From positions 186,001 through 250,000 of the forward strand of contig NZ_JAUTAN010000001.1 of NCBI RefSeq assembly GCF_030818655.1: a stretch of 64,000 nucleotides of DNA. Reading direction: 5' to 3'. Positions 1 through 64,000 of this stretch are shown here, piece after piece. Source of the DNA: Nocardioides zeae. Lineage in GTDB: Bacteria > Actinomycetota > Actinomycetes > Propionibacteriales > Nocardioidaceae. The position numbers and the translations under genes are program-made. Positions within the stretch are counted from its first letter, which is position 1, and every line of letters begins with the position of its first letter. The notes beneath the pieces are model-generated. The model made no database searches and was not told where the DNA came from. It was given only the letters and a program-made list of their open reading frames with translations.

Positions 1-261
1 ATTAAGATTGCCGTTGAATCTAACCCTCCTACGCTCACCTTCGAAGATAATGGACGCGGGGTGTCGGCAGTTAATAGAGATAAGATCTTTCAGCCATTCT
101 TCTCGCTCAAGGACACAAAGAGGAGGAGGGGGCTTGGTTTATTCATCGCCCGCGATGCTGCCGAGTACAACGGCGGTTCGTTGGAACTCTCGGAGGTCAA
201 GAATTCTGAGACTGGGCGCCATCACAGATTCGTACTCACGCTACCTGGTGGTGATCGATGA
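1..261 (+). CDS. GHKL ATPase / histidine-kinase catalytic domain, C-terminal fragment
   Basis: The gene enters from the left edge and only its last 86 codons are visible. They show the ATP-binding (CA) domain of a GHKL ATPase: a G1-type DNGRGV box, an F-box-like FQPFFS and a G2 box GLGLFIA. This fits either a sensor histidine kinase or an Hsp90-like ATPase; the missing N-terminus would decide. Its stop overlaps the ATG of the next gene by 4 nt (ATGA at 258-261), so the two products are probably made in fixed proportion and act together. Base composition is visibly less GC-rich than in genes to the right, suggesting acquisition by transfer. Confidence 0.8.
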   Translation: MKIAVESNPPTLTFEDNGRGVSAVNRDKIFQPFFSLKDTKRRRGLGLFIARDAAEYNGGSLELSEVKNSETGRHHRFVLTLPGGDR

Positions 262-2231
262 CGCTCGTGAATCAACTGCGAACATCTGGCATAGAAAAAG
301 CGCTGATAGTAGACGACGTGTTCGACAGGGTGCCAACGGCGTCTGATCTACGTGACGGGCCGTGGTCGACGTTCTTCGATGATCTGACAGATGAGGATGA
401 CCGCCTATTGCGCGAGTTGTATCCCCAGTTTGCAGACGATGCCCACGATCCAGAAGCCCAGGACGAGTTCGTCAAGTTGGTGTGGTTGGAACGAGAGAGG
501 TTGCAGAAGGATAACTGGGAGCAGCTTTTTCGTTCATACCTAGAGATCCAGGCTGGTGACCAGGAGTACGTCGATGCGCTCAAGTCGCAGTTGGAGACTT
601 GGGGCCTGACGGTGGAGCAGCGCGGGCGGGACTTCGAGACGGCGGTCAGTGATGCTGACTTGGTGGTCATTGACCTCTACCTTGGTGCTAGTCAAGATGA
701 AGAATCGTTCGAGCGGTCCCAGAGTTTGCTTCGGAACGCGGTCACGGCTCGGCATGAGCGACCGCCGTTGGTATTGCTCATGTCGCGAAGCGGGCGCCTG
801 GAGTCCAAGAAGGACGACTTTCGCGACAGTGTAGGACTCGTAGACTCCGGTTTTAGAATCATTGAGAAGTCGGACATTGAGTCAACTCGTCTCGAGACAC
901 AGTTGGAACGGCTCGCTGTCAATTCCGAGGATACGCTGAAACTATCGCGGTTTCTATTCGAACTTGATTCCGGGATTCGCGACGCTGCCGACGAGGCAAT
1001 AAGGTTGATGCGCAAAATCCGGCTATCGGACATCGGCCAAGTTCAGCAGCTCCTACTGGATGCAGAGGGTCAACCGGTCGGCAGTTACTTGGTCGACGTT
1101 TTCGACCGAGTTTTGCAATATGAGTTGGAGCGGCAGACGGGAATCATCGACGCAGCGGTTGCGATGAATGACTTTGCCACTGCAGAGCACCCTCCGCCGT
1201 ATGTTGCTGGATCTACCGATTTGCAGCAGATCGTGGCGAGGACGCTAGCTCAGCACGTGAAGAGGTTGGAACTCCCAGGCTCGAAAAGCTCGCAGGTGGC
1301 TTTCGGTGACCTCCTCATTCCAAGCAAGAGCGCAGACCAGATCGATGCGGGCGGTGTCTTAGGTGATATCGTCGATCAAGACGTGCTTTTGGTAGTGACG
1401 CCGGCCTGTGATCTGCAACGCGACGACGTCCCACGAATCCTCCTGCTTGCGGGAGAGATTGTAAGCTTGGACCGCAGTACCTGGAAGTACACGAGTGGCG
1501 CGCGAACCGCAGCTGTGCGGATCAACGGCGAACTCGTGGGCGTGACGTGGTCAGTGAAACACCTCGAGAGCATTTCACGCCGACGCCTGGATGAGGCACT
1601 GGGCTCGGGCGCGCTTTCTATTGTGGCGCGACTGCGGGAGGCGCATGTCCTCGAACTGCAGCAAAAGGTTTTGGCTGATTTGGGTCGAGTCGGACAGATG
1701 TCCAACCTGCCTGCGACGTTCGCGGTTGAGCTAGAGGCATACTACGTGCAGGCTTCGGACTCAGCTGCTTTGCTGCCAGCGGCGAGTCTCGGGGATGGGG
1801 CGGTGTGTTTTGTCGGGCGAGACGATCGGGGGAACTCCCGCATGAGACTGGTTCTCACCGAGAATCAGTGCGATGACTTACAGGCTGCGGTGGACGACCT
1901 GACTGCCGATGATGTATCGCGGCATGTGCGGCGGTCGCTCGAAACTCTCAAAGGTGGCTCTCTGCGGAGGGCCATCTTTGCCGGTATCGAGCTCGGGAAT
2001 GCGATCGACCTGAAGTTCCGTTCGGTCGGGTCGGTAGCCGATAACGTTGGAAAAGCAGTGCCTTTGGGCGTTGTTGCCTGGAACCAGGCGATTCCGGACG
2101 ACGGTTCGGCGTTCGGTGATCACAAGGGGTGCTGCCTAGTTCTGGTGGTTCGCAATCTGGAGTCAGATCGCGCGGTGTCGAGTCGCGAGGCGGCTGGCCT
2201 TGCCGTTCCGGACGACGAGATCTCCAACTGA
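258..2231 (+). CDS. Large protein with N-terminal receiver-like domain, coupled to GHKL ATPase
   Basis: A 657-aa protein. Its first 210 residues read like a response-regulator receiver: an acidic pair in LIVDD (Asp19/Asp20), a likely phospho-acceptor Asp140 in VVIDLYLG, Ser177/Ser179 in LLMSRS at the Thr/Ser position, and Lys205 in EKSD. Between the acidic pocket and Asp140 there is about 100 extra residues, unusual for a receiver. The remaining 450 residues contain no DNA-binding domain I recognise; a conserved-looking TPACDLQR motif sits near residues 382-389. With the upstream ATPase it resembles a two-component pair of the kind found in accessory or conflict islands, but the output activity is unknown. 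The GC content is low for this genome. Confidence 0.7.
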   Translation: MTLVNQLRTSGIEKALIVDDVFDRVPTASDLRDGPWSTFFDDLTDEDDRLLRELYPQFADDAHDPEAQDEFVKLVWLERERLQKDNWEQLFRSYLEIQAGDQEYVDALKSQLETWGLTVEQRGRDFETAVSDADLVVIDLYLGASQDEESFERSQSLLRNAVTARHERPPLVLLMSRSGRLESKKDDFRDSVGLVDSGFRIIEKSDIESTRLETQLERLAVNSEDTLKLSRFLFELDSGIRDAADEAIRLMRKIRLSDIGQVQQLLLDAEGQPVGSYLVDVFDRVLQYELERQTGIIDAAVAMNDFATAEHPPPYVAGSTDLQQIVARTLAQHVKRLELPGSKSSQVAFGDLLIPSKSADQIDAGGVLGDIVDQDVLLVVTPACDLQRDDVPRILLLAGEIVSLDRSTWKYTSGARTAAVRINGELVGVTWSVKHLESISRRRLDEALGSGALSIVARLREAHVLELQQKVLADLGRVGQMSNLPATFAVELEAYYVQASDSAALLPAASLGDGAVCFVGRDDRGNSRMRLVLTENQCDDLQAAVDDLTADDVSRHVRRSLETLKGGSLRRAIFAGIELGNAIDLKFRSVGSVADNVGKAVPLGVVAWNQAIPDDGSAFGDHKGCCLVLVVRNLESDRAVSSREAAGLAVPDDEISN

Positions 2232-2385
2232 GCGTGTCTGTTGTGGCCAGGTTGACCGATCCTCGGGGCGGTACCCTGCTGTTATCTTGGGTTCTCGACC
2301 TCGCCTCCGACTACGGCGTTGATGGGGATGCACCTTTTCGGGCGAAGCAAGGTCAAGAAGAACCTGCTCTGGAAGTATGCGCAGA

Positions 2386-2832
2386 TCAAGCAGAGGACAC
2401 GTCTCGGCCGTGAGTATCGCGAGCCCGCACACCCCTCGCTTTGATGTGGCGCTGCACGGTGCGTGGCGCAAAGCCAAGCTGTCTGCCGACGGCAGCCATA
2501 GAGAGGCCGGTTCGGTAGAGACGGATCATCTGGTCGATGTCCTGCTCAGTGGGGCTCTGGAAGCGGGTGGCAATTCCCTGCCGCTTCAGGTGCGCCGAGA
2601 CGGTGCGGCGGTCGATGCCGAACTGGGCCGCCAGTTCGTAGACAGTGGCACCCGATTGGTAGCTATCGACCAGGCGAGCGACCTGGTCTGCACCGAGCTG
2701 GATGGCACGCTTCGCTTGCCTGCGCTGCGTCGTAACGGGGGTCGCGCAACTGAGGTCAAGGTTGCGGTAGGCCCTGATGGCTCGCTCGAGTGGAGGTGGG
2801 GTCGGGTTGGACAACCATCCCGCGAGGACCAC
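2386..2832 (-). CDS. Tandem helix-turn-helix protein, possibly a mobile-element remnant
   Basis: The reading frame is open from 2904 down to 2386, but its first part runs through a 19-bp hairpin, so the true start is probably the GTG at 2832 or TTG at 2814; neither has a convincing ribosome site. The protein carries two similar HTH units: one ending [13 protein letters not shown] and one ending [13 protein letters not shown]. This layout is seen in DNA-binding proteins that accompany serine recombinases and in recombinase C-termini. No catalytic recombinase domain is present nearby. It lies on the boundary between the low-GC left edge and normal-GC sequence, consistent with a fragment left by a mobile element. 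Confidence 0.45.
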
Positions 2833-2844
2833 AGCAGCCCTCTG

Positions 2845-2884
2845 ACACGACCGCCCGCCCGGGTTCCCGGGCGGGCGGTCGTGT
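2845..2884 (-). terminator. Perfect 19-bp hairpin after the LuxR-type regulator
   Basis: Arms 2845-2863 and 2866-2884 are perfectly complementary (19 bp) with a 2-nt centre, GC-rich, about 35 nt past the stop of the response-regulator gene read leftwards. There is no U-tract, which is common for actinobacterial terminators. It also separates the island edge from the core genes. Confidence 0.7.
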
Positions 2885-2918
2885 GTTCTGGAGCCGGGTC
2901 GCATCTATCGGTCTCTCC

Positions 2919-3563
2919 TCAGGAGATGCCGGCGCGGATGGCGAGGATGGCCGCCTGCGTCCGGTCACGGCTCGACGTCTTGGAGAGCACGCTGGTGAGG
3001 TGAGTCTTCACGGTGTGCTCGGAGAGGGTCAGGTGCTCGGCGATCTCCTGGTTGCTGAGGCCCTTGCCGACCAGCGCGAGGATCTCCTGCTCGCGGGGCG
3101 TCAGGCGAAATGCCTGCAGTTGGACGGGATTCGGTGAAGGGAGCGCGCGCGCCTTGGCGAGGACAGCCCGGGTGACCTCCGGCGCCAGGACCGAGCGACC
3201 CTGGGCGACCTCTCGCACTGCCTGGACGAGCGTCGCCCTGCTGCTCCTCTTCAGCACGTATCCGTCGGCGCCGGCGGTGACCGCGTCGACGACCAGGGTG
3301 TCGCGGTCGAAGGTGGTCACGACGAGGACGGCCGGGCGACGGGGGCGGCGCGCCAGCTCGGCGAGTGTGGCGATCCCGTCCAGGACGGGCATGCGCAGGT
3401 CGAGCAACACCACGTCGATGCCTGCCCCGGCGTCCCATGCCTGCAGGAACTCCCAGCCGTTGGCGGCCTCGCAGACGACCTCGAGGTCGGGCTCGGCTCC
3501 GAGGATGAGGGAAAGCCCTTCTCGGACGAGGTCCTGGTCGTCGACGATGGCGATGCGGGTCAC
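2919..3563 (-). CDS. NarL/LuxR-family response regulator
   Basis: A 214-aa two-domain response regulator. The receiver has the acidic pair in IVDDQD, a phospho-acceptor Asp in LLDLRMP, Thr in TTFD and Lys in VLKRS. The C-terminal LuxR-type HTH has LTPREQEILALVGKGLSNQE and the recognition helix region SEHTVKTH. The GTG start at 3563 overlaps the kinase stop (GTGA), so kinase and regulator are translationally coupled. The target is unknown; the nearest candidate is the divergent membrane-lipid gene pair beginning at 4899, with a palindrome in the shared promoter region. Confidence 0.93.
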   Translation of the reverse strand: MTRIAIVDDQDLVREGLSLILGAEPDLEVVCEAANGWEFLQAWDAGAGIDVVLLDLRMPVLDGIATLAELARRPRRPAVLVVTTFDRDTLVVDAVTAGADGYVLKRSSRATLVQAVREVAQGRSVLAPEVTRAVLAKARALPSPNPVQLQAFRLTPREQEILALVGKGLSNQEIAEHLTLSEHTVKTHLTSVLSKTSSRDRTQAAILAIRAGIS

Positions 3564-4783
3564 CGGGCGCTCCTCGGGAGGCGCACGTCGACGAGCGTGC
3601 CGACCCGCTGACCGGAGCTGAAGGTGGCGCGTCCGCCGAGCTGCTCGGCGCGCTCGCGGATGCCGCGGAGTCCGTTGCGGCGCTGCAGCTGGTCCGGCAG
3701 CCCCACGCCGTCGTCCTCGATCTCGACCAGCACGTGGGCGTCGACGTCGTGCACCCGCACCCTGACGTGCCCGGCTCCCGCGTGACGCATGACGTTGGTC
3801 AGTGCCTCCTGGGCGATGCGGTAGATGGCCGTGACGACGTCGGGATCCTCCGTGACGGTGGTGATCTCGACGTCCACCTGGACGCCGCCGGCGCGAAGAG
3901 GTGATGCGAGGGCGGAGTCGATCTGGTTCAGGTCGATCGGTTGTCGAGGGGGGGCCGGCGGGTTCACTTCGGACGCGTCGCGGAGGTCGAAGAGCACGGC
4001 GTCGAGCTCCGTGAGTGCCTGGCGTCCGAGATCCGCGATGGCGACGAGCGAGGTCTCGGCGTTCCGCACCTGACCCGCTTCGGCCTGGACGACGATCGCG
4101 CTGACGTGGTGACCGAGGGAGTCGTGCAGCTCTCGTGCGAGGTCGCTGCGCCTCTGCAGGTCGCGCTGCCGTGCTTCGTTGGCTCGTGCCTGACGTTCGA
4201 GCTCCCGCGACCGAGCGTCGAGGTCGCGCAGCGCGCCGACGAGCTTCCGTGCGGGGGCGATGAGCAGCACCAGGAGCGTCGCCGCTCCGATCGGCACCAG
4301 CGTTGCCGCGGGCTTCGCTTCGGGAAGCACCCCGGCCACCGCCGCGCCGAGTGCACCGGCGATGCACGCGAGGACCGGAGCGGTACGTCGGGTGCCCCGG
4401 GTCTCGTCAGCCGATGAGAGCACCAACAGCGCTGTGGCTGCGGGCCAGAACGAGAAGTACTCGCCACTGGTCATCGCGACGGCCACGCCGCCGCCCAACG
4501 CTGCAGCGGACGCCGACAACAGCCACCACCGCCGGAGGAGGAGGGCCGCCGTGGCGGAGAGGGCCACGATCGCCATGCCGCTGACCTGCACGGGCCCCGG
4601 ACCGTTGAGCGACACGACGTACAGGGACACCACGGAGATCGCGAGTGCCCCAGCGGGCAGGGCCAGTCGTCCACCGACCGACCATCGAGCGGGGACCTCG
4701 TGTCCTCCCACGGCGTGCATGGATCGCAGTCTGGCGGAACGGACCTGCTGACGGAGCCCCGCGCGGCTGGTGGGCGTCGTCAT
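3560..4783 (-). CDS. DesK/NarL-type sensor histidine kinase
   Basis: A 407-aa membrane kinase. Several hydrophobic segments occupy roughly residues 40-190, followed by a coiled-coil-like linker, a HisKA_3 dimerisation helix with the phospho-acceptor motif ELHDSLGHH (about residue 220), and an ATPase domain with EALTNVMRHA and IEDDGVGLP. There is no sizeable extracellular sensor, which fits kinases that sense the membrane itself. I take the ATG at 4783 (MTTPTSRAG) rather than the upstream open frame, because the upstream frame crosses the divergent promoter and a perfect inverted repeat. It forms an operon with the LuxR-type regulator. Confidence 0.92.
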   Translation of the reverse strand: MTTPTSRAGLRQQVRSARLRSMHAVGGHEVPARWSVGGRLALPAGALAISVVSLYVVSLNGPGPVQVSGMAIVALSATAALLLRRWWLLSASAAALGGGVAVAMTSGEYFSFWPAATALLVLSSADETRGTRRTAPVLACIAGALGAAVAGVLPEAKPAATLVPIGAATLLVLLIAPARKLVGALRDLDARSRELERQARANEARQRDLQRRSDLARELHDSLGHHVSAIVVQAEAGQVRNAETSLVAIADLGRQALTELDAVLFDLRDASEVNPPAPPRQPIDLNQIDSALASPLRAGGVQVDVEITTVTEDPDVVTAIYRIAQEALTNVMRHAGAGHVRVRVHDVDAHVLVEIEDDGVGLPDQLQRRNGLRGIRERAEQLGGRATFSSGQRVGTLVDVRLPRSAR

Positions 4784-4788
4784 CTGTC

Positions 4789-4816
4789 GGGATCTGGTAC
4801 CGAGGTACCAGATCCC
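4789..4816. promoter_or_regulatory. 13-bp perfect inverted repeat in divergent promoter region
   Basis: GGGATCTGGTACC (4789-4801), a 2-nt centre, then its exact reverse complement (4804-4816). It lies 6 bp upstream of the kinase ATG and 83 bp upstream of the CDP-alcohol transferase start. It could be an operator shared by both transcription units or a hairpin in the kinase mRNA leader. Confidence 0.6.
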
Positions 4817-4898
4817 GGCTCGCTCTACGACCAGCTGGGTCCCAGAGATCAGACGCGGGTCCCATCCGCGCGAGGTGGCGCCTCGACAGGCTGAGTGC

Positions 4899-5546
4899 AT
4901 GGCCACCTTCCTCGTTCCGCCGATGACCGCACCCTCCGTGAACGTCGACCTGGGACCGCCCCCCAGCGCCTTCCTGTCCGACGGCGTCGCCACGGTCGCC
5001 AACGCCGTGACGCTCGTCCGCACGGTTGCGGCGGTGGCCGTCGCTGCGATCGCCCTCACCCACTCCGAGCCCGTGCTCCTGGTCATCGCCTACGCCGTGT
5101 ACTGGGTCGGGGACATGCTCGACGGCTGGACCGCGCGTCGGCTGCAGCAAGAGACGCGCCTCGGCGCCGTCTTCGACATCATCAGTGACCGCGCGTGCAC
5201 CTCGGTGCTCTGCATCGGGGTGATCGTCGAGTACCCGCAGCTCGCCTTCGTCGTCGTGCCGTTCTTCCTGTCCTTCATGGTGCTGGACACGATCCTGTCG
5301 TTGGCCTTTCTGTGCTGGCCGATTGTCAGCCCCAACTACTTCGCGGCAGTCGACCGCACTGTCTACCGGCTGAACTGGTCGCCCGGGGCCAAGTGCCTCA
5401 ACACAGCCGGCGTCGTGCTGCTTGTCGCGGTCGGAGCGACCTGGGTCGCCCTGGCGCTGGTGGTGGTGCTCATCGGAATGAAGAGCTGGTCGCTGGCACG
5501 GGTGCAGTCGATGCTTCGGGCAGCCGGAGCAGGTGGACCTTCTTGA
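4899..5546 (+). CDS. CDP-alcohol phosphatidyltransferase family protein
   Basis: A 215-aa integral membrane enzyme. It carries the full family signature D(x2)DG(x2)AR(x8)G(x3)D(x3)D, spread over GDMLDGWTARR, then G-AVF-D-IIS-D (roughly residues 72-98). Enzymes of this family move a phosphatidyl group from CDP-diacylglycerol to an alcohol (glycerol phosphate, inositol phosphate, serine and others); the acceptor here cannot be told from sequence. The ATG at 4899 has a weak AGG upstream; an in-frame ATG at 4923 is an alternative. Its stop overlaps the TTG start of the next membrane gene. Confidence 0.88.
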   Translation: MATFLVPPMTAPSVNVDLGPPPSAFLSDGVATVANAVTLVRTVAAVAVAAIALTHSEPVLLVIAYAVYWVGDMLDGWTARRLQQETRLGAVFDIISDRACTSVLCIGVIVEYPQLAFVVVPFFLSFMVLDTILSLAFLCWPIVSPNYFAAVDRTVYRLNWSPGAKCLNTAGVVLLVAVGATWVALALVVVLIGMKSWSLARVQSMLRAAGAGGPS

Positions 5547-6010
5547 GCGCGGTCATCGCCGTCCTGGTCGGCCTCACCGTCGGTGTCAGCTCCGCGCTGC
5601 TGCCGCTGGTCAACGCCGAGGTCTACGCCGCAGCCGCCACAGCTCGCCATCCCTGGGCGGTCATTCTCGTCGTCGTTGCGCTGGCCGTCGGACAGACCGG
5701 GGGCAAGGTGCTCCTGTTCGAGGCAGCACGGCGTGGCACCAGGCGGTTCAGAGCAGGCCCCCGACTCCAGGCGCTGACATCAGGCACGTGGGCCGACCGT
5801 GTTCAACGCGCTCTGTCCGAGCGGCGCACCGCACGCCCGCTCGTGCTCACCTCAGCCGCGATCGGACTGCCCCCGTTGGCTCTCGTGACTGTGGCCGCGG
5901 GTGCTGCTGGGCAGCCGGTCCGCGGCTTCGCGGTGCTGTGCTTCATCGGGCGGACCGCTCGATTCAGCGCGATCGCGGTTCCCGTGTTGATCGCCGTCAC
6001 CTCGTCCTGA
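5543..6010 (+). CDS. Small membrane protein, VTT/DedA-like
   Basis: A 155-aa hydrophobic protein with four likely membrane segments. It starts at a TTG that overlaps the preceding stop (TTGA at 5543-5546) and has AGGTGG just upstream. The composition and the pattern of small membrane segments recall VTT-domain (DedA/SNARE-associated) proteins, but I see no diagnostic motif. Translational coupling to a phospholipid synthase suggests a role in envelope lipid handling. Confidence 0.6.
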   Translation: MSAVIAVLVGLTVGVSSALLPLVNAEVYAAAATARHPWAVILVVVALAVGQTGGKVLLFEAARRGTRRFRAGPRLQALTSGTWADRVQRALSERRTARPLVLTSAAIGLPPLALVTVAAGAAGQPVRGFAVLCFIGRTARFSAIAVPVLIAVTSS

Positions 6011-6245
6011 CTCGCCGCGGCCCCGCGCTCCGCGGCGCCGAGCTCATCCACCTCGGCGCCGTGCCTGGTGGACGAGGTCGTGCACGACGAGGTCGTGTCG
6101 ACGACCGCGCCGATCGGCGTGGACTTCAGCAACGCCCCGCACACCTGAAGGTTGAACGTTAGAGTTTCGCGCAGTGGTGCTGCTCGACCCGCCCGTCAAG
6201 CAACGGCGTTCTCGGGGTGACCAGCTCGTCAACAGAGGGGGCACC

Positions 6246-6989
6246 GTGTCCGGTGTCGACAGCACGACCAGCGACGCGATCACGTCGCCGCAACGTCTCG
6301 CCGACCTGGAGTCGTCAGGACTGCTCGACTCGCCCGTCGTCGAGGCCCTGGACGCCCTCACGGACGTGGCGCGCACCGCCCTGGGCGCCGACGCCACGGC
6401 GATGGTCACGGCGATCACCGCAGACCGGCAGATCGTCGTGAGCATGGCCGATGCGGATCCAGCGCGGGAGCAGCCCGACCCGGTTCCGCTCTCGGACTCG
6501 CTGTGCAAGCACGTCGTCATGACGGGGGAGCCCTACGTCGACGCCGACGTCGCCGCCGGTGCGGGCGACCCCGGCAAGTGGAGCCGCCTGGGCGTCGGTG
6601 CCTACGCGGGATTCCCGCTCCGAGGTCCGCAGGGCACGGTCCTGGGCGCTGTCTGCGTCGTCACGCCGCATCCGCGTGCGTGGACGCCCCTCGACCTCCA
6701 GGTCATGCGCTCGCTGGCCTCGGCGGCAGAGTTCGTCGTGGCGATGCTCGCGATGGCGCGGCACGAACGGCTGGCGCGGCTCAGCGGCGCCGTACCGCTG
6801 GAACCCCTGGCGCGGGTGCAGCACGGGCTGCGGACCCCCCTCACGAGCATCCTCGGGTTCCTCGAGCTGCTCATCGAGGGCAGCGTCGGCGCTGTCACGA
6901 GCGAGCAGCTCACGGCGCTGGAGTGCTGCCACCGGAACGCGCTGGAGCTGCGTGAGGCCGTCGACGTGCTGGCAACCCTCGGCGTCTGA
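6246..6989 (+). CDS. GAF-domain protein with isolated histidine-kinase dimerisation segment
   Basis: A 247-aa protein. Residues 10-170 form a GAF domain of the type found in cyanobacterial-like and actinobacterial sensors (LSDSLCKHVV, AYAGFPLRGPQGTVLGAVCV). The C-terminus has an HisKA-like H-box, VQHGLRTPLTSILGFLELL, and then simply stops, with no ATP-binding domain. It may be a truncated kinase or a regulator that dimerises with or is phosphorylated by another kinase. The GTG at 6246 is chosen because AGAGGGGG lies at ideal distance. The 235 bp before it (6011-6245) show nothing I recognise. Confidence 0.75.
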   Translation: MSGVDSTTSDAITSPQRLADLESSGLLDSPVVEALDALTDVARTALGADATAMVTAITADRQIVVSMADADPAREQPDPVPLSDSLCKHVVMTGEPYVDADVAAGAGDPGKWSRLGVGAYAGFPLRGPQGTVLGAVCVVTPHPRAWTPLDLQVMRSLASAAEFVVAMLAMARHERLARLSGAVPLEPLARVQHGLRTPLTSILGFLELLIEGSVGAVTSEQLTALECCHRNALELREAVDVLATLGV

Positions 6990-7084
6990 GGGGCGCGCGG
7001 GAACGAGGTCTGGACACGGTGGCGTGGCGCGGCCTCGTGTGGTGGGGTTGCCCGGTCCGGTAGCGCTCTCACGTAGGGGGTCTC

Positions 7085-7549
7085 GTGCGCGGTCGACGTC
7101 GCGATGCGGGGCTCGCCCGAGGGGTGGCCGCCGTCGGTGTCGTGATCGCTGCTGCGGTCAGCCCCGGCGCCGTCGATGGTGCGTACGGCGACGACGACGT
7201 CGCCTTCCTGACCGACGTCCAGCAGGGGAGCGGTCTCCTGGTCGTCGTGCCACAGCACCTCCCGCACGGCTATGCCCTCGTGCGGAACGCCAGCGTGACG
7301 AAGATGAACGGCACCTGGACCGTCGAGCTGCGCTTCGCCGCGAGGGCCGAGGGCCCGCCCTTCGTGTCGGTGTGCGCCTCGGACGCGACCGACGTCTACG
7401 AGGCGTGTGCTCGGAGCCCGCAGCGGACCGACCGGGTGGTGAGGTCCGCGGACCGCCACGACACCGTGCTCATCCGGAGTACGGAACCGGCGTCGGCACT
7501 GCCCGTCGAGTGGTCCGCCGTGCGGCTCGTACCGATCCGCGAGCTCTGA
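7085..7549 (+). CDS. Secreted protein of unknown function
   Basis: A 154-aa protein beginning at GTG 7085. A basic N-terminus (RGRRRDAG) is followed by a hydrophobic stretch near residues 12-30, ending around SPGAVDGA, a plausible signal peptide. The mature part has two Cys residues (in SVCASD and YEACAR) that could form a disulfide. I do not recognise the family. Confidence 0.6.
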   Translation: MRGRRRDAGLARGVAAVGVVIAAAVSPGAVDGAYGDDDVAFLTDVQQGSGLLVVVPQHLPHGYALVRNASVTKMNGTWTVELRFAARAEGPPFVSVCASDATDVYEACARSPQRTDRVVRSADRHDTVLIRSTEPASALPVEWSAVRLVPIREL

Positions 7550-7665
7550 GGGCAGCGACCCGGGGCAGGCGCGTCGGTGCCGGGTTCACGCGGGGATGCC
7601 TACGGTGTCGTGGCCGCGCGGAAGGTCGCGCGGCAGTTCGATGCAGCCCAGGTCGAGGAGCACCG

Positions 7666-7854
7666 ATGCCCAGAGCAGCCCGCCTTGCGCTCCACGCTTG
7701 CCTGGTCGTCGTCCTCGGGCTGGTGGGGTACTTCCTGGGCAGGTCGGGCCCGTGGGGGTTCGCGGGTTTCCTGCTCATCATCGGTGCTGTCGTGGTGGCG
7801 GCGATCGTCGGTGCGTCGAAGCGCGCCAAGAGTGAGCAGCCCGACCGGGGATGA
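7666..7854 (+). CDS. Small two-helix membrane protein
   Basis: A 62-aa protein with two hydrophobic helices (about residues 8-24 and 30-50) and a charged tail (KRAKSEQPDR). The ATG at 7666 is preceded by a clear GAGGAG at 7655-7660. Its stop overlaps the next ATG (ATGA at 7851-7854). Function unknown. Confidence 0.65.
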   Translation: MPRAARLALHACLVVVLGLVGYFLGRSGPWGFAGFLLIIGAVVVAAIVGASKRAKSEQPDRG

Positions 7855-8372
7855 GTCCTGACAGCGTCGCGGGTCGGCCCCACCGCGACGGCGGGTCGCC
7901 GTTGCCGTTGCTGCACGGCGCGCTGGCGGGCCTCGTCGGCTTGCCGACCTGGGACGCGCGGATCGGGGTCGGGTCCTTCCTGCAGGTGGAGATCGGGCCA
8001 CCGGCGCCACGCGCCCCGGGCGATCGGCGCGACCACGGCACGTACCACCTCTGGTTCTACGGATGTGGGTGGGAGATCCGCGCGGCCGGTCGCGTGGTCG
8101 CGACCTCCGACGACCCGCGTGAGCAGATGGCGAGCGGCGCAGACATCGTCTCGGGTGCGGCGGTCATCGAGGTACGCCTGGCCGGGCCCGCGATCCAGCT
8201 GGCGCTCGACAACGGCGTCGTCCTGTCCTCGCTGCCGCCGGAGGCGGAGGACAGGCCGCAGGGCGAGCAGGCCGACACCGAGGACGAGATGGCGGAGTGG
8301 ATCCTGTACGCGCCGGGGATCGGCGCGCTGACGGTTAATGCGGACGGTTCCGTCACCACCGCCGGCGGTTGA
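7851..8372 (+). CDS. Conserved-looking cytoplasmic protein, unknown function
   Basis: A 173-aa soluble protein, translationally coupled to the small membrane protein before it. It has a Trp/Gly-rich centre (HLWFYGCGWEIR), a hydrophobic valine/leucine stretch and an acidic segment (EDEMAEWILY). I do not recognise a domain; the coupling suggests it works with the preceding membrane peptide. Confidence 0.6.
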   Translation: MSPDSVAGRPHRDGGSPLPLLHGALAGLVGLPTWDARIGVGSFLQVEIGPPAPRAPGDRRDHGTYHLWFYGCGWEIRAAGRVVATSDDPREQMASGADIVSGAAVIEVRLAGPAIQLALDNGVVLSSLPPEAEDRPQGEQADTEDEMAEWILYAPGIGALTVNADGSVTTAGG

Positions 8373-8408
8373 CCCCTCGGACCGCCCGTCCCTCCAGCCC
8401 GACGGAGC

Positions 8409-9194
8409 TCAGGCCCGGTGCCCGACCGCCCCACCCCGCCGCAGCCCCACGACCGCCGCGACGAGCAACGCGACGGCCGCGACCGCCGCTGCGACCACCA
8501 CGGAGTCGGTCCCGTCCGACAGACCCGTCACGGCGATGCCGAGCAGCGCCCAGAGGCCGGCCGCGGCGTACGCGGCGAGACGCCCGACGAGCACCAGCGC
8601 CACCAGCGTGACGGTCGCGACGGCGACCACCGCGAGCTGCCAGCCGACGGCGTCCGCCTCGACGACGCCCCAGCCGACCAGCGCGGTCGAGAGGTTGAGG
8701 AAGAAGGCGGCGGAGACCCAGCCGGCGTACAGACCGAAGGCGATCCGCGTGAGCGTCCGGTGGCCACGGGGAGCCAGCTCGTCACCGGTGCGCGCCAGCG
8801 TCAGCACGCCGTCGACGGCGAAGCCGAACATGAGCGCGAGCGCCACGAACGTGGCGGTGCTGCTGTCGAGCGCGGCCATGAGGATCCACAGGGTGCCGCC
8901 CAGGTAGAGCCCGATCTGGTCGAGCTGCAGCCGCAGCGGCACGCGCCGGTCGCGCTTCACCATCGTCGAGACGGCCTGGATGATCGCCAGCGCGTAGATG
9001 ACGCCCCAGATCGAGAACGCCCAGCCCACGGGGGTGATGAGCAGCTCCGCGCCGGACCCGCTGCCGGGGGAGGCGCCGGGTCCGCTGATCGTCGCGATCG
9101 GTGCGACCACCTGCAGCACCGCGGCGGCCAGCACCGCGTTGGCGAGCCGTCGCTGGCGGGGGTGCGGCCTCGAGCCGGTCTGCGTGCGCTCCAT
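8409..9194 (-). CDS. TspO/MBR-related multi-pass membrane protein
   Basis: A 261-aa protein with about eight membrane helices. The segment PVGWAFSIWGVIYALAI resembles the start of TspO/MBR (translocator) family proteins, which bind tetrapyrroles or other hydrophobic ligands; this form is longer than classical TspO (about 160 aa), as in the plant/actinobacterial tryptophan-rich relatives. The ATG at 9194 (MERTQTG) is preferred over an in-frame ATG 27 nt upstream because the basic segment then leads directly into the first helix. No obvious operon partner. Confidence 0.7.
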   Translation of the reverse strand: MERTQTGSRPHPRQRRLANAVLAAAVLQVVAPIATISGPGASPGSGSGAELLITPVGWAFSIWGVIYALAIIQAVSTMVKRDRRVPLRLQLDQIGLYLGGTLWILMAALDSSTATFVALALMFGFAVDGVLTLARTGDELAPRGHRTLTRIAFGLYAGWVSAAFFLNLSTALVGWGVVEADAVGWQLAVVAVATVTLVALVLVGRLAAYAAAGLWALLGIAVTGLSDGTDSVVVAAAVAAVALLVAAVVGLRRGGAVGHRA

Positions 9195-9321
9195 GCGATC
9201 GAGGTTACGGAGGCCGCCCACCCGACCAGGTGGGAGCGCGCTGCACGTGCCCGACGTGACGCGGTGGTTCGCTGAGCACCCGTCGGCTCAGCAGGTCACC
9301 GCACTGATCGGGCGCCGCCCG

Positions 9322-9464
9322 TCAGCGGTAGACGACGACCACCACGGCTGCGGCCACCGCCACGATCGCGACGGTTGCGGCGAGAGCGGGGCGTCCCTTG
9401 CGAGCGGCTACCACGGCGACGACGAGGACGACCACAGGAGGGCCAGCCACAGCTCGAGTGTCAT
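9322..9464 (-). pseudogene. Tiny membrane-protein gene, apparently frameshifted
   Basis: An ATG at 9464 with a good AGAAGG upstream begins MTLELWLALL and then hits a stop after 18 codons. The overlapping frame from 9450 to 9322 encodes a continuous hydrophobic stretch followed by VVAARKGRP and a second hydrophobic run ending VVYR. Joining the two with one added base near 9435 gives a typical 46-47-aa two-helix peptide. Either one base was lost (or missed in sequencing), or translation begins at the GTG at 9450. The surrounding gap 9195-9633 shows nothing else I recognise. Confidence 0.4.
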
Positions 9465-9633
9465 GGGGTGCCTTCTACCAGCCAGCGCCCCCGCCCGTGG
9501 GGCGGAGCGAGGTCCGGACTAGACAGCGCTCAGCGTGATGTTCGTGCGGTGGGCTCGATGCGCTCGAGCTGCTGGGCTCCTGGGGCAGGGGGCCGTCGTA
9601 CTCCTGCTAGTCGCTCTCGGGGAGCCAGGTCGG

Positions 9634-10614
9634 TCACCGTGTCGCTCCGCCGGCGGCGTCCCACCACCGCAGCACGCGCAGGGCGATGAGGGTCAGCCAC
9701 GGGGAGGCCTCGCCCTTCGGCGCGTCGATGGGGAACCACTCCTCCCCCCGGTGCCGCCCCTCCGTCGTCCACCGTCCGTCCGGCCGCCGGGCCCTGCGCA
9801 CATGCGCGACGGCCTCCCCGAGCCGGGGGTCGGGCGGGCGCCGGTCGTGCAGGGCCGCCGCGCGGAAGTGGTCGAGAGCGTTCAGCACGTTGTAGTAGGC
9901 CCGGAAGGGGTACAGCGCGGTGAACGCCCACGGCGCCACGGTCTCACCGGTCGACAGGCGGCGGTGGAGGCGTCGGGCCAAGAGGTACTCCTCGCCGGCG
10001 CGCCGCGCCGCGCGCACCCGCTCGTCGTCGCCGGTGACCACCGCGTGGTCGAGGAGGCCCTTGAGCACGTTGAGCGTCGAGTGGAACGAGCCTCTCGTCG
10101 AGCCCTCGACCCAGGCGCAGTTCCACCCGCCGTCCTCCATCTGGTGCTCGAGGAACCAGTCGATGATGCCGTCGACGTCCGCGCCGAGCCACAGCCCGTT
10201 GGAGAGCGTCCACGAGTTGATGCAGCAGTCGACCTCGCCGCCCCAGTAGGGCAGTCCTTCGTACTCCCAGCGACTGTTCGCCGCCAGCCGGTCCGCCGTG
10301 CCGTGGAGCGCTCCCGCGTCGACGCCCCACTCGCGCAGCGCGTTGAGCGACCACGTGGTAGCCGTCCACGGCTGTCCCTCGGTCTGGAAGCGGGCCTCGT
10401 CCATGTCGGCGGGGAAGAACGCGCCGCCCGCCCACTGACCGTCGTCGTCCTGCAGGGCGAGGAGGCGCGCGCCCCACCCCTCCGACTTAACCCGGCGCCG
10501 CGTCGCCTGCCACCGCTCCTCGGGCAGGTCGAGGACATCGCGCTCGACCTGCCACCGGAGGGCGGGATCGGTGTCGAGGAGCCAGAGGCGAGTCGCAGGG
10601 TCGATCTCCACCAT
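9634..10614 (-). CDS. Terpenoid-cyclase/prenyltransferase-fold protein of unknown substrate
   Basis: A 326-aa soluble protein built of repeated alpha-hairpins, with repeat motifs such as EDGGWNCAW and DGQWAGGAFF reminiscent of QW repeats in squalene cyclases and the alpha/alpha barrel of prenyltransferase-like proteins. It lacks a DxDD or DCTAE catalytic motif, so a cyclase reaction is not supported. Such single-domain relatives are often annotated only as squalene cyclase-like. It starts at ATG 10614 and stands alone, tail to tail with no obvious partner. Confidence 0.65.
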   Translation of the reverse strand: MVEIDPATRLWLLDTDPALRWQVERDVLDLPEERWQATRRRVKSEGWGARLLALQDDDGQWAGGAFFPADMDEARFQTEGQPWTATTWSLNALREWGVDAGALHGTADRLAANSRWEYEGLPYWGGEVDCCINSWTLSNGLWLGADVDGIIDWFLEHQMEDGGWNCAWVEGSTRGSFHSTLNVLKGLLDHAVVTGDDERVRAARRAGEEYLLARRLHRRLSTGETVAPWAFTALYPFRAYYNVLNALDHFRAAALHDRRPPDPRLGEAVAHVRRARRPDGRWTTEGRHRGEEWFPIDAPKGEASPWLTLIALRVLRWWDAAGGATR

Positions 10615-10665
10615 GGCGCCGACGCTAGGTGACCGCGACGCCCGACGACACCCCCGTGGCTGCGT

Positions 10666-11124
10666 TCACGCCCGCTCGACGACCGCCTTGATCGCCGCCA
10701 GCGTCACCGGGATGCCCTCGCGCGCCATCTGCTCGCGCAGCTCGACCCCCGCGGGCCCGAACTTCTCGGTCACGAACTCCTGCCCGCGGGGCGTGAACTC
10801 CCACGACTCCGTGAGGCGCGAGCCGCCGTCGACCGGCTCGATCGTGTAGGCCCAGAACACCCGTCGGTCGTTCACGGCCCACCCGAAGGCCCGACCCGGG
10901 TCCGCGACGACGACCTCGGAGCGCGTCTCCCACGTTCGGTCGGGCGTCTCGTTGCGGCCGGTGAAGTGCGCCCCGACCCGTGGTCCGTCACCCTCGTCCC
11001 ACCAGCAGGCGCGGCAGACGGGGGACTACTCGCCGGTGCGGGTGACGTCGGAGACGACGTCCCACACCTCCTCCGGCGAGGCCGCGACGACGATCGATTC
11101 CGAGAAGGTGCGCGAGGACGTCAT
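10666..11124 (-). pseudogene. SRPBCC (polyketide cyclase-like) protein, interrupted by amber codon
   Basis: Translation from ATG 11124 reads well as an SRPBCC/START-fold protein (SPEEVWDVVSDVTRTGE), then meets TAG at 11026-11028, and continues in the same frame as SPVCRACWWDEGDG to the stop at 10666. In the family this position is normally Trp (GEWSPVC), so the lesion is a single TGG-to-TAG change. Without it the protein would be 152 aa, the usual length. The downstream part could be restarted at ATG 10875 but would lack half of the fold. It is either a recent null mutation or a base-call error. Confidence 0.8.
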
Positions 11125-11160
11125 GACCGCGAGTCTGCACCCTCAAGGCCCCGCGGGGGG

Positions 11161-11559
11161 TCAGGCGGGCTTCACCGCCAGCACCGGCACGTCGGCGCCG
11201 AGCAGCACCCGCTGCGCGACCGAGCCGAGCACGAGCTTCCCGACGGGGGAGCGACGCCGCAGGCCGACGACGATCACCGTCGCAGCCGCTTTCTCGGCGG
11301 CCTCCAGGACGGCCTCGGCGACGTCCGGCGCCATGACGCGGTGCACCTCGTGGTCGATCCCCGACGCGGCGAGGTCCCGCTCGAGCGCGGTGACCTCCCC
11401 GTCGTCGGCGAACCGCTGGTCGACGAGGGCGTCGCCCCGCGTCGCGTTGACCGCCACGATCCGCGCCGAGCGGCGACGGGCCTCGACGATGCCGTGCTCC
11501 AGCGCGGCGTGGCCGAAGTCGTCCGGCGTGTAGGCGATGAGCACGGTCTCGGTCGTCAT
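11161..11559 (-). CDS. Universal stress protein, UspA family
   Basis: A 132-aa single-domain UspA protein. The C-terminal half has the ATP-binding type signature [20 protein letters not shown]. The ATG at 11559 overlaps the tctA stop (ATGA), making it the last gene of the tricarboxylate transporter operon, tctC-tctB-tctA-usp. Usp genes at the end of Tct operons are common in actinobacteria and may link transport to energy or nutrient status; the exact role is unknown. Confidence 0.9.
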
Positions 11560-13106
11560 CGGACGGTCTCCTTCTCGGTGGGCTCGTCGGCGGCGGGGGT
11601 CTCGACCGCCGCCTCGGTGGGGGTACGGCGCGGGCGCACCCGCCCCAGCACCAGCGGCACCACGACGAGCAGCACGATCACGGCGTAGACCACGACCGCC
11701 AGCGGCTCGTCCACGAGCCCGGCGGGGTCGCCGCCGGAGATCGCCAGCGCCTCGCGCATCTTCGTCTCCATCAGCGGGCCGAGGATGACGCCGAGGATGA
11801 GGGGCAGCACCGGCAGCCCGAAGCGGCGCATCGCCAGGCCGAGCAGGCCGAAGACGAGCAGCAGGAACAGGTCGAACGGCTGCTGGTTCGCCGTGTAGGC
11901 ACCCAGCGAGGCGAAGAAGAGGATGCCCGCGTAGAGGTAGGGCCGCGGGATCCGCAGCAGCTTCGCCCACAGCGGCGCCAGCGGCAGGTTGAGCACGAGC
12001 AGCAGCGTGTTGCCGATGAGCAGGCTGGCGAGCAGCGTCCACACCAGGTCCGGGTGCTCGGTCATGAGCTGCGGGCCGGGCTGGATGCCGTAGCCCTGCA
12101 GCGCCGCCAGCATGATCGTCGCGGTCGCGGTGACCGGCAGGCCGAGCGCGAGCAGCGGCACGAACGTGCCCGCGGCCGAGGCGTTGTTGGCGGCCTCCGG
12201 ACCGGCGACGCCCTCGATGGCGCCGTTGCCGAACTCGTGGCCCCGCTTCGCGAGGCGCTTCTCCAGCACGTACGAGAGGAAGGTCGGCGTCTCCGCACCA
12301 CCCGCCGGCACGGCGCCGAACGGGAAGCCCAGGGCGGTGCCGCGCAGCCACGGCTTCCACGAGCGGCCCCAGTCGTCGCGGCCCATCCACGGGCGGCCGA
12401 CGGGGATGACGGACAGCGGACGGCGACGGAGGTGGGCGGCGACCCAGAGGGCCTCGCCGAGGGCGAAGATGCCGACCGCGACGACGACGATGTCGAGCCG
12501 GTCCGCCAGCAGCGGCTGGTCGAAGGACAGGCGCGGCTGGCCGGTGTTCATGTCGAGCCCGACGAGCCCGATCGTGAGGCCGATGAAGAGCGCGATGAAG
12601 CCGCGCAGCCGGGACGAGCCGAGCACGCTGGTCACGAGCACCATCGCCATCAGCATGATCGCGAGGTAGGACGGCGCACCGATCTTCACGGCCACCCCGG
12701 CCAGCGCCGGGGCGAAGAACACGACGAGCATCGTGCCGATCGTGCCGGCGATGAACGAGCCGATGGCGGCGGTGGCGAGCGCCTGGGCGGCCCGTCCCTT
12801 CTTCGCCATCTTGTTGCCCTCGAGCGCCGTCATCACCGAGGCGGACTCACCAGGGGTGTTGAGCAGGATCGAGGTGGTGGACCCTCCGTACATGCCGCCG
12901 TAGTAGATGCCGGCGAACATGATGAAGGCCTGGGTCGGCTCGAGGCCGAAGGTGACGGGCAGCAGCAGGGCGACCGCCATGGCGGGGCCGATGCCGGGGA
13001 GCACGCCGACGAACGTGCCGAGCAGCACGCCGATCGCGGCCCACATGAGGTTCTCGGGCGTGATGGCCGTGGCGAGGCCGTCCGCGAGGAGTGACAGGGA
13101 GTCCAT
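11556..13106 (-). CDS. tctA: Tripartite tricarboxylate transporter, large membrane subunit TctA
   Basis: A 516-aa protein with about 12 membrane helices and the family motifs [17 protein letters not shown] near the start and [18 protein letters not shown] in the second half. TctA forms the translocation channel of secondary transporters that use a periplasmic-type binding protein to import citrate and other carboxylates. The ATG at 13106 is preceded by GAAAGG; an in-frame upstream ATG would lie inside tctB. It follows tctB closely and overlaps the usp start. Confidence 0.95.
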
Positions 13107-13116
13107 GACGCGCCTT

Positions 13117-13677
13117 TCAGAGGATCCCGTCGAGGACACCCGGCGTGAGCGGGATGCCGAGACCGACGTAGAAGCCGTACCAGCTGCCGACCGCGAGGAC
13201 GACGCCGATGAGGAGGTCGCGCACGTAGGTGCGCGAGCCGAGCGACCAGGTGGCGCCGGCGAAGAGGATCGCGCCCGAGACGGCCCAGCCGAGCCAGTCG
13301 ACGGTCGCGATGGTGAGCACGAGCACGCCGACGAGCTTCGCGACGGTCAGCCAGTCGGAGCGCTGCGTGAGGTCGACGTCCTCCCCGTCCTCCGGGGTGG
13401 GTACGTCGCCGCGCAGGGCCGCGAGGCCGAGCAGGACCCCGAGGCCGACGAGCACGGAGCCGATGACGTACGGGAACGCCTTGGGCCCGACGGGGTCGGC
13501 GAACCCGACGACGAGCGTGGAGGCGTCGTAGACGGTGTAGGCGCCGATGACGACGAGCGCCGCGGCGAGGCCGAGCTGGGCCAGGTCGCGCTCGCGCTCG
13601 GGAGCGGGTGGCGGGGTGCCCTCGACCGCGGGGGCGGTGGTGGCCGGCCGGACCGGCTCGGTGGGGGTGGTGGTCAT
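13117..13677 (-). CDS. tctB: Tripartite tricarboxylate transporter, small membrane subunit TctB
   Basis: A 186-aa protein with a Pro/Thr-rich cytoplasmic N-terminus and four membrane helices, ending [16 protein letters not shown], typical of TctB (the ...LPxG(x)L tail). TctB is the small membrane partner of TctA; sequence conservation in this family is low and the assignment leans on topology and position. It lies between tctC (64 bp upstream) and tctA. Confidence 0.92.
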
Positions 13678-13741
13678 CGCGGGCTCGTTCCTCCGAGGGC
13701 GTCGGGGCAGGGGTGGTGCGACGGGGCGTGGGGGTCGGGGG

Positions 13742-14758
13742 TCACGACAGGTTCAGCCCGAGCTCGTCGAGGGTGCCGGCCACGCGGGCGTCCTCCTCGG
13801 TGAGGAACTGCTCGAACTCGTCACCGGTCTGCAGCGCGTCGATCCAGCCGTTGTCGGCCATCGCCTGCTGCCACTCGTCGGTCTCGTGCATCTCGACCAC
13901 GAGCTCGATGAGCCGGTCGCGGGCCTCGTCCGAGATGCCGGGCGGGGCCAGCACGCCGCGCCAGTTGTTGAAGACGAGGTCGACGCCGGACTCGGTGACG
14001 GTCGGCACGTCGGAGAGGACGTCGTTGGCGAGGCGCTCCTCGCCGGAGACGGCCAGCGCGCGCAGGTCGCCCGAGGCGATCTGGCCCTCGAACTCGCCCA
14101 GGCCGGAGAAGCCGACCTGGATCTTGTCGCCCAGCAGGGCGGAGGTGAGGGGGCCGCCGCCGTCGTAGACGACGTAGCGGACGTCCTTGGGGTCGATCCC
14201 TGCCGCCTGCGCGAGCAGCATCGGGAAGAGGTGGTCGGGGCCACCGACGGACGAGCCGCCACCCACGACGATGGACCCCGGGTCGGCGCGCCAGGCCTCG
14301 ATGAAGTCGTCGAACGTCGCGTAGGGCGAGCCCGCCGGCACGAGGACGCCCTCCTGGTCCTCGATGAGCTTGGCGATGGGCGTCGCGTCCTGGGGCCGGA
14401 CGTCGTTGCCGTTGGAGTAGAGGGAGCCGACGACGCCGAGGCCCATGTACATCATCAGGTGCTCGTCGCCCTCGGCGTTCATGAGCCGGGACATGGCCAC
14501 GGAGCCGCCCGCGCCGATGATGTTGTTGATCTCGAAGTCGCCGTCGGTCAGGTCGTTGCGCTCCATGGCCGCCACGGCGGCCCGGCCGGTCTGGTCGTAA
14601 CCTCCACCGGGGCTGTTCGGGATGTAGACCGTGTAGTCGTCCCCGGAGCCACCGCGGGTGACCCCGCAGGCGCTCGCCAGCGCCGCCACCATCACGCCGG
14701 CGACGGTCGCGCCGGTGATGCGGGTGAGCCGCGACGTACGGGAGAATGGCTGCTTCAT
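13742..14758 (-). CDS. tctC: Tripartite tricarboxylate transporter substrate-binding lipoprotein TctC
   Basis: A 338-aa extracytoplasmic solute receptor. The signal peptide ends in a lipobox (VMVAALASAC), so it is tethered to the outer face of the membrane. Family features include IPNSPGGGYDQTGRA for ligand carboxylate binding and IVVGGGSSVGGPDH. It delivers a carboxylate to TctAB; the substrate is not defined by the sequence. ATG 14758 is used, 64 bp from the divergent sensor kinase start, so the two promoters overlap and the two-component system probably controls this operon. Confidence 0.94.
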   Translation of the reverse strand: MKQPFSRTSRLTRITGATVAGVMVAALASACGVTRGGSGDDYTVYIPNSPGGGYDQTGRAAVAAMERNDLTDGDFEINNIIGAGGSVAMSRLMNAEGDEHLMMYMGLGVVGSLYSNGNDVRPQDATPIAKLIEDQEGVLVPAGSPYATFDDFIEAWRADPGSIVVGGGSSVGGPDHLFPMLLAQAAGIDPKDVRYVVYDGGGPLTSALLGDKIQVGFSGLGEFEGQIASGDLRALAVSGEERLANDVLSDVPTVTESGVDLVFNNWRGVLAPPGISDEARDRLIELVVEMHETDEWQQAMADNGWIDALQTGDEFEQFLTEEDARVAGTLDELGLNLS

Positions 14759-14822
14759 GTGGTGATCGTCACCCTGCTTGTGGGCGGCGTCACGCTTAGG
14801 CGCGTAACGGAGGTTTCGGAAC

Positions 14823-16499
14823 TTGTGGTCACCCGCGGTCGGCGCGCGCCGTCCCCGTCTCACGCTCGCCGGGCAGTTCCTCGTGCTGCAGCTCAGCGTG
14901 CTCGTGATGGTGCTGGGGGTCGCGGGGTTCGTGACGCTGCAGCAGACCGAGACCTCGTTCCGCGACGAGCGCGGCAGCCGCCTGCGGCAGGCCGCCGAGA
15001 GCCTCGCCAACACGGCCGTCGTGCGCGACGAGCTGCAGGAGCGCTACCCGGCGACGGAGGCCCTGGCGTCCTACGCCACCGAGGTGCAGAACCGACTCGG
15101 CGCCGACGCGGTCTACCTCACCGACGCGGACGGCCGGCAGGTGATCGGGCCCGACCCGACGCTCGAGGACGAGCAGATCGACCTCGGTGACCGCTCGATC
15201 CTGCAGGGCCGGGTCTGGAGCGGCGACGTCGACGAGCGCGACCGGCACTCCCTGGCCGCCCTCGTGCCGGTGCTCGACGACGACGGCGCGCTCGTCGGCA
15301 TCGTCATGGTCGCGGAGACCTATCCCTCGTGGTCGCAGCTCGTCGAGCGCTCGGTGCCCGACCTCCTCGTCTTCCTGGGCCTCGGCCTCGCGCTCGGTGG
15401 CGTCGGGTCGTTCGTGCTGTCGCGGCTGATCAAGCGGCGTACCCGCGGCCTGGAGCCCGCCGAGATCTCCGCCCTCGCCGACCAGCGGGAGGCGCTGCTC
15501 CACTCCCTCCGCGAAGGGTTGGTGGGGGTCGCGGCCGACGGCCGGGTGACCGTCGTCAACGACACCGCCCGCGCGCTGCTGGGGCTGGCGGAGGTCGGTC
15601 CGGACGACCGTCTCGCCGACCTCGACCTGCCGCCCGAGGTGGCCGAGCTGCTCGCCGCGGACGAGCCCGAGGAGGAGGTCGAGGACGCCCTCCTCGTCAT
15701 CGGCGGACGCGTCCTCGTCGTCAACCGCCGCCGGGTGCGCGGCTCCGGGGCGACCGGCGGCGTGGTCGTCACGCTCCGCGACCACACCGAGCTCCTCGCG
15801 CTGCGCAGCGAGCTGCGGGAGCGGGAGTCCGTGACGGAGACGCTCCGCGCGCAGACCCACGAGTTCTCCAACCGGCTCCACACGATCTCGGGGCTGCTGC
15901 AGCTGGAGGAGTACGACGAGGCCTCGGCCGCCATCGGCACCATCGTGCGGCGCCAGGCGGAGATCAGCGACGGCGTGCGCGCCCGGGTCGAGGACCCCCA
16001 GGTCGCCGCGCTCCTCGTCGCGAAGGTGAGCGTCGCGGCGGAGCGCGGGCTGCCCATCGAGGTGGTCGACACCGCCGGGGCGGGACCGCTGCCGCGGCTC
16101 GACCCCGACCTCGCCGCCGACGTCGCCACGGTGCTGGGCAACCTCGTCGACAACGCCGTCGACGCCGTCGTCGCCGCCCGCGCGACGGGGGCGGGACCCC
16201 GTCCGGCGGACGTCGTCGAGGTGCGGCTCCGGTACGACGCGGGAGCGGCCTGGGTCGAGGTCGGCGACACCGGCGCGGGGATCGCGCCGGCCGACCGCGC
16301 GCGGATCTTCGACCGGGGCTGGTCCACCAAGCCCGGCGGGGTCGGCGGGCGGGGGATCGGCCTCGCCCTCGTGCGCCAGGTCTGCCAGCGCCGGGGCGGC
16401 GAGGTGGCGGTCGGGTCGCGTCCGGGGGGCGGCGCGGTGTTCACTGCTCGCATGCCCGGCCGTCCGCACCCCGACGTCGAGGACGGCGCCCGTGCCTGA
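14823..16499 (+). CDS. CitA/DcuS-family sensor histidine kinase
   Basis: A 558-aa kinase of the carboxylate-sensing class. Order: membrane helix (about 20-40), extracytoplasmic PAS-like sensor (about 45-170, with DAVYLTDADGRQVIG), second helix (about 180-205), cytoplasmic PAS (about 220-330), then an H-box THEFSNRLHTISGLLQ, N-box VLGNLVDNAVDAV and G-boxes VGDTGAGIAP and GRGIGLALVRQV. The TTG at 14823 has GGAGG about 10 nt upstream. It overlaps its response regulator and diverges from tctCBA, which it most likely regulates in response to external citrate-like acids. Confidence 0.92.
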   Translation: MWSPAVGARRPRLTLAGQFLVLQLSVLVMVLGVAGFVTLQQTETSFRDERGSRLRQAAESLANTAVVRDELQERYPATEALASYATEVQNRLGADAVYLTDADGRQVIGPDPTLEDEQIDLGDRSILQGRVWSGDVDERDRHSLAALVPVLDDDGALVGIVMVAETYPSWSQLVERSVPDLLVFLGLGLALGGVGSFVLSRLIKRRTRGLEPAEISALADQREALLHSLREGLVGVAADGRVTVVNDTARALLGLAEVGPDDRLADLDLPPEVAELLAADEPEEEVEDALLVIGGRVLVVNRRRVRGSGATGGVVVTLRDHTELLALRSELRERESVTETLRAQTHEFSNRLHTISGLLQLEEYDEASAAIGTIVRRQAEISDGVRARVEDPQVAALLVAKVSVAAERGLPIEVVDTAGAGPLPRLDPDLAADVATVLGNLVDNAVDAVVAARATGAGPRPADVVEVRLRYDAGAAWVEVGDTGAGIAPADRARIFDRGWSTKPGGVGGRGIGLALVRQVCQRRGGEVAVGSRPGGGAVFTARMPGRPHPDVEDGARA

Positions 16500-17196
16500 T
16501 GCCGCCGCGGACCTGCGCGTCCTCGTCGTCGACGACGACTTCATGGTCGCCTCGATCCACACCCGCTTCGTCGAGCGGGCGCCCGGCTTCACCCCGGTCG
16601 GCGTCGCCGCCACCGCGCGGGCGGCGCTCGAGGAGATCGAGCGGCTGCACCCCGACCTCGTGCTGCTCGACGTGCACCTGCCCGACGCCTCCGGCATCGA
16701 CGTGCTCCGCCGTCTCCGCGGCGCGGGCAACGAGGTCGGCGTCATCATGGTGACCGCGGCGCGCGAGGCCGAGACCGTCCGGGCGGCGGCCGCGGCCGGA
16801 GCGGCGCACTACCTCGTCAAGCCGTTCGAGCGCAGCGACCTCGAGACCCGGCTCGAGGGCTTCCGCCGCAGCCGCGCCGCGCTCGCGGCGATCGACACCG
16901 ACGAGGCCTCGGCCGCCCGCGCGACGCAGGACGCGATCGACGCCGTCTTCGCCCCCGCCCCGGGGGCCCGGGCCGCCTTGCCGAAGGGCCTCTCCGTCGA
17001 GACCGCCGGTGCCGTGGCGTCCGCCCTGGCCGGCGGCGAGGAGCTCTCCGCCAGCGACGTCGCCGACCGGATCGGCGTCTCCCGGGTGAGTGCCCGGCGC
17101 TACCTCGAGCACTTCGTCGAGACGGGCCGGCTCACGGCGCGGCTGCAGTACGGCGGCACGGGACGCCCCGTGCGGTTGTACCGGCGCGAGGACTGA
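16492..17196 (+). CDS. CitB/DcuR-family response regulator
   Basis: A 234-aa regulator. The receiver shows VVDDDF, phospho-acceptor Asp in LLDVHLPD, Thr in MVTAAR and Lys in LVKPFERSDL; a linker follows, then a C-terminal winged HTH with DVADRIGVSRVSARRYLE as in CitB. The GTG start lies 8 nt inside the kinase gene. Partner of the CitA-type kinase; the likely target is the tctCBA promoter 1.7 kb upstream. Confidence 0.92.
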   Translation: MPDAAADLRVLVVDDDFMVASIHTRFVERAPGFTPVGVAATARAALEEIERLHPDLVLLDVHLPDASGIDVLRRLRGAGNEVGVIMVTAAREAETVRAAAAAGAAHYLVKPFERSDLETRLEGFRRSRAALAAIDTDEASAARATQDAIDAVFAPAPGARAALPKGLSVETAGAVASALAGGEELSASDVADRIGVSRVSARRYLEHFVETGRLTARLQYGGTGRPVRLYRRED

Positions 17197-17215
17197 ACCC
17201 GGCGTCGGCGGTCTC

Positions 17216-18382
17216 TCAGGAGGTGGGGGCCACGTGTCCCCGCCGCGCCCACTCGGCCGCGATCAGCTCGTAGGACCGCACCCGGTCGGCGTGGGCGTGC
17301 GTCATCGTCGTGATGGCGATCTCGTCGGCGCCCGTCGCCCCGACGACCTGCTCGAGCCGGTCGGCCACCTCGCCCGGGTCGCCGACGAGCTGGGTGCGGA
17401 CGCGGTCGTCGACCAGGGCGGCGTCCTCGTCGCCGAGCCGCAGTGCGGGCACCTCCGCGTCGGACGGGTAGGGGATCGCGCCCTCGCCCGCGCGGATGCT
17501 GCGCACCCACGGCCCGTAGCCCGCTGCCAGGCGCTGGGCCTCGGCCGACGTCGGTGCGGCGACGGCGTCGACCGAGACCGCGACGTACGGCGCCGCCCGC
17601 TTCTCGGACGGGCGGAACGCGGCGCGGTAGGCCTCCACGGCATCGACCACGGTGGCGGGGGAGTGGTGGTAGCTGGCCACGAACGGGAGGCCGCGCGCAC
17701 CGGCCACGGACGCGCTCGTGCCGGCGGACGCGCCGAGCACCCACAGGTCCACGTCGGCGCCCTCCCCGGGGGCGGCGGTCAACCGGCGGCCCTCGGCGTC
17801 GGTCACGGAGCCCTCCAGCAGCGCGACCACCTCGTCGAGCTGCTCGTCGTACGGCGGCGCCCACGCCCCCGGCTGCTGCAGCAGGTCGAGGGTCGCCCGG
17901 AGGCGGGCGAGGGTGCCGGGCCCGGGCGTGTACGGCGCGGGGAGCAGCAACCCGTTGGCCGTGCGGGTCTCGGTCGTGTGCCGGGCGGGCGCCCGGCCGA
18001 GGGCGTGCGACGGTCCGCCGGGCTGCTCCGTGCCCGGCGCAGGTCGCGACGGCGAGCGACCGATGCCGAGGTCGAGGCGACCGCCGAAGGCGGCGGCGAG
18101 CAGGCCGAACTCCTCGACCGTGGCGAGCGGGGTGCGGTGCCCGATCTGGACACCGGCCGAGCCCAGCCGGATGTGGGAGGTGACGGGCCCGACGAGGGCG
18201 ATGGTGACCGCCGGCGAGGACCCCAGCACGCCCGGGTTCAGGTGGTGCTCGGCGAACCAGAGCCGTCGGTAGCCCGCGGCCTCCACCGCCACCGCCAGCG
18301 ACCGGGCGTTGGCGAGCACGGTCGCGTCGTCGTCCCCGCTGCTGCGCGGCAGGAGGTCGAGCACGGTGAGGTGGACGGTCAC
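17216..18382 (-). CDS. LLM-class flavin-dependent oxidoreductase (luciferase-like)
   Basis: A 388-aa TIM-barrel monooxygenase of the bacterial luciferase superfamily, with YRRLWFAEHHLNPGVLGSS and LDLGIGRSP typical of the MsnO8/LLM group. Such enzymes use reduced FMN and oxygen; the substrate is unknown. It is the last gene of a four-gene coupled operon (GNAT, LLM, NtaA-type, LLM). The GTG at 18382 overlaps the stop of the preceding gene, and the GAGGAG ribosome site lies within a 15-bp tandem repeat. Confidence 0.88.
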   Translation of the reverse strand: MTVHLTVLDLLPRSSGDDDATVLANARSLAVAVEAAGYRRLWFAEHHLNPGVLGSSPAVTIALVGPVTSHIRLGSAGVQIGHRTPLATVEEFGLLAAAFGGRLDLGIGRSPSRPAPGTEQPGGPSHALGRAPARHTTETRTANGLLLPAPYTPGPGTLARLRATLDLLQQPGAWAPPYDEQLDEVVALLEGSVTDAEGRRLTAAPGEGADVDLWVLGASAGTSASVAGARGLPFVASYHHSPATVVDAVEAYRAAFRPSEKRAAPYVAVSVDAVAAPTSAEAQRLAAGYGPWVRSIRAGEGAIPYPSDAEVPALRLGDEDAALVDDRVRTQLVGDPGEVADRLEQVVGATGADEIAITTMTHAHADRVRSYELIAAEWARRGHVAPTS

Positions 18383-19791
18383 GGGTGGCTCCTCACGGGG
18401 TGGCTCCTCACGGGCGGCTCAGCCGGCAGGCCGAGGTTCTCGCGGAGCGTGCGACCCGTGTACGACGCGGGCACCGACCCCCGCTCCTGCAGCAGGGGCA
18501 CGACCCGTTCGGCGAGCTCGTCGAGCCCGCCGGGACTGAGGTGGGGGACGAGGATGAACCCGTCCGCCGCACCGGTCTGCACCCGGTGGTCGATCTGCTC
18601 CGCGATCTCGGCGGCCGTGCCGACGAAGGTCTGGCGGGCGCTGACCTCGACCACGAGGTCACGGAGCGAGAGCCCCTTCGCCGCGGCGAGCTCCCGCCAC
18701 TCCCGCACCTGCGCGACGACATCGACCGTGGGGACGACCTGGCCCTGCACCAGCAGCGGGTCCTCCGGCTCCGGGAGCGGCTCGACGTCGGGCAGCGGGC
18801 CGTCGGGGTCGTAGCCCGAGAGGTCGCGGTTGTAGAAGCGCTCGAGGAACTGCAGGGCCGTCGCACCGCTGACCTGCGCGCGTCGCACCTCGGCGGCGTG
18901 CCGCTCGGCCTCCTCCGTGGTGTCGCCGAGCGCGAAGGTCGCGGCGGGCAGGATCAGCAGGTGGTCGGGGTCGCGGCCGGCGGCCGCCGCCCGCCCCTTG
19001 AGGTCGGCGGAGAACGCCCTCGCCTCGTCGAGCCCCCGCGCGAGCGTGAAGATCCCGTCGGCGTGCGTCGCCCCGAAGGCGCGGCCCGCGTCGGAGTCAC
19101 CGGCCTGCAGCACCACGGGCTCGACCTGGGGACTGCGGGGCAGGGGGAAGTGGCCCTCCACGTCGAAGTGCCGGCCCCGGTGGGAGAACGCCCCGACCTC
19201 CACGTCCCGCACGAACCGGGCCCCGTCGGTGTCCGCGACCAGGTCGTCGACGCCCCACGAGCGCCACAGCGACCGCACGACCGTGACGAACTCGGCGGCG
19301 CGGTCGTAGCGGTCGGCGCGGTCGAGGAACCCGCCGCGGCGGAAGTTCGCCCCGGTGAACGCGTCGGGCGAGGTCACCGCGTTCCAGCCCGCGCGGCCCC
19401 CGGACAGGTGGTCGAGCGTGGCGAGCTGCCGGGCCACCTCGTAGGGCTCGTTGTAGGTCGTCGTCAGCGTCCCGACGAGCCCGAGGTGCTCCGTCACCGC
19501 CGACAGCGCTGCGAGGACGGCGAGCGTGTCGGGCCGACCGACGACGTCGAGGTCGTGGATGCGGCCCTTCTTCTCCCGCAGGCGCAGGCCCTCGGCGAGG
19601 AAGAAGAAGTCGAAGCGGCTCCGCTCGGCCGTGCGGGCCATGTGCACGAAGCTGGAGAAGTCGATGTGGCTGCCCGAGGCGGGGTCGCTCCACACGCTCG
19701 TGGCGTTCACGCCGGGGAAGTGGGCACCGAGGCGCACCTGGCGGCGCCCCGGCGGCCGACGCTCGGCCGGGCGCTCCGCACCGGCGCTCAC
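18379..19791 (-). CDS. NtaA/SnaA/DmoA-family FMN-dependent monooxygenase
   Basis: A 470-aa enzyme of the NtaA/SnaA/SoxA(DszA) group: ATSVWSDPASGSHIDFSSFV near the N-terminus, SRFDFFFLAEGL, and GWNAVTSPDAFTGANF in the middle. The family oxidises nitrilotriacetate, dibenzothiophene sulfone, dimethyl sulfide and similar compounds with FMNH2 supplied by a separate reductase, which is not visible nearby. The GTG at 19791 overlaps the previous stop (GTGA). The C-terminus ends in a duplicated VRSHP caused by a tandem repeat at DNA level. Confidence 0.88.
   Translation of the reverse strand: MSAGAERPAERRPPGRRQVRLGAHFPGVNATSVWSDPASGSHIDFSSFVHMARTAERSRFDFFFLAEGLRLREKKGRIHDLDVVGRPDTLAVLAALSAVTEHLGLVGTLTTTYNEPYEVARQLATLDHLSGGRAGWNAVTSPDAFTGANFRRGGFLDRADRYDRAAEFVTVVRSLWRSWGVDDLVADTDGARFVRDVEVGAFSHRGRHFDVEGHFPLPRSPQVEPVVLQAGDSDAGRAFGATHADGIFTLARGLDEARAFSADLKGRAAAAGRDPDHLLILPAATFALGDTTEEAERHAAEVRRAQVSGATALQFLERFYNRDLSGYDPDGPLPDVEPLPEPEDPLLVQGQVVPTVDVVAQVREWRELAAAKGLSLRDLVVEVSARQTFVGTAAEIAEQIDHRVQTGAADGFILVPHLSPGGLDELAERVVPLLQERGSVPASYTGRTLRENLGLPAEPPVRSHPVRSHP
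18385..18414. repeat. 15-bp tandem duplication at a gene junction
   Basis: Two adjacent copies of GTGGCTCCTCACGGG (18385-18399 and 18400-18414). On the coding strand each copy contains GAGGAG, so the duplication doubles the Shine-Dalgarno region of the downstream LLM gene and adds an in-frame VRSHP to the upstream protein. Confidence 0.85.
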
Positions 19792-21014
19792 GAGGCGTCC
19801 TCCCGCGTCGGGGCGGCGTAGCGCGACCGCGGGCGCTCCAGACCGAGCCGCTCGCGCAGGGTGAGGACGGGCCGCCCGGCGTCGACGAGGTGCGGCAGCA
19901 CGTGCTCGAGGAGCAGCGGGAGGTCGACCGCGTGCTCCGCCGGCCGCAGCCGCAGCCCGTCGAGACCGGCCGCGCGCCAGGTGTCCGCCCGAGCCAGCAG
20001 GTCGACGGGGGTGCCCACGACGACAACGGCGTCCGAGCGCCACGCGCCGCCGCCCGGGTGGGCGAGCGCGTCGAGCTCCGCGAGGCGTCGGGTCGCCTCC
20101 TCGCGGGTCGCGCCGAGCACGACGTCGACCTCGCCCAGCACGCGCAGCGGTGGCTCCGCGCGCCCGGCCGCGGCCTCCGCCGCGCGCACGCGGGCGACGG
20201 AGCCGGCCGCGTCGTCGCCCGGGTACGGCGCGTCCGGGGTCACCAGCACCACGTCCGCCGCCGCCGCGGCGAGCGCGAACGCGCGCGGGTCGTGAGCGAG
20301 CACCAGCACCGGGGGACGGCCCTGGGGTGAGCGCGGCACGATCGAGGGACCCTTCACCGCGAGGTGGTCCCCCACGAAGTCGATGTGGTGCAGCCGGTCC
20401 CGGTCGACGAAGCGTCCCGTCGTCGCGTCACGGATCTCGGCGTCGTCCTCCCAGCTGTCCCACAGGCGACCGAGCACCTCGGCGACCTCGCCCGCGTCGG
20501 CGAACACCTCGTCCCGCGCGGCGAGCGAGAGGGGGGCGTCGCGGGTCGCGGTCTCGAGCGGCGGGAGGTCCCGCCGACCCAGCAGGCGCGCCCGGGTGCG
20601 CGTGGCGTCCGCCCGGAGCCGCACCCCGGCGCGACCGAGCGAGGCGTGGTCGAGGGTGGCCACGGCGGTGGCGACGTGGAACGGCTCGGTGTGCGTGGTG
20701 ACGACGCTCGGGACGAGCGCCACCCGACGGGTCGACGGGGCGAGCGCGCTCGCGAGGAGCACCGGCTCCGGCGCCACGCGCAGTCGGTCCGCGCGCGCCG
20801 CGGGCTCGCCGTACCCGTCGCCGGGGATCCCGAACGGGTCCTCCCAGGTGACGACGTCGACGCCGGCGTCGTCGAGCGGCAGCACGAGGTCGCGCCAGTA
20901 CGCCGCGGTCGCCGACCGCCGCGCCTCCTCGGGGCTCCGTCGCCAGGCGCCGGGGTGCCACCCGACGCCGTCCAGCGCCACGGCGACCACGGGAGTGCCC
21001 ACCGGGTCGCTCAC
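19788..21014 (-). CDS. LLM-class flavin-dependent oxidoreductase
   Basis: A 408-aa luciferase-fold protein, related to but diverged from the NtaA-type enzyme that follows. Recognisable elements are DLVLPLDDAGVDVVTWEDPF, the conserved THTEPFHVATAVATLDHAS and the C-terminal LTLRERLGL tail. It starts at GTG 21014 overlapping the GNAT stop and ends overlapping the next start. Pairs of divergent LLM paralogues in one operon often act in one catabolic route for sulfur or nitrogen compounds; the substrate is not evident here. Confidence 0.85.
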   Translation of the reverse strand: MSDPVGTPVVAVALDGVGWHPGAWRRSPEEARRSATAAYWRDLVLPLDDAGVDVVTWEDPFGIPGDGYGEPAARADRLRVAPEPVLLASALAPSTRRVALVPSVVTTHTEPFHVATAVATLDHASLGRAGVRLRADATRTRARLLGRRDLPPLETATRDAPLSLAARDEVFADAGEVAEVLGRLWDSWEDDAEIRDATTGRFVDRDRLHHIDFVGDHLAVKGPSIVPRSPQGRPPVLVLAHDPRAFALAAAAADVVLVTPDAPYPGDDAAGSVARVRAAEAAAGRAEPPLRVLGEVDVVLGATREEATRRLAELDALAHPGGGAWRSDAVVVVGTPVDLLARADTWRAAGLDGLRLRPAEHAVDLPLLLEHVLPHLVDAGRPVLTLRERLGLERPRSRYAAPTREDAS

Positions 21015-21739
21015 CGGTGCTCCTGCGGTGTCACCAGCACGAGGCTCGTCGTCGTGCGGAGCGCGAACCCGAGGTGCTCGTACAGCCGGATCGCCCGCCT
21101 GTTGTCGGCGCCGGTGTGCAGCAGCACCCGCTCTCCGCGCGCGACCACCCCCGCGGCGACCGCGGCCACGAGGCGCGCGGCGTACCCCCGGCCCTGCCAG
21201 GCCGGGTCGGTGCAGACCGCGCTGATCTCGGTCCATCCCGCGGGGTGCAGGCGCTCGCCCGCCATGGCGACCAGGGTGCCGTCGGGGGCGTGCAGCCCGA
21301 GGTAGGTGCCGAGCGTGGCGGTGCGCGGCAGGAACGGGCCGGGACGGGTGCGGGAGGTCAGGTCGAGCATGGCGGCCACGTCCGCGGGGTCGTCGGCGTC
21401 GAGGCGCCGCAGGTCCCCGGTCGTGCCCGGGTCGAGGGGACGGGTCGCGACGAGCTGGACCCCTGGGACGTGCTCGACGAGCTGCCAGCCCGGCGCGGCG
21501 ACGACCCCCGGTCCCGTCACCACCACCGCGTCGCCCTCCGGGACGAGGCCCGCGAGCGCGTCCCAGCAGCGGGCGTCCAGCGGGTCCTCGAGGCCGGCGA
21601 ACGGCGAGACGTCGGGCGCGTAGCGGCGCGCCGGGCCGTCGCCGACGGCCAGCGCGGCATGGGGGCCGGTGAGCGATGCCCAGGCCGGGTTGTCGAGCAA
21701 CGCCAGCCCCGGCGCGGGCGCGGCGGTGGGGGAGGACAC
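21011..21739 (-). CDS. GNAT-family N-acetyltransferase
   Basis: A 242-aa protein; the C-terminal half is a GNAT domain with the acetyl-CoA-binding motif A in WQGRGYAARLVAAV and motif B region NRRAIRLYEHLGF. The N-terminal half matches the family of FR47-like acetyltransferases. First gene of the LLM operon, so it may acetylate a pathway intermediate or serve as resistance to it; this is inference from position. Starts at GTG 21739. Confidence 0.88.
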   Translation of the reverse strand: MSSPTAAPAPGLALLDNPAWASLTGPHAALAVGDGPARRYAPDVSPFAGLEDPLDARCWDALAGLVPEGDAVVVTGPGVVAAPGWQLVEHVPGVQLVATRPLDPGTTGDLRRLDADDPADVAAMLDLTSRTRPGPFLPRTATLGTYLGLHAPDGTLVAMAGERLHPAGWTEISAVCTDPAWQGRGYAARLVAAVAAGVVARGERVLLHTGADNRRAIRLYEHLGFALRTTTSLVLVTPQEHR

Positions 21740-21900
21740 GACTGCCAGCCTAGGTCGATCCGGAAACTACGCATTGGGCGTCCCGAGTCGTGGTGCGCCG
21801 ACGGCGGCGGTCCGACGGTGCCGGGCCTCGGCGTCATCCGAACAGGCGACGCACCCGCGAGTCCGTTGTCGCCGACCCGCCCGGTCCCTAGGGTGCTGCA

Positions 21901-23559
21901 ATGAGGATCTCGGGCGTCCGGTTCGGTAGTCGTCGCATCGTCCCAACCGTCGCGCGCGGCGCCACCGGGGCGGTGGTGGGCGTCTCCCTCGCCGCCTTCG
22001 TGCTCGGCTCCGCGCCGACGTACGCCGCCCCGCCCGTCGCCGTGGCCACCGCGGCTCCCGCCGCCCCGGCCGCGGAACCGGCCGCGGAGCCGGCCGACGA
22101 GCCGGCCGACGAGCCGTCGACGGAGCCCACCGACGAGCCGTCGACGCCGACGTCCGAGCCGACCGGGGAGCCGTCGGCGCCCACGAGCCCGAGCCCCAGC
22201 AGCCCGACGACCCCGCCCCCGAGCCCGAGCACCCCGCCGAGCACCCCGCCGAGCACCCCGCCGACGACGCCCGACGCCGACCCGGAGGCCGAGCCGACCG
22301 CGGACACGATCGCCACCTCGATCGCGGTGGCCGGACCCGCGTCGTACCGGGGGGAGTTCGTCGACGTCCGGATCGCGGTGACCGACGCGAACGGCCAGCC
22401 GGTCGCGGGCGTTCCGCTCACGGCGCAGCGCTACGGCTACAGGACCTGGATGCCCCTGCCCGACCTCGTCACCGGCAGCGACGGCACCGCCTACGCCACG
22501 ATCCAGATGTCGAAGTGGCGCATCGACAACCGGGTGCGCGTCCAGTTCGCCGGCAACGCCACCTACGGCGCGTCGACCGGTGAGGGTGCCGTGACGATGA
22601 AGATGCGGGAGGCGGTCGTCCACCTCGAGGTGAAGGGCAGCTCGGTCCGTGACGAGCACCCCTACCGCCTGTGGATGGCCGTCACCGACGAGGTGGGCAA
22701 CGTCGTGACCGGCAAGCTCGAGGTGCAGGTCGACGACGGCTCCGGCACGAAGATCCTCACCCGGGTCTCCCTCGACGCGCAGGGCAAGGCGCGGCTCGAC
22801 GTCTACCCGCGCAAGGGCTCGAAGTACCGCGCGATCTTCCGCACCGAGGAGTGGATCTACCAGGGCACCAGCCCGAGCCGCTACGTGAGCGTGCTGCCCT
22901 ACACGAACCCGGTCGCGCTGCCCGCGGGCGCGCCGAAGCCGTCGGTCGACACCCGCGCGCTCACGCCCGCGCGGGCGACCGTGGCGGGCGCGTTCCCGCA
23001 GGTGCTGACCATCCCGAACAACATCTGGAACCACATGGTGGGGCGCAGCTGGCGCAGCGGCTGCCCGGTCGGTCGCGCCGACCTCCGCCTGGTGCGGGTC
23101 AACTACATCGGCTTCGACGGCTTCCGCTACCGCGGCGAGATGGTCGTCCACAAGTCGGTCGCGACCCGCACTGCGAACGCGTTCGCCGCGATGCACAACT
23201 CCGGGATCCCGATCCGCCTGATGATCCGCGTCGACTGGTTCGGCTACAGCTCGACGGTCCGCGGCGCCGACGACTACCGGTCGATGGCCGCCGACAACAC
23301 CTCGGCGTTCAACTGCCGCGACGTGGTCGGCAAGCCGGGCAGGCGCTCCCCGCACTCCTACGGCCGCTCGATCGACATCAACCCGTGGGAGAACCCCTAC
23401 CACTCGGCCCGCGGCGTCGTGCCCAACACGTGGTGGGTCAGCCGGTCGCACCCGCAGGTCGCGTGGCGCAGCTCCGGCCACACGGTGGTGAAGCTGCTGG
23501 CGCGCTACGGCATCCGCTGGACCTACGGGCTCAGCGACAAGCACCACTTCGACGCGTGA
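21901..23559 (+). CDS. Secreted M15-family (VanY-like) peptidase with Pro/Thr/Glu-rich linker
   Basis: A 552-aa exported protein. A signal peptide (residues 1-43) is followed by a low-complexity linker of about 95 residues built from DEPSTEP, SPSP and STPP units, then one or two Ig-like beta domains (about 140-350), and a C-terminal peptidase domain. The domain carries the zinc-ligand pattern of M15 D-Ala-D-Ala carboxypeptidases: SPHSYGRSIDINPWENP and the terminal DKHHFD. It probably trims peptidoglycan stem peptides outside the cell. Its stop overlaps the GTG of the HIT gene. Confidence 0.9.
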   Translation: MRISGVRFGSRRIVPTVARGATGAVVGVSLAAFVLGSAPTYAAPPVAVATAAPAAPAAEPAAEPADEPADEPSTEPTDEPSTPTSEPTGEPSAPTSPSPSSPTTPPPSPSTPPSTPPSTPPTTPDADPEAEPTADTIATSIAVAGPASYRGEFVDVRIAVTDANGQPVAGVPLTAQRYGYRTWMPLPDLVTGSDGTAYATIQMSKWRIDNRVRVQFAGNATYGASTGEGAVTMKMREAVVHLEVKGSSVRDEHPYRLWMAVTDEVGNVVTGKLEVQVDDGSGTKILTRVSLDAQGKARLDVYPRKGSKYRAIFRTEEWIYQGTSPSRYVSVLPYTNPVALPAGAPKPSVDTRALTPARATVAGAFPQVLTIPNNIWNHMVGRSWRSGCPVGRADLRLVRVNYIGFDGFRYRGEMVVHKSVATRTANAFAAMHNSGIPIRLMIRVDWFGYSSTVRGADDYRSMAADNTSAFNCRDVVGKPGRRSPHSYGRSIDINPWENPYHSARGVVPNTWWVSRSHPQVAWRSSGHTVVKLLARYGIRWTYGLSDKHHFDA

Positions 23560-23987
23560 GCGACTGCGTCTTCTGCGGCATCGTCGCCGGCACGACCGAG
23601 GCCGACGTGGTGCACGCCGACGACGCGCTCGTCGCCTTCCTCGACCAGCGTCCGGTGTTCAAGGGCCACGTGCTGCTGGTGCCGCGCACGCACGTCGTGA
23701 CGCTCGACGAGCTGCCCGCCGGGCTGCGCGACCCGTTCCTCGCCACCGCGCAGCGCCTCTGCCGCGCGGTGGTGGAGGGACTGGGTGCGCAGGGCTCGTT
23801 CGTCGCCGTCAACAACACGGTCAGCCAGTCGGTGCCGCACCTCCACCTCCACGTGGTGCCGCGCACGAAGGGGGACGGGCTGCGGGGCTTCTTCTGGCCC
23901 CGCACGAAGTACGCCGCGGGCGAGCGCGCGGCGTACGCCGAACGGCTCCGCGTGGCCCTCGAAGACGACCGGCCGAGCGATCGGTAG
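23556..23987 (+). CDS. HIT-family nucleotide hydrolase/transferase
   Basis: A 143-aa histidine-triad protein. The N-terminal CVFCGIVAG contains the two zinc-type cysteines common in HIT proteins, and the active-site triad is HLHLHVVPR. HIT enzymes hydrolyse AMP-X phosphoramidates or dinucleoside polyphosphates in the cytosol. The GTG start at 23556 overlaps the peptidase stop, an odd pairing that reflects tight packing more than shared function. Confidence 0.93.
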   Translation: MSDCVFCGIVAGTTEADVVHADDALVAFLDQRPVFKGHVLLVPRTHVVTLDELPAGLRDPFLATAQRLCRAVVEGLGAQGSFVAVNNTVSQSVPHLHLHVVPRTKGDGLRGFFWPRTKYAAGERAAYAERLRVALEDDRPSDR

Positions 23988-23997
23988 GGTGTGCCGC

Positions 23998-24765
23998 ATG
24001 GGTCGATTCGACGGACGAGTAGCAGTCATCACGGGCGCGGCACGAGGCATCGGCTTCGGCACCGCCCAGCGGTTCGCGAGCGAGGGCGCCTCCGTGGCGA
24101 TCCTCGACCTCGACGAGGCCTCGGCGGCCGACGCCGCGGGCCGCCTCGAGCTCGCCGACGGTGCGAAGGCGATCGGCATCGGTGCCGACGTCAGCGACAA
24201 GGCATCGGTGGACGCCGCCGTCGAGCGCGTGGTCACCGAGCTGGGCGGGATCCACGTCCTCGTCAACAACGCGGGCGTCACGCGCGACAACCTGCTCCAC
24301 AAGATGACCGAGGCCGACTGGGACATCGTCATGGGCGTCCACCTCAAGGGTGCGTTCCTCATGACGCAGGCGGCGCAGCGGCACTTCACCGAGCAGAAGT
24401 ACGGCAAGGTCGTCTGCCTCTCCAGCGTCTCGGCGCTCGGCAACCGCGGCCAGGCGAACTACTCGGCGGCCAAGATGGGCGTGCAGGGCTTCGTGCGCAC
24501 GCTCGGCATCGAGCTGGGCCGCTTCGGCATCAACGTCAACGCGGTCGCCCCGGGCTTCATCGCCACCGAGATGACGGACGCGACGGCCGCCCGCGTGAAG
24601 ATGAGCGTCGAGGACTTCCGCGCCGCCGCGGCCGAGCACAACCCCGTCAAGCGGGTCGGCTTCCCCGAGGACATCGCCGCGGCGGTCGCCTTCCTCGCGA
24701 GCGACGAGGCGTCCTACATCACCGGCCAGACGCTGTACGTCGACGGCGGCTCCACGCTCGTCTGA
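23998..24765 (+). CDS. SDR oxidoreductase, FabG-like
   Basis: A 255-aa short-chain dehydrogenase/reductase with a cofactor loop TGAARGIG, NNAG, and the catalytic Ser-Tyr-Lys set (SSVSALG, YSAAK). The C-terminal GQTLYVDGG matches 3-oxoacyl-ACP reductase-like enzymes (FabG). The Asp at the end of the second strand (LDLDEA) favours NAD(H). The physiological substrate is not fixed by context; it sits 10 bp behind the HIT gene. Confidence 0.92.
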   Translation: MGRFDGRVAVITGAARGIGFGTAQRFASEGASVAILDLDEASAADAAGRLELADGAKAIGIGADVSDKASVDAAVERVVTELGGIHVLVNNAGVTRDNLLHKMTEADWDIVMGVHLKGAFLMTQAAQRHFTEQKYGKVVCLSSVSALGNRGQANYSAAKMGVQGFVRTLGIELGRFGINVNAVAPGFIATEMTDATAARVKMSVEDFRAAAAEHNPVKRVGFPEDIAAAVAFLASDEASYITGQTLYVDGGSTLV

Positions 24766-24867
24766 CCGCAGGTCCGGCCGACCGGCGCCCTCGTCCCGCG
24801 CGCCTCCACCGCCCCGCCCCCGTGCATCGGCAGACTCCGCCGGTGACCGGACGGTGAGGAGCGGCGG

Positions 24868-25884
24868 ATGCGTGGGACGAGGGCGGATCGGGTGCGGGCA
24901 GGGCTCGTGTCGACCGCGGTGACGGGGCTGCTGCTGAGCGGGTGCTCGTCGGAGTTCGACTCCGCCGCACCCGAGACGGAGGAGCCGGCGGCGAGCGCGT
25001 CGACGTCCGCCGCGCCCACGACGTGGCCCTACCTGGGCACCCCGCTGGCCGGCGGCGACGCGACGCAGCCCGTCCTGGTCGTCAAGATCGACAACACGTC
25101 CCGGGCGGCGCCCCAGGAGGGCCTCGGCCAGGCGGACCTCGTCGTCGAGGAGCTCGTCGAGGGCGGCTCGACGCGGCTCGCGGCCTTCTTCCAGTCCGCC
25201 TACCCCGACGAGGTCGGTCCCGTCCGCTCGATGCGGGCCACCGACATCGGCATCGTGCCGTCGGACGGCAGCACCACCATCGTCACGAGCGGCGCCGCCC
25301 AGCGCACGATCGCGCGCATCGACGAGGCCGGCATCCCCTTCGTCGAGGAGGGCGCGCCGGGCTTCTCGCGCGCCGCGGACCGCGCGGTGCCCTACAACCT
25401 CGTCGCCGACCTCACCGAGATCGAGCCGACGGCCGCCGGCGGCGACCGACCGGCCGACTACCTCGCCTGGGGCGAGAGCGACGCGTACGCCGCGGGCACG
25501 CCCGCCACGGAGATCGACGTGCGCTTCTCGCCCGACCACACGACGTCGTGGGAGCTCGACGGGGAGCAGTACGTCGTCGACGACGCGTTCAGCGCGGACG
25601 GCGACGGGTTCAGCGCGGACACGGTGCTGGCGCTCGAGGTCGACGTCGTCGACGCGGGCTACCTCGACCCGGCCGGCAACCCGGTGCCCGAGTCGGTGCT
25701 CGAGGGCAGCGGCACCGCGACGGTCGTCCACGGTGGCCGGGCGGTCGCCGCCACCTGGACCAAGGCGTCCCCGTCCGCCTCGCTGGCGCTGACGACGAGC
25801 GACGGTGCCGTGCTCACCGTGCCGCCGGGCCGCACCTGGATCGAGCTGGTGCCGAGCGGCACCGGGAGCGTCGACGTCGGCTGA
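24868..25884 (+). CDS. DUF3048 (YerB-like) lipoprotein
   Basis: A 338-aa protein with lipobox LLLSGCSS, so anchored on the outer face of the membrane. It has the DUF3048 signature VVKIDNTSRAAPQEGLGQAD and VGPVRSMRATDI. The family includes Bacillus YerB; function unknown. A GAGGAG lies just upstream of ATG 24868. Likely monocistronic. Confidence 0.92.
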   Translation: MRGTRADRVRAGLVSTAVTGLLLSGCSSEFDSAAPETEEPAASASTSAAPTTWPYLGTPLAGGDATQPVLVVKIDNTSRAAPQEGLGQADLVVEELVEGGSTRLAAFFQSAYPDEVGPVRSMRATDIGIVPSDGSTTIVTSGAAQRTIARIDEAGIPFVEEGAPGFSRAADRAVPYNLVADLTEIEPTAAGGDRPADYLAWGESDAYAAGTPATEIDVRFSPDHTTSWELDGEQYVVDDAFSADGDGFSADTVLALEVDVVDAGYLDPAGNPVPESVLEGSGTATVVHGGRAVAATWTKASPSASLALTTSDGAVLTVPPGRTWIELVPSGTGSVDVG

Positions 25885-25924
25885 GGGTCGATCGAGGGCC
25901 GACCGAGGGCCGGCGCGTCCGGCG

Positions 25925-26683
25925 TCAGTCCTGCGGTTCGTCCGCGGACGCCGGGATGGGGGACGGGGCCGCGGGGTCGGCGAGCTCGTCCGCCGTCGGC
26001 AGGCCGACGCCTGCCTCGCGCAGCAGCTGCATGCCGCTGATGAGGTAGCCGAAGGCGATCTCCACCCGGCGGCTGGCGTCGGTGGGCTCGTCGCTCTCCG
26101 CGACGACCTCGCCGGCGGCCGCGAGGGCGCCGAAGAGGATGCGGCTGAAGGTGGACACGAGGCCCGCGTCGACGGGCCGGTCGCGGTCGACGAGGAGCTG
26201 GTCCACGAGGTCGTGGACGACCGCGAGGCTCGACCGCTCGCCCTGCTCGCGCACGCCCTCGTGGCCGAGCACCGTGGGCGCCTCCTGCACGACGACGCGC
26301 CGGTAGCCGGGCTGCTGCACGACGTCGACGAAGGCGCGCAGGCCGGCGACGGCCTTGTCCCAGGGATCGCGGTGCGCCTTCATCGCCGCCTGGATCACGC
26401 GCACGGCCTCGCCCTCGACCCGCTCGAAGACCGCCTCGAACAGGGCGCGCTTGCCGTTGAAGTGGTGGTAGAGCGCACCCTTGGTGACCTCGGCGCCGGC
26501 CACGATCGCGTCCAGCGAGGTGCCCGTGTAGCCGTCCTCGGTGAAGAGGCGCTCCGCGACGTCCACCAGCGCGCGCTTGGTCGCGGCCGAGAACTGGGCG
26601 CGCCGACCCGCTCCGGGCACGGAGGGCAGTCCGCCCCGCAGGAGCTTGGAGGCGGCGGACGCTTTCGAGGACGGCTTCGACAT
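25925..26683 (-). CDS. TetR-family transcriptional regulator
   Basis: A 252-aa regulator. The N-terminal HTH includes LDAIVAGAEVTKGALYHHFN (about residues 52-71), the TetR recognition helix; the rest is a ligand domain of unknown specificity. The ATG at 26683 is preceded by 174 bp shared with the divergent gene at 26858. That region carries tandem GTACGTACC-rich repeats likely to be its operator, so autoregulation and control of the divergent gene are probable. Confidence 0.92.
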   Translation of the reverse strand: MSKPSSKASAASKLLRGGLPSVPGAGRRAQFSAATKRALVDVAERLFTEDGYTGTSLDAIVAGAEVTKGALYHHFNGKRALFEAVFERVEGEAVRVIQAAMKAHRDPWDKAVAGLRAFVDVVQQPGYRRVVVQEAPTVLGHEGVREQGERSSLAVVHDLVDQLLVDRDRPVDAGLVSTFSRILFGALAAAGEVVAESDEPTDASRRVEIAFGYLISGMQLLREAGVGLPTADELADPAAPSPIPASADEPQD

Positions 26684-26785
26684 CGCGGCCCAGCATAGGG
26701 AGGTGGCGCGATCAGGTGGTGCGCGCCACGTGGGCGAGGTCACGGGTGTAGTGGCTTCGGTGCAGGCAACCGGTTCCGCATACTC

Positions 26786-26818
26786 GGAGTACGTACCGGG
26801 AGTACGTACCGCGGGTAC
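26786..26818. promoter_or_regulatory. Tandem 13-bp repeats, probable TetR operator
   Basis: GGAGTACGTACCG occurs twice head to tail (26786-26798, 26799-26811), followed by a partial third unit (CGGGTACG). Each contains the palindrome GTACGTAC. It lies between the TetR gene and the divergent gene at 26858. Confidence 0.65.
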
Positions 26819-26857
26819 GCACCACGGACGAGTTCGACCCACCGAAGGAGACCACCC

Positions 26858-27403
26858 ATGACCTGGACGACGTACCACCGTCGCGGCGAGGTTCTGAGCA
26901 ACGTGATCGCGGCCGCGAACATGCGCGGGGACGGGCTGCTCCCGACCGACGTCGAGGGCGTCCGTGCGGTCTTCCGCGACGAGCTCGACCTGCTCGGCGC
27001 CCTCCAGCTGCGCTGGCACACCCGCCTGTCCGGGCGCATCGACGGCGTGCTGGGCCGGCAGCCGCTGGACCTGGAGGCCGCCGTGGTCGACGCCTGGGTG
27101 GCGACGGCCGCCCAGATGCCCGGCGTCCGGGCCGTCCTCGACCACGCGCTCGCCGAGGGCGTGGACCCGGAGGCCGACCGTCTGCTCGGCAACGCGGTCG
27201 CCAAGGAGCGCATGATGCTGGCCGCGATGGCCGGCCGCTCCAGCTACGACGACGAGGCCGCCGTGGCGGTCGGTGCGAGCATCGAGGACCGTGCGCGCGC
27301 GGCCTGGGCGGTCGCGGGCTCGACGGTCGACGGCGGCCGCGCGACCGGTCACTGGCGCGCCACCACCCTGATCGACCGCCTGCGTTCGGCGCTCGCCTCC
27401 TGA
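26858..27403 (+). CDS. Conserved alpha-helical protein, unknown function
   Basis: A 181-aa soluble, mostly helical protein starting MTWTTYHRRGEVLSNVI with a strong GAAGGAG upstream. Short motifs LQLRWHTRLSGRID and AKERMMLAAMAG stand out. I do not recognise a domain. Because it diverges from a TetR gene with an operator-like repeat between them, it is probably under that regulator. Confidence 0.7.
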   Translation: MTWTTYHRRGEVLSNVIAAANMRGDGLLPTDVEGVRAVFRDELDLLGALQLRWHTRLSGRIDGVLGRQPLDLEAAVVDAWVATAAQMPGVRAVLDHALAEGVDPEADRLLGNAVAKERMMLAAMAGRSSYDDEAAVAVGASIEDRARAAWAVAGSTVDGGRATGHWRATTLIDRLRSALAS

Positions 27404-27444
27404 GCGGGTCGAGCCCGCGCCGGGGCGCGGGGCATCATGGACCC

Positions 27445-28002
27445 ATGGCCCCGCTCCACTCCGGCATGCTCCTGGTCGCCGCCCCGGAGCTGCAGGACCC
27501 GAACTTCGAGCAGTCCGTCGTGCTGCTCCTCGACGCCGACGACGAGGGCGCGCTGGGCGTGATCCTCAACCGGCCCTCGCCGGTGCTCGTCGCCGACGTG
27601 CTCGAGGGGTGGCGCGACCTGGCGGTCGAGCCGGACGTGCTCTTCCAGGGCGGCCCCGTCTCCGTCGACGGGGCGCTCGCCCTGGCCCGCCCCACCGATC
27701 CGGGGACCCCGCCCGTCGGCTTCCGCGAGGTCGTCGACGGTCTCGGGGTGCTCGACCTCGACACGCCGGTGGAGCTGGTGGCCGACGGTCTCGCCGGCCT
27801 CCGTGTCTTCGTCGGGTACGCCGGCTGGGGACCCGGCCAGCTCGAGGACGAGGTGGCCGAGGGCAGCTGGTACGTGGTGCCCGGGCACATCGGCGACGTC
27901 TTCGCGCTCGACCCCGCGGAGCTGCGGCGGGACGTGCTGCGGCGGCAGCCGGGCTCCCTCGCCTGGGTCTCCACGCGCCCCGTGGACCCGTCCCAGAACT
28001 GA
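27445..28002 (+). CDS. YqgE/AlgH family protein (UPF0301)
   Basis: A 185-aa protein with the family landmarks GMLLVAAPELQDPNFEQSVV, GVILNRPS and FVGYAGWGPGQLEDE, the complete length of the family. YqgE/AlgH proteins are cytosolic; AlgH affects alginate expression in Pseudomonas but the molecular role is unknown. Placed just ahead of the DUF3039 gene, as in several actinobacteria. Confidence 0.94.
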   Translation: MAPLHSGMLLVAAPELQDPNFEQSVVLLLDADDEGALGVILNRPSPVLVADVLEGWRDLAVEPDVLFQGGPVSVDGALALARPTDPGTPPVGFREVVDGLGVLDLDTPVELVADGLAGLRVFVGYAGWGPGQLEDEVAEGSWYVVPGHIGDVFALDPAELRRDVLRRQPGSLAWVSTRPVDPSQN

Positions 28003-28095
28003 TCCGGCCGTGCCGCTCGGGGACGGCCCGCGGTCGTCCCCGGGCGCCCGCCGACGAATCGCGGGTGTCGGCGGGGCGCCGTAGACTCGTCGACC

Positions 28096-28377
28096 GTGAG
28101 CACGCGCATCGGATTCTCTCCCGACACGAGTGGCGGCACGAGCGTCATCGAGGACCGGCGGACGGTCCCGACCGACGAGGGCGACCACGAGCGCTTCAGC
28201 CACTACGTGCCGAAGGACAAGCTCACCGAGGCGATGGTCATGGGCACGCCCGTGATCGCGCTGTGCGGCAAGGTCTGGGTGCCGAGCCGCGCGCCGGAGA
28301 AGTACCCGGTGTGCCCGGACTGCAAGGAGATCTGGGAGTCCATGGGGGACGACGCCGGCTCGGGCGACAAGGCGTGA
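28096..28377 (+). CDS. DUF3039 protein
   Basis: A 93-aa protein with FSHYVPKDKLTEAMVMGTPV and a CPDC pair (with an earlier Cys in ALCGK), suggesting a small zinc-binding fold. DUF3039 is restricted to actinobacteria and typically sits directly upstream of a DEAD/DEAH helicase as here; the two overlap (GTGA). Starts at GTG 28096. Confidence 0.92.
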   Translation: MSTRIGFSPDTSGGTSVIEDRRTVPTDEGDHERFSHYVPKDKLTEAMVMGTPVIALCGKVWVPSRAPEKYPVCPDCKEIWESMGDDAGSGDKA

Positions 28378-30188
28378 CGCGGCCCCCCGCGCACACCGGG
28401 GCCGAGCAGCCCACCACCGTCGACCTCTCGCCCGCGTGGCCCGACCGCGCGGCGTGGGGCACGGCCACGTCGCTCCGCGCCTGGCAGCAGGCCGCCATGC
28501 GGCAGTACCTCGAGGAGGCCCCCAAGGACTTCCTCGTCGTCGCGACCCCCGGCGCGGGCAAGACGACCTTCGCGCTCTCCGTCGCCAAGGAGCTCCTCGA
28601 CCGCCGCATCATCGACCGCCTCACGATCGTCGCGCCCACCGAGCACCTCAAGGTGCAGTGGGCCGCGGCCGCCGCGAAGGTCGGGATCCCCGTCGACCCC
28701 GCGTACGCCGCCGGCCAGGGCCGCACGTCGAAGGAGTACGTCGGGATCGCCGTGACCTACGCCGGGGTGTCGGTCAACCCGCTGGCGATGCGCATCCGCA
28801 CGGAGCGGTTCCGCACGATGGTCATCCTCGACGAGATCCACCACGCGGGCGACGCCAAGTCGTGGGGCGAGGGCGTGATGGAGGCGTTCGGCCCCGCCTC
28901 GCGGCGCCTCGCCCTCACCGGCACGCCGTTCCGCTCCGACATCAACCCCATCCCGTTCGTCCGCTACGTCGACGGGCCCGACGGCGTGCCCCGCTCGGCC
29001 GCCGACTTCACCTACGGCTACCAGCACGCGCTGGCCGACCACGTCGTGCGACCGGTGCTGTTCCTGGCCTACTCGGGCGAGATGCAGTGGCGCACGAAGG
29101 CCGGCGACGAGCTGACCGCGCGCCTGGGCGAGCCCCTGACGAAGGATATGACGGCGCACGCGCTGCGCACGGCGCTCGACCCCAAGGGGTCGTGGATGCC
29201 GTCGGTGCTCGAGGCCGCCGACAAGCGGCTGTCCGAGGTGCGTCGCCACGTCCCCGACGCGGGAGCGCTGGTCATCGCGACCGACCAGGACTCGGCGCGT
29301 GCCTACGCCAAGCTGATCAAGGACATCACCGGCGAGTCGGCGACGCTCGTGCTCAGCGACGAGAAGGCGGCGTCGAAGCGCATCTCGGAGTTCGCCGAGA
29401 ACGACAGCCGGTGGATGGTGGCGGTCCGCATGGTGTCCGAGGGTGTCGACGTGCCCCGTCTCGCGGTCGGCGTGTGGGCGACGACGACGTCCACGCCCCT
29501 GTTCTTCGCCCAGGCGGTGGGGCGCTTCGTGCGCGCCCGCAAGCGCGGCGAGACCGCGTCGGTCTTCCTGCCGTCGGTGCCCCGGCTGCTCGAGTTCGCC
29601 TCCGAGCTGGAGGTCCAGCGCGACCACGTGCTGGGGCGTGCCGTGAAGGACGAGGACGACATCTTCGCCGCCGAGGAGGACCTGCTCGCGCAGGCCAACG
29701 CGACCGAGGGGGCGTCGGACGAGGAGCTCGGCAACTTCGAGTCGCTCGGCTCGGCGGCGGTGTTCGACCGGGTGCTCTACGACGGCGGCGAGTTCGGCCA
29801 CGAGGGCGAGGTGAGCGTCGGCTCCGAGGAGGAGATGGACTTCCTCGGCATCCCGGGCCTCCTCGACGCCGACCAGGTGCGGGACCTCCTGCAGACGCGC
29901 CAGAGCGAGCGGGCGCAGAAGAAGCGTGACGCGGCGGCCACGCGGCCCGCGTCCGACCCGCCCGCGCCGCGCGCCGAGGCCACCGCCCACGAGCAGCTGG
30001 CGGTGCTGCGACGTGAGCTCAACGGGCTCGTGGCGGCGTGGAACCACCGCACCGGCCAGCCGCACGGCGTCACCCACGCCGCGCTGCGCAAGGAGTGCGG
30101 CGGTCCGCCCGCCGCGGTCGCGACGGCCGAGCAGCTGCGCGCACGCATCGACAAGATCCGCGACTGGGCGGTCCAGCGACGTACGTGA
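28374..30188 (+). CDS. DEAD/DEAH-box helicase
   Basis: A 604-aa superfamily 2 helicase. Motifs in order: Walker A ATPGAGKTT (about residue 60), DEIH box in ILDEIHHAG, motif III-like LTGTPFRSD, and the C-terminal motif VI QAVGRFVRARKRG. The pattern resembles the XPB/UvrB-like helicases of actinobacteria that follow DUF3039. The last 90 residues are charged and contain a helical region that may bind a partner. It likely acts on nucleic acids in repair or RNA metabolism; no more specific role is supported. Confidence 0.92.
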   Translation: MTRPPAHTGAEQPTTVDLSPAWPDRAAWGTATSLRAWQQAAMRQYLEEAPKDFLVVATPGAGKTTFALSVAKELLDRRIIDRLTIVAPTEHLKVQWAAAAAKVGIPVDPAYAAGQGRTSKEYVGIAVTYAGVSVNPLAMRIRTERFRTMVILDEIHHAGDAKSWGEGVMEAFGPASRRLALTGTPFRSDINPIPFVRYVDGPDGVPRSAADFTYGYQHALADHVVRPVLFLAYSGEMQWRTKAGDELTARLGEPLTKDMTAHALRTALDPKGSWMPSVLEAADKRLSEVRRHVPDAGALVIATDQDSARAYAKLIKDITGESATLVLSDEKAASKRISEFAENDSRWMVAVRMVSEGVDVPRLAVGVWATTTSTPLFFAQAVGRFVRARKRGETASVFLPSVPRLLEFASELEVQRDHVLGRAVKDEDDIFAAEEDLLAQANATEGASDEELGNFESLGSAAVFDRVLYDGGEFGHEGEVSVGSEEEMDFLGIPGLLDADQVRDLLQTRQSERAQKKRDAAATRPASDPPAPRAEATAHEQLAVLRRELNGLVAAWNHRTGQPHGVTHAALRKECGGPPAAVATAEQLRARIDKIRDWAVQRRT

Positions 30189-30226
30189 CGGAGGTCGGCC
30201 GGTGTCGAGCCGGGGTCAGGCCGGGA

Positions 30227-30718
30227 TCAGGCCGGGGACGCCGGCCGGGCGCCCGGGCCGATCTCCAGCACCGTCTGCCGGGGATCGGGCAGGTGGTGGC
30301 CCTCCGAGCAGACCGGCACCACGTCGACGCTGCCGCCGCACTCGCGGTGGCGGAACTCGATCGGCGGCCCGGCCTCGTCGGCCAGGTGCCGGTCGCCCCA
30401 CCGCGTGAGCGCGATGAGCGCGGGCTGCAGGTCGAGGCCCCTCGGGGTCAGCCGGTACTCGTGACGCACCCGGGCCCCCGGGTCCTGGTAGGGCTCCCGC
30501 GCGAGCAGGCCGGCGTCGACGAGGTTGCCGAGGCGGTCGGTGAGCACCTGGCGGGGGATGCCGGTGTGCTGCCGGATGTCCTCGAACCGGCGGACGCCGA
30601 TGAACACCTCGCGCAGCACGACGAGCGTCCACCGCTCGCCCAGCACCTGCATGGCGCGCACGAGCGAGCAGTTGTCGGTGGTGTAGTCGAGGACGGCGGG
30701 CCGGGGCACGGCGTCCAT
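30227..30718 (-). CDS. HxlR-family transcriptional regulator
   Basis: A 163-aa winged-HTH regulator. CSLVRAMQVLGERWTLVVLR and RRFEDIRQHTGIPRQVLTDR are the HxlR signature, with the single conserved N-terminal Cys (Cys17) that in some members senses redox or aldehydes. It diverges from a thioesterase gene, with an inverted repeat in the 53-bp spacer, and probably controls both. Confidence 0.92.
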   Translation of the reverse strand: MDAVPRPAVLDYTTDNCSLVRAMQVLGERWTLVVLREVFIGVRRFEDIRQHTGIPRQVLTDRLGNLVDAGLLAREPYQDPGARVRHEYRLTPRGLDLQPALIALTRWGDRHLADEAGPPIEFRHRECGGSVDVVPVCSEGHHLPDPRQTVLEIGPGARPASPA

Positions 30719-30730
30719 CCTACGGCCTGG

Positions 30731-30745
30731 GTCTGATTGACAGAC
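30731..30745. promoter_or_regulatory. Inverted repeat between HxlR and thioesterase genes
   Basis: GTCTG-ATTGA-CAGAC: 5-bp arms around a 5-nt centre, located 13 bp from the HxlR ATG and 27 bp from the thioesterase ATG. Position and symmetry suit an HxlR operator. Confidence 0.5.
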
Positions 30746-30771
30746 GCAGGTTGGCCTGCTTGCCTGTGTCC

Positions 30772-31227
30772 ATGAACCAGACCCAGCCCCCCGTCGCCGC
30801 CCTGGACGGTCTCGCCCAGCTGCGGGCGATGGCCGACGGCCGGGTCCCGCCCGCGCCCGTGGCGGTCACCCTGGGCATGCAGGACTTCGCGGTGCCGGAG
30901 GTCGGACGGGTGAGCGTCGAGCTCGTGCCCGACCCCGCGCGTCACGACAACCCCCTGGGGACGGTGCACGGCGGCGTGCTCTCCACCCTGCTCGACACGG
31001 TCTGCGGGTGCGCGGTCCACTCGACGCTCGCGGCGGGGGAGACCTACACGTCGCTCGACCTGACCGTGAAGTTCCTGCGCCCCGCGACGGCGGCCTCCGG
31101 GGTGCTGCGGGCGGAGGGCACCGTCCTCCAACGCGGCCGACGCACGGCCCTCGCCGAGGGGCGCCTCACGGACGCGGCCGGACGCCTCGTCGCCTACGCC
31201 ACGTCGAGCTGCATGATCTTCGCCTGA
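30772..31227 (+). CDS. PaaI-family hotdog thioesterase
   Basis: A 151-aa hotdog-fold protein with the PaaI signature NPLGTVHGGVLSTLLDTVCG and FLRPATAASG. Members hydrolyse acyl-CoA esters, often aromatic. ATG 30772 is chosen over an in-frame ATG 21 nt earlier since the latter lies too near the divergent promoter. Regulated presumably by the neighbouring HxlR protein. Confidence 0.9.
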   Translation: MNQTQPPVAALDGLAQLRAMADGRVPPAPVAVTLGMQDFAVPEVGRVSVELVPDPARHDNPLGTVHGGVLSTLLDTVCGCAVHSTLAAGETYTSLDLTVKFLRPATAASGVLRAEGTVLQRGRRTALAEGRLTDAAGRLVAYATSSCMIFA

Positions 31228-31308
31228 CCGCGGAACCTGACCGGGACGGCGGCCGTCCTAGGGTGGTACGACGTCGCCTGACGCCCCCGATCCAGGAGCT
31301 GATCTCGG

Positions 31309-31794
31309 ATGTTCCTCCACCGCACCCTCCCGCTCTCCGCCCTCGCCGTCGGCCTCGTGCTCGCGCTCGGCGCCTGCGGCTCGGCGGACGACCCGGCCGA
31401 GCCCGGCGCCGCCGACTCGAGCCCGCCGGACGCGAGCGGGGGCACGCCCCAGAGCCCCACTCTCTCCGACGCCCCGACGGTCAGCCCGTCGGACGGCCCC
31501 TCGGAGGGGGAGGGCCCGGACGGCGGGGCCGACGAGGTGCTGGCCGGCGCCATCGCCGACCTCGCCGAGCGGGAGAGCGTCCCGACCGGCGAGGTCGTGG
31601 TGGTGAGCGACGCCGCGGTGCAGTGGCGCAGCGGCGCGCTCGGTTGCCCGGAGCCTGGCATGAACTACACCCAGGCCATCACCCCCGGCCGGCAGATCCT
31701 GCTCGAGGTGGCCGGCGAGACGTTCGCCTACCACGCGGCCACGACCGGACCCGCGGCGTACTGCGTCAACCCCGAGGAGCCGGCCTCCGAGTAG
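31309..31794 (+). CDS. Small lipoprotein of unknown function
   Basis: A 161-aa protein with lipobox LALGACGS followed by about 50 residues of Asp/Ser/Pro-rich linker and a compact C-terminal domain with ALGCPEPGMNYTQAITPGR. The Cys pair in GCPEP and AYCVN may form a disulfide. The domain looks like the family of secreted proteins with this CPxPGM motif, function unknown. Confidence 0.75.
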   Translation: MFLHRTLPLSALAVGLVLALGACGSADDPAEPGAADSSPPDASGGTPQSPTLSDAPTVSPSDGPSEGEGPDGGADEVLAGAIADLAERESVPTGEVVVVSDAAVQWRSGALGCPEPGMNYTQAITPGRQILLEVAGETFAYHAATTGPAAYCVNPEEPASE

Positions 31795-31822
31795 ACCGGC
31801 CCCGTCCCTGGGGTCGGTCGGG

Positions 31823-33106
31823 TCAGTCGGCGTCGCCGACGGCGATCGCCGCCGCCTCGCCCTCGCTGTGGCTGGCCGGGGCGCCGTGCAGGGCACGGTT
31901 CACGGTGCGCGCGCCGGCGAGCGCCACGACGACACCGACGGCGACGGCCGCCGCGCCGAACCAGAACGGGGCGTGCACGTCGACGTGCTCGGCGAGCTTC
32001 AGCGCGACGAACGGGCCGACGGCGCCGCCGGTGAACCGCACGAACGAGTACGCCGCGGAGGCGACCGGCCGCTCCACCGGGGCCGCACCCATGACGGCCT
32101 CGGTCACCAGCGTGTTGTTGACGCCGAGGAAGGCGCCCGCGAGCACGATGCCGAGGGCCACCACGGCCTCGGTCTCGGCGAGCAGCGCCATGACGGCGAG
32201 GTCGAGCGCGAACAGCGCCAGGCAGGCGATCATCGAGGGCAGGGTGCCGAAGCGGCGCTGCAGCCGCGGGGCCACCACGACCGAGGTGATCGCGAGCAGC
32301 ACGCCCCAGCCGAAGAACGTCCAGCCGACCTGCATGATGTCGAACGACGGCAGCGCGAACGGCCCGGCCGCCATGAGGGTGAAGAAGCCGAGGTTGTAGA
32401 ACACCGCGACGAGCGCGAGCAGCAGCAGCGCGGGGTGACGGAGGGCGCGGAACGGGTCGGCCAGCGAGGTGCGCCGGCCGGTCGGCGGCGTCGCGGGCAG
32501 GAACACGGCCGTGGCGGCGACCGCGATCGCCATCAGCACCGAGACGCCGAAGAACGGGCCGCGCCACGAGATGCCGCCGAGCAGCCCGCCGAGGAGCGGT
32601 CCGGAGGCGATGCCCAGGCCGAGCGCCGCCTCGAAGAGGATGATGGCGCTGGCCAGCGAGCCGGTCGACGCGCTCACGATGGTCGAGAGCGCGGTCGCGA
32701 TGAAGAGCGCGTTGCCGAGGCCCCAGCCGGCGCGGAAGCCGATGACGGCCCCCACGGAGCCGGACGCCCCGGCGAGCGCGGCGAACACGATGATGAGCAC
32801 GAGCCCGGTGAGCAGGGTGCGCTTGGCGCCGATGCGGCTCGACACCACGCCCGTGACGAGCATCGCGACGCCCATGACGGCCATGTAGCTCGTGAACAGC
32901 AGCGACACCTGGCTCGGCGTGGCCTCGAGCTGGGCCGCGATCTCCTTGAGGATCGGGTCGACGAGACCGATCCCCATGAAGGCGATCACGCAGGCGAACG
33001 CCACGGCCCAGACCGCGCGCGGCTGGCGCCAGGGGGAGGCGGGTGGGGAGGCGGGCGCAGCGGTGGGGGTCGCTCCCGGGGTGGTCCGGGCGGCGAGGTC
33101 GGTCAT
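31823..33106 (-). CDS. MFS transporter
   Basis: A 427-aa major-facilitator protein with 12 predicted helices. Motif A-like VVSSRIGAKRTLL lies between helices 2 and 3, and GWGLGNALFIATALSTI is typical of drug:proton antiporters of the bacillibactin/YitG group. ATG 33106 overlaps the MarR stop (ATGA), so expression is coupled to its own regulator; efflux of the MarR ligand is the likely role. Confidence 0.9.
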   Translation of the reverse strand: MTDLAARTTPGATPTAAPASPPASPWRQPRAVWAVAFACVIAFMGIGLVDPILKEIAAQLEATPSQVSLLFTSYMAVMGVAMLVTGVVSSRIGAKRTLLTGLVLIIVFAALAGASGSVGAVIGFRAGWGLGNALFIATALSTIVSASTGSLASAIILFEAALGLGIASGPLLGGLLGGISWRGPFFGVSVLMAIAVAATAVFLPATPPTGRRTSLADPFRALRHPALLLLALVAVFYNLGFFTLMAAGPFALPSFDIMQVGWTFFGWGVLLAITSVVVAPRLQRRFGTLPSMIACLALFALDLAVMALLAETEAVVALGIVLAGAFLGVNNTLVTEAVMGAAPVERPVASAAYSFVRFTGGAVGPFVALKLAEHVDVHAPFWFGAAAVAVGVVVALAGARTVNRALHGAPASHSEGEAAAIAVGDAD

Positions 33107-33552
33107 GCGGTTCCTTCCGTGAGGGCGCGGAGCAGGTCGACCGCCCGCGCGAGGTCGTCGGGGGAGTGCCGGCCCGCGGCCACCAGGCGGTCGCGCACCA
33201 GCGCGGCGTTGCGACGGCGCTGCTCGGCGAGGGTGCTGCGACCGGCCGGCGTCAGCCCGAGCAGCGTCGAGCGCGCGTCGTCGGGGTGCGGCGTGCGCTG
33301 CACCCAGCCCTGGCGGACGAGCCCCCGCACCGCGGCCGTGGCGGTCGGTTGCGAGGTGCCGTCGAGCTCGGCGACGCGGCCGACGGTGATCGGGCCGTGG
33401 TCGTCGAGCATCGCGAGCACCCGCAGCGCGGGCGCGACCTGCGGCGAGCTGCGGCGGACCTGGCGCACGAGGCGGCTGGCAGCCGTGACCAGCTCGCCCG
33501 CGAGCCGCGTGACGTCGGCGTCGACATCGGTGGTGGGGGTGGACGGGGGCAC
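33103..33552 (-). CDS. MarR-family transcriptional regulator
   Basis: A 149-aa winged-HTH protein, with VAELDGTSQPTATAAVRGLV as the recognition region and a beta-wing HPDDARSTLLGLTPAG. The GTG at 33552 is taken as start because the longer open frame runs through promoter sequence. It is first in an operon with an MFS exporter and is preceded by a TTGC-CTAT-GCAA element, so it most likely represses this operon until ligand binds. Confidence 0.88.
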   Translation of the reverse strand: MPPSTPTTDVDADVTRLAGELVTAASRLVRQVRRSSPQVAPALRVLAMLDDHGPITVGRVAELDGTSQPTATAAVRGLVRQGWVQRTPHPDDARSTLLGLTPAGRSTLAEQRRRNAALVRDRLVAAGRHSPDDLARAVDLLRALTEGTA

Positions 33553-33571
33553 GAGCTCGACGCTACATAGT

Positions 33572-33583
33572 TTGCCTATGCAA
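33572..33583. promoter_or_regulatory. MarR-type operator
   Basis: TTGC-CTAT-GCAA dyad 20 bp upstream of the MarR start, within an AT-rich patch likely to be the promoter. The geometry suits the 4-nt-spaced TTGC/GCAA dyads bound by many MarR proteins. Confidence 0.55.
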
Positions 33584-33614
33584 GTAAATGCCACAGGCAT
33601 GTGACGATGCCGTC

Positions 33615-34176
33615 ATGCCGACGTACGTCGCGTTCCTGCGCGCGATCAACCTGGGTCCGCGGAACACGTACCCGATGGCCGAGCTGCGGGCCGCGCTCGA
33701 GGGCGCGGGGTTCGCGGACGTCGCCACCTACATCCAGACCGGGAACGTGCGGCTGAGCACCCCCGCCCGCTCCGTCGCCCGGCTCACGGAACGCCTGGAG
33801 TCCGTCGTCGCCGCCGACCGGGGCTTCCCGCTCGACGTCGTGGTGCTGACCCCGGCCGAGCTCCAGACGGCCGCGGCTGCGGGGGAGGAGCGGCTGGCCG
33901 CCGTCCGTGCGGAGGTGGGCGAGGAGCAGGTGCACGGCCAGTACGTCACGTTCCTGCGCGACCTGCCCGCACCCGACGCGGTCGCGCGCCTCGACGCCCT
34001 CGTCGAGGCCGGAGCGGGCCCGGCTCTCCGTGGTCGGCCGCGCCGCCCACCTCACGCTCCTCGAGGGCTACCAGCAGGCCCGGCTCGACAACAACCGCAT
34101 CGAGAAGGTGCTCGGCGTGCGCGGCACGAACCGCAACCTCACGGTCGTGCGCCGCCTCGCGGCGGACTGGACGTGA
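33615..34176 (+). pseudogene. DUF1697 protein, single-base frameshift
   Basis: From ATG 33615 the frame encodes the N-terminal two thirds of a DUF1697 protein (YVAFLRAINLGPRNTYPMAE, VATYIQTGNV). Near 34016-34018 the reading must change frame to continue as RLSVVGRAAHLTLLEGYQQA and RLDNNRIEKVLG to the stop at 34176. Removing one G from the GGG run at 34016-34018 restores a seamless 186-aa protein of normal length. The family is of unknown function. This is either a recent frameshift or a sequencing error. Confidence 0.85.
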
Positions 34177-34483
34177 GGGGGCCGGCAGCCTCCTCCGTTG
34201 CCGCCGATAAATCCCTTGAGGGGTCCGGGACACCGGCGTACCGTCTTCTGCACACGGGAAAGGAGGTGGTCCGAGGAATGAGTTCTTCTAGGACGCGTGA
34301 GGTGGCTGCCCGCTAGCAGCTCCGCCGCCGACGGCGTCGAGCCGCTGGCAATCCAAGGGCAGTCACCCGGCCCGCAGGTGCTCCGGACATGTCCGCCGGA
34401 GACGGCGCGAGGAGTCTCGACTCCACGCACCACGCCTGCGGGCCGTTCCCATTTCCGGGGGGCCGAGCGACTACGGTCGCCCC
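34177..34483 (+). ncRNA. Candidate structured RNA with strong Shine-Dalgarno and 12-codon ORF
   Basis: No protein gene of normal size lies here. In order: a sigma70-like promoter (TTGAGG at 34216, 17-nt spacer, TACCGT at 34239); AAAGGAGGTGGTCC at 34259-34272, which is nearly the full complement of the 16S rRNA 3' end; an ORF ATG 34278 to TAG 34316 encoding MSSSRTREVAAR; then a three-way-junction fold. The fold has P1 34369-34378/34435-34444 (10 bp), P2 34381-34386/34396-34401 and P3 34411-34415/34420-34424. It ends about 15 bp before the two-GAF kinase gene. It could be a leader peptide/attenuator for that gene or an independent RNA. Confidence 0.5.
34278..34316 (+). CDS. 12-codon ORF behind an extreme ribosome-binding site
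   Basis: Encodes MSSSRTREVAAR. The preceding AAAGGAGGTGGTCC can pair with 14 nt of the 16S rRNA 3' end (one G-U pair). It is positioned like a leader peptide at the 5' end of the candidate RNA. Whether the peptide or merely ribosome binding matters cannot be told. Confidence 0.4.
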   Translation: MSSSRTREVAAR

Positions 34484-36097
34484 ATGTCTCCCCGGCGGCC
34501 CATCGCCGAGCTCGTCGGCAGCGACGAGCTGGCTCGCGTGCTCGACCTGCTCGAGCTCGTCACCTCGGAGGGGGACCTCGACGAGGCGCTCGACGCGATC
34601 GTCGAGACGGCCTGCGAGCTGACCGGCGCGGCGTACGGCGTGCTGGCCGTGCTCGACGCCGAGGGCCGCATGCGGGACTTCCACTTCCACGGCCTGGAGG
34701 ACCGCGAGGTCGACGCGATGGGCGACCTCCCGGAGGGGCGCGGCGTGCTCGCCGAGGTGCTGGCGTCGCTCGGACCGATGCGGCGGGAGCAGGTGAGCGG
34801 CCGCCTGGAGGCGGAGGCGCTGCCACCGGGCCACCCCGAGATCGACCGCTTCATCGGCGTGCCGGTCCGCCACGCCGGGCGGTCGCTGGGCACGCTCTTC
34901 CTCGGCGACGGTCCGGGCCACCGTCCGTTCACGCCCACCGACGAGCACGTCCTGGAGTGGCTGGCCGAGCGGGCCGCGCAGGTGCTGGCGCTCGCCGAGG
35001 CCCGAGCACGTGCCGAGCGCCGCGAGGAGTGGCTGCGCGTCTTCCAGCGCTCCGTGGAGCTGCTGGAGCCCCCCATCGACCGCGGTGTCGCGCTCACGCA
35101 CGTCGCCGAGCTCGTCGGGTGGATGTTCCACGCGCGGGCGGTCGTGCTCGCCCACCTCGTCGACGACCACATCGAGCTCGTCGCCGAGGACCCCGCCGCG
35201 GACCTGCCCGGCAAGCTCGGCGACCGCGACGCGATGCGGGAGCGGCTGGCGCCCGGCACCCCGGTGCACACCGCGGTCAAGGCGGCCTTCACCGACCGCC
35301 GAGCGCGGGTCTCGCAGACCGGCCGCTCGCTCGTCGTCATCGTGCCGTTCCCCCTGCGGCTGACCGAGCGGCTCGTGATCGGCGTCGTGCTGCGCCGCGA
35401 CGCGCACCCGCCCGACCAGGCCGAGCTCGAGCTCCTCACCTCCTTCGCCAACCAGGCGACGACCTCCATCGACCGCCTCGAGGGGCTCGCGGAGCGCCAG
35501 GAGCTCATGGTGCTGGCCGACCGCGAGCGCATCGCCCGCGACCTCCACGACGTGGTGATCCAGCGTCTGTTCGCGACCGGCCTGCAGCTGCAGGGCCTGC
35601 GCCGCCACCTGCCCGCGACGGAGCAGCCCCGGTTCGACGTCGTCGTGCGCGACCTCGACCAGACGATCCGCGACATCCGCACCACGATCTTCGAGCTCTC
35701 CCGCCTGCGGGGGCGCTCCCTGCGGGCGGAGGTGCGCCAGCTCGTGGCGGAGTACGCCGAGCCGCTCGGCTTCCGCGCCACCGTCGACCTCCAGGGCCCG
35801 CTCGACACGACCGTGCCCGACCGGATCAGCGACTACCTGCTCGCGACCCTGCGCGAGGCGCTGTCCAACGTGGTCCGCCACGCGGCGGCGACGGGCGTGG
35901 AGGTCGGGCTCGCCGTGGGCGCCGACGGGGTGGTGCTGCGGGTCGCCGACGACGGGCGGGGCCTCGCCGCCCCGGGCGTCGAGAGCGGGCTCGTCAACGT
36001 GCGCCGCCGGGCGCGTGACCTCGGTGGCGACGTGCGGATCACGGGCACCCCCGGGGAGGGCACCACCCTCGAGTGGGTCGTGCCCCTCCCGGACTGA
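34484..36097 (+). CDS. Two-GAF-domain sensor histidine kinase (DevS/DosT-like)
   Basis: A 537-aa soluble kinase. Two GAF domains (about 15-175 and 200-345; GAAYGVLAVLDAEGRMRDF, FIGVPVRHAGRSLGTLFLG) precede a HisKA_3 helix with RERIARDLHDVVIQRLFATG and an ATPase domain with REALSNVVRHA and VADDGRGL. The order matches mycobacterial DevS/DosT, which sense oxygen or NO through a haem in the first GAF; a haem His is not confirmed here. No response regulator gene is adjacent, so it is an orphan. A structured leader lies directly upstream. Confidence 0.9.
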   Translation: MSPRRPIAELVGSDELARVLDLLELVTSEGDLDEALDAIVETACELTGAAYGVLAVLDAEGRMRDFHFHGLEDREVDAMGDLPEGRGVLAEVLASLGPMRREQVSGRLEAEALPPGHPEIDRFIGVPVRHAGRSLGTLFLGDGPGHRPFTPTDEHVLEWLAERAAQVLALAEARARAERREEWLRVFQRSVELLEPPIDRGVALTHVAELVGWMFHARAVVLAHLVDDHIELVAEDPAADLPGKLGDRDAMRERLAPGTPVHTAVKAAFTDRRARVSQTGRSLVVIVPFPLRLTERLVIGVVLRRDAHPPDQAELELLTSFANQATTSIDRLEGLAERQELMVLADRERIARDLHDVVIQRLFATGLQLQGLRRHLPATEQPRFDVVVRDLDQTIRDIRTTIFELSRLRGRSLRAEVRQLVAEYAEPLGFRATVDLQGPLDTTVPDRISDYLLATLREALSNVVRHAAATGVEVGLAVGADGVVLRVADDGRGLAAPGVESGLVNVRRRARDLGGDVRITGTPGEGTTLEWVVPLPD

Positions 36098-36098
36098 C

Positions 36099-36137
36099 GG
36101 GAGCCGGGCCCCGCGTGGTGCGGGGGCCCGGCTCCCG
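36099..36137 (+). terminator. Strong GC hairpin after the GAF kinase
   Basis: GGGAGCCGGGCCCC..., starting 2 nt past the stop codon, pairs with GGGGCCCGGCTCCC across a short loop, giving a stem of about 15 bp. It also lies downstream of the convergent acyl-CoA dehydrogenase and may serve both. Confidence 0.75.
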
Positions 36138-36166
36138 GGTGGCCGGCTCGGGGGTGGCGCCAGGGC

Positions 36167-37318
36167 TCAGCCCAGCGGGTCGACCTCGGCGTGGTCGCCG
36201 ACCGTGGCAGCCAGGAGCCCCAGGTGGTGGCGCGCGTCGCCCAGCAGGTGGTCGAGCGTCGTGAGGTGGGCCGTGTAGCTGCCCACGCTGTACTCCGCCG
36301 TCATGCCGATGCCGCCGTGCAGCTGGATGGCCTCCTGGCCGACCAGCCGGCCCGCCTTCGAGGCCTGGGCCCACGCCCGGGCGGCGGCCGTGGCGCGCTC
36401 CGTGGCCGACGTGTCCGGATCGGCGTGCACCATCGCCGCCCAGAGGGCCAGGCTGCGGGCGAGCTCGACCGCGACGTAGAGGTCCGCCGCCCGGAAGGTC
36501 AGCGCTTGGAAGCGCTTGAGCGGCACGCCGAACTGCTCGCGGCTGTTGAGGTAGCCCGCCGTCGTCTCGAGCGCGACCTGCATCGCGCCCACCGCCTGCT
36601 GCGCGGCGGCGACGCGGGCAGCGTCGTAGGCCGCGGCGATCGCCGTCGCCTGGTCCTGGCCGGCCTCACCGAGCGGGGTCGCGGGCGCGCCGTCGAGCGT
36701 GATGCGCGCGGCGCGGGAGCCGTCGGGTGCGCGGTAGCCGCTGCGGGTGACGCCGTCACCGTCGGCGACCACCGTGAAGAGGCCGGTGCCGCCGTCGGGC
36801 AGCGCTGCGGAGACCACGAGCACGTCCGCCTCGGCGCCCTGGGGCACCGGCTCCTTGACGCCCGTCAGGCGCCAGCCGCCGTCGCCCTGTTCGGCGCTCA
36901 CGCCGGTCGCGGTCGCCGTCCACCGGGCGCCGGGCTCCGCGTGGGCGAGGGCGACCAGCGACGCGCCGGAGGCGAGACCGCCCAGCAGGTCGGCGCGCTG
37001 CTCGGCCGTGCCGACGGCGGCCACGAGGCCACCGGCGAGCACCACGGAGGTGAGGAACGGCTCGGGGGCGATGACGCGCCCGACCTCCTCGGCCACCACG
37101 GCGACCTCCACCGGTCCGGCGCCCATCCCGCCGTCGTCCTCCGCGAAGGGGAGGCCGAGCAGCCCCATCTCGGCCATGCGCGACCACGTGTCGCGGTCGA
37201 AGCCGGGGGCGTCGGCGACGGTGCCCCGCCGCGTCTCGAAGTCCGCGTAGCGCTTGCGGAGCAGTCCGCGCGCGGCCTCGCGCAGCGCCTGCTGCTCCTC
37301 GTCGAGCTCGAAGTCCAT
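36167..37318 (-). CDS. Acyl-CoA dehydrogenase, second subunit of a pair
   Basis: A 383-aa FAD enzyme of the acyl-CoA dehydrogenase fold; landmarks are LGLPFAEDDGGMGAGPVEVA and the C-terminal QLHGGIGMTAEYSVGSYTAH. It follows another dehydrogenase by only 14 bp. Adjacent, dissimilar ACAD genes in actinobacteria commonly form alpha2-beta2 heterotetramers that act on bulky CoA thioesters such as steroid side-chain intermediates (the FadE pairs of mycobacteria). In such pairs only one subunit keeps the catalytic Glu. The steroid link is inference. Confidence 0.9.
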   Translation of the reverse strand: MDFELDEEQQALREAARGLLRKRYADFETRRGTVADAPGFDRDTWSRMAEMGLLGLPFAEDDGGMGAGPVEVAVVAEEVGRVIAPEPFLTSVVLAGGLVAAVGTAEQRADLLGGLASGASLVALAHAEPGARWTATATGVSAEQGDGGWRLTGVKEPVPQGAEADVLVVSAALPDGGTGLFTVVADGDGVTRSGYRAPDGSRAARITLDGAPATPLGEAGQDQATAIAAAYDAARVAAAQQAVGAMQVALETTAGYLNSREQFGVPLKRFQALTFRAADLYVAVELARSLALWAAMVHADPDTSATERATAAARAWAQASKAGRLVGQEAIQLHGGIGMTAEYSVGSYTAHLTTLDHLLGDARHHLGLLAATVGDHAEVDPLG

Positions 37319-37332
37319 CGTGCTGCCTCTCT

Positions 37333-38508
37333 CTACAGACCCAGGATGGTGCCGGCGATGATCTGGCGCTGCACCTCGTTGGAGCCGCCGTAAATCGACG
37401 CCTTTCGGAGGTTCAGGTAGGTCGGCGTGCTGCGGCGTGCCCACACGGGCAGGTCGCTGTCGGCCTCGCTCGTGCCGAACGCCAGGGCACCGGGCCCGGC
37501 CAGGTCGACGACCAGTTCGGAGACCGCCTGCTGCAGCTCGGTGCCCCGCAGCTTGAGCACGGAGCTCGCCGGGTGGGGCTTGCCGTCGGCGGAGTTCGCG
37601 ACCACCCGCAGCGCGGTCAGCTCGAGCGCCATCAGCTCGTTCTCGAGCTCCGCGATCCGCACCGCGACATGGGGGTCGTCGAGGAGCGTGCCCTCGCCGG
37701 AGCGCGTCGCCGCCGCCCACTCCTTCGCCTGGGCCAGCACGCGCTTCGTCGCGCCGACCGGCGCGACGCCCACCCGCTCGTTGCCGAGCAGGAACTTCGC
37801 CTGCGTCCACCCCGAGTCCACCTCGCCCACGAGGTTCTCGCCGGGGACGCGCACGTCGGTGAACCACACCTCGTTGACCTCGTGGCCGCCGTCGATCAGC
37901 TCGATCGGACGCACCTCGACGCCGGGCGTGCGCATGTCGATGAGGAGCATCGAGATGCCGGCCTGCTTCTTCACGTCGGGGTTGGTGCGCACGAGCGTGA
38001 AGATCCAGTCGCCCCACTGGCCCAGCGTCGTCCAGGTCTTCTGGCCGTTGACGATCCAGTCGTCGCCGTCGCGCACCGCTGCGGTGCGCAGGGAGGCGAG
38101 GTCCGAGCCGGCGCCGGGCTCCGAGAAGCCCTGACTCCAGAAGATGTCGACGTTGGCCGTCGGCGGCAGGAAGCGCTCCTTCTGCTCCTGGCTGCCGAAC
38201 GTCGCGATGACCGGCCCGATCATCGAGGCGTTGAACGCGAGCGGCGGCGGGACGCAGGCGCGCTGCATCTCCTCGTGCCACAGGTGGCGGCGCAGCGGGC
38301 TCCAGTCCTTGCCGCCCCACTCGACGGGCCAGTGCGGGACCGCCAGCCCGGCGGCGTTGAGCGTGCGGTGGGTCGCGACGATCTGGTCCTTCGTGAGCTC
38401 GCCGCGATCCCGCACCGTGGCGCGGACGCCCTCGTCCACCTCGGTGGTGAAGAACGTGCGGAGCTCGGCGCGGAACGCCTCGTCCTCCTCCGACAGCTGC
38501 AGCCGCAT
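37333..38508 (-). CDS. Acyl-CoA dehydrogenase, first subunit of a pair
   Basis: A 391-aa ACAD with HWPVEWGGKDWSPLRRHLWH, FSEPGAGSDLASLRT (acyl/FAD-binding loop) and the C-terminal YGGSNEVQRQIIAGTILG. It shows the larger-pocket type seen in FadE26-like subunits. First gene of the two-gene operon, starting at ATG 38508; upstream lies a nested inverted repeat that could be its operator. Confidence 0.92.
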   Translation of the reverse strand: MRLQLSEEDEAFRAELRTFFTTEVDEGVRATVRDRGELTKDQIVATHRTLNAAGLAVPHWPVEWGGKDWSPLRRHLWHEEMQRACVPPPLAFNASMIGPVIATFGSQEQKERFLPPTANVDIFWSQGFSEPGAGSDLASLRTAAVRDGDDWIVNGQKTWTTLGQWGDWIFTLVRTNPDVKKQAGISMLLIDMRTPGVEVRPIELIDGGHEVNEVWFTDVRVPGENLVGEVDSGWTQAKFLLGNERVGVAPVGATKRVLAQAKEWAAATRSGEGTLLDDPHVAVRIAELENELMALELTALRVVANSADGKPHPASSVLKLRGTELQQAVSELVVDLAGPGALAFGTSEADSDLPVWARRSTPTYLNLRKASIYGGSNEVQRQIIAGTILGL

Positions 38509-38554
38509 GGGACCTCCTCGTCGACCGGGCGCGTCTCGCCCCTATGGCTCCGGT

Positions 38555-38582
38555 CACGTTACCCCTGGGTACCGACAACGTG
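38555..38582. promoter_or_regulatory. Nested inverted repeat upstream of acyl-CoA dehydrogenase operon
   Basis: CACGTT (38555-38560) and AACGTG (38577-38582) enclose TACCC-CT-GGGTA (38560-38571). It lies 47 bp upstream of the ACAD start and before the manganese riboswitch reading the other way. A TetR- or FadR-type fatty-acid regulator would fit; none is adjacent. Confidence 0.4.
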
Positions 38583-38619
38583 GTGTGACGGTCCCCGCCC
38601 GGTGCCGTACAGTCCTCCA

Positions 38620-38830
38620 CCGAAGGGGAGTAGCCCGGCCGACGCGAGTCGGCAGGGGCGGTCGACATACTGGCGACCACGACGACGTGGGAGCCCGGCC
38701 GTCCCGCCCGAGCGCCCGTGACGGAGACGTCGCGGACCGCCCGCGGTGGACGAGACCTTCGACCAGTGGACGTTGCTGGTCGAGGCCTCGCCCTGCCCGG
38801 CGGACGCTCTCGTCCAGCATGACGAGAGGA
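38620..38830 (+). promoter_or_regulatory. yybP-ykoY manganese riboswitch
   Basis: The leader of mntP begins with CGAAGGGGAGTAGC (38621), the hallmark 5' strand of the yybP-ykoY aptamer, and contains CGACATACTGGCGACC in the middle, as in actinobacterial examples. A hairpin follows around GACGAGACCTTCGACCAG/CTGGTCGAGGCCTC (38749-38788). The last hairpin, CTCTCGTC (38807-38814) with GACGAGAG (38821-38828), covers the mntP Shine-Dalgarno. The class binds Mn2+ and switches on efflux genes. Confidence 0.88.
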
Positions 38831-38839
38831 ACCGCCCCC

Positions 38840-39472
38840 ATGACCATCGCCGAGATCTTCGTCCTCGGTTTCGCCCTCGCCATGGACGCCGTCGCCGTGT
38901 CCGTCGCCCAGGGCATGCGCATGCGCCACCCCCGCTGGCGCGACGCGCTCCTCCTCGCGGGCGCGTTCGGCGTGTTCCAGGCGGCCATGCCCCTCGGCGG
39001 CTGGGTGCTCTCCTTCTGGTTCGCCGGCGTCGTCAGCGCCGTCGCGCCCTGGATCGCGTTCGCCCTCCTCGCCGTGCTCGGCGGCATGATGCTCCGCGAG
39101 GCCTTCTCCGACGAGGAGGACGACGACGCCGCCGGTGGGGCGGACGCGGCCGGCGCCGGTGGTACGCCGGGGACCCGCGTCGCGTCGTACGCGCCTGTCA
39201 CGCTCGCCGTGGTGCTCCCGCTCGCGGTCGCCACCTCGATCGACGCCGCCGCGGTCGGGGTGACCTTCGGCGTGCTCAGCCTCGGTGTCGGCGAGGTGCT
39301 CGTGGCCGTGGCGATCATCGGCGTCGTCACCGCCGCCCTCTCGCTCGCCGCCGTCTTCGTGGGCGCCCGGGTCGGTGAGCGGCTCGGCCAGTGGGCCGAG
39401 GTGGTCGGCGGCGTGATCCTGGTGCTGATCGGCCTGCGGATCCTGCTCGCCCACCTCGGCGTGCTGGGCTGA
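38840..39472 (+). CDS. mntP: Manganese efflux pump MntP
   Basis: A 210-aa membrane protein with six helices in two similar halves. Each half carries the acidic motif that binds Mn: FALAMDAVAVSVAQG (helix 1) and ATSIDAAAVGVTFG (helix 4). A charged loop (DEEDDD) separates the halves. It exports excess Mn2+. ATG 38840 has GAGAGGA upstream inside a riboswitch-controlled hairpin, so translation should rise when Mn is high. Confidence 0.94.
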   Translation: MTIAEIFVLGFALAMDAVAVSVAQGMRMRHPRWRDALLLAGAFGVFQAAMPLGGWVLSFWFAGVVSAVAPWIAFALLAVLGGMMLREAFSDEEDDDAAGGADAAGAGGTPGTRVASYAPVTLAVVLPLAVATSIDAAAVGVTFGVLSLGVGEVLVAVAIIGVVTAALSLAAVFVGARVGERLGQWAEVVGGVILVLIGLRILLAHLGVLG

Positions 39473-39506
39473 CGGCCCCCGCTCGACTGGTCTGGACCGA
39501 CCGGGT

Positions 39507-39530
39507 CCGTCCCCCGTGTTCGGGGGACGG
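39507..39530 (+). terminator. Hairpin after mntP
   Basis: CCGTCCCCCG, loop TGTT, CGGGGGACGG: a perfect 10-bp stem 34 nt past the mntP stop, consistent with transcription termination. Confidence 0.7.
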
Positions 39531-39584
39531 GCGGGGTGTCTCCGCTGTCCACTGGGTCGGTCGATCAACGGAAGTGGGGACCCG

Positions 39585-40211
39585 GTGGAGCAGTACGACA
39601 TGACCCGGCGAAGCGGGCCGGCGCCCGCCCGCGGGTTCTGGACCCGACGTCGGACCGGCGTCGCCGCGGCCGTCGGAGCGTTCCTGCTCGGGACGGTCGT
39701 CGGGACCGCGGGTGCCGGTGCGGACGACGAGGCGCTGGCCGCGGCGACGACCGAGGGCCGCACCGCTGCCGAGGCGGCAGCCCAGGACGCCCTGGCCGTC
39801 GCGGCCGAGCAGGTCGCGACGCTCGAGGCGCAGGTCGCCGACGCCACCGAGGACGCGACCGCAGCGGCCGCGGACCTGGCCGCGCTCGAGCAGCAGGCGC
39901 AGGCCACCACGGAGACCGCGGTGGCCGAGGCGCTCGCCGCGCAGCAGGCCGAGGCGGAGCTCGCCCAGGCCGCGGCGGTCGAGGAGGCCGTCACGGCGGC
40001 GCTGGCCACCGCGGCATCCCGGTCGACCGGGGGTTCCGGTTCGGGTTCGTCGGGTTCGTCGGGCTCGTCGGCGTCGTCGGGCACGGATCCGCACTTCGGG
40101 ACCTGCGGCGAGGCGAACGACAACGGCTACGGCGACTACGTGTCGGGCGTCGACCCCGAGTACGACTGGTACACCGATCGTGACGGCGACGGGATCGTCT
40201 GCGAGCGCTGA
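39585..40211 (+). CDS. Secreted coiled-coil protein with C-terminal Excalibur calcium-binding domain
   Basis: A 208-aa exported protein. After a basic N-terminus and a signal/anchor helix (about residues 20-45), a long Ala/Glu-rich coiled coil spans about 45-140, then a Gly/Ser linker, then an Excalibur domain with FGTCGEANDNGYGDY and YTDRDGDGIVCER: a Ca2+-loop DxDxDG with two conserved Cys. It is likely anchored at the cell surface. GTG 39585 is preferred for its GGAAG at the right distance; ATG 39600 is possible. Confidence 0.85.
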   Translation: MEQYDMTRRSGPAPARGFWTRRRTGVAAAVGAFLLGTVVGTAGAGADDEALAAATTEGRTAAEAAAQDALAVAAEQVATLEAQVADATEDATAAAADLAALEQQAQATTETAVAEALAAQQAEAELAQAAAVEEAVTAALATAASRSTGGSGSGSSGSSGSSASSGTDPHFGTCGEANDNGYGDYVSGVDPEYDWYTDRDGDGIVCER

Positions 40212-40235
40212 GGTCGGTCGGCGCCCGGCCGGGTG

Positions 40236-40297
40236 TCGAACTGGGGCGTTGGTGCGGTTCAGATCGGCTCGGACCTGTCCCAGCCGCACAGTTCCGG
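40236..40297 (+). repeat. Dispersed intergenic repeat, copy A
   Basis: Begins TCGAACTGGGGCGTTGGTGC and ends CCCAGCCGCACAGTTCCGG. The two ends are shared with copies B, C and D; the middle of about 20 nt differs. The outer CGAACT/AGTTC ends are complementary. Confidence 0.8.
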
Positions 40298-40354
40298 GCT
40301 GATGCCTCGCCGGTCGGGGGTGGGGCCGGTGTCGTCTGGCCGAGCCGCCGGGTG

Positions 40355-40419
40355 CCGAACTGGGACGTTGGTGTGGTTCGGGTCGGCTTCGAGGTGTCCC
40401 AGCCGCACAGTTCGCGGCG
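40355..40419 (+). repeat. Dispersed intergenic repeat, copy B
   Basis: Begins CCGAACTGGGACGTTGGTGT and ends CCCAGCCGCACAGTTCGCGG. It lies 119 bp after copy A in the same orientation and about 100 bp before the SAF-domain gene. Confidence 0.8.
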
Positions 40420-40520
40420 TCTTCCGCCGAGCGCCGACCCGGCACAGCGGCTGGCGGACTCCGCCGGTCCGCGTCCTCCCTGTGGACAGGGCGGTGCGGA
40501 TCCGCGATGACGCGGCCATC

Positions 40521-41264
40521 ATGGTTCGCGTGAGTGGACATCTCGGGAATGTCCGCCCGCAGCAGGCGACACGTGCGACCGCGCCGGGCTGGCGCGATCC
40601 GCGGCTGTGGGTGGGACTGCTGATCGTCGCCGTCTCGGTCGTGGTCGGCGCGCGCGTGCTGGCGTCGGCCGACGACACGGTGGCGGTCTGGGCCGCGCGG
40701 GAGGACCTGCCGGCCGGTTCTGCGCTGGCGCCGGACGACCTCGTCGCCGTCGAGGTGCGGTTCCGGGACGGGGACCGGCTGGGGGAGTACGTCGCGGCGT
40801 CCGACCCGCCTGGTCCCGACGTCCGGCTCGACCGCGACGTCGGCGCCGGCGAGCTGTTGCCGTCCGGGGCGGTGGTGCCCGCGGACGAGTCCGACGTGTT
40901 GCACCTGCCGGTCACGGTCGAGCCCGGTCTCGTGCCGCCCGGGGTGGGTGTCGGCAGCGTCGTCGACCTCTGGGTCGCCGGCAGCGACCTCCCGGTGTCC
41001 GACGAGGCCGCGTCCGACGAGGGGGCGGTGTCCGACGCGGGGGCGTCCGACGAAGCGGCGTCCGACGAGGGGGCCACACGGAGCGGTGCCGTCCTGCTCC
41101 TGGAGGGGGTGAGGGTCGTGGAGGCGCCCGGCGCCTCGACGCAGGTGGGGTCGGTGGCGGACCGCCAGCTGGTGCTGGCCGTGCCGGACGAGCAGCGCGA
41201 CGCGGTCCGCACGGCGGTGGCCGCGATGGCGGCCGGCACCGTCACCGTCGCGCAGCGGGGGTGA
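40521..41264 (+). CDS. SAF-domain (CpaB/RcpC-like) membrane protein
   Basis: A 247-aa protein: one N-terminal membrane helix (about residues 27-45), then a SAF domain with AREDLPAGSALAPDDLVAVE and DVGAGELLPSGAVV. SAF proteins with this layout are the CpaB/RcpC subunits of Flp/Tad pilus systems. Residues about 155-180 contain SDEAASDEGA repeated in variants, encoded by a degenerate DNA repeat; such an insert is unusual for the family. It overlaps closely (4 bp) with the CpaE-like gene; the rest of a Tad locus is absent. Confidence 0.82.
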   Translation: MVRVSGHLGNVRPQQATRATAPGWRDPRLWVGLLIVAVSVVVGARVLASADDTVAVWAAREDLPAGSALAPDDLVAVEVRFRDGDRLGEYVAASDPPGPDVRLDRDVGAGELLPSGAVVPADESDVLHLPVTVEPGLVPPGVGVGSVVDLWVAGSDLPVSDEAASDEGAVSDAGASDEAASDEGATRSGAVLLLEGVRVVEAPGASTQVGSVADRQLVLAVPDEQRDAVRTAVAAMAAGTVTVAQRG

Positions 41265-41268
41265 CCAC

Positions 41269-42660
41269 GTGATCTGCGTGCTCGTCGTCGGGTCGGGTGC
41301 CGCCTGGGAGCCGGGCGCGCTCACCGCACTGGCCTCCCGCCCCGACGTGACGGTCCTCAAGCGGTGCGTCGACGTCAACGACCTCCTGGCCGCGGCCACC
41401 CTCGGCCAGGCCGACCTGGCGGTCGTCGGTCTCGACGCCCCGGGCCTCGACGCGGCGGCGGTGGAGCACCTGCGCCGTCACCGGGTGCGGGTGGTCGGCG
41501 TCGTCGACCCCGCCGCGAGCCCCGACGCGGCCCGCGCCCACGCCCACCGGATCGGGGTGCGGGCGCTCGTGCCGGCCGGTTCCGGGGACGCGCTGCTGGC
41601 GACCGTCCTCGCCCCACCCTCCTCCGACGCGCCCACCGCGCCCCGGGGCCCGCGCGTCCCGATCTCGAGCACCCTCCCCGGCGCTCGACCCGGCGCTCGA
41701 CCCGGCTCTCCCTCCCACGACGCGCCCACGTGGCCCGGTGCGGGCCACCGCGCCGAGCCCACCGAGCCCGGCCCGCCGGAGCAGCAGCCTGCCGGGGGCG
41801 GCCGCGTCGTCGCGGTCTGGGGCCCGGCAGGAGCACCGGGGCGCACCACGGTGGCCGTCGGGGTGGCGGCCGCGCTCGCCCGCCGGGGGCGGCCGGTGCT
41901 GCTCGTCGACGCCGACCCCTGGGGCGGCACGGTGGCGCAGGCGCTCGGTGTGCTGGACGACGTCTCGGGGCTGCTCGCCGCGGCCCGCGCCCACGCCGCC
42001 GGTGACCTGGAGACGGGGTGGCCGGGACTGGTGCGCCAGGTCGAGCGTCACCTGCACCTCCTCACCGGCCTGCCCCGTCCCGACCGGTGGGCGGAGGTCG
42101 GCCCGGAGGTGCTCGAGGTGCTGCTGCCGGCGGCCGCCGCGGCCGGGGAGGTCGTCGTCGACACGGGGTTCGGCATCGAGGGCGACGAGGCGGCCGACCT
42201 CGCGGGTCGACCGGTCCGGGACGCGGCGACCCAGGTCGCGCTGCAGGCGGCCGACGTGGTCGCCGTGGTCGGGACGGCCGATCCCGTCGGCCTGACGCGC
42301 CTGGCAAGGGGGCTCGCCGACCTGCGGGAGCTCGAGGTCACCGCGCCGGTGCACGTGGTCGTCAACCGCATGCGCCCCACCCTGGGGTGGTCGGAGGCGC
42401 AGGTGCGGGCCATGCTCGTCGACATGGCGCGTCCCGCCGCCGTGCACGTGCTGCCCGACGACGTCGCAGCCTGCGACCGCGCCCTCGTCACCGGCCGTCA
42501 CCTGCTCGACGTCGGCGACGGCCCGCTGGCCCGCGGCGTCCGCGGGCTGGCCGATGCGCTGGTCCCCGGGCTCGCCGGCCCCGGGGCCGGTCCCACCGCG
42601 CGCCGCCGGCTCCGCCGGACGAGCCGGCAGCGGCGCGGTCAGGAGGCGAACAACAGGTAG
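41269..42660 (+). CDS. CpaE-like ParA/MinD-family ATPase
   Basis: A 463-aa protein: an N-terminal receiver-like pseudodomain (1-115), a Pro-rich linker (115-175), then a deviant-Walker ParA/MinD ATPase with VWGPAGAPGRTTVAVGVAAA, VLLVDADPWGG and VVVDTGFGIEG. The P-loop has Arg where Lys is expected, a known variant in actinobacterial CpaE-like proteins. CpaE localises Tad secretion systems, but the next gene is convergent and unrelated, so no TadA/B/C genes follow. Starts at GTG 41269. Confidence 0.82.
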   Translation: MICVLVVGSGAAWEPGALTALASRPDVTVLKRCVDVNDLLAAATLGQADLAVVGLDAPGLDAAAVEHLRRHRVRVVGVVDPAASPDAARAHAHRIGVRALVPAGSGDALLATVLAPPSSDAPTAPRGPRVPISSTLPGARPGARPGSPSHDAPTWPGAGHRAEPTEPGPPEQQPAGGGRVVAVWGPAGAPGRTTVAVGVAAALARRGRPVLLVDADPWGGTVAQALGVLDDVSGLLAAARAHAAGDLETGWPGLVRQVERHLHLLTGLPRPDRWAEVGPEVLEVLLPAAAAAGEVVVDTGFGIEGDEAADLAGRPVRDAATQVALQAADVVAVVGTADPVGLTRLARGLADLRELEVTAPVHVVVNRMRPTLGWSEAQVRAMLVDMARPAAVHVLPDDVAACDRALVTGRHLLDVGDGPLARGVRGLADALVPGLAGPGAGPTARRRLRRTSRQRRGQEANNR

Positions 42661-44030
42661 AGACCGCCGGCGGTGAACGCCACCATCACGACGAGCATCG
42701 GGAGCTGGCCCGTCACCGTGTGCTGCTTCGGCAGCAGCGCCAACGAGCGGTCGTGCGCGGCCACCGCGCCGATGATGTGGCCCAGCACGACGGCCCCCAC
42801 CTGGATGAAGGCGAGGAGACCGATGTTGTCGGTGAGGAAGTAGGACGGCTGCAGGTCGGCGGTGCCCAGCCAGTTGGCGCCGGTGCCGAGCGGGTCGCTC
42901 ATGTAGATGACGACCTGCTGGCCGAACTCGAGCAGGTAGGTCACGTAGTGGGCCACGATGTAGCCGACGATGATCGGCACGATCGAGGGCGCCATCCGCG
43001 CCGGCAGGTCCCGCCGGGGCACCTCGCCGACGGCCGGTGTCGCCATGGCCGCGCCCGCGAGCAGCACGCCGACGATCCCGATGAGCGCCAGCAGGGAGAC
43101 GTTGAGGATGAGGTCGGAGTCGATCGTCGTGTTGTTCATGAACTTCGCGAACGGGATCGACTCGCGGAAGGAGTCGTAGGCCGTCGAGCCGAAGAGCACG
43201 GCGACGACGGCGGCCAGCCCGGGGTCGGGGCGCAGGGTCGCGAGGTTGGCCAGGGGGCTGCGCACGACCAGCGTGCCGTCCTCGTCGCGGCCCCAGATCG
43301 AGACGTGGGCGACGAGGGTGGAGTACGCCTCGAACGGGTCGCAGCGCTCGAAGAACGTGTCGCCGAAGAGGGCACCGCCGACGAGCATGACGGCGAGGTA
43401 CGCCGCGAGCCAGAGCCGCACGCTGCTCGTGGTGGTGCCCGAGGCGCTCACGAGCTCGAGCCAGACGAACGCGAACAGGCCGAGCGCCGCCGGCCAGTAG
43501 CCCAGCCAGGCGGGCAGCTCACGGGCCCCGACGGCGGGGTCGTTGCCGGCGAGCCGCGCGAGACCGGCGTGGATGGCGCGAGCCGGGTTGACCGCGCGGT
43601 AGAAGCGGCCGAAGAACACCGACGCGGGCACGATGCCGACCCACAGGAACACGTAGAACATGCCGAGACCGGGATTGGTGACGACGTCCCGGCCTGCGAC
43701 GAGCGCGAACAGCATGTAGCCGAAGAACAGGACGCCGAGCAGGCGGAGCACGAGGCGGGTGGCCGGGTGGTCCACCACCGTCCCGAGCCGCGCGACGGCG
43801 TCGGCCCGCCAGGGCGCCATGCGGGTCGTGCCGGGCCGCTCCCCGTCGTACCGGGGGCGCCGCCAGGCCACGGCGAGCACGACGAACGAGGCGGTCAGCG
43901 CGAGCGCGGAGCCGATGACCACGGCCTCGAACGGGATGGGGAGGTCGGCGGTGGCACCGATGCCGCTGTGGGCGAGCACGGCCTCACCGGGCCGGCCCCC
44001 GGACGGACCCCCGAGCGGGTCGGTCGTCAC
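42639..44030 (-). CDS. Large multi-pass membrane protein (fenitrothion-hydrolase-like annotation group)
   Basis: A 463-aa protein with about 11 membrane helices and the motifs NPGLGMFYVFLWVGIVPASV and GDTFFERCDPFEAYSTLVAH. Proteins of this type are annotated in actinobacteria as fenitrothion hydrolase after a Burkholderia enzyme, but a hydrolase activity is not visible in the sequence. The GTG at 44030 overlaps the stop of the cupredoxin-like lipoprotein gene. It overlaps the end of the convergent CpaE-like gene by 22 bp. Confidence 0.8.
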   Translation of the reverse strand: MTTDPLGGPSGGRPGEAVLAHSGIGATADLPIPFEAVVIGSALALTASFVVLAVAWRRPRYDGERPGTTRMAPWRADAVARLGTVVDHPATRLVLRLLGVLFFGYMLFALVAGRDVVTNPGLGMFYVFLWVGIVPASVFFGRFYRAVNPARAIHAGLARLAGNDPAVGARELPAWLGYWPAALGLFAFVWLELVSASGTTTSSVRLWLAAYLAVMLVGGALFGDTFFERCDPFEAYSTLVAHVSIWGRDEDGTLVVRSPLANLATLRPDPGLAAVVAVLFGSTAYDSFRESIPFAKFMNNTTIDSDLILNVSLLALIGIVGVLLAGAAMATPAVGEVPRRDLPARMAPSIVPIIVGYIVAHYVTYLLEFGQQVVIYMSDPLGTGANWLGTADLQPSYFLTDNIGLLAFIQVGAVVLGHIIGAVAAHDRSLALLPKQHTVTGQLPMLVVMVAFTAGGLYLLFAS

Positions 44031-44473
44031 GAGCGGACGTCGAGGCGGACGAGCAGGCGGTCCGGGTCGTGCAGCTCGATCTCGTAGCTGCCGACCTGGT
44101 CGATCGTCGTCGTGTGGTCGCTCGTGCCGGGCTGCGCCTCGATCGTGAACTCGGGGTTCGTGTGCCCGTGGATCTCGATCGGCACGTCGGTGCTGACGCG
44201 GAACACGATCTGCTGCCCGACGGTCGCCTCGACCCGCTCGGCGTCGGGGCTCACCGAGTCGCCGGCGACCGTGACCTCGATGACGAGGGCGTCGCTCGCG
44301 ATGCTGCTGGACGGGGCCTCGCCGGGGGTGCTCGCGGACGAGGACGCCGCGCCCGGCTCGGGGCTGGGGTTGCTGGCGTCGCTGTCGTCGGCGCGGCCGC
44401 CGCAGGCGGCGGCGGACAGCACGAGGAGGGCGGTGGCCGCGGTGGTGGCGCACCGGCGCACGGCGGGTCGCAT
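44027..44473 (-). CDS. Cupredoxin-like lipoprotein
   Basis: A 148-aa lipoprotein with lipobox VLSAAACGG, a Ser/Pro-rich linker, and a small beta-barrel domain (about 60-148) with ATVGQQIVFRVSTDVPIEIH and HGHTN. The fold resembles the cupredoxin-like EfeO/NosD-accessory domains; the His residues in IEIHGHTN may bind a metal. It is upstream of, and coupled to, the membrane protein gene, so the pair probably acts together at the outer membrane face. Confidence 0.8.
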   Translation of the reverse strand: MRPAVRRCATTAATALLVLSAAACGGRADDSDASNPSPEPGAASSSASTPGEAPSSSIASDALVIEVTVAGDSVSPDAERVEATVGQQIVFRVSTDVPIEIHGHTNPEFTIEAQPGTSDHTTTIDQVGSYEIELHDPDRLLVRLDVRS

Positions 44474-44597
44474 CAGTCGTCTCTTCCTTCGTCGCAACGG
44501 TGGCTCCGGACGGCCCGAGACGCCCGTCACCCCACTCTGTCAGAATCGCCTCCGAGGTTACGTACCGTCGTAACGCGCCAGCAGGGAGGGTGGGTCT

Positions 44598-46112
44598 GTG
44601 ACCGAGCGTCTGAGGTCCCGCGACATGACCATCCTGGCCACGGACTCCACCACGACCCCGCTCCACAACACGACGCTGGAGATCTTCGACCCGGGCGACT
44701 CGGGCTTCGACCACCCGCGCCTCGTCGAGCTGATCGCCGACCGGATCGCCTTCGTGCCGCGCTACCGGCAGCGCATCCTCACCGTGCCCGGCTCCGTGGC
44801 CAACCCGGTCTGGGTGGACGACCAGCGCTTCGACCTCGGCTACCACGTGCGTCGCTCCGCCATCCCGCGTCCGGGTGGCATGGCCGAGCTGCTCGAGCTC
44901 GTCGCCCGGATCGTCTCGCGCCCGCTCGACCGGTCGCGACCGCTGTGGGAGGTCTACTTCGTCGAGGGTCTCGCCGACGGTCGCGTCGCGGTGCTGTCGA
45001 AGTCCCACCAGATGCTGGTCGACGGCGTGGAGACCGTCGACATCGGCCAGGTGCTGCTCGACGCGCAGCCGCAGCCGAAGGTGATGGAGGCCGACGAGTG
45101 GCACGCGCGGCGGCGCCCCACCAACCCCGCCCTGGTCGTCGACGCGCTCAAGGAATCGCTGACCTCGAGCGCCACGGTGCTCGCGACCGCCCGCACGGCG
45201 GGGGACGCGGTGGCGCGGGGCACGCTCGGCCTGCGGCGCCGGCTCACGGGGGTCGCCGGCCCGCTCGCGCGCCTCGGCGGTCCCCTCGTCGCCCCGCCGC
45301 CGGTCGCGGAGTCGCCCATCACGCCCGCCACGCTCAGCCAGCAGCGCCGGGTCGTCGGCGTCCGCACGAGCCTCGCCGCCCACCGCCGCGTGCGCGAGGT
45401 GCACGGCGGCACGGTCAACGACGTCGTGCTGGCCACGGTCGCGGGAGCGCTCCGCACGTGGCTGATGGCCCGGGACCAGCGCTTCGGCCCCTCGCGGCGG
45501 GTGCGCGCGCTCGTGCCCATGTCGGTGATCGACGACGAGCTCGAGGCCACCTCGCTCGGCACCCAGATCCAGGGCCACCTCGTGGACCTCCCGATCGGCG
45601 AGCCGAGCCCGGTCGTCCGGCTCCACCAGGTGTCGTACTCCTTCAAGGCCCACAGCGAGACCGGGCGCGCGGTCGCGGCGAACCGGCTGGCCGGCATCGC
45701 CGGGTTCGCGCCCACGACGTTCCACGCCCTGGGGTCGCGGGTGGCCCTCTCCGAGCTGCGCAGCAAGCGGTTCCAGCTGACGGTGACCAACGTGCCGGGC
45801 CCGCAGTTCCCGCTCTACGCGGCGGGCGCGCGGATGCTGGAGACCTACCCGGTGCCGCCGCTGCTGCCGCGGCACGCCCTCGCGATCGGGGTGACGTCGT
45901 ACGACGGCCACGTGCACTACGGCGTGACCGGCGACCGCGACGCCATCACCGACCTCGAGCTCTTCGGGCAGTGCCTCACCGACGCGCTCGACGAGCTCGT
46001 CGACACCACCAACGAGTCCCGCCGCCGCGCGCCCCGCGGTCGCACCGCCGCCCGCGGTCGCGCCGGCGAGGCGGGGACGGGCACCGATCGAGGGACGGGG
46101 GCCGGTCGATGA
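44598..46112 (+). CDS. Wax ester synthase/diacylglycerol acyltransferase family protein
   Basis: A 504-aa acyltransferase of the WS/DGAT group that makes storage triacylglycerol or wax esters in actinobacteria. The active-site region reads KSHQMLVDG, where the canonical motif is HHxxxDG; the first His is replaced by Ser, and the second His and Asp are kept. Further landmarks are GTVNDVVLATVAGALR and VTNVPGPQFPLYAAGA. The basic C-terminal tail (RRAPRGRTAARGR) is not part of the fold. Starts at GTG 44598; overlaps the next gene (ATGA). Confidence 0.88.
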   Translation: MTERLRSRDMTILATDSTTTPLHNTTLEIFDPGDSGFDHPRLVELIADRIAFVPRYRQRILTVPGSVANPVWVDDQRFDLGYHVRRSAIPRPGGMAELLELVARIVSRPLDRSRPLWEVYFVEGLADGRVAVLSKSHQMLVDGVETVDIGQVLLDAQPQPKVMEADEWHARRRPTNPALVVDALKESLTSSATVLATARTAGDAVARGTLGLRRRLTGVAGPLARLGGPLVAPPPVAESPITPATLSQQRRVVGVRTSLAAHRRVREVHGGTVNDVVLATVAGALRTWLMARDQRFGPSRRVRALVPMSVIDDELEATSLGTQIQGHLVDLPIGEPSPVVRLHQVSYSFKAHSETGRAVAANRLAGIAGFAPTTFHALGSRVALSELRSKRFQLTVTNVPGPQFPLYAAGARMLETYPVPPLLPRHALAIGVTSYDGHVHYGVTGDRDAITDLELFGQCLTDALDELVDTTNESRRRAPRGRTAARGRAGEAGTGTDRGTGAGR

Positions 46113-46573
46113 CCGTGCGCGTGTTCGTGCCGGTGACGTCGGGCCGGCTGGCCCACGTCGTCGCCGAGGGACGTATCGACGGGCCGTTCCGCGCCCACGC
46201 GGTCACCGCCGCGCTGCAGGAGGCGTGGCCGGAGGCCGAGGACGAGGAGTGGGAGTACGCCGCGCAGGCGGCCGCCGGCGTCGCCTCGCTCGCCGCGCGC
46301 GGCGAGGGCGACGTGCCGCGCCGCCTGGTGCTCGCCGCCGACGTCCCCGCGGTGCGGCCGGTGGGCGACGAGGCCGACCCGACGCTCGTCGAGGTGGAGG
46401 CCGACCTCCCGTGGAAGCGCATCGCGTCGGCCCACGTCGACGTCGAGGACCTGAGCCCGGCGGTCGTCGCGGCGTACCTGTCCGACGAGGAGCTGCCCGA
46501 CGTCGTCGACGGCATCGAGGTGGACCACGACCTGGCGTGGTTCGCGACCCAGGAGATCCGCACGCTGCTCTGA
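46109..46573 (+). CDS. Small actinobacterial conserved protein (DUF6912-like)
   Basis: A 154-aa soluble protein starting TVRVFVPVTSGRLA, with SAHVDVEDLSPAVVAAYLS and DHDLAWFATQEI at the end. The family occurs in many actinobacteria and its function is unknown. ATG 46109 overlaps the acyltransferase stop, so the two are co-translated. Confidence 0.7.
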   Translation: MTVRVFVPVTSGRLAHVVAEGRIDGPFRAHAVTAALQEAWPEAEDEEWEYAAQAAAGVASLAARGEGDVPRRLVLAADVPAVRPVGDEADPTLVEVEADLPWKRIASAHVDVEDLSPAVVAAYLSDEELPDVVDGIEVDHDLAWFATQEIRTLL

Positions 46574-46634
46574 GGCCGAGCGGGGCGGCCGGGCCCGGTT
46601 GAGCCCCGACCGGGGGCCTGCGACGATCGACGCC

Positions 46635-48260
<1,626 letters not shown>

Positions 48261-48290
48261 GCGGCGCCGCGTCGGCGCGCGTGATGGTGC

Positions 48291-48767
48291 TCAGCCCTCG
48301 GCGCGGGCCAGCCACGCGCGGCCGGCGCGGTTCTCGGCCTTGAGGGCCTTGACGAGCATGTCGCCGATGAGGCCCTCGATCTTGCCGCCCACCAGCGGGA
48401 TGGAGACCTTGATCTCGAGGTCGACCGTCTCGACCGTGCCGCCGTCCACGCTCTTCAGCGTGGCCGTGCCCTTCATGTCGCCGGGCTTGCCGGGGATGGT
48501 CACGTGCACGTCGGCCTGGTCGCCGGTCCAGGTCTCGCGCTGGTCGATGACGATCTCGTCGCCGACGAACTTCTTCGCGAACGAGGGGATGCCGGCTGCG
48601 GGCTGCACCGTCTCGAGGTGCACCTTCGTGCCCTGGATGTCGACGGTGGAGCGGAGGGCCCGCTGCTCGGTCGCGACGGTGCGTCGGAACTCCTCGTCGA
48701 GGAGCATCGCGCGGACGTCCTCGATGGGGGCGTCGTAGGTGAGGTCGTGGGAGATGCGCTTCGCCAT
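48291..48767 (-). CDS. DUF2505 (SRPBCC-fold) protein
   Basis: A 158-aa protein with the family start KRISHDLTYDAPIEDVRAML and ETWTGDQADVHVTIPGKPGD. It belongs to the actinobacterial DUF2505 family of START/SRPBCC-fold lipid- or ligand-binding proteins. MAKRISH at 48767 is the likely start. It is convergent with pruA and divergent from the glutamate dehydrogenase gene. Confidence 0.9.
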   Translation of the reverse strand: MAKRISHDLTYDAPIEDVRAMLLDEEFRRTVATEQRALRSTVDIQGTKVHLETVQPAAGIPSFAKKFVGDEIVIDQRETWTGDQADVHVTIPGKPGDMKGTATLKSVDGGTVETVDLEIKVSIPLVGGKIEGLIGDMLVKALKAENRAGRAWLARAEG

Positions 48768-48870
48768 GGGCGTCATCATGGCGCACGGTCCCCAGCGCCG
48801 TCCCCCGTCCCGTCCCCAGCGCCGCGCGCGTCCCTTGTCCGGGCTCGCCGGGCGACCCTAGGGTCGCAGG

Positions 48871-51800
48871 GTGGCGACGACCCTGGACGGCAGGAACCTC
48901 GACCGGAGCAAGACCGACCTGGTGGCGGAGGCGGCCGACCACGCCCGGTCGCGCTGCGCCGCGCTCGGCGTGGACCCGGGGGACGTCGACGGGCTCATGA
49001 CGGCGTACTTCCGCCACGTCGCCCCCGAGGACATCCTCGACCGCTCGCCCTCGGACCTCTACGGGGCGTTCGCGTCCCACCGCCGACTGGCGCAGACCCG
49101 CGCGGCGGGCGAGGCGGTGGTGCGGGTCAGCACCCCGGCCGCGGCCGAGAACGGCTGGACCGCGGGCGGTCACACGGTCGTCGAGGTCGTCACCGACGAC
49201 ATGCCGTTCCTCGTCGACAGCGTGACGATGGAGCTCGACCGCCAGGGACGCGACGTCCACGTGGTGCTCCACCCCCAGCTGCTCGTGCGGCGGGACGCGA
49301 CCGGTGAGCTGCTCGACGTGCGGGCCGTCGAGGAGGGCACCGCACCGGCACCGGGGGAGGACGAGGTGCCCGGCCCCGACGACGGGGGCGAGGTGCTGCG
49401 GGAGTCGTGGATCCACGTCGAGATCGGCCGCCTCGCGAGCGACGACGGTGACGACGACCCCGAGGAGATCCGTGCTGCGGTGCTGGCCGTGCTCGCCGAC
49501 GTGCGCGCCGCGGTCGCCGACTGGCCGGCCATGCGGGACGCCGTCGAGCAGGTGGTCGCCGACCTGCGCGAGCGCCCGGACGAGACGGCCCCCGGTGTCG
49601 ACGGCGCCGAGGTGCGCCGCGGCGCCGACCTGCTGGACTGGCTCGCGGACGACCACTTCACCCTGCTCGGCTACCGCGAGTACGTGCTCGACGCCGACTC
49701 CCTCGAGGTGGTGCCGGGCACGGGGCTCGGCATCCTCCGCGAGCCCGCGCCCGGCGACCCGCCGCCCGCGCCACGCGTCGCGGGCGGGTCGGGACGGCTC
49801 ACCGAGGAGGTGCGGGCGCGCCTCCGCGAGCCCCACCTGCTCGTGCTGGCGAAGGCCAACTCCCGGGCCACCGTGCACCGCCCGGCCTATCTCGACTACG
49901 TCGGCGTGAAGACGTTCGCCCCCGACGGCACCGTCACCGGCGAGCGCCGCATCCTCGGGTTGTTCTCCTCCGCGGCGTACACGGAGTCCCTCACCCGCAT
50001 CCCGCTGCTGCGGGACAAGGCGCAGGCGGTGCTCGACGCCCTCGGCTTCGCACCGTCGAGCCACGCGGGCAAGGCGCTCCTCGACACCCTCGAGAACTTC
50101 CCGCGCGACGAGCTGTTCCAGACGCCGGTCGCCGAGCTGACACCGATCGCGCAGGCGGTCATGTACGCCCGCGAGCGTCGGCGGGCCCTGCGTCTGTTCG
50201 TGCGCCGCGACACCTACGGGCGCTACCTGTCCGTGCTCGTCTACCTGCCGCACGACCGCTACTCCACGACGGTCCGCGAGCGCTTCACGGCGGTGCTGCG
50301 GCAGCGGCTCGACGCGGGGGGCATCGAGTACGCGGTGCGGCTCTCCGACGCCGCGATGGTGCGCGTCCACTTCGTGGTGCGTCCGCGGGAGGGCATCGCG
50401 GTGGCGCCCAGCGACGCCGCGCTGGTGGCCGACCTCGAGCACCGCTTCGACGAGGCCGCCCGGTCGTGGCGCGACGACCTGCGCGCGGCCCTCATCGCGG
50501 GCCACGGCGAGGTCGACGGGGCGCGGCTCGCCCGCCGCTACGGCGCGGCGTTCCCGGAGGCCTACAAGGAGGACTTCGACGCCCGCACGGCCGCCTCCGA
50601 CATCGGTCGCCTCGAGCAGGTACGCCGCGACGCCGCCACCCACGGGGGTGTCGACGTGGCGCTGCACCAGCCGGTCGACGCCGCGCCCGGCGAGGCCCTG
50701 CTGAAGATCTTCCGCATCGGGCCGCCCATCTCCCTGTCCACGGTGCTGCCGATGATCTCCTCGATGGGCGTCGAGGTGCTCGACGAGCGGCCCTACGAGC
50801 TCGAGGGCCTCGACGAGCCGTCGTGGGTCTACGAGTTCGCGCTCCGCCACGACGGCCCCGTGCCCTCCGCGGCGGTGGAGCTGTTCGGCAGCGCGCTGCG
50901 GGCCGTGTGGGACGGCCACGCCGAGGTGGACCGCTTCAACGCGCTCGTGCTGGGCGGCGGCCTGACCTGGCGACAGGTGAGCGTGCTGCGCGCCTACGGC
51001 CGCTACATGCGGCAGGGCGCCTCGCCGTTCTCCACGGGCACGATGGCCGACGCCCTGGCGGCGAACGTCGACATCACCCGCCTGCTCGTCGCGCTGTTCG
51101 ACGCGCGCTTCGACCCCGACGCCGACGACGCGACGCGCGAGGAGACCCAGGAGGGTCTCGTCGGGCAGATCACCTCGGCGCTCGAGGAGGTCGTCTCCCT
51201 CGACCACGACCGCATCCTGCGGGCCTACCTCACGCACGTGCGCGCCACGCTGCGCACCAACTTCTTCCAGGAACCCGACGCGGGCGGGGTGCGCTCCCAC
51301 CTGGCGCTGAAGCTGCGGCCCTCCGCGATCCCCGACCTGCCGGCGCCGCGGCCGGCGTTCGAGATCTTCGTGTACTCGCCGCGGGTCGAGGGCGTCCACC
51401 TGCGCTTCGGGTCGGTGGCCCGCGGTGGCCTGCGCTGGTCGGACCGGCGCGACGACTTCCGCACCGAGGTGCTGGGCCTCGTGAAGGCCCAGATGGTCAA
51501 GAACACGGTGATCGTGCCCGTGGGCGCCAAGGGCGGCTTCTACGCCAAGCGCCTGCCCGACCCGAGCGACCGCGAGGCGTGGATGGCGGAGGGGGTCGCG
51601 GCGTACCGCACCTTCATCTCCGGCCTGCTCGACGTCACCGACAACCTCGTCGAGTCGGCCGCGGGGCGGACGGTGGTGCCGCCGCAGCGGGTGGTGCGCC
51701 ACGACGGCGACGACACCTACCTGGTGGTGGCTGCCGACAAGGGCACCGCGACGTTCTCCGACATCGCGAACGCGCTGTCGGCCGACTACGACTTCTGGTT

Positions 51801-53862
51801 GGGCGACGCGTTCGCCTCGGGCGGCTCGGTGGGCTACGACCACAAGGCCATGGGCATCACCGCGCGCGGGGCGTGGGTCTCCGTGCAGCGCCACTTCCGC
51901 GAGCTGGGTCTCGACACCCAGCACGAGGACTTCACCGTGGTCGGCATCGGCGACATGTCGGGCGACGTGTTCGGCAACGGCATGCTCTGCTCGCCCCACA
52001 TCCGCCTGGTGGCCGCCTTCGACCACCGCGACATCTTCCTCGACCCGGACCCGGACGCCGCCGCGTCGTACGAGGAGCGGGAGCGCCTCTTCCGCCTGCC
52101 GCGCTCCTCGTGGCGCGACTACGACCGCGCGCTGATCTCGGAGGGCGGGGGCGTGCACCCCCGCACGGCGAAGTCGGTCCCGGTCACCGCGCAGGTACGC
52201 CGCGTGCTCGGCCTCCCGGACGACGTCACCTCCCTGCCCCCCCACGACCTGCTCCGGGCCATCCTCGCGGCGCCGGCGGACCTGCTGTGGAACGGCGGCA
52301 TCGGCACCTACGTGAAGGCCGCCCACGAGTCGCACGCGGACGCGGGCGACAAGGCGAACGACGCCATCCGCGTGGACGGCGGCGACCTGCGGGTCCGCGT
52401 CGTCGGGGAGGGCGGCAACCTCGGCCTGACCCAGGGCGGCCGCATCGAGTTCGCGCGCACGGGCGGACGCCTCAACACCGACTTCATCGACAACTCGGCG
52501 GGCGTCGACACGTCGGACCGCGAGGTCAACATCAAGATCCTGCTCGACCGGGTGGTGGCCGCGGGCGACCTGACCGGCAAGCAGCGCAACGAGCTGCTGG
52601 CCTCGATGACCGACGAGGTCGCCGCGCTCGTGCTCCGCGACAACGACCAGCAGAACCGGGCGCTGGCCAACGCCGACGCCAACGCGCCGGCCCTGCTCCA
52701 CGTGCACGAGCGCTGGATGCGACGGCTCGAGGGCGACGGCGTGTTCGACCGCGCGGTGGAGGGCCTGCCCGACCGCGCCGAGGTGCGCCGCCGCCTCGAG
52801 GCGGGGGAGGGGCTGAGCCAGCCGGAGCTCGCGGTGCTCATGAGCTGGACGAAGATCGTGCTGGCCGACGAGCTGCTCGCGTCCGACCTGCCGGACGACC
52901 CCTACCTGCGGGGGCTGCTCTACAGCTACTTCCCGACGCCGATGCGGCACCGGTTCCGGGCCCAGATGGACGTCCACCCGCTGCGTCGGGAGATCGTCGT
53001 GACGGCGGTGGTCAACCACCTCGTCAACACGGCGGGCATGACGTTCTGGCCCCGGTTGGCCGACGAGACCGGCGCCGGCCCGGCCGAGCTCGCGCGGGCG
53101 CACTTCGTTGCGGAGGAGATCTTCGGCGCCGTCGCGCTCCGCCGCGAGATCGAGGCGCTCGACAACCAGCTGGACGCGGCCGTGCAGACCCGCATGCGCA
53201 TCGAGCTGCGCACCCTGGTCGAGCGGGCGGCCCGCTGGCTCGTGCTGCGCCGCTCCGACCGGGGAGCGGAGGGCGTCGTCGACTTCTTCGGGGAGCGCAT
53301 CCAGCAGGTGCTCACGGGCGAGCCCGGACTGGCCGGGCTGCTCAGCGGGCGCGACCTCGCGGCGTACGAGCAACGGCGCGACGCGCTCCTGGAAGTGGAG
53401 GTGCCCCGCGACCTGGCGGAGCGGATCGCGGCGCTGCCGCCGTCCTACGCGCTGCTGTCGGTCGTCGAGACCGCCGCCTCGGAGGGCCTCCCGGCCGAGA
53501 CGGTGGCCCGGGTGCACTTCGCGCTCGGCGAGCGGCTCGGGCTCTCCAGCCTGCTGGCGCGGATCCTGGCGCTCCCGCGCTCCGACCGGTGGGAGACGAC
53601 CGCGCGGGCCGCACTCCGCGACGACCTCCACGCGGTGCACGCGCTGCTCACCGCCCAGGCGCTCGCCGTGTCGTCCGACGACGAGCCGGCACCGGCTCGG
53701 GTGGCGGCCTGGGAGGAGACGCAGCCGCAGGTCGTGGCGCGCGCGGCGAGCACGCTCGAGGAGGTGTGTGCCGAGGAGCCCGACCTGGCCCGGCTCTCCG
53801 TCGGGATGCGCGTCGTGCGCGGGCTCGTCGCGACGCCGAGCGGCGGGGCCGACGTGGCCTGA
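48871..53862 (+). CDS. NAD-specific glutamate dehydrogenase, 180-kDa class
   Basis: A 1663-aa enzyme, normal for the large actinobacterial/proteobacterial GDH class. The N-terminal half holds regulatory ACT-like segments (TDDMPFLVDSVTMELDR), then the catalytic core with RGGLRWSDRRDDFRTEVLGL, VGAKGGFYAKRL, and the nucleotide-binding GIGDMSGDVFGNGML and WNGGIGTYVKA. It oxidatively deaminates glutamate to 2-oxoglutarate and ammonia, a catabolic route. GTG 48871 is the start. In mycobacteria the homologue is inhibited by GarA, but a GarA gene is not in this window. Confidence 0.96.
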   Translation: MATTLDGRNLDRSKTDLVAEAADHARSRCAALGVDPGDVDGLMTAYFRHVAPEDILDRSPSDLYGAFASHRRLAQTRAAGEAVVRVSTPAAAENGWTAGGHTVVEVVTDDMPFLVDSVTMELDRQGRDVHVVLHPQLLVRRDATGELLDVRAVEEGTAPAPGEDEVPGPDDGGEVLRESWIHVEIGRLASDDGDDDPEEIRAAVLAVLADVRAAVADWPAMRDAVEQVVADLRERPDETAPGVDGAEVRRGADLLDWLADDHFTLLGYREYVLDADSLEVVPGTGLGILREPAPGDPPPAPRVAGGSGRLTEEVRARLREPHLLVLAKANSRATVHRPAYLDYVGVKTFAPDGTVTGERRILGLFSSAAYTESLTRIPLLRDKAQAVLDALGFAPSSHAGKALLDTLENFPRDELFQTPVAELTPIAQAVMYARERRRALRLFVRRDTYGRYLSVLVYLPHDRYSTTVRERFTAVLRQRLDAGGIEYAVRLSDAAMVRVHFVVRPREGIAVAPSDAALVADLEHRFDEAARSWRDDLRAALIAGHGEVDGARLARRYGAAFPEAYKEDFDARTAASDIGRLEQVRRDAATHGGVDVALHQPVDAAPGEALLKIFRIGPPISLSTVLPMISSMGVEVLDERPYELEGLDEPSWVYEFALRHDGPVPSAAVELFGSALRAVWDGHAEVDRFNALVLGGGLTWRQVSVLRAYGRYMRQGASPFSTGTMADALAANVDITRLLVALFDARFDPDADDATREETQEGLVGQITSALEEVVSLDHDRILRAYLTHVRATLRTNFFQEPDAGGVRSHLALKLRPSAIPDLPAPRPAFEIFVYSPRVEGVHLRFGSVARGGLRWSDRRDDFRTEVLGLVKAQMVKNTVIVPVGAKGGFYAKRLPDPSDREAWMAEGVAAYRTFISGLLDVTDNLVESAAGRTVVPPQRVVRHDGDDTYLVVAADKGTATFSDIANALSADYDFWLGDAFASGGSVGYDHKAMGITARGAWVSVQRHFRELGLDTQHEDFTVVGIGDMSGDVFGNGMLCSPHIRLVAAFDHRDIFLDPDPDAAASYEERERLFRLPRSSWRDYDRALISEGGGVHPRTAKSVPVTAQVRRVLGLPDDVTSLPPHDLLRAILAAPADLLWNGGIGTYVKAAHESHADAGDKANDAIRVDGGDLRVRVVGEGGNLGLTQGGRIEFARTGGRLNTDFIDNSAGVDTSDREVNIKILLDRVVAAGDLTGKQRNELLASMTDEVAALVLRDNDQQNRALANADANAPALLHVHERWMRRLEGDGVFDRAVEGLPDRAEVRRRLEAGEGLSQPELAVLMSWTKIVLADELLASDLPDDPYLRGLLYSYFPTPMRHRFRAQMDVHPLRREIVVTAVVNHLVNTAGMTFWPRLADETGAGPAELARAHFVAEEIFGAVALRREIEALDNQLDAAVQTRMRIELRTLVERAARWLVLRRSDRGAEGVVDFFGERIQQVLTGEPGLAGLLSGRDLAAYEQRRDALLEVEVPRDLAERIAALPPSYALLSVVETAASEGLPAETVARVHFALGERLGLSSLLARILALPRSDRWETTARAALRDDLHAVHALLTAQALAVSSDDEPAPARVAAWEETQPQVVARAASTLEEVCAEEPDLARLSVGMRVVRGLVATPSGGADVA

Positions 53863-53952
53863 GGCCGGGTCGGCCTGGGGCCGGGTCGGCCTGGCCGGGA
53901 TGGGCTGGGGCCGGGGTGGAGCAGGTTCGGGACCGGCGGCCCGGCCGAAGCC

Positions 53953-54017
53953 CCGAACTGGGACGTTGGTGCGGGTCCCGGGCCAGGCGGATCCGCCCCA
54001 GCCGCACATTTCGCGGC
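53953..54017 (+). repeat. Dispersed intergenic repeat, copy C
   Basis: Begins CCGAACTGGGACGTTGGTGC and ends CCCCAGCCGCACATTTCGCG. Both ends match copies A, B and D; the central 20 nt do not. Confidence 0.8.
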
Positions 54018-54037
54018 AGCGGCAGCGGCAGCGGCAG
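54015..54037. repeat. GGCAGC microsatellite
   Basis: Three full GGCAGC units plus GGCAG, directly after dispersed-repeat copy C. Confidence 0.9.
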
Positions 54038-54084
54038 TTGATGGGGCCGGTCCGGGTCAGGTCAGGCTCGGCCCGACCGGTGCG

Positions 54085-54146
54085 CCGAACTGGGACGTTG
54101 GTGCACCCCGGGCTGCTCTCGGCCCGCCCCATCCGCACATTTCCGG
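54085..54146 (+). repeat. Dispersed intergenic repeat, copy D
   Basis: Begins CCGAACTGGGACGTTGGTGC and ends ATCCGCACATTTCCGG; 132 bp after copy C in the same orientation. The right-hand box is one base diverged (ATCCGCAC for AGCCGCAC). Confidence 0.78.
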
Positions 54147-54207
54147 TGATGGTGGTGGCGGCGGGGGTAGCCCCGGACCCGGGCGGGGCGCGGACCGGAT
54201 CGAGCGG

Positions 54208-55005
54208 TCAGCGCCCCTCGAACCGCGGTGCGCGCTTCTCCACGAAGGCCGTCATGCCCTCGGCGGTGTCGGCCGTGCGGAACAGGGTGAGCTGGCCGAG
54301 GTTCTCCCGCTCCAGCGCCGGCTCGAGCTCCCGGAGGGTCGCGGCGTTGACGGCCTTCTTGGTGGCCGCGTAGGCCAGCGGCGCCCCGGCGGCGAGCGTC
54401 GCGGCCAGGTCGGCGACGGCCTCGGTGAAGCCCTCGGCGGGCACGAGGTGGCTGACGAGCCCCGCGGCGTGGGCGTCGGCGGCCGGGAGCCGCTCGCCGA
54501 GGAGCACCATCCGCAGGGCGCGAGCCCGGCCGACGGCGGCCGCGATGGTCGCGGTCGACCCGCCGTCGGGCATGAGCCCGATGCGGGTGAAGGTGAAGGC
54601 GAACGAGGCCTCGCTCGAGGTCACCTGCAGGTCGCAGGCCAGGGCGAGGGAGGCGCCGACGCCGGCGGCGACGCCGTTGACCGCGGCGACCACCGGCTTG
54701 TCGAGGCGGACGACGGCGCGGACGAGCCGGTTGGCCCGGTGCACGGCGTCGTCGTCGAACCCGTCGAGGGGCGAGTCCCCGGCCAGCGCGGCCCCCGAGC
54801 TGAACGCCTTCCCGCGCCCGGTGAGGACGACGACCCGCACGTCGTCGCGACCCACCGCGCGCTCCAGCGTCGCCGCGGTCGACTCGACCATCGCGGCGTC
54901 GAGCGCGTTGTAGGACTCCGGGCGGTCGAGCGTGACGGTGAGGATGCCCCGGGCATCGAGGTCGACCTCGACGCCCGGGGCACGGACGATCCACTCAGCG
55001 GACAA
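54208..55005 (-). CDS. Enoyl-CoA hydratase/isomerase family protein
   Basis: A 265-aa crotonase-fold enzyme. Landmarks are RPESYNALDAAMV, the oxyanion-hole segments GKAFSSGAALAG and ALACDLQVTSSEASFAFTF, and RIGLMPDGGSTATI. The second catalytic Glu position carries DGG where true hydratases often have EGG, so another crotonase reaction is possible. The likely start is TTG 55005, inside the pncA end, giving an 11-nt overlap; thus it is probably co-transcribed with pncB-pncA, although a functional link to NAD salvage is not evident. Confidence 0.85.
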   Translation of the reverse strand: MSAEWIVRAPGVEVDLDARGILTVTLDRPESYNALDAAMVESTAATLERAVGRDDVRVVVLTGRGKAFSSGAALAGDSPLDGFDDDAVHRANRLVRAVVRLDKPVVAAVNGVAAGVGASLALACDLQVTSSEASFAFTFTRIGLMPDGGSTATIAAAVGRARALRMVLLGERLPAADAHAAGLVSHLVPAEGFTEAVADLAATLAAGAPLAYAATKKAVNAATLRELEPALERENLGQLTLFRTADTAEGMTAFVEKRAPRFEGR

Positions 55006-55552
55006 GGGACACCCCGGCGTCCTGCATCGCGGCGAGCGCCGCATCGGTGCTCTCCGGCGCGACGCCGGCCGTGAGCCCGGTCAGCACGCGGACCGTGAAG
55101 TGCTCCCGCACCGCGTCGAGCACGGTCGCCCGCACGCAGTGGTCGGTCGCGATCCCGCAGACGTCGACCTCCTCGACGCCCCGGGCCCGCAGCCAGTCCA
55201 CGAGCGTGGTGCCGTCGTCGGCCGCGCCCTCGAAGCCGGAGTACGCCGCGTCGTACTGGCCCTTGAGGAACACCGCCTCCACCGCGGAGGTGTCGAGGTC
55301 GGGGTGGAACTCCTCGCCGCGGGTGCCGACCTCGCAGTGCACGGGCCAGGAGTCGACGAGGTCGGGGTTCTCCGACCAGTGGGCGCCCGGGTCGATGTGG
55401 TGGTCCTTGGTGGCGACGACGGCGTCGTAGCCGTGGTCGCCGGCGAGCAGGGCGGAGACGCCGGCGGCGACGGCCGCGCCGCCGGTGACGGCCAGCGAGC
55501 CGCCCTCGCAGAAGTCGTTCTGCACGTCGACGACGATCAGTGCTCGGGTCAT
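54995..55552 (-). CDS. pncA: Nicotinamidase
   Basis: A 185-aa cysteine hydrolase of the nicotinamidase group. Motifs are VVDVQNDFCEGGSLAV (catalytic Asp), KDHHIDPGAHW (metal-site His pair and Asp), FLKGQYDAAYSGF (catalytic Lys) and GIATDHCVRATVLDA (catalytic Cys). It converts nicotinamide to nicotinate in the NAD salvage cycle. It follows pncB by 44 bp on the same strand, so nicotinate produced here is the direct substrate of the neighbouring enzyme. Confidence 0.95.
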   Translation of the reverse strand: MTRALIVVDVQNDFCEGGSLAVTGGAAVAAGVSALLAGDHGYDAVVATKDHHIDPGAHWSENPDLVDSWPVHCEVGTRGEEFHPDLDTSAVEAVFLKGQYDAAYSGFEGAADDGTTLVDWLRARGVEEVDVCGIATDHCVRATVLDAVREHFTVRVLTGLTAGVAPESTDAALAAMQDAGVSLVR

Positions 55553-55596
55553 GGGGTCCAGCCTTCCAGACGGGTGGGGTGGGTGCTCAGGACTGC

Positions 55597-56904
55597 TCAG
55601 GACTGGTAGACGGTCGGCAGCAGCGGCTCGCCGCGTGTCATCGACCGGGCGGCCATCGGGAGCTCCGCGAAGGCGGCGGCGTGGCGCTCGCGCGCGGCCT
55701 CGAGCGGCTCGCGCCCGACGACCTCGCCGCCGACGACCAGGTCGCGGTGCAGCGGACGGTCGGTCGTGCCGTCGCCGGGCTCCGGCTCGGCGTCGACCGC
55801 GATGACCTCGGCGACCGCGACGCCGTCCTGGAGGCGCCGCACCGCGCGCTTGCTGCCGCCGACCGAGAGCTTGTTGGTGCTCTTCTTGGCGACGGGCACC
55901 ATGCGGCCCTCGTCGTCCTCGCGGGCGACGAGCTTGTAGACGAACGCGCTCGTGGGGTGCCCGGAGCCGGTGACGAGGCGGGTGCCCACGCCGTAGCCGT
56001 CCACCGGGGCGGAGGCCAGCGACGCGATGGCGAACTCGTCGAGGTCGCTCGTGACGATGATGCGGGTGTCGCGCGCGCCGAGGGAGTCGAGCTGCTCGCG
56101 CACCTCGACCGCCAGCGCGCCGAGGTCGCCCGAGTCGAGACGGACCGCGCCCAGCCTGGGACCGGCGACCTCGACGGCGAGGCGCACGGCCTCCCGCACG
56201 TCGTAGGTGTCGACGAGCAGCGACGTGCCGACGCCGAGGCTGGAGACCTGGGCGCGGAACGCGTCGGCCTCGGTGTCGTGGAGCAGGGTGAAGGCGTGGG
56301 CGGAGGTGCCGGTGCTCGGCACGCCGTAGCGCTGCCGGGCGGCCAAGTTGCTCGTGGCGCCGAAGCCGGCGACGTACGCCGCCCGCGCGGCCGCCACCGC
56401 GGCCTCCTCGTGGGTGCGCCGCGAGCCCATGTCGATGCAGGGGCGGCCGCCGGCCACGGCGGTCATCCGCGACGCGGCGCTGGCGATGGCGGAGTCGTGG
56501 TTGTAGATCGAGAGGAGCACGGTCTCGAGGAGGACCGCCTCGGCGAAGGCCGACTCGACCACGAGGAGGGGGGAGCCGGGGAAGTAAGCCTCGCCCTCGC
56601 CGTACCCCCGGACGTCGCCCGAGAACCGGTAGTCGGCGAGCCACGCGAGGGTCGCGTCGTCGACGACCCGCTCCTCGGCGAGGAAGTCGAGCGTCGCGGT
56701 GTCGAAGCGGAACGCCTCGATCGCCTCGAGCGCCCGGCCCACGCCGGCGACGACGCCGTAGCGGCGGCCCTCCGGCAGCTTGCGGCCGAAGAGCTCGAAG
56801 ACGGAGCGGCGGTGGGCCGTGCCGGAGGCGAGCGCGGCCTGGAGCATGGTGAGCTCGTAGTGGTCCGTCAGCAGCGCGGTGGCCGGCGCCTCTGTAATAG
56901 TCAT
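55597..56904 (-). CDS. pncB: Nicotinate phosphoribosyltransferase
   Basis: A 435-aa type II phosphoribosyltransferase-fold enzyme; TDHYELTMLQAAL at the start, SRRTHEEAAVAAARAAYVAG in the middle and VRLDSGDLGALA in the active site are typical. It joins nicotinate and PRPP to give NaMN. The ATG at 56904 lies within a palindrome and only about 7 nt past a perfect TATATT -10 box, so the mRNA should be leaderless and repressor binding would block the start. Operon order is pncB-pncA-enoyl-CoA hydratase. Confidence 0.94.
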   Translation of the reverse strand: MTITEAPATALLTDHYELTMLQAALASGTAHRRSVFELFGRKLPEGRRYGVVAGVGRALEAIEAFRFDTATLDFLAEERVVDDATLAWLADYRFSGDVRGYGEGEAYFPGSPLLVVESAFAEAVLLETVLLSIYNHDSAIASAASRMTAVAGGRPCIDMGSRRTHEEAAVAAARAAYVAGFGATSNLAARQRYGVPSTGTSAHAFTLLHDTEADAFRAQVSSLGVGTSLLVDTYDVREAVRLAVEVAGPRLGAVRLDSGDLGALAVEVREQLDSLGARDTRIIVTSDLDEFAIASLASAPVDGYGVGTRLVTGSGHPTSAFVYKLVAREDDEGRMVPVAKKSTNKLSVGGSKRAVRRLQDGVAVAEVIAVDAEPEPGDGTTDRPLHRDLVVGGEVVGREPLEAARERHAAAFAELPMAARSMTRGEPLLPTVYQS

Positions 56905-56916
56905 GATGACAATATA
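56900..56916 (-). promoter_or_regulatory. -10 box and NrtR-like palindrome at the pncB start
   Basis: GTCAT-G-ATGAC (56900-56910) flanked by AATA and AATAT, overlapping the pncB ATG. On the coding strand TATATT (56911-56916) is the -10 box. NrtR/NiaR-type repressors of NAD genes bind similar GTCATnATGAC elements; no such regulator gene is in the window. Confidence 0.6.
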
Positions 56917-56971
56917 GGGGGTGGGGTGTTGCCCCGCAAGAGAGTCCCCGCCGCTGTGTCACGATGGGCGC

Positions 56972-57268
56972 GTGTCTGCTGCCAGCCCCGTCGAGGTCGA
57001 GCCGACGCTCACCCCGGACGACTCGCCGACCTTGGCGAGCCCGTGGGTCACGATCGTCTGGGACGACCCGGTCAACCTCATGAGCTACGTGACCTTCGTG
57101 TTCCGGTCCTACTTCGGCTACTCCACCGAGAAGGCCGAGGAGCTGATGCTCCAGGTGCACAACGACGGCAGGTCGGTGGTGTCCACCGGGAGCCGCGAGG
57201 CGATGGAGCGCGACGTGCAGGCGATGCACGAGTACGGGCTCTGGGCCACGATGGAGCGTGCCGAGTGA
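56972..57268 (+). CDS. clpS: ATP-dependent Clp protease adaptor ClpS
   Basis: A 98-aa protein with the ClpS core [20 protein letters not shown] and the helical [17 protein letters not shown], which together form the N-degron-binding pocket. ClpS delivers proteins with destabilising N-termini to ClpC/ClpP. A short disordered N-terminus precedes the core. GTG 56972 is the start; the gene overlaps the DUF2017 gene (GTGA), a pairing conserved in actinobacteria. Confidence 0.95.
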
Positions 57269-57849
57269 CCGGCTTCACCCGGCACCGGAGGAGCGGCCGC
57301 GTCATCGCCGCGTTCACCGGCTTCGAGGCCGACCTGCTGCGCTCGTTGGCCGGGCAGCTGGTCGAGCTGCTCCGCAACGAGGCCGCCGCGCCCCGCGACC
57401 CGGTCGACCCGTTGGAGGCCATGCTCGACTTCGACGGTCCGACCACCGCGCCGGAGGACCCGGTGCTCGCGCGGCTGTTCCCCACGGCGTACCAGGACGA
57501 CGAGGAGGCGGCGGCCGAGTTCCGGCGCTTCACCGAGGGCCACCTCCGCGACGGCAAGTCGGCGGCCGCCTGCCGCATCATCGAGGACCTCGAGGAGGCC
57601 GGGCTGCCCGACGAGCTGACCGAGGACGGGCTGATGATCGACGTCGAGCTCACCGAGGACGTCGCCGTCACGTGGATGCGCTCGTTCACCGACATCCGGC
57701 TCGCCCTCGCCACCCGGCTCGGTGTCGAGGACGGCGACGAGGCCCGGTGGATGGCCCTGCCCGACGACGACCCGCGGGCCCAGGCGCACGACATCTACGA
57801 GTGGGTCGGCTACCTCCAGGAGACCCTGGTCGGTGCCCTGACGCGCTGA
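57265..57849 (+). CDS. DUF2017 protein
   Basis: A 194-aa soluble helical protein with [29 protein letters not shown] and [21 protein letters not shown]2017 is an actinobacterial family that regularly follows clpS, suggesting a role in or near N-end-rule proteolysis; its activity is unknown. Starts at GTG 57265 by overlap with the clpS stop. Confidence 0.92.
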
Positions 57850-57892
57850 GGGGCGGGTCGACCCCTCAGGCCGAGGATGCTTCGATGGGGTC

Positions 57893-58480
57893 ATGCCCTT
57901 GAAGCGATCCGCTCGTGCCGCCGCCCTGGGCCTCGGGGCCGGGCTCGTGCTCGCGTCGACCGTCGCCTGCAGCGGCTCCGACCCCGACGACACGGCCGAG
58001 GAGTCCCCGTCCTCGTCCACGACCTCCGCGGCTCCCACGACGTCCGAGCCGACGGAGCCGTCCGGCTCCGCGACGACGGACCCCACCGGGAGCCCGGAGA
58101 CCGCACCGCCCGACACCGCCTCGACGGGAGAGGCCCTGCCGCCCGTCGACGGTGAGCCCTGCACCGCGGACGTGACGCTGAGCGGTGCCGTCGCGTCGAG
58201 CTGGGAGGGGGAGGGCGTCGTCGCCGAGGACGGTGCCTACGGGCCGACGGTGACCTACCAGTCGACGCACGAGGACCACGGCGTCACGCTCGTCGCGGCC
58301 GGCGAGGGGTTCGACGCGGCGGCGTACCTGACGTCGGGCGACGCGTTCTTCGGTTCGGTCCCGGGCTCCGGCGACGTGCAGATCGACCCCGCGGGCGGGG
58401 GTGCCCAGGTGGACGTCGAGCTCGTGGCCCCCGAGCTCGAGGGCGACCCGGTGCGCCTCGTCGCGACCTTCACCTGCTGA
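57893..58480 (+). CDS. Lipoprotein of unknown function
   Basis: A 195-aa lipoprotein with lipobox LASTVACSG, then about 55 residues of Ser/Thr/Pro/Glu linker and a beta-rich domain (about 85-195) with GEPCTADVTLSG and a final Cys (ATFTC) that may pair with it. Not a recognised family. Its stop overlaps the next ATG (TGATG), coupling it to the Nudix gene. Confidence 0.7.
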   Translation: MPLKRSARAAALGLGAGLVLASTVACSGSDPDDTAEESPSSSTTSAAPTTSEPTEPSGSATTDPTGSPETAPPDTASTGEALPPVDGEPCTADVTLSGAVASSWEGEGVVAEDGAYGPTVTYQSTHEDHGVTLVAAGEGFDAAAYLTSGDAFFGSVPGSGDVQIDPAGGGAQVDVELVAPELEGDPVRLVATFTC

Positions 58481-58965
58481 TGCCGGTCCCCGACTTCATC
58501 GCGGCGCTGCGCGCCCGCATCGGCACGGCCGAGCTGTGGCTCCCGGGCGTCACCGCCGTGGTGGTGCGTCCGGCGCCCCGTCCCGGCGCTCGCGAGGTGC
58601 TGCTGGTGCGCCGCTCCGACAACGGCGCGTGGACCCCGGTCACCGGCATCTGCGACCCCGGCGAGGAACCCGCCGTCACGGCCCGCCGCGAGGCGCTCGA
58701 GGAGACCGGGGTCGAGATCGTCGTCGACCGGCTCGCGCTCGTGCGGACGACGGGCCTCGTGGTCTACCCCAACGGCGACCGCAACCGCTACCTCGACCAC
58801 ACCTTCGCGTGCCGCTGGGTGTCCGGGGAGGCGTACGTCGCGGACGACGAGTCCTCCGAGGTCGGCTGGTTCGCGCTCGACGCGCTGCCGCCCATGACCG
58901 ACGAGATGCGCGAGCGCATCGACGCCGGGGCCAGCGACGAGACCGCGGCGCGGTTCACGCGCTGA
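58480..58965 (+). CDS. Nudix hydrolase
   Basis: A 161-aa protein with an intact Nudix box: G-x5-E-x7-REALEETGV, beginning GICDPGEEPAV. It hydrolyses nucleoside diphosphates linked to another moiety; the sequence NRYLDHTFACRWVSGEAYV resembles Nudix enzymes of actinobacteria with broad or NUDT12-unrelated specificity. The exact substrate is unknown. Start overlaps the lipoprotein stop. Confidence 0.92.
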   Translation: MPVPDFIAALRARIGTAELWLPGVTAVVVRPAPRPGAREVLLVRRSDNGAWTPVTGICDPGEEPAVTARREALEETGVEIVVDRLALVRTTGLVVYPNGDRNRYLDHTFACRWVSGEAYVADDESSEVGWFALDALPPMTDEMRERIDAGASDETAARFTR

Positions 58966-58981
58966 CCCCGGCGTCCCCCGG

Positions 58982-60244
58982 TCAGGCGGGGAACGAGTTG
59001 CGGCTCTCGCTCACCGCGAGCGGGTCGTAGCCGGGCGTCTTGAGCATCTCGTGGAGGTGGCGGCGGCGGACGCCCATGTTGCCGCCGTCGTAGACGGGGA
59101 AGCACAGGACGTCCTGCATGATCGGCGCGATCGAGCTGCGGTCGCCGTAGGCGTCGACGCCGACGAGCCGCATCGCGTCGTACACGACCTGCACCGACAG
59201 CTCGGAGTTGTAGATCTTCGACATGTTCGACAGCTCGCGGTCGAGACCGCCCGTCTTGTCGAACTGGTCGGCGGCCTTCCACGCCAGGTAGCGGCCCGCC
59301 TCGATGCGGGTCTTGATGTCGGCCAGCATGTAGCCGGCGTTCTGGTGCTCGATGACCGGCACGGGCGCGCCGCGGGTCTCGGTGCGGAGGAACTCGTAGG
59401 CGATGTCGAACGCGGCCCGCATGCGGCCGACGCAGGCGGCGGCGATGCTCGAGCAGGTCCAGGAGAAGGCGCCCTTGACGAGGGCCATGCCCTCCTCGCC
59501 CGGCGTGCCGATCATGTTGTCGAGCGGCACCCGCACGTCGCGGAACTCGACGATGGGCGAGTTGGTCGCGAGGTGGCCCATCGTGTCGATCATGCCGGTG
59601 ATCTCGACGCCCGGCGTCCCGCGCTCGACGACCACGACGGCGAGCGACTCGGCCGGCGGCTTGGACGGGTCGGTGCGACACACGACGCTGATCAGGTCGG
59701 CGCCGCGGTCGTCCCAGCCCGAGGCGTTGGTGGTGTAGGCCTTGCGACCGTTGATGACGAGGCTGTCGCCGTCCCGCACGGCGAAGGTCTGCACGCCGAC
59801 GCTCGGGTCGGGGGAGTCGAAGTTGGCGGCGCCCGCGGCCTCGCTGAACGCGATCGCGCCCAGCGCCGGGCTGCCGTCGAGGAACGGGGCGAAGAACCGC
59901 TCCTTCTGCTCCGGCGTGCCGCCGACGACGATCGGGTAGAGCCCGAGCCCGGTGCCGAGCACCGCCGACGCGACGTTGACGTCGACCCGGGCCAGCTCCT
60001 CGCAGGCGAGGGCGAACTGCAGGTTGGTGAAGCGGCCGCCGCCGTTCTCGGCCGGCACCAGGCCCTTGACGAAGCCGGCGTCGACCATCTGCTGGTAGAA
60101 GGGCTGCAGCGCACGGAACCGGTCGAGCGGGTCGGCGAGGGGGGCGATCGCCTCGGGCACGCCGCTCAGCACCTTCTCGGCGAACTCGTGGGCCTGGGCC
60201 CGCAGGCCGAGCTCCTCGGGGGACAGGGTGAAGTCGATGGCCAT
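58982..60244 (-). CDS. Acyl-CoA dehydrogenase
   Basis: A 420-aa ACAD with AFSEAAGAANFDSPD in place of the usual SEPxxGSD loop, TNASGWDDRGADLISVV, and a C-terminal FPVYDGGNMGVRRRHLHEML. The unusual active-site loop places it in a diverged group, possibly acting on branched or cyclic acyl-CoA. A divergent AraC-type gene begins 232 bp away; that spacer probably contains its control elements. Confidence 0.88.
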   Translation of the reverse strand: MAIDFTLSPEELGLRAQAHEFAEKVLSGVPEAIAPLADPLDRFRALQPFYQQMVDAGFVKGLVPAENGGGRFTNLQFALACEELARVDVNVASAVLGTGLGLYPIVVGGTPEQKERFFAPFLDGSPALGAIAFSEAAGAANFDSPDPSVGVQTFAVRDGDSLVINGRKAYTTNASGWDDRGADLISVVCRTDPSKPPAESLAVVVVERGTPGVEITGMIDTMGHLATNSPIVEFRDVRVPLDNMIGTPGEEGMALVKGAFSWTCSSIAAACVGRMRAAFDIAYEFLRTETRGAPVPVIEHQNAGYMLADIKTRIEAGRYLAWKAADQFDKTGGLDRELSNMSKIYNSELSVQVVYDAMRLVGVDAYGDRSSIAPIMQDVLCFPVYDGGNMGVRRRHLHEMLKTPGYDPLAVSESRNSFPA

Positions 60245-60476
60245 GGTGGTGCTCCTCACAGTCGGTGACGGGGGTGTGAGGAATCCTGGGAGCGGAGAGC
60301 GGGGTGGCGCGCGAACGAGGGTGCACGCGACCTGGTACCTCCGTGCACGTCGGGGCGCGGCGCGCCGTGGGCGGTGTTCCGCGTGAGCGCGTGCGCCGAC
60401 CGTCACGAAGACGTTGCACGGCCGTAGCGCGATCGCACCACCGTTTCGCATACTCGGAGACCGAAGGGAGGTCGCC

Positions 60477-61493
60477 GTGCGCACCTGGACGACCCTCGAT
60501 CGGCCCGAGGCGGACCAGTACAGCTACTGGCGCGAGGTCGTGTGCGAGGCCTTCACGCCCCTGCGCCCCGCCGAGCGTGGCCACGCGGACCGCTGGTGCC
60601 GCGGGGGCCTGCCCGGCTGGGTCGCCAGCCGCTCCCTGGGGGCGGTGAACGCGGCGGAGGTCGCCAGCTGCGACCAGGTGATCCACCACGGCCGCCGCGA
60701 GGTCGGACGCGTGGAGCAGGAGGTCGCCTTCGTCAACGTCATGCTGGGCGGGCGCTGCGTCGTCGAGCAGGACGGCCGCCGCACGCTGTCGGGGCCGGGC
60801 ACGTTCTCGGTCGTCGACGCCACGCGCCCGTTCCGGCTGGACTACCTCGACGAGTGGCGGACCCTGTCGTTCCGGGTGCCGGTCGGCGCGGTGCCGTCCG
60901 CGGTGCCGTCGGCGGTGCTCGCGCCGGCCACGGCCGTCACCTTCTCCGCGCGGCACGGGCTGTCGAGCGTGCTCGCGAGCACCCTGGACGCGATCTGGCG
61001 GAACGAGGAGCGGCTCGGCCCCGACGAGGCGGAGAGCGCGGGCGCCGCGGTGACCACGCTGCTCCTCGCCCTCGGTCCGTCGGCGGACGGCGCGGGACCG
61101 GCCGCCCTCGACGGCCCGGCCGCGGCCACGGCCCTGCGGCACCGGATCGAGGACCACGTGCGTCTCCACGTCGCGGACGCCGACGTGACCCCGCCCGCGG
61201 TGGCGGCGCACTTCGGCATCTCGCTGCGCAAGCTGCACCAGCTCTACGCCGGGACGGACGCCTCCTTCGGGCAGACCGTCATGCGCATCCGGGTCGAGCA
61301 GTGCGCGGAGGACCTGGTGCGCCGAGGCGGCGCGGGGTCGCTGACGGCCCTGGCCCACCGGTGGGGCTTCGCCGACCTCTCCCACCTCAACAAGGCGTTC
61401 CGGCGGCACGTCGGGTGCCGCGCGGCGGAGTACGCCGAGGCGGCACTTTCCCCGGTCGACCGGGGAACATGTCGCTTAGACCATCAACATTGA
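60477..61493 (+). CDS. AraC-family transcriptional regulator
   Basis: A 338-aa regulator: an N-terminal AraC_binding_2-type sensor domain (about 1-180) and a C-terminal pair of HTHs (about 225-325) with PAVAAHFGISLRKLHQLYAG and FADLSHLNKAFRRHVGC. The natural end is near GCRAAEYAEA; the last 17 residues (ALSPVDRGTCRLDHQH) are encoded by the inserted palindromic repeat downstream. AAGGGAGG precedes GTG 60477. It probably regulates the divergent acyl-CoA dehydrogenase. Confidence 0.9.
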   Translation: MRTWTTLDRPEADQYSYWREVVCEAFTPLRPAERGHADRWCRGGLPGWVASRSLGAVNAAEVASCDQVIHHGRREVGRVEQEVAFVNVMLGGRCVVEQDGRRTLSGPGTFSVVDATRPFRLDYLDEWRTLSFRVPVGAVPSAVPSAVLAPATAVTFSARHGLSSVLASTLDAIWRNEERLGPDEAESAGAAVTTLLLALGPSADGAGPAALDGPAAATALRHRIEDHVRLHVADADVTPPAVAAHFGISLRKLHQLYAGTDASFGQTVMRIRVEQCAEDLVRRGGAGSLTALAHRWGFADLSHLNKAFRRHVGCRAAEYAEAALSPVDRGTCRLDHQH

Positions 61494-61535
61494 TGGTCGA
61501 AGCGGCACTTTCCCCGGTCGACCGGGGAAGTTGTC
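61440..61535. repeat. REP-like double palindrome element
   Basis: Two direct copies of GCGGCACTT...GGGGAA, each holding the perfect 20-bp palindrome TTCCCCGGTCGACCGGGGAA (61448-61467 and 61510-61529), in wider imperfect GCGRCA...TGTCGC symmetry of about 36 bp. Between them is a second palindrome GACCATCAACATTGATGGTC (61480-61499). It reaches into the AraC coding end and stops just before the convergent oxidoreductase gene. Confidence 0.85.
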
Positions 61536-61541
61536 GCCCCC

Positions 61542-63125
61542 TCAGTAACCCGCAAACGCGTCGGTCCGCACCTTCGCCGCCCGGCCGCGCAGGCCGCCGC
61601 GCAGGGCGGCGACCATGGCCGGCGGCCCCGAGACGTACGCCGCGCGCCCACCCACGTCGGGCACGGCGTCCGCGACGAGGTCGGCGCTGACGTACGGAGC
61701 GTCGACGTGCCGCCAGCCCGGCGGCAGGTCCGACGGTGCGCCCGGGGCGACGAGCACGACGGGCACGCCCGTGGCCACGAGCTCGTCGCGGTAGGCGACG
61801 TCGTCGGCGTCGGGCACGCCGTACACGAGCACGACGTCCCGGCCGGCGGCGCCGGGCGAGCGCAGCTGTGAGAGGAACGGCGTCACGCCGATGCCGCCCG
61901 CCACGAGCAGGAGCGGGCGGTCGCCGCGGGGGAGCACGAAGTCCCCGCCGACGGCGGTGGCGGTGAGGTGGGAGCCGACCTCGGTGGCCAGCAGCGCGGA
62001 CTTGAAGGACGAGCACGGCTCGGGCACGCGCAGCGCGACGGCGACCTCGTCGGCGCCGGCGGGGCTGACGATGCTGAAGGCGCGCCGCACGCCCCGGCGG
62101 TCGGCACCGCGGTGCGGCGCGGCGAGCTCGAGGTACTGGCCCGGGGCGAACCGCACCGGGCGCCGCGGCGCGAAGGTCAGCTCCCACACGTCGCCGGCCA
62201 CGCGGCGGCGGCCCGTGAGGTGCAGCCGCACGCCGCCGCGCTGCCCGAGCCAGAAGCCGACGGCGCCCGAGAGCACGAGCGCGAGCTCCGACTTGAGCGT
62301 GTAGAACCAGTAGGTCGGCGGATCCAGGATGAAGATCGACTGGAAGCTCGGCCACGCGTAGACGACCGCCGCCAGCACGGCGACCCCGAGCTGCTGGGCC
62401 CGCCGCGGCGGCAGCGTCAGCGGCTCGCTCAGCATGAAGCCCGCGAGGAAGATCGCCGGCGAGGAGACGAACGCGAAGGTCAGCGCATCGGAGAACGTGC
62501 TGCCGATGTTGACCTGCCCGAGCACGACGAGGCCCGAGCCGAGCAGCGCAAAGAGGACGCCGAGGGCGACCTTGCGGGTGCGCCAGAGCACCACCAGCGC
62601 GGCGACCGCGACCGGCACCACCATGGCCTCGTTCGCGATCCACCAGCCGTTGGCGATGCCGACGCCCCGGCCCGCGAGGTGGTGCACGGTGAAGACGATG
62701 ACGACCCCGGCGGCCGCCGGGTTCACGACGTGGCGGCCGCGCACGGCGATCACGTACTTCGACGCGCTCGCCGCCACCGCCGTCGCCGCCACCCACACGA
62801 GGCCCTCGACGTCGACGGCCGGGAGCAGCAGGAACCACAGCAGCAGGCCAGTGATGACCGACGACTCCGTGTGGGGTCGCACGCCGAGCGGCCACGCGAT
62901 CGCCGCGTTCGACAGCACGGCCGCGGCGACCGCGACGACGAGCGTCAGGGCCGAGTCGCCGACCGTCGTGAAGCCGACGAGCAGCCGGTCGGTGCCGATG
63001 AGCAGGAGCGCGTACGCCGCGAGCAGGCCCAGCAGGAGCGTCACCACGCGATACATGGGCAGGCGGCCGAGCGCGGCGTCGACCCGTCCGGTCACGGCGC
63101 TGGGGGCGGTGGTCGTGGTGGTCAT
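61542..63125 (-). CDS. NqrB/RnfD-like membrane protein fused to a ferredoxin-NADP reductase-type domain
   Basis: A 527-aa fusion. Residues 20-270 form about nine helices of NqrB/RnfD type with GRHVVNPAAAGVVIVF and FMLSEPLTLPPRRAQ; residues 280-527 are an FNR-like FAD/NAD reductase with RRAFSIVSPAGA (FAD), GGIGVTPFLSQL and YVSGPPAMVAAL (NAD). The fusion should pass electrons from NAD(P)H to a membrane flavin or acceptor. ATG 63125 overlaps the apbE stop, and ApbE supplies covalent FMN, supporting an electron-transport role. Confidence 0.9.
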   Translation of the reverse strand: MTTTTTAPSAVTGRVDAALGRLPMYRVVTLLLGLLAAYALLLIGTDRLLVGFTTVGDSALTLVVAVAAAVLSNAAIAWPLGVRPHTESSVITGLLLWFLLLPAVDVEGLVWVAATAVAASASKYVIAVRGRHVVNPAAAGVVIVFTVHHLAGRGVGIANGWWIANEAMVVPVAVAALVVLWRTRKVALGVLFALLGSGLVVLGQVNIGSTFSDALTFAFVSSPAIFLAGFMLSEPLTLPPRRAQQLGVAVLAAVVYAWPSFQSIFILDPPTYWFYTLKSELALVLSGAVGFWLGQRGGVRLHLTGRRRVAGDVWELTFAPRRPVRFAPGQYLELAAPHRGADRRGVRRAFSIVSPAGADEVAVALRVPEPCSSFKSALLATEVGSHLTATAVGGDFVLPRGDRPLLLVAGGIGVTPFLSQLRSPGAAGRDVVLVYGVPDADDVAYRDELVATGVPVVLVAPGAPSDLPPGWRHVDAPYVSADLVADAVPDVGGRAAYVSGPPAMVAALRGGLRGRAAKVRTDAFAGY

Positions 63126-64000
63126 GCGAAGACCTCTCCGGGGAAGTCGGGGGAGACGTGGAGCCGGTGGCCGCTGTCACCGGGGCCGCGGTCGAGACGG
63201 ACGTACGACGCACCCTCCGCGGCGGCGAGAGCAGCCGCGGCGTCGGGCTCGAGCAGGAAGAGGGCGGTCGCGAGACCGTCGGCGACGAGCGCGGAGCCGG
63301 CGACGACCCAGGTGGCGAGCACGTCGGTGACGGGCCGCCCGGTGCGCGCGTCGAGCACGTGGTGGAGACCGTCGCCCCAGGCGCGCCGGTTGGTGGCCGA
63401 CGCGCAGAGCGCCCGACGTGCCGGCGCGCCGTCGAGCGCGGCGACGCCGACGGCGAAGCCGGGTCGCTCCGGGTGCTCCAGGGCGACCCGGTAGGGCGCG
63501 GCGCCGGCCCCCCGGCACGTGGACGAGGTCGCCGCTGGCGTCGACGGTGACCCCGCCGGTGCGGTGCTCGGCGAAGCCCAGGACCACGTCGGTGACGAGG
63601 TCGACGAGGTAGCCCTTGCCGGCCGCTCCCACGTCGAGCACGAACGGCTTCGCGGTCTCCAGGTACGGCGCGTCCCAGCCCACCGCGCCCCAGTCCACCG
63701 CCGGGCGGTGCCCGGGACGGGCCGTGAGGGTGTAGCCCGCGTCGTACCCCAGGTGCTCGAGGCCGTCGCCGACCGCCGGGGACAGGGCCCCGGCGGTGGC
63801 GGTGTGCAGCCGGTCGTAGAGCGCGAGGAGCGGGCCGGCGTCGTCGGGCATCCGGTGCCGACCCGCGGTGGCCCGGACCGCGTCGACCACCGACCCCGCA
63901 CGGAAGCGGGACCAGGCCCGGTCGAAGGCGTCGATGCGGAGTGCGACGGCGCGGCGCACCGCGTCCGTCAGCGGCGCCTCGGTCGTGAGGCGCCAGCGGG
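63122..64000 (-). pseudogene. apbE: FAD:protein FMN transferase ApbE, frameshifted and truncated at the window edge
   Basis: The frame enters from the right edge (open through position 64000), passes GTG 63959 and encodes ApbE motifs DAFDRAWSRFR, VDWGAVGWDAPYLETAKP, LDVGAAGKGYLVDLV and TVDASGDLVHVPG. At the C6 run 63509-63514 the frame must shift to continue with APYRVALEHPERPG, NRRAWGDGLHHVLDARTGRP and the terminal stop. Deleting one base restores the sequence. ApbE attaches FMN to Thr in partner proteins. The lesion is either real or a homopolymer sequencing error. Confidence 0.85.

Follow-up and report, generated by a model that had tools for sequence, protein, structure and literature searches.

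At the left end of the window, as we call the whole stretch of 64,000 nucleotides analysed here (bases 186001-250000 of the single-contig 4.38 Mb genome of Nocardioides zeae), the 3' end of a histidine kinase-like gene is followed by the gene of a 657-residue protein with a predicted receiver fold. The preliminary description of this DNA had proposed that these two overlapping genes form a conflict or signalling module. The overlap was confirmed (the kinase stop and the receiver-gene start share 4 bases), and translational coupling of the genes is likely from it. Extension of the sequence to the left by 16 kb (stretch L002; the window coordinate is the L002 coordinate minus 16000), as that description had advised, gave the full ATPase, a kinase of 788 residues directly behind sspA, sspB, sspC and sspD (Table 1). 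All four Ssp proteins were matched by PADLOC models, and their genes are consecutive on one strand and thus form an Ssp operon. Because the kinase gene follows them on the same strand after a gap of 76 bases, the kinase-receiver pair is the tail of this Ssp (single-stranded DNA phosphorothioation) operon, and the proposed module was supported to this extent. Operons of this kind serve in defence against phages, for which they mark DNA with sulfur.

Table 1. Features of the locus (window coordinates unless L002 is given)
Feature	Position	Strand	Remark
XRE-type HTH gene	L002 6938-7363	+	upstream of sspA, same strand as kinase
sspA, cysteine desulfurase	L002 7360-8535	+	PADLOC SspA 7e-124
sspB, DUF4007 protein	L002 about 8532-9491	+	PADLOC SspB 9.9e-101
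sspC, 1173-aa ATPase	L002 9488-13009	+	PADLOC SspC E=0
sspD, PAPS-reductase-like	L002 about 12997-13818	+	PADLOC SspD 1.6e-114
Kinase gene, complete, 788 aa (P0121)	start L002:13895, that is 2106 bases before the window begins	+	HATPase_c_3 and HATPase_c; start as in P0121
3' end of kinase gene (last 86 codons)	1..261	+	HATPase_c 2.1e-11
Receiver-fold protein gene, 657 aa	258..2231	+	ORF list
Receiver domain, residues 1-226	258..935	+	Asp19/Asp20, Asp139, Ser176, Lys204
Output region, residues about 340-480	1275..1697	+	invariant G350, C384-D385, W431, G479
ORF with two HTH_23-like motifs	2386..2904	-	Pfam-type matches; outside Ssp module

The region is accessory. The GC content is 0.53-0.61 across the pair and 0.67-0.75 from 3 kb on rightwards, so that the deviating base composition described earlier held on this side; over 18 kb leftwards it is 0.54-0.67, which makes the pair itself the place of greatest contrast. 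The downstream "HTH remnant" of the preliminary description is the minus-strand ORF at the end of Table 1, which may, at the edge of the island, be the relic of a recombinase or transposase gene. By eye, a perfect, terminator-like 18-base inverted repeat with a 2-base loop (window 2846-2883) overlaps the start of this ORF. Directly beside the island lie two GC-rich ORFs (window 2919-5086, by eye), one resembling a LuxR/NarL response regulator and one a histidine kinase, which seem to have no relation to the kinase-receiver pair. Upstream of the Ssp operon, the lower-GC stretch contains an ORF that resembles, by eye, the condensation/thioesterase part of an NRPS (L002:14-2329), and an EcsC-family gene (L002:5916-6932).

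The kinase has the architecture HATPase_c_3, H-box and HATPase_c, and the N-terminal module of its predicted model matches Hsp90, Morc3 and SMCHD1. As judged from this model, the protein combines an Hsp90/MORC-type ATPase module with a histidine-kinase core (DHp-CA) that contains His573; it is predicted to be soluble. The H-, N- and G-box residues are kept in all 61 full-length kinases compared, which were 40 of the best 120 listed and 21 from the fetched loci (genome-locus members longer than 750 amino acids); the truncated genes of loci L016 and L022 were left out. The window kinase scored below the Pfam cut-off of HEF_HK (PF19191; 16.7 bits vs 24.1), and its close relative P0211 scored above it (25.8 vs 24.1).

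Structure prediction, also advised in the preliminary description, gave a receiver fold for the 657-residue protein. In the model, beta1 is formed by residues 14-18 and beta2 by residues 118-122, and the insertion of about 100 residues noticed earlier before the phospho-acceptor is thus real. The invariant receiver residues are Asp19, Asp20, the phospho-acceptor Asp139, Ser176 and Lys204; the earlier assignment was right for the acidic pair and one position too high for the other three (Asp140, Ser177 and Lys205). The acidic pair and the Asp, Ser and Lys are kept in 98 of 98 receivers, namely 40 of alignment A1, 56 of the 60 proteins P0242-P0301 (those longer than 560 amino acids) and two plasmid proteins; an Acinetobacter baumannii protein in the receiver position stands outside this set. 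Thus, the canonical two-component features, i.e. the H, N and G boxes of the kinase and the fold, acidic pair, Asp, Ser/Thr and Lys of the receiver, appear to be present in the predicted structures.

These residues bear on whether the pair signals at all. The kinase could instead be a MORC/MutL-like, ATP-driven DNA-looping or clamp protein, with the receiver protein as a structural partner and no phosphotransfer. The matches of the N-terminal module to Hsp90, Morc3 and SMCHD1 would agree with this, and looping was proposed for the MORCs and paraMORCs of restriction-modification (R-M) systems, according to the accessible part of PMC2292703. However, the complete conservation of the kinase boxes and the receiver residues would be hard to explain, and we consider such a role improbable. 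Real His-to-Asp phosphotransfer within the pair is probable.

The preliminary description had found the C-terminus without a known output domain. This held: the region from about residue 226 to 657 had no match near the cut-off in Pfam, PADLOC or NCBIfam, and neither a nuclease nor another effector domain was recognised there with these collections. A DNA-binding output domain was not found in the 657-residue protein with Pfam at E ≤ 1. When solved structures were searched by sequence with the receiver profile, three matches were obtained (best E 0.34), which we took as chance. We considered a MazF-like output domain, as the top Foldseek rows of the whole receiver-protein model were MazF chains; the resemblance is weak (E 6e-3, rmsd 4.8-6.6), and in a comparison with PemK-family profiles, which used 29 domains of 30 fetched loci (one, cut by a contig end, was dropped), P was 0.28-0.43 when segments were compared separately and 0.14 when the alignment was deepened. 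The profiles being unsupportive, MazF is kept only as a lead. We also rejected membership in Response_reg_2 (PF19192). The window protein had no match to it at E ≤ 1, and a distant relative in L023 reached 14.1 bits against a cut-off of 27. The C-terminal domain aligned to PF19192, which was represented by only two proteins, with an hhalign probability of 85 (P 6.5e-6), and with the close family alone the probability was 3.8. Because it is below the cut-off, we did not file the receiver protein under this family.

When the receiver profile was run against a single genome of each species, we obtained 21 loci. Within flanks of at most 10 kb, kinase sequence adjoins the receiver gene in 20 of them, and SspC was detected in 16. 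The preliminary description had suggested a comparison of homologous loci with known defence genes; SspD occurs in 18 of the 21 whole genomes with a receiver homologue. In the case of L014 and L019, SspD lies just beyond the fetched stretch, on what the adjoining coordinates suggest to be the same contig; L011 ends at a contig end. The kinase aligns end to end in all 18 loci. In the three genomes with no SspD match (L016, L021 and L022; genome completeness unstated), the pair is broken by splitting, truncation or loss of its genes, and remnants are seen there: a piece of SspE in L016 and a piece of SspC in L022, L021 being a contig of 5.5 kb. SspD itself is rare, being found in 8 of 396 genomes drawn from the phylum, the window's own genome included. 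The pair is present at none of the seven other actinobacterial SspD loci, of which L067 and L073 start inside or close to sspC. No receiver homologue was found in the 395 other genomes of the phylum among the matches listed (at most three candidates per genome were scored), nor in 97 other genomes of the genus; the one positive genome of 98 is that of the window.

The same linkage was seen in plasmids. Among 72,556 plasmid records, SspD is present in 60 (E ≤ 1e-40), the receiver protein in seven (E ≤ 1e-10), all of which hold SspD, and the kinase in 15 (E ≤ 1e-50), again all with SspD, at a distance of 40 bases to 12.2 kb. When three Acinetobacter records and two Agrobacterium plasmids of identical length were each counted once, 12 of 12 kinase plasmids had SspD (hypergeometric 1.6e-38, an order of magnitude only, since related plasmids are not independent). 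Three further kinase records appeared at E ≤ 1e-20, one from A. baumannii with SspD and two, from Allorhizobium and Hymenobacter, with distant kinases (26-27% identity) and outside the 60 SspD records. Upstream of these two kinases, a class I SAM-dependent methyltransferase is annotated in one and a site-specific DNA-methyltransferase in the other, a setting that resembles the published pairs of the R-M type (see below). At this threshold, 16 of the 60 SspD records carry the kinase and 44 do not. Phage records gave no match at E ≤ 1e-5.

Gene order and strand vary. The order A-B-C-D-kinase-receiver is shared by the window and Methylorubrum pME152; Rhizorhabdus pSWIT01 has kinase-receiver-HTH-A-B-C-D, and in Ensifer the pair is convergent with D-C-B-A-HTH. 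In a Candidatus Chlorohelix plasmid, the pair is placed inside the ssp operon (A-B-C-kinase-receiver-D). We had expected strong co-inheritance of the kinase with Ssp, but its distances correlate only moderately with those of SspB, SspC and SspD (r 0.62, 0.55 and 0.53; in each case a value reached by 0 of 5000 permutations) and not with those of SspH (r 0.115, reached by 1090 of 5000). SspB, SspC and SspD have mutual r of 0.92-0.97, and SspH and SspC have r 0.92. From these distances we infer that Ssp lineages have exchanged the pair, which seems to move between them more than the effectors do. Both the variable order and the moderate correlation would suit an independent system that is found with Ssp only because both occupy the same defence islands. 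However, each of the two collections shows near-complete linkage, genomes without an SspD match have broken pairs, and the pair can sit inside the operon; this is stricter than island sharing would predict, and a mere hitchhiker is highly improbable. The kinase and receiver are very probably a functional module of Ssp.

We then considered which effectors accompany the pair; the survey reached 10 kb per side in genomes and at most 18 kb in plasmids, and remoter effectors would escape it. L005, L006, L007 and L012 have SspE close to the pair, and L016 has a fragment of it. SspF, G or H is near it in L003, L004, L008, L009, L014, L015, L018, L019 and L020 (in L004 and L018 as an end piece only). 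L010 and L017 have a trio of helicase, MORC-type and PLD-like proteins. None of these was seen in L013, L023, L011 (contig end) or the broken L021 and L022. Of the 18 genome loci in which SspD and an unbroken kinase are both present, 13 thus also have SspE or SspF/G/H. From plasmids, 12 loci with SspD were fetched (L077-L081, L084-L090); seven of them have SspH, alone or accompanied by F and G, and in L078, L081, L084, L086 and L088 no SspE/F/G/H was seen. In the window genome, SspE (model PDLC02792) and DUF262 (PF03235) were not found by searches that were both positive in 8 of 14 control genomes. Searches with the SspG model and, for the helicase-MORC-PLD module, with its MORC-type protein found nothing, both without a positive control. 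Five stretches were matched by the SspH model; three of the loci were examined and proved to be genes of the FtsK or EccC type. Since the pair coexists with SspE or SspF/G/H in most loci, it is not simply the missing restriction partner, and since it accompanies three effector settings and also none, an extra arm of the defence is favoured over a part of one effector.

Several other genes were observed at these loci. The helicase, MORC-type GHKL and PLD-like trio lies beside or near sspD in L010:3095-7472, L017:18505-21843, L072:5414-9244 and L073:2501-6508; SspE and SspF/G/H were not seen in the fetched stretch of these four loci, and L072 and L073 also have no kinase-receiver pair. It is possible that the trio is a further Ssp effector module. 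A protein of about 990 amino acids with NB-ARC/STAND and TPR matches and, by eye, an HNH-like N-terminus is encoded directly 3' of the receiver gene in L006:12098-15088 and also in L003, L005 (cut short), L007 and L010. Two proteins of 805-806 amino acids that match HATPase_c_3 very weakly (E 0.022 and 0.0063) lie near the pair in L078:8502-10919 and L088:20618-23038, where no known effector was seen. A methyltransferase-like protein is found near Ssp genes in three loci (L014:6051-7493, L069:10150-10974 and L073:6930-8249).

Published systems resemble the pair in part. The operon of the window has SspA, SspB, SspC and SspD as in known SspABCD systems, whereas neither of the published effector sets, SspE and SspFGH, includes a kinase-receiver pair. 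There is also a likeness to the HEF_HK/Response_reg_2 pairs that lie beside R-M genes, published in 2021 (PMC8011034, available in part). In these, too, a kinase-like protein that contains HATPase_c_3 and HATPase_c is encoded next to a receiver-like partner with an unassigned C-terminus; in contrast, the window proteins fall below both Pfam cut-offs, and the partner system is phosphorothioation rather than methylation. The main text of that paper mentions neither phosphorothioation, DUF4007, PAPS_reduct, cysteine desulfurase, Aminotran nor Dnd. The MORC/paraMORC ATPases, in the accessible text of PMC2292703, appear to have in common with the window kinase an Hsp90/MORC-type module (GHKL plus S5 in MORC proteins), and share with it an association with DNA-modification defence, to which the window kinase adds the histidine-kinase core and the receiver partner. 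In A. baumannii, the available part of PMC12421847 gives Ssp in 61.91% of genomes, with an adjoining sspE missing in 5,518 of 5,530, and includes one sentence (2025) on a two-component system near the Ssp region of global clone 2, a remark on one clone that comes, in this part, without protein analysis. The A. baumannii record CP040048.1 (L081, 13756-23097) has SspB-C-D facing a 637-amino-acid protein and a kinase 29% identical to that of the window. This locus fits the remark and is presumably the same region. The 637-residue protein takes the receiver position and differs in being unmatched by the window receiver in BLAST, with a non-significant profile comparison (probability 3). Kinase or receiver terms were not found in the accessible part of PMC10853773. 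No general link between Ssp and a kinase-receiver pair was found in the available text of PMC8011034, PMC8092258, PMC12421847, PMC10853773, PMC12839542 and PMC2292703, or in full-text searches of the literature outside subscription papers and preprints. The pair is a real, conserved module of Ssp defence, probably a signalling one, for which we found no name in the literature searched.

Our tentative reading is that the pair is a dedicated two-component module, a conditional, phosphorelay-gated extra arm of Ssp defence. By analogy with MORC and MutL, binding of ATP would make the N-terminal ATPase module close on DNA or on a partner, and the state of this module would set the autophosphorylation of His573. 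The phosphate would pass to Asp139 of the receiver protein, which would then act through its C-terminus of 430 residues. The pair would in this way read the state of the DNA or the Ssp machinery and be released when protection fails, working besides SspE or SspFGH or, as in the window genome, where neither is seen.

Most of the same facts would also be explained if the pair regulates Ssp: the kinase would sense the state of DNA or its modification, and the phosphorylated receiver would control ssp expression or activity, keeping restriction off until host DNA is modified. Such a gate would pay, since SspFGH is reported to damage host DNA without the mark (discussion of PMC8092258, available in part), and control of R-M systems was suggested for the R-M type pair in the accessible text of PMC8011034. 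The effector partner varies (SspE, SspFGH, another module or none), and SspD is constant wherever the pair is intact in the sets examined. Against regulation, the window protein has no DNA-binding output domain by Pfam (E ≤ 1), and the pair is also present with no visible SspE/F/G/H to restrain in L078, L084, L086 and L088; in the window genome, SspE was not found either, and neither SspG nor SspH was seen among the matches examined. We regard regulation as possible, at rather modest probability. Because no DNA-binding output domain was recognised and some loci have no known effector, we lean slightly, and with less than even confidence, to an effector rather than a regulator. A more specific version of the effector reading is doubtful. 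In it, the kinase would clamp DNA and read its phosphorothioate state, and the receiver protein, freed by phosphorylation, would serve many orphan sspBCD systems, that of A. baumannii global clone 2 among them, as their restriction or abortive arm.

According to the accessible part of PMC8092258, both sspE and sspFGH are missing from 2,211 of 2,678 sspBCD modules, and it was proposed there that further restriction counterparts exist or that some modules are true orphans. The pair is a candidate arm for part of these modules, as the kinase is carried by about a quarter of the SspD plasmid records (16 of 60 at E ≤ 1e-20). The finding links histidine-aspartate signalling to DNA backbone modification. 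Taken with the pairs of the R-M type already in print, it points to a general partner of defence by DNA modification. For the Ssp region of a major A. baumannii clone, it may provide a component that can be analysed. If the gated-effector reading is true, the pair would represent a restriction system run by a histidine-aspartate phosphorelay.
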